A DNA stretch of 38,596 bases, from positions 30,473 through 69,068 of the forward strand of contig VXOI01000007.1 in NCBI GenBank assembly GCA_009840175.1, written 5' to 3'. The number at the start of each line of letters is the position of its first letter. Positions within the stretch are counted from its first letter, which is position 1. This DNA comes from Chloroflexota bacterium. GTDB taxonomy: Bacteria > Chloroflexota > Dehalococcoidia > Lucifugimonadales > UBA3495. The translations under genes were made by a program, and so were the position numbers. Positions 1-38,596 of the stretch are shown in pieces. The notes below the pieces were generated by a model. The model searched no databases and was not told the DNA's origin. It was given only the letters and a program-made list of their open reading frames with translations.

Positions 1-65
1 TGTCGCCCTGGCATGTAACATGGCTGTTATAAATCTTCGCAGGGGCCTTCTAAACACAACCACTT

Positions 66-110
66 CCCCCCCCCCCCTAGCCCTCCCACTCCGGGGGAGG
101 GGATTTTTGA
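66..110. repeat. Degenerate copy of the dispersed palindromic repeat, preceded by a 12-C homopolymer
   Basis: ccccctagccctcccactccgggggagggga resembles the CCCTAACCCTCTCCC..GGGAGAGGGG family; poly-C run at 66-77. Confidence 0.6.
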
Positions 111-119
111 GATAATTTC

Positions 120-917
120 CTAGACGACTGCGGACGCTCCGCCGTCCAGGTTGACCGCGATGCCGGTTAGGTAGCTGGCGCGCTCGGAGGCGAGGAAGGC
201 GATGACGTCGCCAGCCTCTTCGGGTTCGCCAACGCGGCCCAGGGGGACGGAGCGGCCCACGGCAAGCTGGTCGTAGAAGGCGTCAATGTTGAGGTCAGGC
301 TCGCTCTGGATGCGGGCGTCGTAGCGTTTCTGGTGCTGGCCGCTCTTGATGAGGCCGATGCACACGGTCGAGACAAGGATGTTGTCCCTGGCGAGGTCCT
401 TGGACAGGCCCTTGGTGATGGCGATGCCGGCGGCGCGGGAGATGGAGGTGGGCATGGAAGCCGGGCCGGGAGTGCGCCCGCCCAGGTTGGTGACGTTGAT
501 GATGCGCCCGCCGCCGACCTTGCGCATTTCCGGTATGGACTCCTGGATGAGCCGGACGGCGCCCCAGACCTTCAGGTCGAAGTCGTATTCCCAGTCATCC
601 TTGGATACGTCCTCGAAAGGCTTGGCCATGGAGGTTCCGGCGTTATTGACCAGGATGTCCAGCCGCCCGTACTGGTTCAGGGTGCGCTCGACGATGCTGC
701 GGGCACTGTCGGGGTCGGTCACGTCGGCGGAAATGGGCATCACCTGGCCTTCGGTGGCGGCCTTGATGTCCTGCACGGCCTCTTCCAGCACGTCGGGTCG
801 CCGGGCGACGATTACCACCGACGCGCCTTCCTGGGCCATGCTCTGGGCCGCGGCTTTGCCGATGCCGTCGCTCCCGCCGGTGATGATGGCAACCTTATCC
901 CGCAGTCCCAAATCCAT
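120..917 (-). CDS. SDR family NAD(P)-dependent oxidoreductase
   Basis: N-terminal VAIITGGSDGIGKAAA nucleotide-binding motif, NNAG motif, C-terminal YLTGIAVNLDGG typical of SDRs. Confidence 0.93.
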   Translation of the reverse strand: MDLGLRDKVAIITGGSDGIGKAAAQSMAQEGASVVIVARRPDVLEEAVQDIKAATEGQVMPISADVTDPDSARSIVERTLNQYGRLDILVNNAGTSMAKPFEDVSKDDWEYDFDLKVWGAVRLIQESIPEMRKVGGGRIINVTNLGGRTPGPASMPTSISRAAGIAITKGLSKDLARDNILVSTVCIGLIKSGQHQKRYDARIQSEPDLNIDAFYDQLAVGRSVPLGRVGEPEEAGDVIAFLASERASYLTGIAVNLDGGASAVV

Positions 918-1025
918 GACTCGCCCTCCAGCAATTACTGTTACGAATTACGATAATGCGGGTGAGATTATATCACACTGATGCTGACATCCGGGTGCTG
1001 TCAGAGTTGTAGACAAGCGGGGGTT

Positions 1026-1063
1026 CACCCTCACCCCAACCCTCTCCCTCAAGGGAGAGGGAG
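1026..1063. repeat. Dispersed palindromic repeat (family A)
   Basis: caccctcaccccaaccctctccctcaagggagagggag. Confidence 0.85.
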
Positions 1064-1076
1064 TCTTGCACAGGCG

Positions 1077-2120
1077 TCAGGGCAGGTGGGGGACTACCTT
1101 GTCCATGAGCAGGCGTACGGACTTCATCTGCAAGTCGTGGGGGATGCGGCGGCCTGAGTTATGCTCGAAGACTATGTGGGACAGTTGCAGGTTTTCCGTC
1201 AGTTTCAACAGGCGGTCCAGCACGGACTCTGGGGTACCGACGACCACCTTGTCGCGCAGCCAGTCGTCGTAGGTCATGCCCTTGACGTGGTCGGACTCGG
1301 CTTGCCAGTTGCCGGTGGTGCCGACACGGTCGGCGCTGGCGGCGACGCGCTGCCACAGGCCCGTCATCTGGGTCTCCATACTCTCTTTCGGCTCTTCGTA
1401 TGCCTGCTCTGGTGTTTCCGCTACGTAGACCGGCAGGCGAACACCGATGCTGCCCTCGCCGGGGTGTCCGGCGTCTTTCCACGCTTTCCGGTAGGCGTTG
1501 ACGTGTTCCGCCAGGTCATCAAGGGCGAATACTCGCGAGGGGTTGACGAAGAGGGGGTATCCCATGCGCCCGATGATGGGGAAGGTCTCGGCGGAGGTCA
1601 CGCCTATTCGTATTGGCGGGTGAGGTTTCTGGTAGGGCTTGGGACGCACCGCCAGGTCCTGGCACTGGTAGTGCTCGCCCTCGAAGGAGAACTGTTCGGT
1701 GGTCCAGGCCTTGAGGATGATTTCAAGGTACTCCTCGAAACGGCCCCGACTCTCGGGGTAGGGGGACAGGAAAGCGTCGTGGTGTTCGGGGAAGGTGCCG
1801 CGGCCTACGCCGAAGTCCAGCCGCCCCTGGCTGATGTGGTCGAGGGTGGCGATTTCCTCGGCGATGCGGATGGGGTTGCCCAGCGGGAGCAGCAGCACTC
1901 CCAGGCCGATGCGGATGCGCTCCGTGCGACCGGCGATGGCCGTGGCCACCATGACGGGCGACGACAGCACGCTGAAGGGGATGAAGTGGTACTCGGCAAG
2001 CCAGACCGACTCGACGCCCAGCCGCTCGGCCTCTTCCGCCATCTGGAACCCATGCTGGAATGCCTGCTGGTCGGTGACGTCGTCGAGGGCCGGGAACTCT
2101 AGGAACAGTCCTGTGTGCAT
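1077..2120 (-). CDS. LLM class flavin-dependent oxidoreductase (luciferase-like)
   Basis: MHTGLFLEFP..., RIRIGLGVLLLPLGNPIRIAEEIATLDHISQGRLDFGVGRG is a hallmark of the LLM family. Confidence 0.93.
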   Translation of the reverse strand: MHTGLFLEFPALDDVTDQQAFQHGFQMAEEAERLGVESVWLAEYHFIPFSVLSSPVMVATAIAGRTERIRIGLGVLLLPLGNPIRIAEEIATLDHISQGRLDFGVGRGTFPEHHDAFLSPYPESRGRFEEYLEIILKAWTTEQFSFEGEHYQCQDLAVRPKPYQKPHPPIRIGVTSAETFPIIGRMGYPLFVNPSRVFALDDLAEHVNAYRKAWKDAGHPGEGSIGVRLPVYVAETPEQAYEEPKESMETQMTGLWQRVAASADRVGTTGNWQAESDHVKGMTYDDWLRDKVVVGTPESVLDRLLKLTENLQLSHIVFEHNSGRRIPHDLQMKSVRLLMDKVVPHLP

Positions 2121-2181
2121 GATGCCTCCTGTTGCCTGGGGAGGAGCGGTAGGGAACGGACGAAACGGGACGAACTACCCG

Positions 2182-2871
2182 CTAAGGTGATGTCAAGTCG
2201 ATATCGGTATCTCGCCCGGCATGGTCCCTGACTTCATACCAATGCACTGCGCCGGATTCGATCAACTCCTGCACCACATAGTCGTTCCTAATGCTGGCGA
2301 TGACCGGTTGAGCCGGCCTTCCCGTGAAACGGGTGATAAGCTCGGCGTTTCGGATGGCTCGGTCGGTGTCCCTGGTGTCGGCAGTGTAGGAAACTTCAAT
2401 CGCGATGTAGGATGGTCCAGTTTCATCAGCGCCTTCGATTACCATGTCGGCGTTGCGAAAGCTGCGATTCACGTTCACGGAGAGATTGTTACCGGCCATA
2501 CGGCGCAGGTCTTCCGAGGTGAGAAGGCGTACAAATTCCAGCCCGAAATCAGAGGCTATGCCGGGGGCGTCGGTGAAGGGCTGTCTACTAACATAGAAGT
2601 CTTTGAAAGTGCTCATATCCCCTTCCATTCTGTCGAACCTTGCCGTGGCGTTGCGGTTCCAAGCCCTTTGTTCCTCGTTAATGGCCCTCTGTTCTTTGAC
2701 AAAGCCCCTCATTTCTTCGTTAAAGGCCCTCTGCTCCTCGACGAAGGCGTCGAACTTCGCCGGAAGTTGCAGCACATCCTCGCCCAGGATGCGGGCGCGG
2801 ACGGCATCCCGCCACGTCGGGTTGTCGCCGAGGGCTTGGAGGAAGTCGTCCAGGGTGTTGATGGTGGTCAT
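2182..2871 (-). CDS. Hypothetical protein: coiled-coil followed by a putative PD-(D/E)XK-like domain
   Basis: Repeated EEQRAFNEEMRGFVKEQRAINEEQRAWN helix; D-MVIEG...YIAIEVSYTA resembles a D...ExK/S nuclease-like core. Confidence 0.6.
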   Translation of the reverse strand: MTTINTLDDFLQALGDNPTWRDAVRARILGEDVLQLPAKFDAFVEEQRAFNEEMRGFVKEQRAINEEQRAWNRNATARFDRMEGDMSTFKDFYVSRQPFTDAPGIASDFGLEFVRLLTSEDLRRMAGNNLSVNVNRSFRNADMVIEGADETGPSYIAIEVSYTADTRDTDRAIRNAELITRFTGRPAQPVIASIRNDYVVQELIESGAVHWYEVRDHAGRDTDIDLTSP

Positions 2872-2936
2872 TCCCGTCTATGCTCTCGTCAGGTAAGGCG
2901 ATTGTATCGCGGGGTGGGTAGGCGGGCAAACCGGGG

Positions 2937-4145
2937 TTACAGCTCGATGTTTTCCGCCTCCGCCACGATGCCGATGTCCTTGTCGCCGCGGCCGCTGAGG
3001 CAGACGAGGATGATGCTGTCCTGCTGGAGGGTGGGGGCGAGTTGCGCCGCGCCGTAGATGGCGTGGGCCGATTCGAGGGCCGGGATGATGCCCTCGGTGC
3101 GGCAGAGCAGGTGGAAGCCCTCCAGGGCCTGGGGGTCGGTGACCTCGCGGTACTCGGCTCGGCCTGAGTCCTTGAGGTAGCTGTGCTCCGGGCCGACGCC
3201 GGGATAGTCGAGGCCTGCCGAGATGCTGTGGGCCGGGCTGACCTGTCCATCTTCGTCCTGTAACAAGTAGGTCATCGCGCCGTGGAGGACTCCGGGGCGT
3301 CCGGCGGTGAGGGTGGCGGAATGCTCGCCGCTGTCCAGGCCCTTGCCGCCGGCTTCGAGGCCGACCAGCCGCACATCCTCGTCGGGAACGAAGGGATGGA
3401 AGGTTCCCATGGCGTTGCTGCCGCCGCCGACGCAGGCCATGACGTAGTCGGGCAAGCGGCCTTCGACGGCAAGAACCTGCGCGCGGGCCTCGCTGCCGAT
3501 GACGGCCTGGAAGTCGCGCACCATCAGCGGGTATGGGTGGGGCCCGACCACGCTGCCGATGAGGTAATGGGTGGTCTCGACGTTGGTGACCCAGTCGCGG
3601 ATCGCCTCGTTGATGGCGTCTTTCAGGGTGCGGGTGCCCGATTCAACGCTGATGACCTCGGCCTCCAGCAGGCGCATACGGTAGACGTTTAGCGACTGGC
3701 GGCGGATGTCTTCCTCGCCCATGTAGACGATGCACTGCAACCCCAGCATGGCGCAGGCGGTGGCGGAGGCGACGCCGTGCTGCCCCGCGCCGGTCTCGGC
3801 GATGATGCGGCGCTTGCCCATGTGCTGCGCCAGGAGGGCCTGACCGAGGGCGTTGTTTATCTTGTGGGCGCCGGTGTGGGCCAGGTCTTCGCGCTTCAGG
3901 TATATCTTCGCGCCGCCCAGATGGCGCGACAGGTTCTCGGCGTAGTAGAGGGGGGTGGGCCGGCCCACGTAGTTGGTCAGCAAGTGGGTCAGGCGGGCTT
4001 GAAAGTCCTCATCGTACTTTACGCTGTTGTAGGCTTGTTCCAGCTCGGCCACCGCCGCCATCAGCGTTTCGGGAATGAACTTGCCGCCGAAGTCGCCGAA
4101 GCGGCCCCGGTCGTCGGGAAAGACCGGTGTGGATTGAGTGGTCAT
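2937..4145 (-). CDS. trpB: Tryptophan synthase beta chain
   Basis: [57 protein letters not shown]. Start moved from 4190 to ATG 4145, preceded by GGAG; the longer ORF start lies in leader sequence next to a repeat. Confidence 0.96.
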
Positions 4146-4181
4146 TAGTTCTCCATCCGTTTTTGAGAGTGTACGAGGAGA

Positions 4182-4217
4182 CGCCCTCACCCTAACCCTC
4201 TACCGGAGGGAGAGGGG
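4182..4217. repeat. Family A palindromic repeat between trpF and trpB
   Basis: cgccctcaccctaaccctctaccggagggagagggg. Confidence 0.85.
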
Positions 4218-4238
4218 ATTAAGGTATCCGTTCTGACA

Positions 4239-4916
4239 CTAGGCAGAGCCGGTCAGGGCGGCGTCGGCGTGTCGCGCGTTTTCGACGAAGCGCCGGATCT
4301 TGCGGCGGTCCTTTTTGCCGATGGTCTCGACACCGCTGGAAACGTCCACGCCCCAGGGCCGGACGATGCTGATGGCGCGGCCCACGTTGGCCGGGGTGAG
4401 ACCGCCAGCCAGCAGGAAGGAGACGCCACGGCTGGACAGAGACCCCGCGACTTCGAGGTTGAAGCTCTGGCCGGTGCCGCCCTGTATGCCTTCGACCAGC
4501 CGGTCGAGAGTGACCAGGCATCCGGCTTCGGCGTACTCCTGAACTCGCCCGGCCAGTTGCGGCACGTCGTCGGGGGCGCGGTAGGACGCTGGGACGTGGA
4601 CCACCTTGATGACTTCGCAGTCCACTGCGGCGGCGTATTCTACGCCCTCCTGCCCGCATAGCTGCACGGCGTCTAGGGCGCAGTGGGCGACGACCTCGTT
4701 GACCTCTTCCACCGGCTGGTCGGCGAAGAGGCCGACCATGCGAGGCGCAGGGGCGTCGAGGGTTCGCACGGCGTTCACGATGTCCCTGGCGTCGTCAGGG
4801 GTGATGCGGCGGTGACGCTCAGGCACGAATACCATGCCGATGTAGTCGGCCCCGGCCTCTGCCGCCACGCAGGCGTCTTCAGGGTTGCCGATGCCGCAGA
4901 TTTTGACCCGTATCAT
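4239..4916 (-). CDS. trpF: Phosphoribosylanthranilate isomerase
   Basis: MIRVKICGIGNPEDACVAAEAGADYIGMVF..., C-terminal AGGLTPANVGRAI...GVDVSSGVE. Confidence 0.95.
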   Translation of the reverse strand: MIRVKICGIGNPEDACVAAEAGADYIGMVFVPERHRRITPDDARDIVNAVRTLDAPAPRMVGLFADQPVEEVNEVVAHCALDAVQLCGQEGVEYAAAVDCEVIKVVHVPASYRAPDDVPQLAGRVQEYAEAGCLVTLDRLVEGIQGGTGQSFNLEVAGSLSSRGVSFLLAGGLTPANVGRAISIVRPWGVDVSSGVETIGKKDRRKIRRFVENARHADAALTGSA

Positions 4917-4926
4917 GCTACTTCCA

Positions 4927-4963
4927 TCCCCTCTCACTCTGGGAGAGGGTTAGGGTGAGGGTG
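4927..4963. repeat. Family A palindromic repeat overlapping the 3' end of trpC
   Basis: tcccctctcactctgggagagggttagggtgagggtg. Confidence 0.88.
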
Positions 4964-5758
4964 TCCCTGGCCGGACAGCTCGCGCACCTTGGCTCCGACG
5001 TCGGGTGCGGTGACCAGGGCCTCTCCCACCAGCACGGCGTTGACACCTACGCCGTCGAGCAGGCGCAGGTCGTCGGGGGTGAAGATGCCGCTCTCGCTGA
5101 CCACCACCTTGTCGCCGGGGACTAGCGGAGCGATCCTTTGGCTGACTGCGAGGTCGGTGGTGAAGGTGTGCAGGTCGCGGTTGTTGATGCCGATGATTTC
5201 TGCGTCTGCCTCCACCGCCGTTTCCAGTTCGCCTTCGTCGTGGACTTCGACCAGGCACTGCATAGAGAGGGACTGCGCGATTTGCAGGAGTTCTTTCAGC
5301 AGCGCAGGGTCGAGGATAGCGACAATGAACAGGATGCCGTCGGCTCCGGCGGCGCGGGACTCGTACACCTGGTAGGAGTCGAAGAGGAAGTCCTTTCGCA
5401 GCACCGGGGCACTACCTGACACACCACTCTGCTTGATGGCGGACAGGTGGGCCAGCTCGCCCTGGAAGCGGGGATCGGTGAGGCAGGAGACCGCCGCCGC
5501 GCCGTTGGCTACGTAGGTACTCGCGAGGCGTACCGGGTCGAAGTCGGGCGACAGCAGGCCGCGCGACGGCGACGCCTTCTTGACCTCGGCGATGAGTTGG
5601 ATACCATCGCCGGAGAGAGCGGCGGAGAGGCTCAGGGGGCGCGGCTGATCCGTCGCCATCCGCTGCACGGCGGCGAGGGGCGCGGCACGCTGGGCTTCGG
5701 CCAGCTCTTCGAGCTTGGCGGCTACGATTTTGTCTAGGATGCTGGGCACATCAGGCAA
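4934..5758 (-). CDS. trpC: Indole-3-glycerol-phosphate synthase
   Basis: LIAEVKKASPSRGLLSPDFDP, IIGINNRDLHTFTTDL, VVSESGIF; C-terminal tail HPHPNPLPE is encoded by a family A repeat. Confidence 0.95.
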   Translation of the reverse strand: MPDVPSILDKIVAAKLEELAEAQRAAPLAAVQRMATDQPRPLSLSAALSGDGIQLIAEVKKASPSRGLLSPDFDPVRLASTYVANGAAAVSCLTDPRFQGELAHLSAIKQSGVSGSAPVLRKDFLFDSYQVYESRAAGADGILFIVAILDPALLKELLQIAQSLSMQCLVEVHDEGELETAVEADAEIIGINNRDLHTFTTDLAVSQRIAPLVPGDKVVVSESGIFTPDDLRLLDGVGVNAVLVGEALVTAPDVGAKVRELSGQGHPHPNPLPE

Positions 5759-6233
5759 CGGTCACCTCTCTATGCAGCAGGACGCTCTGCATGGTTCCAA
5801 GAATGAACTCCCGAGCTTTTTCCATTTCCAAGCCGATTGGAAGCTCGTTATGGTCGTAGTAAACGGTTAGCTCGTGGTTTTGGCGGCAGAAATCAGAAAT
5901 TCCGTCGCCAAATCTCACAGTTAGAGTGTCGTTTTCTGCGTGGTATTTGAATCGGAGATCGGCGTTCCCCTTGGGAATGGTACGAATAGACACATTACGT
6001 TCTTTCGTAAACGGAACTTCCGGGACATCCGGGTTATTCACTTCCTCGCCAGTCGCCAAGCTGGTGTTGGCGAACATCACGAACAACTTGCCGTCGAGGA
6101 TCTCCAGGCCCAGAGGGTTGCCGTCCTTGCCATGATGGACAACCACCCCTTCGTTGTCTTCGCTGTAACCGTAGGGCTCGTGCGATATGTCCACCATCAG
6201 GATGTCAACTTCTGAACTGTACCTAAATTTCAT
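5751..6233 (-). CDS. DUF2283-like protein, apparently two related modules
   Basis: MKFRYSSEVDILMVDIS...GNPLGLEILDG and LRFKYHAENDTLTVRFGD...NELPIGLEMEKA; overlaps the trpC start. Confidence 0.65.
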   Translation of the reverse strand: MKFRYSSEVDILMVDISHEPYGYSEDNEGVVVHHGKDGNPLGLEILDGKLFVMFANTSLATGEEVNNPDVPEVPFTKERNVSIRTIPKGNADLRFKYHAENDTLTVRFGDGISDFCRQNHELTVYYDHNELPIGLEMEKAREFILGTMQSVLLHREVTVA

Positions 6234-6292
6234 ACTGCCGCCTGGCGCCGACGTATACAGTGATTATAACCAATCCCTCGTCCTCTTCCTCT

Positions 6293-7306
6293 CTATTCCG
6301 CGTTGCTCAGCTCCACCAGCGCCTCCAGCCGTTGCCTTGCGGCCCCGCTGTCTATGGACTGGGCCGCCTGCTGGATACCTTCGGGAATGGTGGCGGCAGC
6401 ACCGGCGGCCAGCAGGACACCGGCAGCGTTGAGCAGCACGGCGTCGCGGAAGGGGCCGCCCTCGCCGTCCAGCAGGCGGCGCATGGCGGCGGCATTGGCC
6501 TCCGGGCCGCCGCCGCGGAGGTCTTCGACGCTCCAGCGGGGCAGGCCGGTGTCGCCGGGGCGGAAGGTCCAGCTCTCGACCTGGCCGTCCCGCAGTTCCC
6601 AGACGGAGGTATCGCCGTCGAGGGCGATTTCGTCCATCCCGCCCGCGCCGTGGACTACCAGGCTGCGCTCCGAGCCCAGCAGGCGCATAACCTCCGCCAC
6701 CTTCTCGCCCAACTCGGGGAAGGCCACGCCGATGAGCTGTCGCTGGGCAGCGGCGGGGTTGGTCAGCGGCCCCAGGATGTTGAAGACGGTGCGGATGCCG
6801 ATTTCCCGACGCACAGGGCCAGCATGGCGCATGGAGGGATGGAAGGCCTGGGCGAACATGAATCCGATGCCGCCCTCGTTGATGCACCGCTCCACGCCCT
6901 CCGGCGGCAGCTCGATGCGGACGCCGAGGGCCTCGAGCACGTCGGCGGTGCCGCAGCTTCCCGAGGCGGCGCGGTTGCCGTGCTTGGCGATGCGGACTCC
7001 GGCCCCGGCTGCCGCCAGCGCCGCGCCGGTCGAGATGTTGAAGGTGTTGGTGCCGTCGCCGCCGGTGCCAACGGAATCCACCAGAGGCCCTTCCACCTGT
7101 ACCTTGAGGGAGAACTCGCGCATGACGGTGGCCATGCCCGCGATTTCTTCGGTGGACTCGCCCTTGAGGCGCAGGGCGGTCAGGAAAGAGCCAAGCTGGG
7201 CAGGGGTGGCCTCGCCCTGCATTATCTGGCGCATGACCGCCGCTGCGTCGTCCATTGTCAGGGAGTTGCCGGAGACGACTGCGTCTATTGCTTCACGAAT
7301 GTCCAC
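6293..7306 (-). CDS. trpD: Anthranilate phosphoribosyltransferase
   Basis: DSVGTGGDGTNTFNISTGAALAAAGAGVRIAKHGNRAASG core. Likely GTG start at 7306 with upstream GGAG (alternative ATG 7345); ORF-track start 7465 lies in a MITE-like repeat. Confidence 0.93.
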   Translation of the reverse strand: MDIREAIDAVVSGNSLTMDDAAAVMRQIMQGEATPAQLGSFLTALRLKGESTEEIAGMATVMREFSLKVQVEGPLVDSVGTGGDGTNTFNISTGAALAAAGAGVRIAKHGNRAASGSCGTADVLEALGVRIELPPEGVERCINEGGIGFMFAQAFHPSMRHAGPVRREIGIRTVFNILGPLTNPAAAQRQLIGVAFPELGEKVAEVMRLLGSERSLVVHGAGGMDEIALDGDTSVWELRDGQVESWTFRPGDTGLPRWSVEDLRGGGPEANAAAMRRLLDGEGGPFRDAVLLNAAGVLLAAGAAATIPEGIQQAAQSIDSGAARQRLEALVELSNAE

Positions 7307-7347
7307 GGTTGGTTGCTCCGTTTGTGGTTGATTGAACGTCTGCATTC

Positions 7348-7566
7348 TACTGACGAGTGAATGAATAGGTAAACAATCCGTCATTCCCGCGAAAGCGGGA
7401 ATCCAAACTCCCGTTACCTCATAGTCCCGCCGTCCCGCGTCTCCAGGCACGGGCAGGCGTGTCAATGACAGTTGAGACGTGGGGCGCCGGGGTTTGGATT
7501 CCCGCTTTCGCGGGAATGACGGAAATTTGGCCCCGGAATGTTTAGTAATTCATTCACGCATCAGTA
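7348..7566. mobile_element. MITE-like element, copy 1 (~219 bp)
   Basis: Terminal inverted repeats TACTGACGAGTGAATGAAT / TACTGATGCGTGAATGAAT (17/19 identical); inner hairpins GTCATTCCCGCGAAAGCGGGAATCC; second copy at 14283-14469. Confidence 0.8.
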
Positions 7567-7645
7567 AAAGGATAGGTCGGATGGTCTAATCCGTTGGACG
7601 CCATGAATTATCCTGGCAATTTCAACATTGCCTTGCAGAACTCTG

Positions 7646-7828
7646 TTACTTCAGCCATTGCCGGATGCGCTTCTTGGCTTCTTCTTGAGGGATGCCTTCC
7701 CATTTATCCAGTTGTTCTAACCCCTGCTGAATCCTGTACAGGACGATCAATCTCTCGATGGCATCTTCGATGGTGGCATCGTCCGGCAGTTTCTCCATTA
7801 GTTCGAGGACTTCTTCCTTGACAGTCAT
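7646..7828 (-). CDS. Small helical antitoxin-like protein (60 aa)
   Basis: [39 protein letters not shown] resembles antitoxin-like small proteins often found beside RelE/ParE toxins; ATGA overlap with the preceding ORF. Confidence 0.6.
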   Translation of the reverse strand: MTVKEEVLELMEKLPDDATIEDAIERLIVLYRIQQGLEQLDKWEGIPQEEAKKRIRQWLK

Positions 7829-8256
7829 CGGTGTTGCTCCTGCGGCAACTCAATCTCTTTACGCAGTAGCGCCAATCGTTGGCGAACTTCCGCGTGTGGG
7901 ATTCCCATTCCTTCCACGATTTGCTTCTCTCCCAAGTCGATTCTGTAGGAGAGAAACAGCTTGTACATCGCCTCATCCACCGTTTCCGGAACTGAGGCGT
8001 TGGAAGGTAGATGCTCCATCAGATGTACTAAGTCGGATTTGGTTGTGCGTACTTGCTTCTGTTCTTCCACTTCCTTCAGGCCGGTGATTGCACGGCGCCA
8101 GTGCCCCAGGGGGCGAGGCGGGTTGCCGTACTGGGAGATTATGGGAGCCACCTCCCGATTGTACAGCGGACGGAGGCAGTCGAAAGCATCGGCATAGGTT
8201 GGGGCGTCGGGCAGGCTTTCCAGCAAATCCAGTATCTCTTCTTTCGCCGTCATCAT
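7825..8256 (-). CDS. Hypothetical protein with two modules related to the 60-aa ORF
   Basis: [24 protein letters not shown]... and [26 protein letters not shown]...[29 protein letters not shown] overlap with trpG. ORF-track start at 8610 is antisense-frame overlap with trpG. Confidence 0.6.
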
Positions 8257-8843
8257 GCCTCCGTTTTGCCGTGAGCTGCCACCTTGTGCAGGTAGTTCTG
8301 TAGCAAGGCTTTGCCGTCCGGGGTCATTATGGACTCGGGGTGGAACTGGATGCCCTCTACGGGATGTTCCTTGTGGCGCAGGCCCATGATGAGACCGTTT
8401 TCGCTGTGGGCGGTCACTTCCAGAGTGTCCGGCACCGTCTCGGGATAGACGACTAGGGAATGGTAGCGGATGGCCTCGAAGGGGTTGGGCAGGCCGTTCA
8501 GCACCCCCGCCCCGTTGTGGGTGATCATGGAGGTCTTGCCGTGGCGGATTTCGCCCGCCCGGTCCACGCGCGCGCCATACACATAGGCCATGCACTGGTG
8601 CCCCAGGCACACGCCCAGCGTCGGGATGCGTGGCCCGAAGCGGCGAATGACGTCGTTGGATATGCCGGCTTCCATCGGCGTGCAGGGGCCGGGCGAGATT
8701 ACGATGCCGTCAGGGGCCATTTCCTCGATTTCGTTGAGGGTTATCTTGTCGTTGCGGTGGGTGTCCACCTTGGCTCCCAGCTCCCGAAGGTACTGGTAGA
8801 GGTTGTAGGTGAAGCTGTCGTAGTTGTCTATTAGCAGCAGCAT
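8253..8843 (-). CDS. trpG: Anthranilate synthase glutamine amidotransferase subunit
   Basis: [38 protein letters not shown] class-I amidotransferase motifs. Confidence 0.96.
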
Positions 8844-8888
8844 GGCGGGTTCCTGTTATCCTCCGGCGTTTTTGGCGGGCGAGGATTT

Positions 8889-8931
8889 CACCCTCACCCT
8901 CACCCTAACCCTCTCCCTCAGGGAGAGGGGA
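8889..8931. repeat. Family A palindromic repeat
   Basis: caccctcaccctcaccctaaccctctccctcagggagagggg. Confidence 0.85.
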
Positions 8932-8958
8932 TTTGTTCTTGGCTGACCGGGAATCCAG

Positions 8959-8999
8959 TCCCTTCCCCCTTGAGGGGGAAGGTTAGGATGGGGGTGAGA
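8959..8999. repeat. Family A palindromic repeat, opposite orientation to the 8889 copy
   Basis: tcccttcccccttgagggggaaggttaggatgggggtgaga. Confidence 0.82.
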
Positions 9000-9021
9000 A
9001 TCACATTGGCACAGACCTTCC

Positions 9022-9462
9022 TCAGAACAGTTCGACGAACTCCAGCCAGTTGCCGTCGGGGTCGCGGGCGTAGCAGGCCTTGCGGGAGAGGTTGCCGTTT
9101 TCGTCGAACATGGAGGCGGGCGGGTTGTTGTATTGCAGGCCCTTCTCGCGTGTGTCTTGGTAGAAGCGGTCGAGGTCTTCGACGAAGAAGGCCAGGTGCG
9201 CCGCGCCGAGGTCGTTGCGCTGGACGGTGTTGGGGCCGCTGTGGGGCGAGAGGTACTGGACCAGCTCAAGCTGGTGTCCCTCGCCCATGTCCACGAAGCC
9301 GCCCTTGATGTGGGCGTCGGGAAAGGCCAGCACCTGCTCGACGAACTCGCCCTGGCGCTCGGTGCGCCCAGCTATGCGCATACCGAGGATTTCGGAGTAG
9401 AAGCGGACGGACTCTTCGATGTCCCGGACTACGAACCCGGTGTGGAAGAACGATTTCAGCAT
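9022..9462 (-). CDS. VOC family (glyoxalase/bleomycin resistance-like) protein
   Basis: MLKSFFHTGFVVRDIEESVRFYSEILGMRI..., ARDPDGNWLEFVELF; start refined to 9462. Confidence 0.9.
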   Translation of the reverse strand: MLKSFFHTGFVVRDIEESVRFYSEILGMRIAGRTERQGEFVEQVLAFPDAHIKGGFVDMGEGHQLELVQYLSPHSGPNTVQRNDLGAAHLAFFVEDLDRFYQDTREKGLQYNNPPASMFDENGNLSRKACYARDPDGNWLEFVELF

Positions 9463-9505
9463 TGCTTTCCCCCTATCTTTGGCAGTCCTTGAGGGCGAGG
9501 ATTTC

Positions 9506-9542
9506 ACCCCCACCCTAACCCTCCCCCTCAAGAGGGAGGGGA
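9506..9542. repeat. Family A palindromic repeat
   Basis: acccccaccctaaccctccccctcaagagggagggga; also shares gggcgaggatttcaccc with the flank of the 8889 copy. Confidence 0.82.
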
Positions 9543-9568
9543 TTGGTTAATTGGAGAAGGGAACTGCT

Positions 9569-11017
9569 TTAGAAGCCGGTTTCGGCCATGTCTATGGCTC
9601 GCATGAGGGCGTTGGATTTGTGGCGGGTTTCCTGGTACTCGTCTTCGGCCACGCTGTCGGCGACGATGCCCCCGCCGGCCTGGACGTACATGACGCCGTC
9701 CTTGTAGACGCCGGTGCGCAGGACGAGGGCGGTGTCCATGTTGCCGGAGTAGCTGAAGTATCCCACCGCGCCGCCGTAGGGGCCGCGCCTTTCGCCTTCG
9801 ATCTCGGTAATTATCTCCATCGCCCGGATCTTGGGCGCGCCGGAGACGGTGCCGGCCGGGAAGCAGGAGCGCAGGGCGTCGTAGGGGGTGAGGTCTTCAC
9901 GCAGGTGTCCCTCGACGTGGGAGACCAGGTGCATGACGTGGGAGAAGCGCTCCACTTCCATCATCTTGGTGACCTCGACCGTGCCGGGGTCGCTGACGCG
10001 GCCAATGTCGTTGCGGCCCAGGTCCAGCAGCATGACGTGTTCGGCGCGCTGCTTCTCGCTGCCCTTCAGTTCCGCTTCGTTGGCGTCGTCCTCGCCCGGT
10101 GTTCGGCCCCGGGGCCGGGTTCCGGCTATTGGGTGGGTGGAAGCGATGCCGTCCTCCACCTTGACCACGGACTCGATGGCTGCGCCAACAATCTGAAAGC
10201 CGTCCAGGTCGAGGTAGTACATATATGGGGAGGGGTTGACGCTGCGCAGGGCGCGGTATATCTGGAAGGGGTGGGCGCCGGTACGCCGGGAGAAGCGCTG
10301 GGAGTTGACCACCTGGATGATGTCGCCAGCGTAGACGTATTCGACGCACTTCTCTATGGCGTCGGCGTAGCCGTCCACGCTGTAGTTGGACTCGATGGCG
10401 CTGGGCGGTATGTCGGCGTAGCCCTGCAAGTCCTCGGGCAACGTCAAGGGTTGGGATAGCAGGTGGACGACTTCCTCGATGCGGGCCACGGCTTCGGCGT
10501 AGGCCCGGTCAATGTCGCCGTCGAGGCGGGCGTGGGAGAGGACCTTGATGTCGTGGCGCAGGTGATCGAATATCAGGATGGTGTCGCTGAACATGAACAC
10601 CGACTCGGGAACGCCCTGGGGGTCAACCGGGGCCGCCTGCACTCGCGGCTCGAAGTAGCGGATGGCGTCGTAGGCGATGTAGCCCACAGCGCCGCCGTGA
10701 AAGCCGGGCAGCCCGTCCACCGGGACGAGCTTGTGCTTCGACATCTCCTCTTCCACCGGGAGCAACGGGTCTATCTCACCGGCGGGTTCGTTGGGGCCGG
10801 AGGTGATGACCTTGTAGGGGTTGGTTCCGATGAAGCTGTAACGTCCCAGCCGCTCGCCGCCCTCCACGCTTTCCAACAGGTAGGAGTAGGGACCGCGGGC
10901 GACCTTCAGGTAGGCTGATACCGGGGTTTCGAGGTCGGCGTGAATCGAGCGGTAGACCGGGGCGAGGTTGCCCTCGCGCGCCCTTGCCTTGACCTGCGCC
11001 AGTGTGGGGTAGTACAT
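9569..11017 (-). CDS. trpE: Anthranilate synthase component I
   Basis: YSFIGTNPYKVI, SRRTGAHPFQIYRALRSVNPSPYMYYLDL, GTRPRGRTPGEDDANEAELKGSEKQRAEHVMLLDLGRND, SGAPKIRAMEII. Start refined to ATG 11017 (MYYPTLAQVKAR). Confidence 0.97.
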   Translation of the reverse strand: MYYPTLAQVKARAREGNLAPVYRSIHADLETPVSAYLKVARGPYSYLLESVEGGERLGRYSFIGTNPYKVITSGPNEPAGEIDPLLPVEEEMSKHKLVPVDGLPGFHGGAVGYIAYDAIRYFEPRVQAAPVDPQGVPESVFMFSDTILIFDHLRHDIKVLSHARLDGDIDRAYAEAVARIEEVVHLLSQPLTLPEDLQGYADIPPSAIESNYSVDGYADAIEKCVEYVYAGDIIQVVNSQRFSRRTGAHPFQIYRALRSVNPSPYMYYLDLDGFQIVGAAIESVVKVEDGIASTHPIAGTRPRGRTPGEDDANEAELKGSEKQRAEHVMLLDLGRNDIGRVSDPGTVEVTKMMEVERFSHVMHLVSHVEGHLREDLTPYDALRSCFPAGTVSGAPKIRAMEIITEIEGERRGPYGGAVGYFSYSGNMDTALVLRTGVYKDGVMYVQAGGGIVADSVAEDEYQETRHKSNALMRAIDMAETGF

Positions 11018-11027
11018 AATCGCGCTC

Positions 11028-11330
11028 CAAACAAAAAGACCCGTCCATTGAGGGACGAGTCTGCATCGTGTTGCCACCCTTCATTCTCCGGCGCTGGCTC
11101 GAAGTAGACAGCCGTGACCGGAATCTCAACCGGCGGGGGGACCTGAAGTCTAGTCAGTCCCATGCCGCGGGCCTTTAACGGCGCCCTTACCGGCTCAGCC
11201 TAGCCCTGGTGGGGGTTCGGCCTGCGGCTCCGGGGTCCATTCAGTCTTCTGCTCTGGGCGCCGGCTTTCACCAAACCCGGCTCGCTTGTCGCCCCGCTGG
11301 AAGCCTACTACTCCCCTTCACAGCCTTTGG
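11028..11330 (-). promoter_or_regulatory. T-box leader with predicted tRNA-Trp specificity, upstream of trpE
   Basis: Minus strand: GAAGGGGAGTAGTAGG (Stem I AGTA), GGTGAAAGCC, GAA-TGG-ACCCC specifier loop (TGG at 11237-11239), T-box AAGGGTGGCAACACG (11067-11081), then terminator hairpin and T-tract. Confidence 0.93.
11033..11061 (-). terminator. Intrinsic terminator of the trp T-box
   Basis: Minus strand GACTCGTCC-CTCAAT-GGACGGGTC-TTTTTGTTT: 9-bp stem (one G-U pair) followed by a T-tract. Confidence 0.9.
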
Positions 11331-11353
11331 AAGTATTCGATTGTGTGCCCATG

Positions 11354-11383
11354 AGCTTACGGCAGACAGGTCAGGGGTGTCAA
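11354..11383 (-). promoter_or_regulatory. Candidate sigma70-type promoter of the trp T-box transcript
   Basis: Minus strand TTGACA (11378-11383) then a weak TAAGCT -10 with ~18 bp spacing, just upstream of Stem I. Confidence 0.4.
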
Positions 11384-11407
11384 GGGGATTGTTGCGTCTT
11401 TTCTGAC

Positions 11408-11869
11408 TTACCCCAATGAGGGTATTTCAGTGTTGCCGGATGAATCCACTTCGCCTTGAACTGCCTCGCGCCGACGATCAATCAGAGCTGAGATTGCCAG
11501 AATGGCAGAAACGAGATCTTGAAATTGTCGTGCTCCCCCGTCGCCATCATTCCTGAGCACATAATCGTCAACAGACAGCTTCACCCGGAAACGCCGGGCA
11601 ATCCTGTCAATCTGGTCTATGATTGGGGGGCGCAGGGTTATCCCCTGCATCCATAACTCATCAAGGGTGTCGCCAATGTCGGTGAATCGCACTATGCCGT
11701 CGTCGAGAAAGCACACCTCTATGTCAAAGGCGTGACCGTCTGCCCTGGCGAAGGGCGTCTCGATAATAACCCTGCTTTCCTTATCTTCCTGTACATTCAC
11801 ATTGAGATTCTTCGTCTGCCAATCCAGATATTGGCCCACGAGAATACGTGCTTGGTCGTAGCTGGTCAT
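11408..11869 (-). CDS. DUF1828-like protein
   Basis: RVIIETPFARADGHAFDIEVCFLDDGIVRFTDIGDTLDELWMQGI resembles DUF1828 N-terminal domains. Confidence 0.6.
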   Translation of the reverse strand: MTSYDQARILVGQYLDWQTKNLNVNVQEDKESRVIIETPFARADGHAFDIEVCFLDDGIVRFTDIGDTLDELWMQGITLRPPIIDQIDRIARRFRVKLSVDDYVLRNDGDGGARQFQDLVSAILAISALIDRRREAVQGEVDSSGNTEIPSLG

Positions 11870-12294
11870 GATGGCAGGGCCTCATATCCACCGTTCAGGG
11901 TAATATTGCACTGCTCCAGAAAGGATCGAAAGTCCTCGTTGGGATTCGCCGAGATAAACCCCAAGGGCTGATGTGCCCTGAAGTCGCCGTGTGTGCGGTC
12001 ATACGAATGGATATGAGGGCCGACTATTTCCTCACCGCCGGGGTTGGTATGACCTCTGGTAGTACACCACCTGAGGATCTGATGTTCACCCAGCATCAGG
12101 CAGTAGCTCCAGCGTGTGCCGTTGAAGTTCCCGGTAACCCGCAGATTCAAGTCATGGGCCTCTGATCTGGTTGTCGCCTCCAGCTTTTGCCTTGTCCTTG
12201 TTCCCGTGTGTGTCCACTCCACATCAGATTCTATGGATTTCGGCTCTGCGAGAATTGCACGGATACGCTCTAACGAATAGCCCGGAATAACCAT
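11866..12294 (-). CDS. Hypothetical protein, translationally coupled to the DUF1828-like ORF
   Basis: 142-aa ORF with ATGA overlap with the downstream ORF; no family recognised. Confidence 0.5.
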   Translation of the reverse strand: MVIPGYSLERIRAILAEPKSIESDVEWTHTGTRTRQKLEATTRSEAHDLNLRVTGNFNGTRWSYCLMLGEHQILRWCTTRGHTNPGGEEIVGPHIHSYDRTHGDFRAHQPLGFISANPNEDFRSFLEQCNITLNGGYEALPS

Positions 12295-12347
12295 CGCAAT
12301 CCATTATCAACGTCTCCATTGACCCAGGTCAACAAACCATCTTCAAC

Positions 12348-12791
12348 CTACACCGTTGCCTCCCCCAAGCCGCCGCGCTCCGCCGCCACCGCCTCATCCT
12401 CGCCGGGCCAGGGTGGTGTGGTGTGGCAGAGGAACCGCAGCGGCCCCTGCCGCGCGGCGGCGAACTGGAAGCGCCAGCCGGTGGGGATGACCAGCGCGTC
12501 GCCGGGGGATACGGCCTGCGGCGGCGGCGCAGGGTCAACGGAAGCCGCGTCGGGCGGGCAGCGCCAGACGTGGCCATCGCCTTCCAGGATGTACCAGATT
12601 TCCTCGACTGTGCGGTGGTAGACGGGGCGGGAGACCTGGCCTGCCGGGAGGGTGACCTCCACCATGCTGCTCTTGGTGGCAGCGTTACGGGCGTCGGCCA
12701 GCAGGCGTATCTCCGAGCCGTCAGGGGCGGTGGCGTCGGGCTGGGCGGCGCGGCGCGACGGCGGCAGCAACGGGACGCTACTCTCACTCAT
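12348..12791 (-). CDS. Cupin domain-containing protein
   Basis: PVYHRTVEEIWYILEGDGHVWR...VSPGDALVIPTGWRFQF. Confidence 0.88.
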   Translation of the reverse strand: MSESSVPLLPPSRRAAQPDATAPDGSEIRLLADARNAATKSSMVEVTLPAGQVSRPVYHRTVEEIWYILEGDGHVWRCPPDAASVDPAPPPQAVSPGDALVIPTGWRFQFAAARQGPLRFLCHTTPPWPGEDEAVAAERGGLGEATV

Positions 12792-12805
12792 ACGGATTTC
12801 CTCTC

Positions 12806-14278
12806 TCAGGCGGCAGCTATGGTCAGGCTCTCACCGATGGCGTTCCAGTAGGGCAGGGCGAAGGCGAAGAGCACCGCCACGGCCACCAGTGTCATGATGA
12901 CGCCAGTCCGCAGCACCTCCGGGGAAGAGATTCCCGCCCGCTGGTAGATGAACACGCTGGCCGCCGCCGCCGCCGGGTAGAACACCACGGAATCGCCAAC
13001 GATGACCACCGCCAGCCCGCAGAGCATCGGGTTCAGCCCCAGCGACGCTCCGGTGGACATCGCTACCGGGATGATGAAGGCCAGGTAACCCGCGATGTTG
13101 GGCATCACGAAACGCACCGCCGCCGCCGCGCTCGACATTGCCAGCAGCAACAGCAACGGCGAGTCCGCCAGGCTGCCCGCCGCCGACACCAGCGTACTGG
13201 CGAACCAGGCCGCAGCGCCGCTGTTCACCAGCGCACCGGACAGGGACAGCGACGTGGCGATGATGAAGAAGTTGCTCCAGCCCAGGTCTTGCTCGAATAC
13301 CCGCCACGACAACAGTCCGATCCCCGGCAGCAGCATCGCCACCATCGCGATCAGCGCCGGGACTGCGGGCGACAGGCCGTGAGCGAAGTCGGTGAACCAG
13401 AGCAGCGCGGTGCCCGCAGCAATCAGTCCGGCCTTCACCTCCGGCGGTGTCAACGCCTTGGGCCCCGGTTCCTCTTCCCCGGCGCCCTGCGTTCCCGTGA
13501 CTCCGGTGAATCCCGAACGGTAGAGCAGGAATACCGCCAGCCCTCCCACCACCAAGATGGACCAGAAAGGCAGGGCCATCAGCACGAACCAGCGCGTCCA
13601 CGAAAAGTCGCCAATGAGTGCCGAAGCCACCACCGGGGTGATTCCTCCGGCCAGCAGGGCGGTGGAGCCGAGGCGGTTGAGGGACCCCATCGCCATCATT
13701 ACGCCTTTGTTCAGCGGGTGCGTCCTCTCGATATTCCACCGGCCCATCACCTCCTCGTAAACATGCACCAGTATCGCCCCCCGGGTCGAGGCGGAAGGCA
13801 GCGCGAAGGTCAGGGCGGCGAAGGATACCAGCATCTGGACGTACAGGGCGCGCGGGCTGCCCCTTGCCAGGCGAATCAGGTACCCGGCCATGCGGTTCGC
13901 CAGGCCGGAATGCTGCACGCCCAGGCCGAGGGTGAGCACCCCGAGCAGGAAGTAGGGCACCGGCTGGGAGAATCCGTACAACGCAGCCTCGATGTCCGGC
14001 ACGGCCCGCACCAGCGTGAGCAGGATGACCGACGCAATGCCGGTGACGGCCATGGGAAGGCCCCCGGTGGTCCAGAACCCCACGGCCAACGCCATCACTG
14101 CCAGGGCGCGCTGCCCTTCGCCGGACAATCCCTCCGGCGTCGGTGCGAGCAACACCACGGCGAACGCCAGCAGGGGCGTGCCGAACTTCACCGCCGCAAC
14201 GCCGGGGTGGTCGCCGAGGATTTTCAGTGCGCGTTTCGGTTCGTGTGTCGTCATGTTCGAGTTTGCGGGGCTATTCAC
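12806..14278 (-). CDS. SLC13/DASS family anion (dicarboxylate-type) transporter
   Basis: Multiple TM segments; MALAVGFWTTGGLPMAVTGIASVILLTL and RFVMPNIAGYLAFIIPVAMSTGASLGLNPM resemble DASS permeases. Confidence 0.85.
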   Translation of the reverse strand: MNSPANSNMTTHEPKRALKILGDHPGVAAVKFGTPLLAFAVVLLAPTPEGLSGEGQRALAVMALAVGFWTTGGLPMAVTGIASVILLTLVRAVPDIEAALYGFSQPVPYFLLGVLTLGLGVQHSGLANRMAGYLIRLARGSPRALYVQMLVSFAALTFALPSASTRGAILVHVYEEVMGRWNIERTHPLNKGVMMAMGSLNRLGSTALLAGGITPVVASALIGDFSWTRWFVLMALPFWSILVVGGLAVFLLYRSGFTGVTGTQGAGEEEPGPKALTPPEVKAGLIAAGTALLWFTDFAHGLSPAVPALIAMVAMLLPGIGLLSWRVFEQDLGWSNFFIIATSLSLSGALVNSGAAAWFASTLVSAAGSLADSPLLLLLAMSSAAAAVRFVMPNIAGYLAFIIPVAMSTGASLGLNPMLCGLAVVIVGDSVVFYPAAAAASVFIYQRAGISSPEVLRTGVIMTLVAVAVLFAFALPYWNAIGESLTIAAA

Positions 14279-14282
14279 ATTT

Positions 14283-14469
14283 TACTGGTGCAGAACCGTC
14301 ATTCCCGCGAAGGCGGGAATCCAACCCCCCGTTACCCCACAGTCCCGTCATCCCGCGTCTCCCTGCACGGGCAGGTGTGTTAATGACAGTTGAGACGTGG
14401 GGCGCGGGGTTTGGATTCCCGCCTTCGCGGGAATGACTGATTGCTTGCCTATTCATTCACTCGTCAGTA
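14283..14469. mobile_element. MITE-like element, copy 2 (~187 bp; left end degenerate)
   Basis: Core shared with 7348-7566 (GTCATTCCCGCGAAGGCGGGAATCC ... TTAATGACAGTTGAGACGTGGGGCGC ... GGATTCCCGCCTTCGCGGGAATGAC); right end ATTCATTCACTCGTCAGTA. Confidence 0.8.
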
Positions 14470-14480
14470 GTAAAGACTAG

Positions 14481-14500
14481 ACCCCCGGTGTGCCGGGGGT
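14481..14500 (-). terminator. Candidate hairpin terminator downstream of the enoyl-CoA hydratase gene
   Basis: ACCCCCGG-CACA-CCGGGGGT on the minus strand, followed by a weakly T-rich tract. Confidence 0.5.
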
Positions 14501-14531
14501 CCTGGCTGTGTATGTATTATGTGGCTGCCGG

Positions 14532-15305
14532 TCAGGTCGCGGCGGGCTTGCGGCCCTTGCGGCTCAGGAAGTCGCTGAAGCCCTCTTCGACGGTCAGACC
14601 CCGGAAGCGTCCCTGGCGTCCCTCGATCTCGGTCCAGAACTGCTCTTCCAGCGAGTTGCCGGTGTGCTCGATGAGGAGCTGCTTGATGTTGTTGACGCCC
14701 TCGGGCCGGTTCTTGGCGATGCCTGCGGCGACCTCGATGGTCTTGTCCATCAGTTGCTCCGACGGCACCAGGTGGTTGAGCAGGCCGATGTGATATGCCT
14801 CGTCGGCGAAGACCTCGCGTCCGCTGTACAGCAGTTCCTTGGCCTTGCCCCAGCCGACCAGGGTGGGCAGGCTCCAGGTGGCGTTGAGCTGGCCGTAGTT
14901 GACGGCCAGGAAGCGGAAGCTGCTCTTCTCGCAGCCGATCAGGAAGTCGACGCTGGTGGCCATCACGGTGCCGCCGCCGTAGCACAGGCCGTTGATGGCC
15001 CCGATGATGGGCTTGCTGGAGGTTGCCATGTGCCAGGTGTAATTGGCGCGCTCGGCGGCTGCCTCGTCGCGCTGTTCCTGGGTGAACTCGCGGTTCTCGT
15101 GGATGTCGGCCCCGGCGGAGAAGGCCCGTTCGCCCGCCCCGGTGATGATGACCGCGCCGATGCCGTCGTCGGCTTCGGCTTCGGTGATGAACTCGTCCAG
15201 CTCTCGGACAAGCTGCAAGTTCAGTGCGTTCAGCACCTCGGGGCGGTTCAGGGTGACGATGGCGACTCGATCCACCTGGTCGGTGGAGATAACCTCAAAG
15301 GCCAT
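14532..15305 (-). CDS. Enoyl-CoA hydratase/isomerase family protein
   Basis: VAIVTLNRPEVLNALN, GAGERAFSAGADIHE, KPIIGAINGLCYGGGTVMATSVDF; start refined to 15305. Confidence 0.93.
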   Translation of the reverse strand: MAFEVISTDQVDRVAIVTLNRPEVLNALNLQLVRELDEFITEAEADDGIGAVIITGAGERAFSAGADIHENREFTQEQRDEAAAERANYTWHMATSSKPIIGAINGLCYGGGTVMATSVDFLIGCEKSSFRFLAVNYGQLNATWSLPTLVGWGKAKELLYSGREVFADEAYHIGLLNHLVPSEQLMDKTIEVAAGIAKNRPEGVNNIKQLLIEHTGNSLEEQFWTEIEGRQGRFRGLTVEEGFSDFLSRKGRKPAAT

Positions 15306-15572
15306 AGCTGCGAAGACTCCTTTGCCGTCCGCCGCAATCGGCGGGGCGCGTGTGTGCGTAGGGATTGCCCAAAGTTTAGCGGCGGGAAGGCCAGCGCACA
15401 ACCGAGGGGGGAGAGGCGTGAACCGGGAGTACGTGCAGGAAAGAAGTTGGTCGGAGTCGGCGAGAGAATTGGTGACGCTACGCTAATCGCGGATTGGGAG
15501 GGGCTATGATACTCTGGAAGCGCCCACCGGATAGGGCTCACCCAGTTGAGGGAAATCTTGGTGTGTGAAGCT

Positions 15573-15600
15573 ATCCCCTCTCTTGAGGGTGAGGGTGAAA
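15573..15600. repeat. Degenerate family A repeat
   Basis: tcccctctcttgagggtgagggtgaaa. Confidence 0.6.
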
Positions 15601-15659
15601 CCTCCAACTGCGTGACTCCTAATCACGACAAGAATACCACGACGGCAAGGAGATGGATA

Positions 15660-15977
15660 ATGGGTCAGAACGTCAAATTCGAGTTCGTCTCCGAACCCAA
15701 GGAATACGTACTGAGGATAGACAAGGCTCTGGAAATGCCTTTGGGCTTGGAGTACGTCGTTACCGTGGCTTCTGGAGGGTCGGAATTTGAGGCTTGCATC
15801 CCGGCCAGCAACATCTTGGCGCCGACTGTTGACGGAGATCCAGAAAGCGTTTACGGCAAGTTCGTTGGATTCAGAGGAGATGAAATGGTGGTCGTGTTCC
15901 CACCTTCATCGCTGGGGACATCAATTTGGTACATCCCTCAAGAGATTATGGATGTGATTGCTACAGAGGTGGCCTAG
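15660..15977 (+). CDS. Hypothetical protein (105 aa)
   Basis: ATG 15660 preceded by aaggagatgg; ORF-track start 15546 runs through a repeat. Confidence 0.65.
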   Translation: MGQNVKFEFVSEPKEYVLRIDKALEMPLGLEYVVTVASGGSEFEACIPASNILAPTVDGDPESVYGKFVGFRGDEMVVVFPPSSLGTSIWYIPQEIMDVIATEVA

Positions 15978-15983
15978 TCTGTA

Positions 15984-16529
15984 ATGCTCCTGTCAGACAA
16001 GGACATATTCGACGCTATGGAGACTGGCGCTCTGACTGTCAACCCTCCCGACAGGTATGATGTATTGGTCAAATCGGCCTCTATAGATATGCGTCTACAT
16101 CCTGTAATACAGGTAATTCGTCCCGAGAAAATAGACAGGGCGATTTTTATTGACCCAACCAGGATGGCAAATGTACAAAGCCAAATAGCAACCTACGCAG
16201 AGCAGTTGGAGTTGCGCCCTGACCAGCCATTTGTCATGGATCCGGGCGTCTTTGTGATTGGTGCGGCGGCAGAGCAAGTTGAGCTTTCCGAAGCACTGGC
16301 GGCCAGAATCGAAGGGAAAAGTTCCTTAGCCAGGTTCGGAATTCAAGTCCACCTTACTGCCCCGAAAATTGACCCGGGGTGGCGGCTTAACAACATTACT
16401 TTGGAGATTATCAATCTGGCCCAATTCCGGGTTGCTCTGTTCCCTATGATGGAAATAGCGGCACTTATGGTCGAGCCATTGAAAACACCGGCCACCCAAG
16501 CTTATAGAGGGCGATTTTCTGCTGGATAG
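15984..16529 (+). CDS. dcd: dCTP deaminase/dUTPase-family protein
   Basis: MLLSDKDIFDAMETGALTVNP, SIDMRLHP, ARIEGKSSLARFGIQVHLTAPKIDPGW...ITLEIINL. Confidence 0.85.
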   Translation: MLLSDKDIFDAMETGALTVNPPDRYDVLVKSASIDMRLHPVIQVIRPEKIDRAIFIDPTRMANVQSQIATYAEQLELRPDQPFVMDPGVFVIGAAAEQVELSEALAARIEGKSSLARFGIQVHLTAPKIDPGWRLNNITLEIINLAQFRVALFPMMEIAALMVEPLKTPATQAYRGRFSAG

Positions 16530-16640
16530 CGGAGATAAACCACTCAGAGGTCAATCGCAACAGCGGCATATCAATTCAAGCCTCCGTTGATTTTCGATTG
16601 AAGGGACAGATAGGCCAGGCGCAGAATTGAGAGAGTCCTG

Positions 16641-17081
16641 ATGCCCCCACTCCCACCCCCACCGCATCCTGGTCCTCTGCGCGGGCAACGGGCGCGCTCG
16701 CAGATGGCGCACGGCCGACTGCGGCATCTGGGCGGCGAGCAGGTCGTGGTGGAGAGCGCGGGCACGGCGCCCAAGGGGCTGCATCCGCTGTCGGTGCGGG
16801 TGATGGTCGAGGTGGGAATAGACATTTCAGCATACACGTCTGACCACGTTGACCGGTACGTGGCGCAGGACTTCGACTTGGTGCTGACGGTGTGCAACTC
16901 AGCGCGGGAGAGCTGTCCGGTGCTTCCGGGCGCGAAACGGATGCTGCACCGCGGCTTCGAAGACCCAGACAAGCTTGGGCTGGACGAGGACGAGTTGCTG
17001 GCGGTGTTTCGGCGTGTCCGTGACGAGATTGGCGAGTACAGCCGCAAGCTGCTGGATACGTTGTATAGTGACGCACTGTAG
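16641..17081 (+). pseudogene. Low-molecular-weight protein tyrosine phosphatase/ArsC-like, apparent frame disruption in the N-terminal P-loop
   Basis: Downstream ARSQMAHG...VESAGTAPKGLHPLSVRVMVEVGIDIS is typical; the RILVLCAGN P-loop half is in the +1 frame (16663-16689), ARS returns in the ORF frame. Confidence 0.7.
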
Positions 17082-17112
17082 CAGCCGAATTCCCAATCCT
17101 GTTAATCCTTAG

Positions 17113-17139
17113 AATCCTGAAAATCCTGATTCAGACAAT
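17113..17139. repeat. 27-bp repeat, copy 1
   Basis: aatcctgaaaatcctgattcagacaat, identical at 37302-37328. Confidence 0.8.
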
Positions 17140-17160
17140 TACTCGGAAAGGAGCCAAGCC

Positions 17161-18129
17161 ATGAAGACCGTCCGCATCTACCAGACCGGCGGGCCGGAGG
17201 TGCTGAACTACGAAGACGCGCCGGAGCCTTCGCCCGGGCCAGGGCAGGCGCTGGTTGAGATCAAGTCCATCGGCGTCAACTACACCGACGTTTCCAGCCG
17301 CAAGGGCGCCAACCCGCCCGACGCCTTCCCCTGGACGCCGGGGCGCGAGGCCGCCGGGGTAGTGACCGCCATCGGCGAGGGCGTAACCGAGGTTGCCGTG
17401 GGCGACCGGGTGGCCTACGCCATGCACACCGGGACGTATTCGCAGTACCACGCCGTTCCGTCGTGGCTGCTGGTGCGCATCCCCGACGGGATGTCCTTCG
17501 CCGACGCCGCGGCCACCATGCTGCAAGGGATGACGGCCCACTTCCTGGTCTACGGCATTGCCCATCTGGGCGCGGGCGACCGTGTGCTGGTGCACGCCGG
17601 GGCCGGCGGCATGGGCCTGTGGCTTATCCAGATGCTCAAGAACATCGGCGTCGAGGTCTTCACCACCGTCTCCACCGATGAGAAGGCGGAACTCGCCAAG
17701 GGCGCGGGCGCAGACCACGCCATCATCTACACGCAGCAGGACTTCGAGGCGGAGGTCCACAGCGCCACCGGCGGCAAGGGCGTGAAGATGGTGATGGACG
17801 CCGTGGGCGCGACCACCTTCGACGCCGGTATGCGCATCCTGGGACGCCGCGGCGTCATGGCGCTGTACGGCCAGGCCGGCGGCCCGGTGGGTCAGGTGGA
17901 CAGCGGCGTTCTACGCGGCGGGTCGCTGTCCCTCATCCGCCCCAGCCTCGGCGACTACACCGCCACCCGCGACGAGCTGACGCAGCGCGCCGACGACGTG
18001 CTGCGCTGGGTGCAGTCCGGCGAGGTCAAGCTGTACGTCGGCCTGGAACTGCCGCTGTCAGAGGCCCGCGAAGCCCACCGCCGGATGGAAGGCCGGGAGA
18101 CCACGGGCAAGATACTGCTGACGCCGTAG
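17161..18129 (+). CDS. NADPH:quinone oxidoreductase (zinc-independent MDR family)
   Basis: GVNYTDVSSRKG, PGREAAGVVTAIGEGV, VLVHAGAGGMGLWLIQMLK; preceded by ggaaaggagcc. Confidence 0.93.
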   Translation: MKTVRIYQTGGPEVLNYEDAPEPSPGPGQALVEIKSIGVNYTDVSSRKGANPPDAFPWTPGREAAGVVTAIGEGVTEVAVGDRVAYAMHTGTYSQYHAVPSWLLVRIPDGMSFADAAATMLQGMTAHFLVYGIAHLGAGDRVLVHAGAGGMGLWLIQMLKNIGVEVFTTVSTDEKAELAKGAGADHAIIYTQQDFEAEVHSATGGKGVKMVMDAVGATTFDAGMRILGRRGVMALYGQAGGPVGQVDSGVLRGGSLSLIRPSLGDYTATRDELTQRADDVLRWVQSGEVKLYVGLELPLSEAREAHRRMEGRETTGKILLTP

Positions 18130-18173
18130 CCTTGCTATGGAGTGTCCTGGGCGTACATAATCTTCATTAACCT

Positions 18174-18725
18174 ATGGCAGAACCAACGGAACAGGACGAA
18201 CCAAAGGGATGGGGAACATTCTTCCTCAGAGCCGTCCGAGCCAGCCTCGACACTGGCATGGAGCGCGACAGCATCTGGAGCGTTTCGCGCCCTTTACTTC
18301 GGCTGTACCTGTTGTTGTTCTCCGTCCAGAGCGGATGGCTGTTCTGGAAGATATTCAGAAAGACAACGGCGGAACACCCCGGCAGCGGATGGGAATTCGT
18401 CGCTCTTGAGACGCTGGGCGGCGTGAGCAGCCACGGCTTGGGCGTGGCAATGTCCAGCCTGATAGTGGTGGAAGGAGTGTCAACACTAATGGTGATGTAC
18501 AACTTGGGAATGAACCTGATAGTCCGCCCCATAATCAGGTGGCACGAGCGCCGGGGCGAAGCGCGGGGTGAAGCGCAGGGCATAGCCATTGGAGCAGAGA
18601 GAGCTGATCAAGAGTGGCGGGCTTGGTATCAGCGAAGCCTTGATGCCGCGGAGCGGGGCGAACCATTCAATGAGCCGCCGCCGCCGCCGCCGCATCAGAA
18701 CGGTGCCCAGCAATCAGAGGGCTAG
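18174..18725 (+). CDS. Hypothetical membrane protein
   Basis: Hydrophobic segments LLRLYLLLFSVQSGWLFWKIF and VAMSSLIVVEGVSTLMVMYNLGMNLIV, charged C-terminal tail. Confidence 0.55.
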   Translation: MAEPTEQDEPKGWGTFFLRAVRASLDTGMERDSIWSVSRPLLRLYLLLFSVQSGWLFWKIFRKTTAEHPGSGWEFVALETLGGVSSHGLGVAMSSLIVVEGVSTLMVMYNLGMNLIVRPIIRWHERRGEARGEAQGIAIGAERADQEWRAWYQRSLDAAERGEPFNEPPPPPPHQNGAQQSEG

Positions 18726-18752
18726 AGGCTTTTTCGCTCCTTGACTTTTGCC

Positions 18753-19496
18753 CTACTGCGCCACCCACCCGCCGTCTATGACCAGTTCGCTCCCCGTCAC
18801 GAACGACGCCTCGTCCGATGCCAGATACAGCACCCCGTAGGCCACGTCTATGGCCTCGCCGTAGCGACCCAGGGGAATGCGCGAGGTCATCAGCTCCCGC
18901 ACCGCCGGGTCGGAGCGCCGGAAGTTCGTCATCGGCGTGACGATGGGGCCGGGATGCACCGAGTTGCAGCGGATGCCGTCGGCGGCGTACTGGATGGCCG
19001 TGGACTTGGTGAGCAGCCGCACCGCGCCCTTGGAAGCGATGTACTGCGGGCTGGACTCGCTCATCGCCACGATGCCGAGCTGCGACGAGATGTTGATGAT
19101 GGAGCCGCCCCCGGCCCGCTGCATGGCCGGGATGGCGTATTTCGTGCCGAGGAACACCCCCTTGGCATTGACCGACATCACCCGATCCCACTCCTCTTCG
19201 GTGGTGTCCTCAATGCCGCCCACGGCACTCACCCCGGCGTTGTTGACCAGTATGTCCAGCCGCTTGTAGACCTCCTCGGCGAGCGACACCGCGCGTTGCC
19301 AGTCTCCATCATTGGTAACGTCCAGCCGCGCGAATACGGCCTGACCGCCGCCGATCTGGGCGGCGATGTCCCGTCCCTCGTCAAGCACGTCGGCGATGAC
19401 CACCTTCGCGCCCTCCCGGGCGAACAGCAGTGCTTCCTCAGCGCCCATCCCGCGAGCGCCGCCGCTGATCAGGGCTACTTTGCCTTCGAGACGCAT
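18753..19496 (-). CDS. SDR family oxidoreductase
   Basis: GKVALISGGARGMGAEEA, LVNNAGVSAVG, GSELVIDGGWVAQ. Confidence 0.93.
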   Translation of the reverse strand: MRLEGKVALISGGARGMGAEEALLFAREGAKVVIADVLDEGRDIAAQIGGGQAVFARLDVTNDGDWQRAVSLAEEVYKRLDILVNNAGVSAVGGIEDTTEEEWDRVMSVNAKGVFLGTKYAIPAMQRAGGGSIINISSQLGIVAMSESSPQYIASKGAVRLLTKSTAIQYAADGIRCNSVHPGPIVTPMTNFRRSDPAVRELMTSRIPLGRYGEAIDVAYGVLYLASDEASFVTGSELVIDGGWVAQ

Positions 19497-19535
19497 GGCC
19501 TACCTCCTGTCTGGCGATTGATGACCCTTACGTCC

Positions 19536-19564
19536 GTAGGGGCGGGTTTCAACCCCGCCCCTAC
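19536..19564. repeat. Palindromic hairpin GTAGGGGCGGG-N7-CCCGCCCCTAC
   Basis: Perfect 11-bp inverted repeat between two SDR genes. Confidence 0.8.
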
Positions 19565-19577
19565 ACCGTCCCGTATG

Positions 19578-20393
19578 CTAGTACCGAGTCTGCTGCGACA
19601 TCGGCGAGTACGTTCCCGGATGCACGGCGCACAGCCCTGCGTCCACCGGCAGCACTATGCCGGTAATCCAGCGGGCCTCGTCGCTGGCCAGGAACAGCGC
19701 GGCGTAGCCGATGTCCCAGCCGGTGCCTTCCACCTGCATCGGGGCCGAGTTGCGGCGGTACTGGCGCAGGTCGTCGTCCATGCGCGGCGCCACCATTGGC
19801 GTATAGACTAGCCCCGGCGCGATGGCGTTGACCCGTATGTTGTCGCTGGCGTGGTCTGCGGCCATGGAGATGGTCAGGCCGATGACCCCGGCCTTGGACG
19901 CGGTGTAGGGCGTGCTCATGTGGGCGCGCAGTCCGGCGATGGACGAGATGTTGATGATGGAGCCGCCGCCGGTCTGCATCATCCGCGGGATGACTGCCTT
20001 GGCCGCCAGCACCATCGTCTTGACATTGACCGTCATCACGCGGTCCCAGTTCTCTTCGCTGACCTCGACCACCGTGCCGCGCTGCGATATGCCCACGTTG
20101 TTGTCGAGTATGTCCACCCGCCCGTAGCGGTCAATGGCGGCCTGGGCCATGCGCTCGCAGTCATCCAGCTTGGTCATATCGCCCTGGAAGACCGACGCCT
20201 CGCCGCCCTCCGACTTGATAATCTCCAGCGTTTCCTGCGCCCGCGCCTCTACCTGGTCCACCAGCAGCACCTTCGCGCCCTCGCGGGCCATCAGAATCGC
20301 CGCCGCCTTGCCGTTGCCGATGCCCTCGCCGCTGGACCCGGCGCCGGTAATGATAGCTACTTTGCCCTCAAGCCTGGGAGCGCGCTCTGCCAT
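19578..20393 (-). CDS. SDR family oxidoreductase
   Basis: GKVAIITGAGSSGEGIGNGKAAAILMAREGAKV, DNNVGISQRGTVVE, YTASKAGVIGLT. Confidence 0.92.
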   Translation of the reverse strand: MAERAPRLEGKVAIITGAGSSGEGIGNGKAAAILMAREGAKVLLVDQVEARAQETLEIIKSEGGEASVFQGDMTKLDDCERMAQAAIDRYGRVDILDNNVGISQRGTVVEVSEENWDRVMTVNVKTMVLAAKAVIPRMMQTGGGSIINISSIAGLRAHMSTPYTASKAGVIGLTISMAADHASDNIRVNAIAPGLVYTPMVAPRMDDDLRQYRRNSAPMQVEGTGWDIGYAALFLASDEARWITGIVLPVDAGLCAVHPGTYSPMSQQTRY

Positions 20394-20424
20394 GGGGTTT
20401 ACTCCTGCCGTAAGCCCTCAATCC

Positions 20425-20460
20425 TTCCCTCTCCCTCAGGGGAGGGGTTAGGGTGGGGGC
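20425..20460. repeat. Family A palindromic repeat
   Basis: ttccctctccctcaggggaggggttagggtgggggc. Confidence 0.85.
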
Positions 20461-20673
20461 GTAGTTTTCCTCATGCGCTACCATCGGGGATAGAGCGCCG
20501 CGTTGTCAAGGGCGGGGAGTTGAGGGTAATCCTCTTCCGACGCGTCAATGTTGCTTAGGCCGTAATTCCGGCTGTGGCAATTCGATTGCCCTGGCACCCT
20601 CGCCTCGCCGAATTGCCAAGCCCCTGCAAGGTGCCTATACTCCAAGACAGCCTGAACTCGAAACCGTGTAGCC

Positions 20674-20952
20674 ATGAAGAAGATCACCATATCGTTGGAT
20701 GATGAGACCCACCGCCGCGCCAAGGAATGGGCTGCCAAACGGGGGATGTCGGTCTCCGCTATGGTCAGAGATTATCTCGCCAGCCTGACCGACTCGGATG
20801 GAGATGTGGAGTACCTAGCATCAACAGGTAAAGAAGAGTCCGAGAAAACCCTGGATGAGGTAATCGAGGCCATATTCGCCAGAGGCGGCGGCATCGACCC
20901 TAGAGAGAACCTCACCCGCGAGGAATTGCACGACCGTAATGCGTTTCGTTGA
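20674..20952 (+). CDS. Antitoxin of a VapBC-type module (ribbon-helix-helix-like)
   Basis: MKKITISLDDETHRRAKEWAAKRGMSVSAMVRDYL, overlapping a PIN-domain gene. Confidence 0.8.
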   Translation: MKKITISLDDETHRRAKEWAAKRGMSVSAMVRDYLASLTDSDGDVEYLASTGKEESEKTLDEVIEAIFARGGGIDPRENLTREELHDRNAFR

Positions 20953-21376
20953 CACCAACATTCCGCTTTACGCTGTCAGCCCTCACCCCGAGGACATCTT
21001 GAAAAGGCGTGTATCGAGGGAATTGCTCGCACAGAATACGGATCAGCTTGCCTTATCAGTGCAAGTGTTGGGCGAACTCTATTTCCAGGTGACCCGTCCA
21101 ACTCGTAGTGGCACCCTGACCCATAACGAGGCCGTGACAGTCATCGAAGAGCTCAAGCGGCACCATGTCCAACCCCTTACACCGGAAACGTTCGACATGG
21201 CGATGCACTACCGCGAGAGTTTCGGCCTGTCCTACTGGGACTGCCTGATACTGGCGGCAGCCAAGCAGAGCGAGTGCGACGCCGTGTATTCCGAGGACAT
21301 GAGCGCCAGCCAGGACTATGATGGCATCCGGGTCATCAACCCCTTCGCTGCCGCGAGCGAGCTGGCTCCGGTTTAG
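20939..21376 (+). CDS. PIN domain ribonuclease toxin, VapC-like
   Basis: MRFVDTNIPLYAVS, SYWDCLILAAAKQSECDAVYSEDMS conserved acidic PIN motifs. Confidence 0.9.
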   Translation: MRFVDTNIPLYAVSPHPEDILKRRVSRELLAQNTDQLALSVQVLGELYFQVTRPTRSGTLTHNEAVTVIEELKRHHVQPLTPETFDMAMHYRESFGLSYWDCLILAAAKQSECDAVYSEDMSASQDYDGIRVINPFAAASELAPV

Positions 21377-21425
21377 GGAAACCCCGCCAACGACACAACC
21401 ACGAAACATCCCAGGAGGCCCGAAC

Positions 21426-22682
21426 ATGACAAGCGCCATATCTCGCGAGCAACTGGAAGAGGGAGCGCGCCGCATCCTGCTGTCGAACCTGCGGGAGGGG
21501 GTGGCCGACTGGAACGGCAAGGAGTTCAGCTTCGTCTGCCCCTCGCTGACGGGCTATCCCTTCCAGTGGTTCTGGGACTCCTGCTTCCACGCCCTGGCCC
21601 TGCTGCACCTGGACCCGGAGCAGGCCAAGAAGGAGATGCGCTCGCTGATGAGCGGCGCCCAGCCCAGCGGCTTTATTCCCCACATCATCTTCTGGGAGAT
21701 GGAGAAGCAGCCCGACTTCCTCAGCCGCAACATCGTCGGCATGACCGGGCCCAACTTCAGCGCCACCATCCAGCCGCCCATCATCGCCTACGCCGTGGCG
21801 CGGGTGTACCGCGTGACCGGCGACGAGGAGTTCCTGCGGGAAGCCCTGCCCATCCTGACCCGCTACTACCGCTACCTGCGCGAGGCCCGTGACCCGGACA
21901 ACGACGGTCTCATCGCCGTCATCCAACCCGAAGAGGCGGGCACCGACTGCTCGCCCAAGTACGACGAGATACTGGGCCTGGAGGAATTGAGCAATCGCGG
22001 ATTCATCACCGCCCTGCGCAAGGTGTACGAAGCCTACGAACCGCTGCGCCACGACGACCACGCTGTCCTGGCCGCCGACATATTCCACGTCGAGGACGTG
22101 CTGGTCAACTCCATCTACTGCTTCTGCCTGCGAGCGCTCGCCCGGCTGCACACCGAGGCCGGAGGAGAGGACTCGCCGGAGGCCGCCGAGTTCAGCCGCG
22201 AGGCCGACAGGGTGCGGGATGCGCTGGTGGAGAAGTGCTGGGACGAAGAGGCCGGGGCCTTCTTCGACCTGTCGGGAGTGGACGAAAAGCCCCTCAAGAC
22301 CGTCACCATCAGCTCGCTGATGCCGCTGATACTGGCCGACCTGCCCCGGCACCAGGTGGAGACGCTGGTGGAAAGGTGGGTGCGCCCGCCGGAGCACTTC
22401 TGGACGCCCTACCCTCTCCCCTCGGTTCCGGCGTCGGACCCGAAGTTCATGCCCGGCAACCCCGGCGGCTTCATCTGGCGCGGCCCGTCGTGGATCAACA
22501 CCAACTACTTCCTGTCCCACTCCCTGCGCGGCCACGGCTACCCGGAACTCAGCGAGCCGCTGGTCGAAAAGAGCAAAGAGTGCATCGCCAAGTCGGGCTT
22601 CCGCGAGTACTACCACCCCTACACCGCCGAGGGACTAGGCGCCCGCGACTTCGGCTGGTCCACGCTGATCCTGGACTTCTAG
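21426..22682 (+). CDS. Glycoside hydrolase-like (alpha/alpha)6 barrel protein (MGH1/GH63-like)
   Basis: YPFQWFWDSCFHALALLHLDPEQAKKEMRSL, GFIPHIIFWE, NPGGFIWRGPSWINTNYFL; ATG 21426 preceded by AGGAGG. Confidence 0.82.
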   Translation: MTSAISREQLEEGARRILLSNLREGVADWNGKEFSFVCPSLTGYPFQWFWDSCFHALALLHLDPEQAKKEMRSLMSGAQPSGFIPHIIFWEMEKQPDFLSRNIVGMTGPNFSATIQPPIIAYAVARVYRVTGDEEFLREALPILTRYYRYLREARDPDNDGLIAVIQPEEAGTDCSPKYDEILGLEELSNRGFITALRKVYEAYEPLRHDDHAVLAADIFHVEDVLVNSIYCFCLRALARLHTEAGGEDSPEAAEFSREADRVRDALVEKCWDEEAGAFFDLSGVDEKPLKTVTISSLMPLILADLPRHQVETLVERWVRPPEHFWTPYPLPSVPASDPKFMPGNPGGFIWRGPSWINTNYFLSHSLRGHGYPELSEPLVEKSKECIAKSGFREYYHPYTAEGLGARDFGWSTLILDF

Positions 22683-22696
22683 CGAAGCGATCCTAA

Positions 22697-22740
22697 GCAA
22701 AAGCATAGGGGCGCACAACCGTGCGCCCCTATGCTTTTGC
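22697..22740. terminator. Perfect 20-bp inverted repeat, likely bidirectional terminator between convergent genes
   Basis: GCAAAAGCATAGGGGCGCAC-AACC-GTGCGCCCCTATGCTTTTGC. Confidence 0.88.
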
Positions 22741-22753
22741 GCTATCTCACCCA

Positions 22754-24670
22754 TCAACTCCTTAGCAGGCGGCTGGTGAAGGGGCGGCGGCGGACATTCC
22801 TGGGCTGCGGCTCGTCGTAGACCTCGTCCAGGTCGTCCTCGACGGGAGGAGCGGCTGGCTCCGATTCGGTGTCCACGACCGCGACGGGTTCTGCGGCGTC
22901 TGCGACCGGCGTTTGCTCCTGTTCCGCCTGGGGTTCCGGTTCAGCCACATCATCGGAGTCGGGAGCGGGGGACGGCGAAGCGGCGTCCCCGTCCGGATCA
23001 ATGGGCGGGGCGCCGTTGGCGGCGGGCCCGAGGCGGGCCGTCAGAAGCCGCCCGACCAGCTCGTTGTCGCGGTTCAGGTTGAAGGTGCGGCGCTGGCGGC
23101 GGCGTCCGGTGCCTTCCTCCCGCCACGAGTACACCGCGCGGCGGAAGAAGTCGCCTTCCGTCAGGCCGCGCAGCATCCTGCTCACGTAATCGCGGGAGTT
23201 GGCGCTGCCCCACCGCTGGGCGATTTCCGCATTCCCGGCCTCCAGGCCCTGCTCCAGCGCGCCGCAGATTTCGGCCACCAGGAAGTTGAAGGCCACGTGG
23301 CTCACCCCCTGGCGATGTTCCAGTGTGTCGGCCATTACTACCAGGTCGGACACCCGCTCCGAGTTCTGCCCGTCCTCCGGCTCGGTGGGCATACTGACGG
23401 CAGCCAGCGCCTCCCGCACTGCGGCGACCAGTTCCTGGTCGTTGGCGAAAAGGTCTTCCGGCGCCGAAGTAACTTCCTCCGCCGAAGTAACTTCCACGAC
23501 GGCTTCGGGTTCCTCGGTAGCCGGAGTTTCTGCCGGTGGCTCCGCCTCTACGGATTCCTCTGCCTCTGCCTCGACGACGGCCTCCGGTTGCGTAACTATC
23601 GGCACGTCGAAGTCTGTGGCGGCTGTCTCCTCCGGCGACTCGACGAACACCGCATCGGCAGCGGCGACGGCCTCTTCCTCTTCTTCGGGCGAAGTCTCCT
23701 CCGTTTCCTCGTCGGAGTCGGCGTCGCGCTGCCCGCTGTGGCGCCGGCGCCCGCCCCGGCGTCGGCTGGGCCTGGCGGTAGCCACGTCTGCGGGCGTTTC
23801 CTCGGTGGCGCTTTCCGGCGTTTCCTCGTCGGCCATGATGGCCCAGTCCACGAGACCGGCGTGAATCAGCTTGATGTTGCCGTCCTCGGCGGCGCGGGCC
23901 ATCAGCTTCTTGAAGCCCGAAAAGCCCAGCTTCTTTTCATCGAAGCCCGGATAGCGGCGCATCAGCCGCTGTTTGATGGAGGTCAGCAGCGGGTTGCCCC
24001 CGGCGGCGCGGTCGTCGCGGATGATTTCCTCGATGGCGCGGATGACCTCTGCCAGTTCCGGCGACTCGTTGCGGGCCTCGCGTTGCGGAGCGTGCTGGGG
24101 CAGCACCGCCGGCTGCGGGGCCAGGGGGTCAACGTCCTTGTCGTAGAGCAGCAGCGAGTCCACCTGGTCGGCCAGGCGGCGAGAGGTGCTCCACGACACG
24201 CCGATGATGACCACCCGCTTCCCCATGGTGCGCAGGGCGTTGACCACGTGCAGGAAGTCGGAGTCGCCCGACACCAGCACGAAGGTGCCGATGTTGGGGT
24301 AGGAGTGGGCGCACTCGATGCAGTCGGCGGTCATCTTGACGTCAACGCTGTTCTTGACGCGGAAGGTACGCATCCCGTTGGCGGAAGACGCCTGGGGCGA
24401 AGGAATGCGGGTGGGGACGAAGACCGGCTCGATACCTGCGGCGTACAGGGAGGGAGGGTCGTTGTTGAACTGGCTGGCCCCGCGCAGTTCGGGAGCGCGG
24501 GTGACCCAGTCGGCGTAGGCTTTGGCCACCACCACCCGGCCATGCTCGGAAATCTCTTCCTTCAAGGACGAGAGATTTGGAGTGCGATTGCCGGCTGCGA
24601 GGCTGATCTTGAAGTTTTCCCAGTCAATGAACAGAGCGACGTCGCCGCCGCGAAAAGTCGGTTCAACCAT
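22754..24670 (-). CDS. NYN-domain (LabA/DUF88-like) putative ribonuclease with OST-HTH/LOTUS-like domain
   Basis: ALFIDWENFKISL, VDVKMTADCIE, TFVLVSGDSDFLHVVNALRTMGKRVVIIG; LTSIKQRLMRRYPGFDEKKLGFSGFKKLMARAAEDGNIKLI; acidic linker and C-terminal region. Confidence 0.85.
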   Translation of the reverse strand: MVEPTFRGGDVALFIDWENFKISLAAGNRTPNLSSLKEEISEHGRVVVAKAYADWVTRAPELRGASQFNNDPPSLYAAGIEPVFVPTRIPSPQASSANGMRTFRVKNSVDVKMTADCIECAHSYPNIGTFVLVSGDSDFLHVVNALRTMGKRVVIIGVSWSTSRRLADQVDSLLLYDKDVDPLAPQPAVLPQHAPQREARNESPELAEVIRAIEEIIRDDRAAGGNPLLTSIKQRLMRRYPGFDEKKLGFSGFKKLMARAAEDGNIKLIHAGLVDWAIMADEETPESATEETPADVATARPSRRRGGRRRHSGQRDADSDEETEETSPEEEEEAVAAADAVFVESPEETAATDFDVPIVTQPEAVVEAEAEESVEAEPPAETPATEEPEAVVEVTSAEEVTSAPEDLFANDQELVAAVREALAAVSMPTEPEDGQNSERVSDLVVMADTLEHRQGVSHVAFNFLVAEICGALEQGLEAGNAEIAQRWGSANSRDYVSRMLRGLTEGDFFRRAVYSWREEGTGRRRQRRTFNLNRDNELVGRLLTARLGPAANGAPPIDPDGDAASPSPAPDSDDVAEPEPQAEQEQTPVADAAEPVAVVDTESEPAAPPVEDDLDEVYDEPQPRNVRRRPFTSRLLRS

Positions 24671-24919
24671 TTACCTGGCCTTTTCATTCATGGCGTCGCC
24701 TCCCGGCCCGGCGGCGAGGCGGCCTGCTGTGTCAAGGGGAATACCGCAACGGTCAATCCCCGGCAAGATAGGGTTCTGCCAGCGTCAGTTTAGGGGATGG
24801 CGGCGGGAGCGTCAACGCGGGAAAGGACCAGTGCCGGGGCATTCGCATTGAACTGACCGGACGGCGGAAAAGTCTTTCTCGCCGGAATTGGGACTGCTTG
24901 CCCGTCACCGGTTGTCCGG

Positions 24920-25273
24920 TTACAGCGTCGATAGGAGTTCCAGGGCGCCCCGCGCGGTAAGTTGTGTGTGGGTGTGCAGTTCCCGTGCTGTCAGGTCTCC
25001 GTGATAGAAGTGTTCGTGTAGTTGTTCGGCTGACCCAAAATAAGAGCGCCATCTGTTGCCGACTTGGGCAGCGTCCATGTGCCGGGCGACTCTCCCGAAG
25101 GACCCGTGGCTGTCATGAGGTAGCCTTTCATTCTGGGCAACGGCGATCAGGCAGTGGGCGAAGGCTCCCCACAAGAATTCGGCGGCAATCATCTCGCTGC
25201 CGCCGCCCTGTGATTCTTGGTTGGCCCTTCCGATGAGTTCCCGGGCCATGCTGAGATGTTCTTCCTGGTTCAT
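24920..25273 (-). CDS. HEPN/PaREP1-like protein
   Basis: MNQEEHLSMARELIGRANQES...AAEFLWGAFAHCLIAVAQNERLPHDSHG...LHEHFYHGDL; ATGA overlap with upstream gene. Confidence 0.6.
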   Translation of the reverse strand: MNQEEHLSMARELIGRANQESQGGGSEMIAAEFLWGAFAHCLIAVAQNERLPHDSHGSFGRVARHMDAAQVGNRWRSYFGSAEQLHEHFYHGDLTARELHTHTQLTARGALELLSTL

Positions 25274-25950
25274 GAGGCGTTGCGCCCGGCCAGGCGGTTG
25301 GCCAGTTCTATCGTCGTCTTGGCAAAGAGAATTCCGTCCTCCTCCGGCCCGCCCGGGTCCTCCGCGTAGACTCCGAACTTCAACATTCTTGGTCTTCCCA
25401 TACTGGCTCCTAGTGCGGCGGCTAGGTTGTCTCCTTCTTCGGACACATTTTTCAAGGCCAGGTCGAATTTCTCCGGCGTGTCGGGCCATTCGCTCCCGCT
25501 GCCTAGGGCGGCGGCAATGCTGTATAGGTCGTCGTGACTGCCGTGGGGCCAGTCGCGGACGGCGGCGATGTGGCCTAGCGTTGCCCTCACGGCGTCGGTG
25601 AGGGTTTCGACTCCTTCAAGGGGTTCTCCTTTCTCAAAACTGTGCTGGGCAGCATTGAAGTATTCCCGGACCACTTCTTCAACCGCCGCTTGCCACTGTT
25701 GGGAGACGGCAGTTTCCCAGGTGTCTGCACCTTGACCGGAGCAATTGCCGACTGCCTGTTCGGCGGCGCGCATGGCGTCGTTCATGGGAGTGTTGCTGTC
25801 TGGAAGCGGCCACTCTGCCAGGAAAGCCTCCTTGAGTTTCTCCGGCTGGAGAGACGGCTGTACGGCAGAGGTGTACTTCAGCAGGGCTTTCAGCGCTACG
25901 TCCCGCGCCACCTTCTCCATTCTGGTATTCATGTCGGCGCTCCCGTGCAT
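25270..25950 (-). CDS. HEPN-like hypothetical protein
   Basis: C-terminal half AVRATLGHIAAVRDWPHGSHDDLYSIAAALGSG resembles the core of the neighbouring HEPN-like ORF. Confidence 0.55.
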   Translation of the reverse strand: MHGSADMNTRMEKVARDVALKALLKYTSAVQPSLQPEKLKEAFLAEWPLPDSNTPMNDAMRAAEQAVGNCSGQGADTWETAVSQQWQAAVEEVVREYFNAAQHSFEKGEPLEGVETLTDAVRATLGHIAAVRDWPHGSHDDLYSIAAALGSGSEWPDTPEKFDLALKNVSEEGDNLAAALGASMGRPRMLKFGVYAEDPGGPEEDGILFAKTTIELANRLAGRNAS

Positions 25951-26069
25951 CGGCTTCTTAGGATGTTATTTCTCTGCACATGCCCGGTCAACTCCAGGCT
26001 GGCTGCCTCTGGGGAGCCTTGCGCTTAAGGGAGTGTACCTGAATGCAATTACCCTGATAACCCGAACTC

Positions 26070-27269
26070 TCACCCGCCCCGGTACACCGCCAGGTACTTC
26101 TCTGCCACCGCCGGCCAGGTGAACTCGGCCAGGGCGTAGTCCCGGGCGTCTGCGCCGAGCTGCCGCCGCGTGTCGTCGTCGTTGACCAACTCCGTGAGGC
26201 GGGCGACGGCCTCCTGGCGGTCGAAGCGGCGCGTCACCACCGCGCCTGTATGCAGCAGCTCGCGGTTGGAGCCAACGTCGTGCGACAGCACCGGCGCGCC
26301 GTATGCCATCGCCTCGAAGAACACCAGTCCGAAAGCCTCGTAGTGCGAGAACAGCGCGAACAGGTCGGCGCGGGCGTACCAGCGGGCCAGCTCCCCGTCC
26401 GACACCTCGCCGGTCACCACCACCTCGTCGCGCAAGCCGTGTTCCGCGATATACGCGGCGATGGCGTCGGCGTCGCCTTCGTCGCGCCCCACCAGCACCA
26501 GTTGCACCGGCTTGTTGAAGCTACTTCGCGCCTCCCGGTACACCTCCAGCAACCACAACTGCGACTTGTGCCGCCCCAGCCTTCCGACGCACAGGATGGT
26601 CAGCGGCTCGCTAGTGGTGTTAGCGGCCTGCTGCACTGCCTCCGCGTCCGGCAGCGGCGCGCCCCAGCCGATGATGGTCTGCTTGCGCCTTTGCGCCAGG
26701 TAGGCCCGGCCCAGTCCTCGCGCTTCCTGCTGCGTCAGGGGCACGATGTCGTCCAGCATCCGGCAGAGGGCGGCGTTGATGGGCGCCAGCCACCACCGCG
26801 CCGGCGGCAGGCTGTGGAATGAAGGCGTAAAAACGAACCGGGGACGCCCCCCACCCCGACCCTCTCCCTCCGGGGGAGGGAATTTGGGGGCGAGAATCCG
26901 CGACCAGTAATGTCCCCAGAACCAGCCGTCGCCCACGAAGTGAATCACGTTGGGCCGGAACTCGTTCAGGTACTGCCGCACCCGGCCCGGCGAGAACCAG
27001 ACCAGCGGCACCGAGTAGACCGGCGGGGACCAGCGGGGGAAGCCCGGCAGCCGGTAAACCTCGACGCCGTCGGGCAGGGTTTCCCGGTCGGCCCACTCCG
27101 GCTGGGCCACGCGAGGGAAGGAATACTTGGTGGTCAGGACGCCCACCGCCTCGACCTGCGGCGACTGCTGTATCTGGTGGGAAAGCTCCTCGATGGCGCG
27201 TTCTATGCCGCCCAGATATGGGCGATAGTAGGGAGTCAGGTACATTACGCGCAGGGGCGCGCTACCCAC
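26070..27269 (-). CDS. Glycosyltransferase family 4 protein
   Basis: MYLTPYYRPYLGGIERAIEELSHQ, LTILCVGRLGRHKSQLWLLEVY, LFALFSHYEAFGLVFFEAMAYGAPVLSHDVGSN; probable GTG start 27269 preceded by GGAGG. Confidence 0.92.
   Translation of the reverse strand: MGSAPLRVMYLTPYYRPYLGGIERAIEELSHQIQQSPQVEAVGVLTTKYSFPRVAQPEWADRETLPDGVEVYRLPGFPRWSPPVYSVPLVWFSPGRVRQYLNEFRPNVIHFVGDGWFWGHYWSRILAPKFPPPEGEGRGGGRPRFVFTPSFHSLPPARWWLAPINAALCRMLDDIVPLTQQEARGLGRAYLAQRRKQTIIGWGAPLPDAEAVQQAANTTSEPLTILCVGRLGRHKSQLWLLEVYREARSSFNKPVQLVLVGRDEGDADAIAAYIAEHGLRDEVVVTGEVSDGELARWYARADLFALFSHYEAFGLVFFEAMAYGAPVLSHDVGSNRELLHTGAVVTRRFDRQEAVARLTELVNDDDTRRQLGADARDYALAEFTWPAVAEKYLAVYRGG
26845..26884. repeat. Family A palindromic repeat inserted in frame inside the GT4 gene
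   Basis: cgccccccaccccgaccctctccctccgggggagggaatt encoding KFPPPEGEGRGGGR. Confidence 0.85.
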
Positions 27270-29523
27270 TGGCAGCCTCCAGTGATTGAGTCCAGACTTC
27301 GCTGATGCGCTCCACTGGCAGGTCAATGGCGGGCGGGCCGCCGTTGGAGCCGTCGTTGGTAGCCTCGTCGCCGACGCGCAGCACCAGCCGGTCGCTGCCC
27401 GTGCGCCCCAGCCACAGCAGCGGCACCCCCCGAGAGCGGGCCAGGTCTGCCAGCTTCGGCAGATCTGCGGAATCCAGCGATATCACGATGCGGGACTGCT
27501 TCTCGCCGAACAGGGCGGCGTCCCAGCGAGCGGCGTCCAGAACGCCCCGGAACCCGACGCCTCCCAGGATGCAGGACTCGGCCACCGCCACCGCCAGCCC
27601 GCCGTCGGAGCAGTCGTGGGCCGAACGGATCAGACCGTCGGCGATGGCTTGTCGGCAGACTTCCTGCACTCGCCGCTCCAGGTCCAGGTCTATGCTGGGC
27701 TGCCCGGCGGTCAGCCCGTGCATCACCTGGAGATACTCGCTGCCCGCCAGGTCTTGCTCCGTGGCAGCATCCAGGCCAGGCCCCAGCAGCGCCACTGCCA
27801 GCCCCTCCGACGGGAAGCCTGCGCCGACGGTCTTCGTCGCATCCTCAATCAGGCCCAGCGCGCCGACCACCGGCGTCGGGTGTACGGCTTGCCCCTGCGT
27901 TTCGTTGAACAGGCTGACGTTGCCGCTGACCACCGGGGCATCGAACGTCTCGCTGGCCAGGGCCATGCCCCGGATGCACTCTTCCAGTTGATAGTAGATG
28001 TCGGGACGCAGCGGGTTGCCGAAGTTCAGGCAGTCGGTTAGCGCCAGCGGACGCGCCCCGGTGCAGGACAGATTGCGGCAGACCTCGGCCACCGCTATCT
28101 GCCCGCCCACGTAGGGGTCAAGAAAGCAGTGCCGCCCGTTGCCGTCCACCGCGACGGTGATGGCCTTGTCAGTGCCCTTCACCCGCAGCACCGCCGCGTC
28201 GCTGCCGCCCGGCCCGGCCACGGTATTGGTTTGAACCTGGTGGTCGTACTGCCGGTACACGGCGCGCTTGCTGGCGACGTTGGGCGACGCCAGCAGGCGC
28301 AGCAGCGTCTCCGCCGGGCCGCACTCAGGTAGCGGAATGTCGGCCAGCGGCATATCCCGTCGCACCAGGTCCTCCTCCGACGGCTGGCCCTCCAGCCGGT
28401 AGGCCGGAGCCTCGGACAGAGGCCGGATGGGCAGATGCGCCACTGGCTCTGACCCGTCGAATATCTGCGCTTCCGGCTCGGCGATAACCTGTCCGATTTC
28501 GCGGCATTCCACATCCCAGCGCTCGAACACGGCCTTGACCTCGGCCACCCGCTCCGGCAGGGTCACCAGCAGCATCCGCTCCTGCGACTCCGACAGCATC
28601 ACTTCGTAGGCGCTCATGCCCGTCTCGCGGCGGTGCACCTGCGACAGGTCTATGCGGACGCCGCGACCGGCCCGCGCCGCCGACTCGATGGACGCGCTGG
28701 TCAGCCCGGCGGCCCCCAGGTCCTGTATCGCCAGCACCGCGCCGGTGTCGAGGGCTTCCAGGCAGGCTTCAATGAGCACCTTTTCAAGGAACGGGTTGCC
28801 CACCTGCACCGTGGGCCGCAGTTCCGCTTCCTCTTCGAAGGTGCGCGATGCCAGCCCCGACGCGCCGTGGATGCCGTCGCGGCCCGTGTCGGCCCCGGCC
28901 AGTAGCAGCACGCTTCCCGGCACCCGCGCCGCCGCCGATGCCAGCCGCTCCGTCTCAATCAGCCCGACGCACATGGCGTTGACCAGCGGATTGTGGGAGT
29001 AGGACGGGTCGAAGTAGATTTCGCCGCCCACGTCGGGAACGCCGATACAGTTGCCGTACCACGAAATCCCGCGCACCACCCCGCCGAACAGGTGCTTGTT
29101 CACCGAGCCCTGCGCCGAATCTTCCAGCGGTCCGAACCGCAGCGAGTTCAGCAGCGCGATGGGCCGTGCCCCCATGGCCAGTATGTCCCGCACGATGCCG
29201 CCGACGCCGGTGGCCGCGCCCTGGAACGGCTCCACCGCCGAGGGGTGGTTGTGCGACTCCACCTTGAACACCACCGCCAGCCCGTCGCCAATGTCCACCG
29301 CTCCGGCGTTCTCGGCCCCGGTCTCCGACAGCACCACCGGCGAGGTGTGACTGAACATCCGCAGCAGGGGGCGCGAGTGCTTGTAGCCGCAATGCTCGCT
29401 CCACAGCGCGCCGAACATCCCCAGCTCCACGGCGTTAGGCTCGCGGCTGAGGCGCTCCACAATCAGGTCGTACTCGGCGCGGGTAAGGGCAATCTCGTCC
29501 AGAACTTCCTGGGAAACGGGCAT
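27262..29523 (-). CDS. purL: Phosphoribosylformylglycinamidine synthase subunit
   Basis: MFGALWSEHCGYKHSRPLL, FKVESHNHPSAVEPFQGAATGVGGIVRD, VNANSL-region and DCSDGGLAVAVAES motifs. Confidence 0.97.
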   Translation of the reverse strand: MPVSQEVLDEIALTRAEYDLIVERLSREPNAVELGMFGALWSEHCGYKHSRPLLRMFSHTSPVVLSETGAENAGAVDIGDGLAVVFKVESHNHPSAVEPFQGAATGVGGIVRDILAMGARPIALLNSLRFGPLEDSAQGSVNKHLFGGVVRGISWYGNCIGVPDVGGEIYFDPSYSHNPLVNAMCVGLIETERLASAAARVPGSVLLLAGADTGRDGIHGASGLASRTFEEEAELRPTVQVGNPFLEKVLIEACLEALDTGAVLAIQDLGAAGLTSASIESAARAGRGVRIDLSQVHRRETGMSAYEVMLSESQERMLLVTLPERVAEVKAVFERWDVECREIGQVIAEPEAQIFDGSEPVAHLPIRPLSEAPAYRLEGQPSEEDLVRRDMPLADIPLPECGPAETLLRLLASPNVASKRAVYRQYDHQVQTNTVAGPGGSDAAVLRVKGTDKAITVAVDGNGRHCFLDPYVGGQIAVAEVCRNLSCTGARPLALTDCLNFGNPLRPDIYYQLEECIRGMALASETFDAPVVSGNVSLFNETQGQAVHPTPVVGALGLIEDATKTVGAGFPSEGLAVALLGPGLDAATEQDLAGSEYLQVMHGLTAGQPSIDLDLERRVQEVCRQAIADGLIRSAHDCSDGGLAVAVAESCILGGVGFRGVLDAARWDAALFGEKQSRIVISLDSADLPKLADLARSRGVPLLWLGRTGSDRLVLRVGDEATNDGSNGGPPAIDLPVERISEVWTQSLEAASG

Positions 29524-29812
29524 GGTTCACCAGCCGGGCAGTGTGGGATTACCCCGCAATACTACCACTTGGGCTGCGGGAATGGGGAAGGTTTTTGCGC
29601 CGCACCAGAAGCCGAAGGCCTTGATCGAATCGAAGACTGTAAGCTAAGGATAAATTCATACAACCAGATAAAGAAGCGCAAATTAGGAGTCCGACTGTCT
29701 GGCGAATGAGCCCCTTGCTTGGGTAGGATATTTGCGCCTCATGCGCGACGCCCCGGAGAACTAAGGGGCGCCGTTGGCGCAGAACCATCCCCGATAATCG
29801 GAGGGACAGTCG

Positions 29813-30403
29813 TTGAACTCGACAGTGAACGGCGCCAGCTTATCCGCAGAAAGTGGGCCGGAGGTTAACATCGCGTTGCTGCGCGGGATAAACGTCGGCG
29901 GCAAGAACAAGCTGCCGATGAAAGACTTGGCCGCAATGTTCAGCGACGCGGGTTGCGACGACGTCAGGACATACATCCAGAGTGGGAACGTTTTGTTTCG
30001 CGTGGAGCCAACGCTGCAAGAAGAAATCCCGTACTTGGTAAGCGCCTCTATCCTGAGTCGTTTCGGCTATCGGATTCCGGTAGTCACCCGCACTGCTCGG
30101 GAACTTCAGGCAATTGTGCAGGCCAGCCCATTCATAGGACACACCACCGAGCCGGACAAACTCCATGTCGCCTTCCTGTCGGAAACTCCTGACCCGGCAA
30201 AGGTTGAAGCGCTTGACGCCAATCGTTCTGCCCCTGACGAGTTCGCGGTGCTGGGCCGTGAGATATATCTCTACTGTCCCAACGGGCTCGCCCGCACCAG
30301 GCTCACCAACAGCTACTTCGACTCCACCCTTTCCACCAACAGCACCATGCGAAACTGGAAGACGACGCTGAAACTTCTCGACATGGTCTCATCAGACTGG
30401 TGA
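29813..30403 (+). CDS. DUF1697 family protein
   Basis: VNIALLRGINVGGKNKLPMKDLAAMFSDAGCDDVRTYIQSGNVLFR. Confidence 0.9.
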   Translation: MNSTVNGASLSAESGPEVNIALLRGINVGGKNKLPMKDLAAMFSDAGCDDVRTYIQSGNVLFRVEPTLQEEIPYLVSASILSRFGYRIPVVTRTARELQAIVQASPFIGHTTEPDKLHVAFLSETPDPAKVEALDANRSAPDEFAVLGREIYLYCPNGLARTRLTNSYFDSTLSTNSTMRNWKTTLKLLDMVSSDW

Positions 30404-30438
30404 CATACGGACTGAGACAATGGCAGGGTTAGACCGTT

Positions 30439-31662
30439 CTATTTCTCCCCCATTTCAAGAAGGTCACACGGCATAATCCGTCCCTCGTCCACCCGGAAGT
30501 AGGCCGCCGACGCTCCGAAGTAGTCCGAAACCTGCTCCACGTCGGTAGTCGTTATCATCACTTGCGGGTAGTCCGCCGTCTTCTCCAGCACCCGGCGGCG
30601 CCGGTCGGCGTCCATCTCCGACAGGGCGTCATCCAGTAGCAGCAGGGGCCGTGTGCCTCGCACCGCCGACAGCGTTTCCGCTTCGGCCAGCCGCAGCGCC
30701 AGCGCCAGCGTCCGCGCCTGCCCGCGAGACGCGAAGGCCCCCATGTCCACGCCGTTGACGATGATGTCGAAGTCGTCGCGGTGTGGCCCCGCCGCCGTGG
30801 CCGCCGTAGCGCGCTCGCGTCCCGCCACCGCCTGCAACGCCTCGCGGTAGCTTCCCGTCATGCCGTCGGCTCCTGCGGACAAGGGAACGCTGGGCCGGTA
30901 ACGCAGTACCAGCGTCTCCCCGCCACCCAGGTCGCGGTGATGGCGGACGCAGGCGGGCGTCAGTATGTCCATCACCTCGTGCCGCCGCCAGGTCAGCCAT
31001 GCCCCTTCCCGCACCAGCTCATCGTCCCAGAACTCCATCTCGTCGGGTCTGGCCCGGCCTTCGCGTCGCATCCGCAGCAGGCGGTTGCGCTGCTGCAACA
31101 CCCGCTGGTAGCGCTGCAACCCCTGAAGGTACAACGGGTCGGCCTGCGATATGAGAATGTCGAGGAAGCGGCGTCGTGCCGAGGGCGGCCCCTGCACCAG
31201 CCCGATGTCCTGCACGCTGAACAGCACCGCATGGACCAGGCCCACCAGCGACGTGGCGGTGCGCCGCATCCGGTCCACCCGAATCTCCTTGTGTACCCGG
31301 TATCCCGGCCCGCTGGCCGCAGTGGAAGGGGAAGCGCGGTAGCCGACGATGACGCGGTGTCGTGCCACTGTTCCCTCTCCCAGGGGGAGAGGGTTAGGGT
31401 GAGGGCGTCCTTCAGGGTCGTCGTACTCCACCACCCCGTCCACCAGCGTCTGCCCACCCTCGCGGGCGGCGTCGAAGTTGACCAGTTCGCGCTCGTTCTC
31501 GGCGCGAAACGAGCGGGCGATGGCCAGCAGGTAGACCGCCTCAACCAGCGCCGTCTTGCCCTGCGCGTTCTGCCCGAAGTAGACCGAGACGCCCGGCGGC
31601 ACCTCCAGCTCCACCTCGGCCAGATTCCGGAAGTTGCTCAGACGAAGACGGGAGAGCCGCAC
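30439..31662 (-). CDS. recF: DNA replication/repair protein RecF
   Basis: MRLSRLRLSNFRNLAEVELEV, FGQNAQGKTALVEAVYLLA, RRRFLDILIS, ASRGQARTLALALRLAEAE, LLLDDALSEMDADRR. Confidence 0.95.
   Translation of the reverse strand: MRLSRLRLSNFRNLAEVELEVPPGVSVYFGQNAQGKTALVEAVYLLAIARSFRAENERELVNFDAAREGGQTLVDGVVEYDDPEGRPHPNPLPLGEGTVARHRVIVGYRASPSTAASGPGYRVHKEIRVDRMRRTATSLVGLVHAVLFSVQDIGLVQGPPSARRRFLDILISQADPLYLQGLQRYQRVLQQRNRLLRMRREGRARPDEMEFWDDELVREGAWLTWRRHEVMDILTPACVRHHRDLGGGETLVLRYRPSVPLSAGADGMTGSYREALQAVAGRERATAATAAGPHRDDFDIIVNGVDMGAFASRGQARTLALALRLAEAETLSAVRGTRPLLLLDDALSEMDADRRRRVLEKTADYPQVMITTTDVEQVSDYFGASAAYFRVDEGRIMPCDLLEMGEK
31371..31409. repeat. Family A palindromic repeat inserted in frame inside recF
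   Basis: ttccctctcccagggggagagggttagggtgagggcgtc encoding (G)[12 protein letters not shown]. Confidence 0.9.
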
Positions 31663-32097
31663 CTACTTCTGTTCCCGCAGTTCCTTTTCCTTGAGCTTCC
31701 ACTTGGTAAGCACGATGCCAGGGCCGAGAAGCATATTCGTTACTACGTCATCTTCTTCCTTTGCCTGCTCGCGCCGTTTCAGCAAAGCGGCAAGCAATTC
31801 TTGGGCCTCTTCGTCCCGTATTTCGTCCTGTTCCAGCTTCGTAAGCAGTTCTTCCCAGCGTTCTTGCAGCATAGGATTACCCGGTGGGCCAGCCCCTCTT
31901 CTCAGATTGGGTATACCTTCGAGTTTATATTCTTCCCAAAGGATTTCCATCCTCGTTTCCTGCGCCGTCAACCGACCTTGAAGGGAAAACAGGAAGCGGA
32001 ACCCCAGAGTAGCCAGCGTCAACACAACCAGGACAATGGCCGCAAGGACTGCGGATGCGAAGTTTACAATGCCTTGCGGTATATCCAAGAGTATCAT
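31663..32097 (-). CDS. Hypothetical single-TM protein
   Basis: IVNFASAVLAAIVLVVLTLATLGFRFLF then a charged helical region; immediately upstream of recF. Confidence 0.5.
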   Translation of the reverse strand: MILLDIPQGIVNFASAVLAAIVLVVLTLATLGFRFLFSLQGRLTAQETRMEILWEEYKLEGIPNLRRGAGPPGNPMLQERWEELLTKLEQDEIRDEEAQELLAALLKRREQAKEEDDVVTNMLLGPGIVLTKWKLKEKELREQK

Positions 32098-32114
32098 CAG
32101 AAATTCCTTTCCCT

Positions 32115-32933
32115 CTACTCCCCCTGCAACCTCCGTATCTGCGCCTCCAGCTCGGCGGCCTGGCCGGTGTCGCCAGCCGACAAGCGGAAGCAGCGGTCAA
32201 GGTAGAGCTTGGCCAGCTGGGAACTGCGTTCGGAGGTGTCCTGCGCCACGGCCAGCAGGTTGGATACCTGGAACTCCTCCGGCAGGTGGCGGGCCAGCGC
32301 TCTTATATCCTCGCCCGCCTCATCGGCAGCGGCGCGGTCCGAGCCCTCGACGGCAAAGCGGAGCTGCCCCAGCAGACGCGCCAGTTCGCTCAGCTTGTCG
32401 CCCTCGCTCATAAAGCTGAACAGCACGTCGTTGACGTTGAACGACGCATCCAGCAGCTCTTCCGGCTCTTCGAGGGACGGCTGGTCTTCGGTCAGCGCGG
32501 CGACTTCTCCGGCGGGCGCGGCGGACTTGCCGGCCGCAACGTAAAGCTCGCCGTAGCTGTTAACCGCTTCCGACACCGACTCCATCATCCGGGGCAGGTC
32601 GAAGGAGAACATATTGCCGCCGTACACCAGGTCGTCGCCCCGCTGCTGGCTCAGACGCTCCAGCACCTCATAGCCGTCCACCGGCTCCGGCACCGGAGGC
32701 ATGGCGAAGGCCGACAGGTCATTGAGCGGCAGCGCGCCAAGGTGCGACGCCAGGAAGGGCGGAACGTACTTGGTCAGATCGGCCTTGATGGGCAGCGTAA
32801 CTATGTAGCTGGCATAGACCTTGTCCGGTTCCGTGTCCACCTTGAAATATACCAGGGCGTGTCCCGAAGGGCTTCCGTGGTCGCCGCGGTCGAAATAAAG
32901 GTCCATCACTACACCGCCGTTCCTGAAGCCCAT
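32115..32933 (-). CDS. Hypothetical protein
   Basis: Long ORF with no recognised family; start uncertain (ORF track 33140; plausible 33023 or 32933). Confidence 0.6.
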   Translation of the reverse strand: MGFRNGGVVMDLYFDRGDHGSPSGHALVYFKVDTEPDKVYASYIVTLPIKADLTKYVPPFLASHLGALPLNDLSAFAMPPVPEPVDGYEVLERLSQQRGDDLVYGGNMFSFDLPRMMESVSEAVNSYGELYVAAGKSAAPAGEVAALTEDQPSLEEPEELLDASFNVNDVLFSFMSEGDKLSELARLLGQLRFAVEGSDRAAADEAGEDIRALARHLPEEFQVSNLLAVAQDTSERSSQLAKLYLDRCFRLSAGDTGQAAELEAQIRRLQGE

Positions 32934-33023
32934 CGAAGGGCCGATTGTGTCAAATGACTCATGGCCGCCACTATGCGGCAGCTTGCCGCAATTATAGCAT
33001 CGCCCATAATCGGAACTGCCCAT

Positions 33024-33079
33024 AATTCCCCCTCTCCATTGAGGGAGAGACCCTCCGACAAGCTCAGGAGGGGTGAGAG
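33024..33079. repeat. Variant family A repeat with an internal CCCTCCGACAAGCTCAGGAGGG hairpin
   Basis: attccccctctccattgagggagagaccctccgacaagctcaggaggggtgagagc. Confidence 0.7.
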
Positions 33080-33179
33080 CGATGTTGTTGTGCGCCGCCA
33101 GCGTTGACGGCATTGGGCAAAGAAAGTATGGTATATCCACTTGACGAGACTATGCACAATTGTAATGAAGGAGCGGGAA

Positions 33180-33605
33180 ATGCCCGATCCGGAAGTGAAG
33201 ATTTTCGACTACGACAAGATTGAAATCGGCGAGGAACTGGGCTCCTACGAGTACACCCTCACCCAGGAAATGCTGGACAACTTCCGGGCCTCCATAGACG
33301 ACCCGGATGCGGTGTTTCCTACCTTGGCGGTGAAGCACGACGCCACCGCCTTCGCCATGGTCTACGATGACCAGACCGGCGGCGTCAACGCGGGCAACGA
33401 GGTCGAGTTCTTCAACCCGCCCATCCCGGGCAAGAAGATTCTCGTCACCGGACGCATCGCCGACAAGTACCTGCGCCGCGACAAGCCCTACATGGTCATC
33501 GAGGCCACCGCCATAGACGAAGACGGGCGGCTGCTGGAAAAGCTCCGCACCTACCAGATGAAAAAGCCGGACGAGGTGGGCAAGAAATGGCATCCGCAAA
33601 CATAG
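33180..33605 (+). CDS. MaoC/FAS1-like dehydratase domain protein
   Basis: EIGEELGSYEYTLTQEMLDNFRASIDDPDAVFPTLAVKHDA...FFNPPIPGKKILVTGRIADKY; start refined to ATG 33180 with upstream GGAG. Confidence 0.8.
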   Translation: MPDPEVKIFDYDKIEIGEELGSYEYTLTQEMLDNFRASIDDPDAVFPTLAVKHDATAFAMVYDDQTGGVNAGNEVEFFNPPIPGKKILVTGRIADKYLRRDKPYMVIEATAIDEDGRLLEKLRTYQMKKPDEVGKKWHPQT

Positions 33606-34009
33606 CACCCGGTCAGCAGATTCCATCGGTCACCAAGGCCGTTACGCAGGACACCATCAACCGGTTCGAGGACTGCGGCATCCTGGACCGCCAGAACATC
33701 CACAACAACCCGGAACTGGCCCAGCAGCGCCTCGGCACCACCTACCCCATCGCCTCGGGCCGTATGTCCGTAGCCTTCGCCGCCGAGAGCCTGCGCCGCT
33801 TCTTCGGGCCGGAGGTCTTCAACCACACCGGCAGCGTCAACCTGAAGTTTCTGCGCCCGGTCAAGGGCGGCGATACCATCACCGTCACCGGCGAGGTCGC
33901 AGGCCAGGAACAAGCCGACGATGGCGCGCACGTTACCGTCAACCTTTACTGCGAGAACCAGAACGGCGACCGCACCGCGGTCGGTATAGGCACCGCGGTC
34001 ATCCGGTAG
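33587..34009 (+). CDS. MaoC family dehydratase
   Basis: TQDTINRFEDCGILDRQNIHNNPELAQQRLG...ASGRMSVAFAAESLRRFFG...LRPVKGGDTITVTGEV; overlaps preceding gene by 19 nt. Confidence 0.85.
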   Translation: MASANIAPGQQIPSVTKAVTQDTINRFEDCGILDRQNIHNNPELAQQRLGTTYPIASGRMSVAFAAESLRRFFGPEVFNHTGSVNLKFLRPVKGGDTITVTGEVAGQEQADDGAHVTVNLYCENQNGDRTAVGIGTAVIR

Positions 34010-34033
34010 CGCACCGCTTGCGAAGCCGGGCCA

Positions 34034-34486
34034 ATGCCGCAGTCCTACTGGCACCTGACAGGAAATCTCTGGGCATTGGCCCTGAGCACGGTCATTGCCC
34101 TGTTCTTGCCTGACTTCGGGCCGACAGAGAGAATGGACGGCGGGGTTGGCGTGGTGATACGGGCTACCATGGCTGTCCCGGTGGTGTTCTCTCTGATGTA
34201 CTGGACCGGGCGGCTGATAATCAATCTGACAGAAAAGCTAAAAAAGTGGTGGCTTATGAGCATAATTACGGCAGGCATCGAGCAAGGCATACGGGATGTA
34301 GCCGAGCGGCGAGCCAAAGACATGGCCAAAGATATAGCCAAGAATATGGCCGAAGATATAGCCAAGAATATGGCCAAAGACATGGTCGAGGCGGAGAGGG
34401 AAGAGGTCAAGCAGTTCATGCGAAGCAAGGGCGTTTCGGATGAGGACATTGACGCCTTTTTCCGCAGGGTATCCGATCAAGACTAG
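34034..34486 (+). CDS. Hypothetical membrane protein with a tandem-repeat helix
   Basis: Hydrophobic N-terminal segments; AKDMAKDIAKNMAEDIAKNMAKDM region. Confidence 0.55.
   Translation: MPQSYWHLTGNLWALALSTVIALFLPDFGPTERMDGGVGVVIRATMAVPVVFSLMYWTGRLIINLTEKLKKWWLMSIITAGIEQGIRDVAERRAKDMAKDIAKNMAEDIAKNMAKDMVEAEREEVKQFMRSKGVSDEDIDAFFRRVSDQD
34313..34384 (+). repeat. 12-bp coding tandem repeat (6 units)
   Basis: gccaaagacatg gccaaagatata gccaagaatatg gccgaagatata gccaagaatatg gccaaagacatg. Confidence 0.9.
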
Positions 34487-34516
34487 ACTACAACACGCGA
34501 CAAAGAAGAACGGCAG

Positions 34517-34906
34517 ATGACAACCACCACCGACTGGGTAAGCGAACTATTCGCTGACGCGCGTGAGCTATACGCCGACGCCCTGGAAATGCTCGCACAG
34601 AGCAGACTCCGTAATGCTGCGGAAAAGGCTTGGTGCGCCACCAAGAGGTCAACTGATGCCATGGTGTTGGCCCGGACCGGACGCGAACCGCAATCTGGAG
34701 GCGGGGCGCGGCGGGCATTGCTGAGAATGAGAAACGATGGCCCGGAATTTGTGGCCTTCCACGGTGAGTACAGCATCCGGTCGGAACTTCTGCACATCAA
34801 TTGCTTCTACGACGGCAATTGCGAGCCGGAGGCCGACATGACTGCCCTCATCCGCGCCACCGACTTATACATTCAGGACGCAATCAATCTGGCGGCGGCA
34901 GAGTAA
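34517..34906 (+). CDS. HEPN/PaREP1-like protein
   Basis: RELYADALEMLAQSRLRNAAEKAWCATKRSTDAMVLARTG...LLHINCFYDGNCEPE. Confidence 0.6.
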   Translation: MTTTTDWVSELFADARELYADALEMLAQSRLRNAAEKAWCATKRSTDAMVLARTGREPQSGGGARRALLRMRNDGPEFVAFHGEYSIRSELLHINCFYDGNCEPEADMTALIRATDLYIQDAINLAAAE

Positions 34907-34947
34907 CCGTCGTTGCGAATTCAACAAATCCAAGCGAGAGAAGAAAT

Positions 34948-35232
34948 ATGCCAGGCTCCGAACACGGCAAGGTCGAAGCGGAAATCGTATATTGTGTGGC
35001 TTGAGGCTACTTCCCGGTCGCCACGTGGCTGGCGATGGAGTTCTTCAAGTCCGACGCCCCGGGAGACATAGCCATCAAGATGACCCCCTCTGACCGGGGA
35101 CGCCTTGAGGTGTACCTCGACGGCGAGGTCATCTTCGACCGCAAGACCGACGGCGGCTTTCCCGACCTCGGCAAGGTCAACGAACTCAAGATGACCATAG
35201 CCGAGAAGCTCTTCGACCTCGAAGACGCCTAG
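34948..35232 (+). CDS. SelW/Rdx-family selenoprotein (in-frame TGA read as selenocysteine at 35002-35004)
   Basis: ATG 34948: MPGSEHGKVEAEIVYCVA-U-GYFPVATWLAMEFFKSDAPGDIAIKMTPSDRGRLEVYLDGEVIFDRKTDGGFPDLGKVNELKMTIAEKLFDLEDA; CxxU motif; no other in-frame stop; Rdx-like sequence on both sides of the TGA. Confidence 0.92.
35002..35036 (+). promoter_or_regulatory. Putative bacterial SECIS element
   Basis: UGA then hairpin UCGCCA-CGUGGC-UGGCGA (35018-35035, plus outer G-U); loop begins 20 nt after UGA and has G at loop position 2. Confidence 0.75.
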
Positions 35233-35275
35233 TCGGCAGCTCCGCCTACTTCCTCTCCGTGCGGAAGAGTCCGGT

Positions 35276-35313
35276 ATTCCCTCTCCCTCTGGGAGAGGGT
35301 TGGGGTGAGGGCG
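35276..35313. repeat. Family A palindromic repeat
   Basis: attccctctccctctgggagagggttggggtgagggcg. Confidence 0.88.
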
Positions 35314-35357
35314 GACTACGCGCAAAGTATCAACCCACTACCACCCGGAGGCCCATC

Positions 35358-36029
35358 TTGTCTGACCCTCAACACGTGGAAACCGTGCGGGCCGGTGCAG
35401 ACGCCATCGCTCGGTGGCGCGCCGGAAACCCCGACGGCGAGTTTGACCTGCGCGGCGCGGACCTGCGCGGCGTCAACCTGTCCAATGCCGACCTGACCGG
35501 CGCGGCGATGTCCCGCGCCAGCCTCAGCGATGCCGATCTGTCCCACGCCAACCTGGAGAAGTCCGACCTGGGCCGCGCCGCCCTGTCCGGCGCCAACCTG
35601 GTGGCGGCCAACCTGACCAACGTCAACCTCTTCTGGGCCGACCTCAAGGGCGCGAACCTGGAGGACGCGGTTGTTCGCCACTGCCGCATGAACCGGGTTA
35701 ACCTGATAGGCGCCCACCTGCACCGCACCGACTTCAGCCGGTCCAACATGATCGAGGCCGACCTGCGCAACGCCGACCTGACCGACGCCCTCTTTGTCTC
35801 CACCAACATGAACGGCGCCGACCTCTCACGGTGTAGCATGAAGGGCGCAGACTTCACCCGCGCCATGATCCGCGACTCCATGTGGATTGCCGCCAACATG
35901 ACCGGCGCAAACTTCGACCAGGCCAGCCTCCACCGCTCCGACTTCACCCTCGCCAAGTGGGACCACACCACCACCTTCCCCAAGGGCTTCGACCCGGAGG
36001 ACATCGAGTTCCTCGACGTGGGTGTCTAG
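35358..36029 (+). CDS. Pentapeptide repeat protein
   Basis: LRGADLRGVNLSNADLTGAAMSRASLSDADLSHANLEKSDL...; probable TTG start 35358 preceded by GGAGG; track start 35259 runs through a repeat. Confidence 0.92.
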   Translation: MSDPQHVETVRAGADAIARWRAGNPDGEFDLRGADLRGVNLSNADLTGAAMSRASLSDADLSHANLEKSDLGRAALSGANLVAANLTNVNLFWADLKGANLEDAVVRHCRMNRVNLIGAHLHRTDFSRSNMIEADLRNADLTDALFVSTNMNGADLSRCSMKGADFTRAMIRDSMWIAANMTGANFDQASLHRSDFTLAKWDHTTTFPKGFDPEDIEFLDVGV

Positions 36030-36059
36030 ACAGATGGCAACTGGAGACGCATAGCAGAT

Positions 36060-37022
36060 ATGCCCACCATCCTCATAACCGGCCCCGCCGGCGGCGGCAA
36101 GACCAGCTTCGCCTACGGCCTGCTGGCTCGCCTGCGCGATGCCGGACGCTCCGCCGCCTACTGCAAGACCTTCTCGCCGACGCCCGGCACCGACGACGAC
36201 CACGCCTTTGCTGCTGAGGTCCTGGCCGACGCGCTGGGCATCGCCGTCGGCCCGTCGCCGCGTCCTCTCGACGGCGATGTTGCCGAGGCCGCTGCCGCCA
36301 TCGCAGAACTGCGCCGCCAGCACGACACCGTCATCATCGAAGTCGCCGACGGCTCGCCCGTGGCCGAACTGGCCGCCGCCGTTGATGCCCGCGTGATAGA
36401 AGTGCGCGCCTACACCGCAGGGCAAGACTGGGGGGTGGCCGCAGACGAAGCCGCCGGACACTGGGGCGCGCGGCTGGATATGCTGGTAATTAACGCTGTG
36501 CCCCCCTATCGCCAGGACATCGTTTCGGAGGGAGAAGCCGAATCCTGGGCCGAGGTGGATGCCCTGGTCATTCCCGAGAGCCGCGTCATGCTCGCCCCCA
36601 CCGTGGCCCAGATCGGAGAGCACCTAGACGCCGTCTGGCCCCTGGAGCCGGTCAACGCCGATGCCATCGTGGAGCGGTTCCTGATTGGCGGCAACATCAT
36701 GGACAACGGCCCCACCTACTACGGACGCTACCACAATCAGGCCGTCATCACCCGCGCCCAGCGCCCTGACATCCAGTTGGCCAGTATGCTCCCGCAGACA
36801 ACCTGCCTCGTGCTCACCGGCCCCGGCGAACCCACCGAGTACGTCAAGGCCGAGGCCCGCGAGCGTGACATCCCCCTGCTGCAAGTCTTCATGCCCACCA
36901 TCGAAGCCGCCGAGGCCCTCGACCACCTGATAGACACCGCCACGCCCCACAGCCTGGCCAAGGTCCGCCACTACGCCGCCCTCCTGCAACAGCACGCGGC
37001 CCCCGACTGGCTGATAGGCTGA
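36060..37022 (+). CDS. P-loop BioD/Pta-N-terminal-like protein with DRTGG-like domain
   Basis: MPTILITGPAGGGKTSFAYGLLARLRDAG, AFAAEVLADALGI, NIMDNGPTYYGRYHNQAVITRAQRPDIQLASM. Confidence 0.8.
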   Translation: MPTILITGPAGGGKTSFAYGLLARLRDAGRSAAYCKTFSPTPGTDDDHAFAAEVLADALGIAVGPSPRPLDGDVAEAAAAIAELRRQHDTVIIEVADGSPVAELAAAVDARVIEVRAYTAGQDWGVAADEAAGHWGARLDMLVINAVPPYRQDIVSEGEAESWAEVDALVIPESRVMLAPTVAQIGEHLDAVWPLEPVNADAIVERFLIGGNIMDNGPTYYGRYHNQAVITRAQRPDIQLASMLPQTTCLVLTGPGEPTEYVKAEARERDIPLLQVFMPTIEAAEALDHLIDTATPHSLAKVRHYAALLQQHAAPDWLIG

Positions 37023-37058
37023 CCATTTCCCTCTAAGCCACAACGCTACTATCCCGCC

Positions 37059-37183
37059 CAGGACGATTGCAAAGTCCACCCTGTCACTCTGAGCGAAGCG
37101 AAGAGTCCTTTTCCCGCAGCCAGGGATTCTTCGCTGCGCTCAGAATGACAGGCACCCACTACAGCTACTTTGCAATCGTCCTG
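37059..37183. mobile_element. MITE-like nested palindrome (125 bp)
   Basis: Outer inverted repeats CAGGACGATTGCAAAGT/ACTTTGCAATCGTCCTG; inner CTGTCACTCTGAGCGAAGCGAAGAGTCC versus GGGATTCTTCGCTGCGCTCAGAATGACAG. Confidence 0.8.
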
Positions 37184-37208
37184 CCATCCCGCCCAGGGCC
37201 TTTCGATT

Positions 37209-37247
37209 ATTCCCTCTCCCTTGAGGGAGAGGGTTAGGGTGAAATTC
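37209..37247. repeat. Family A palindromic repeat (near consensus)
   Basis: attccctctcccttgagggagagggttagggtgaaattc. Confidence 0.9.
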
Positions 37248-37301
37248 CAGGCGTCGGCAGCTTTGCGTATAGAAGAAGACGGGGAATCCTGATCATCCTT
37301 T

Positions 37302-37328
37302 AATCCTGAAAATCCTGATTCAGACAAT
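37302..37328. repeat. 27-bp repeat, copy 2
   Basis: aatcctgaaaatcctgattcagacaat, identical to 17113-17139. Confidence 0.8.
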
Positions 37329-37427
37329 GATCGAAAGGCCCTGCTATCCCGCCAACCGCCCCTACCCCGCGTTACTGCAACCCTGTATACTGTTGCCGGT
37401 TTTCGCGCACCATTTAGGAGGGCTGTC

Positions 37428-38522
37428 TTGGAGTTCAACATCGCAGTCATGGGCGGCGACGGCATCGGCCCCGAGGTGACGGACCAGGGCGTCCGCGCTC
37501 TGGAGGCCGTGGGCCGCGCCTTCGGCCACACCTTCAACCTGTCCTACGGCGACATCGGCGGCATCTCCATAGATAAGCACGGCATTCCCTTCACCGACGA
37601 TATCCGCGCCATGTCCGGCGACAACGACGCCGTGCTCTTCGGCGCAGTCGGCGGCCCCAAGTGGGACGACCCGAACGCCGCCGTGCGCCCCGAGCAGGGC
37701 CTGCTGGACATCCGGTCCCACATGGGCGTCTTCGCCAACATCCGCCCCGTCAAGGTCTACCCCTGGCTCGCCGACGCCAGCCCCCTCAAGGCGGATGTGC
37801 TGGAGGGCGTGGACATGGTCGTGGTGCGCGAGCTCACCGGCGGCCTCTACTACGCCGAGCCGCGCGGACGCCGCCAGACCCCCGGCGGGATCATAGCCGA
37901 AGACACCATGCGCTACACAGAGGGCGAGATTGAGCGCGTCCTCCGCGTCGGCTTCGAGCTGGCCCGTGGCCGCCGCAGGAAGCTCACTTCCGTGGACAAG
38001 GCCAACGTCCTCGAATGCTCCCGCCTCTGGCGCGCCGTCGCCACCCGCCTCGGTGAGGAGTACCCCGACGTAGATCTGGAGCACGCCTACGTTGACGCCT
38101 GCGCCATGCAGCTCATTTCCAGCCCTTCCCGATTCGACGTAATCGTCGCCGAGAACACCTTCGGCGACATCCTCACCGACGAGGCATCGGTGCTGGCCGC
38201 ATCCTTGGGTATGTTGCCCTCGGCCAGCCTCGCTCAGGTCCCCGTAGAGGGCCAGCCCTCCGTCGGTATGTACGAACCCATCCATGGTACCGCTCCCGAC
38301 ATTGCCGGCAGGGGCATTGCCAATCCCGTCGGCTCGATCCTCAGCATGGCCATGATGCTCCGCTACTCCCTTGGCCTCACCGAAGAAGCCGCCGCCGTGG
38401 AGCGCGCCGTCGAAGTGACCCTCCAGAACGGCGCACGCACTGCTGACATCTCCAGCGGCGCGGCCACCGTCAGCACCGTAGAAATGGGCGACGCCATCGT
38501 CGGCGCTATAGGCGGCGCATAA
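37428..38522 (+). CDS. leuB: 3-isopropylmalate dehydrogenase
   Basis: FNIAVMGGDGIGPEVTDQGVRALEAVG, VVRELTGGLYYAEPRG, ENTFGDILTDEASVLAASLGMLPSASL, YEPIHGTAPDIAGRGIANPVGSILS; TTG start with AGGAGG upstream. Confidence 0.97.
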   Translation: MEFNIAVMGGDGIGPEVTDQGVRALEAVGRAFGHTFNLSYGDIGGISIDKHGIPFTDDIRAMSGDNDAVLFGAVGGPKWDDPNAAVRPEQGLLDIRSHMGVFANIRPVKVYPWLADASPLKADVLEGVDMVVVRELTGGLYYAEPRGRRQTPGGIIAEDTMRYTEGEIERVLRVGFELARGRRRKLTSVDKANVLECSRLWRAVATRLGEEYPDVDLEHAYVDACAMQLISSPSRFDVIVAENTFGDILTDEASVLAASLGMLPSASLAQVPVEGQPSVGMYEPIHGTAPDIAGRGIANPVGSILSMAMMLRYSLGLTEEAAAVERAVEVTLQNGARTADISSGAATVSTVEMGDAIVGAIGGA

Positions 38523-38530
38523 CCATGAAA

Positions 38531-38596
38531 TATCCCCTCCCCCTTGTAGGGAGAGAGTGAAGGGGCATAACCACGAAAAATTCCCTCCCCCTTGAG
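38531..38596. repeat. Family A-like repeat plus the start of a second copy, truncated by the window end
   Basis: tatcccctcccccttgtagggagagagtgaaggggcataaccacgaaaaattccctcccccttgag. Confidence 0.65.

Follow-up and report, generated by a model that had tools for sequence, protein, structure and literature searches.

In the window, by which we mean the whole stretch of 38,596 nucleotides analysed, an ORF finder reports two neighbouring fragments, 34801..35004 and 35035..35232. The question is whether these are separate short genes or the two parts of a single gene whose internal TGA is read as selenocysteine (Sec), as an earlier note on this DNA had proposed. From the analysis described here we conclude with high confidence that 34948-35232 is a SelW-like (Rdx) selenoprotein gene, in which UGA is decoded as Sec via SECIS and SelB. 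The computational checks put forward in that note all favour its reading. The features of the locus are:

34948..35232, plus strand: selW-like (Rdx) gene, predicted 94-residue selenoprotein, Sec at residue 19 (CVAU), stop codon TAG; based on the frame, Pfam/NCBIfam matches and an AlphaFold2 model
35002..35004, plus strand: in-frame TGA, very probably read as Sec, last residue of the CxxU motif; based on TGA in relatives and Cys in homologues
35017..35036, plus strand: predicted bacterial SECIS hairpin, GUCGCCA-CGUGGC-UGGCGAU; based on fold z-score, synonymous constraint and pairing

A single reading frame across the TGA

The two fragments share one frame, as had been recognized in the earlier note: TGA 35002-35004 is the only separator, and 35005-35034 encodes GYFPVATWLA. 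Starting at ATG 34948 (the ORF track starts at TTG 34801), the frame continues to TAG 35230-35232 with the TGA as its sole interruption and comprises 94 residues when the TGA position is counted. For the read-through product, MPGSEHGKVEAEIVYCVA-U-GYFPVATWLAMEFFKSDAPGDIAIKMTPSDRGRLEVYLDGEVIFDRKTDGGFPDLGKVNELKMTIAEKLFDLEDA, the match to Pfam Rdx (PF10262) has an E-value of 2.3e-15 (57 bits, cut-off 22.6), and since this match covers both sides of the TGA, the read-through frame is not due to chance. The cut-off of NCBIfam TIGR02174 (CXXU_selWTH) is also passed (49.4 bits, cut-off 34.2), and both profiles bear out the Rdx (SelW-type) layout that had been claimed.

A rival explanation, in line with the split made by the ORF finder, is that the locus holds two short genes or is a pseudogene whose translation stops at the UGA. 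However, only 18 residues precede the TGA, the Rdx profile bridges the junction, and start, TGA and end are in register in all relatives, making this explanation very unlikely. The conserved register and the purifying selection after the TGA (dN/dS of 0.05-0.36 for the window gene against its relatives) also agree with the earlier argument against a pseudogene; upstream of the TGA many dN/dS values are undefined, the synonymous sites being saturated.

The TGA is present at codon 19 in 20 of 20 close relatives from other assemblies (L055-L074), with identities down to 51%. In the GTDB family of the host, 49 of 50 genomes contain Rdx, and each of the 112 matches in them has an in-frame TGA (one has two); this count refers to TGA codons anywhere inside the match, and the exact position was read in about 30 of them. 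Cys occupies the TGA column in L075-L111 and in proteobacterial and actinobacterial homologues, those of Photobacterium, Nocardia, Erwinia and Bosea among them, and writing U as C leaves this column without any variation in the alignment. Homologues thus carry Cys or Sec at this position. Open (Cys) Rdx genes occur elsewhere in the order, as is expected of a protein family in which Sec and Cys are exchanged. No relatives of the gene were detected in the viral contigs searched, showing that it is not a phage gene.

The TGA could also have arisen in a Cys-type (CxxC) Rdx gene by a sequencing or assembly error or by a recent nonsense mutation, since a single base change converts TGC or TGT to TGA, and the assembly is split over 268 contigs. 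This explanation is refuted by the independent relatives with the same TGA, and the purifying selection downstream of the TGA as well as the strong synonymous constraint directly 3′ of it (see below) also argue against it; we give it next to no probability.

The SECIS hairpin

The strongest independent evidence for the Sec reading is the SECIS hairpin, which was absent from the earlier note. Its apical loop CGUGGC begins 20 nt past the UGA and has G as second base, and folding of 34999-35050 resulted in a z-score of -2.70. Synonymous codon choice was compared in 19 aligned genes using pairs with the same amino acid: at codons 24-29 the same-codon rate is 0.87 (0.33 expected), whereas before and after this stretch it is close to background (0.52 vs 0.46-0.47 expected). 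Over the constrained codons the hairpin has the consensus GUCGCCA-CGUGGY-UGGCGAY, with pairing in 92.5% of cells over the 19 sequences, exceeding every slid version. Covariation among orthologues is weak because their stem hardly varies, the test revealing one pair with both-sided change, which was equalled by shuffles; some relatives fold differently by energy alone. A both-sided change with pairing kept is found in the paralogue L002 (UGCCA-CGUGGA-UGGCA): the pair is U-A there and C-G or G-C in most orthologues. In the distant Chloroflexota L145 and L161 another hairpin, CCAGGC-CGUGA-GCCUGG, was read by eye, its loop also starting about 20 nt after the UGA. Since Rfam at the gathering threshold gave no match in the window, support for the SECIS comes from comparison. 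The bacterial SECIS is described as a hairpin just 3′ of the UGA with a small apical loop containing G (PMC1088965), and the hairpin at 35017-35036 is in agreement with this description. In addition, the third base of codon 18 is T in each of the 19 aligned sequences, whichever amino acid the codon encodes, so that the base preceding the UGA may matter as well.

Host genome, Sec machinery and gene neighbourhood

The host is a SAR202-type genome (Chloroflexota, Dehalococcoidia), the best relatives belonging to the SAR202 cluster and to Dehalococcoidia with a top identity of 93%. Its assembly comprises 4.3 Mb in 268 contigs with an estimated contamination of 6.1%. The Sec machinery was found in this same genome: a tRNA-Sec with anticodon TCA (UCA), SelA (538.9 bits), SelB (338 bits, with neighbouring pieces of its frame) and SelD (381.6 bits). 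These genes are located on contigs other than that of the selW-like gene. Among 250 genomes of the order, 202 have SelA, showing that the trait is one of the lineage and not of a stray contig; given this order-wide distribution, a contaminant origin of the Sec genes is unlikely.

If TGA were reassigned throughout the genome (code 4 or 25), the residue at the TGA position would be Trp or Gly instead of Sec, and most genes inspected near the selW-like gene do end with TAG or TAA. However, TGA is an ordinary stop elsewhere, since the DRTGG-domain gene at 36060-37022 stops at TGA and its relatives are of similar length, and general reassignment is therefore unlikely. The SelA and SelB matches contain no inner TGA, tRNA-Sec and SelB are present, and the homologue column shows Cys and never Trp or Gly. 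Taken together, this leaves reassignment with a very small probability, and Sec remains the preferred reading.

Further TGA-containing genes were observed. The selD gene (1501-2421 of L021, minus strand, contig C105) has an in-frame TGA at the active site, HCAGUAAKL, and is, judged from its sequence, a further Sec-type protein of this genome. A second Rdx selenoprotein gene of the genome is located at 1432-1731 of L002 (minus strand, contig C4); it encodes EITYCVSUQHLGTATWMANEFF..., and its SECIS core, TGCCACGTGGATGGCA, is nearly the same as that of the window gene. In a relative genome (G201) the Rdx gene at 1498-1722 of L113 has two in-frame TGAs (ITY-U-QQ-U-NYKPRA), resulting in a UxxU motif, which is not among the motifs given for the Rdx/SelW-like family in a 2026 review (PMC13188914). 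Because no second UxxU case was found in 393 genomes and L142, the nearest relative of L113, has CxxU, a base error in L113 is possible. A search of the window by GC3 for further genes with a TGA inside them gave no convincing candidate; because it also missed the present selW-like gene, other cases may have escaped it.

The neighbouring genes are:

33141-33605, plus strand: upstream gene without Pfam match, conserved neighbour in L055-L070
33587-34009, plus strand: upstream MaoC-like dehydratase gene (MaoC_dehydratas, E-value 1.3e-11), conserved neighbour in L055-L070
35259..36029, plus strand: downstream pentapeptide-repeat protein gene, conserved neighbour

The pentapeptide-repeat gene lies downstream in all of L055-L073 but L066, where the contig ends, and the DRTGG-domain gene is kept nearby in most of L055-L073. 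In many relatives about 40-70 nt separate the MaoC-like gene from the selW-like gene. The window has two extra ORFs between them, at 34034-34486 and 34517-34906, the second of which matches PaREP1; part of the first is present in the same-genus relative L055. From its position, the conserved MaoC-like neighbour hints at a link to acyl-CoA or related hydratase metabolism. Repeats were also observed in the window. A GGGAGAGGGTTGGGGTGAGGG-like repeat occurs in eight copies on both strands (at 1028, 4184, 4941, 8897, 9507, 26848, 31385 and 35291), with 0 copies expected by chance, and the copy at 35291 lies just after the selW-like gene. An inverted pair of a CATTCTGAGCGAAGCGAAGAATC-type repeat (translation CHSERSEES) is located at 37085-37147, upstream of an isopropylmalate dehydrogenase gene.

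Predicted fold, proposed role and known SelW-like proteins

An AlphaFold2 run on an alignment of 32 relatives yielded a model with a mean pLDDT of 89.4, in which a strand and a helix are followed by three strands and a final helix. CVAU (residues 16-19) is placed between strand 1 (9-16) and helix 1 (22-35), so that the TGA codes for the final position of CxxC/U, within the active-site loop. The best PDB matches are all SelW-related, with TM-scores of up to 0.76 to 2fa8, 2obk, 2p0g and 2oka; mouse SelW (2npb) is found lower in the list with 0.73. The product is thus predicted to have the SelW, thioredoxin-like fold.

In the proposed mechanism, SelB bound to the mRNA hairpin 3′ of the UGA would bring Sec-tRNA-Sec to UGA 35002-35004, resulting in a thioredoxin-like protein of 94 residues whose redox site, CVAU, sits in the loop that joins the first strand to the first helix. 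By analogy with SelW, this protein may act as a thiol/selenol oxidoreductase: Sec19 would attack a substrate disulfide, a peroxide or a glutathionylated partner, and Cys16 would then resolve the selenenylsulfide. Sec insertion itself, the redox activity of the product and its substrate are properties that we infer from the family. A further proposal, which we regard as rather doubtful, is that SelW in the lineage of SAR202-type Chloroflexota exists in the Sec form only (none of the 49 Rdx-carrying genomes of the family has a Cys form). A genome would usually have two to three paralogues, and one of these, fixed next to MaoC-like hydratase genes, would serve that pathway as its dedicated redox partner. 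If this were true, acyl-CoA or related metabolism would be in part selenium-dependent in these bacteria. The fixed neighbourhood offers a testable lead on bacterial SelW function, and the gene is a clean case to add to annotation pipelines, which would otherwise split it. Judging from these genomes, a mostly uncultured marine lineage appears to decode UGA as Sec and to keep a Sec-type SelW throughout a family.

The kind of gene is not new. Bacterial SelW-like CxxU proteins have been catalogued since 2005-2008 as the commonest marine selenoproteins: they rank first in abundance among the selenoproteins of the Sargasso Sea, with 48 genes (PMC1088965), and among those of the Global Ocean Sampling data, with 427 genes (PMC2398784). 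A 2026 review lists a SELENOW-like entry with PF10262, CxxU and one Sec (PMC13188914). A literature search, which left out most subscription papers, found no paper on SAR202 and selenoproteins, and the host assignment may therefore be unreported. Our analysis adds that such a gene belongs to SAR202, has a well-defined SECIS and lies in a gene neighbourhood that is conserved.

Likened by description, the Sargasso Sea and Global Ocean Sampling proteins and the SAR202 gene share CxxU and a marine origin. The former are, as presented in the accessible text, metagenome sequences without a named host, whereas here the lineage, the synteny and all of the Sec machinery are linked to a single genome. 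The bacterial SelW-like family (PF10262; TIGR02174) and the SAR202 gene are alike in length, fold, CxxU, SECIS position and bacterial host. By sequence and model, the product has the same fold and family as the solved Cys-type SelW-related proteins of Agrobacterium (2fa8), P. fluorescens (2obk), V. cholerae (2p0g) and P. aeruginosa (2oka). The proteobacterial homologues akin to these carry CxxC, as read in the homologue alignment and not in the PDB entries, and a SECIS is thus not needed there. In contrast to the family at large, the SAR202 clade has a YCV[A/S/P]U-G-Y start, a helix 1 with W[LM]A.EF and a C-terminal helix in which NELKM.IAEK is conserved, and it shares about 30-40% identity with the proteobacterial and actinobacterial forms.
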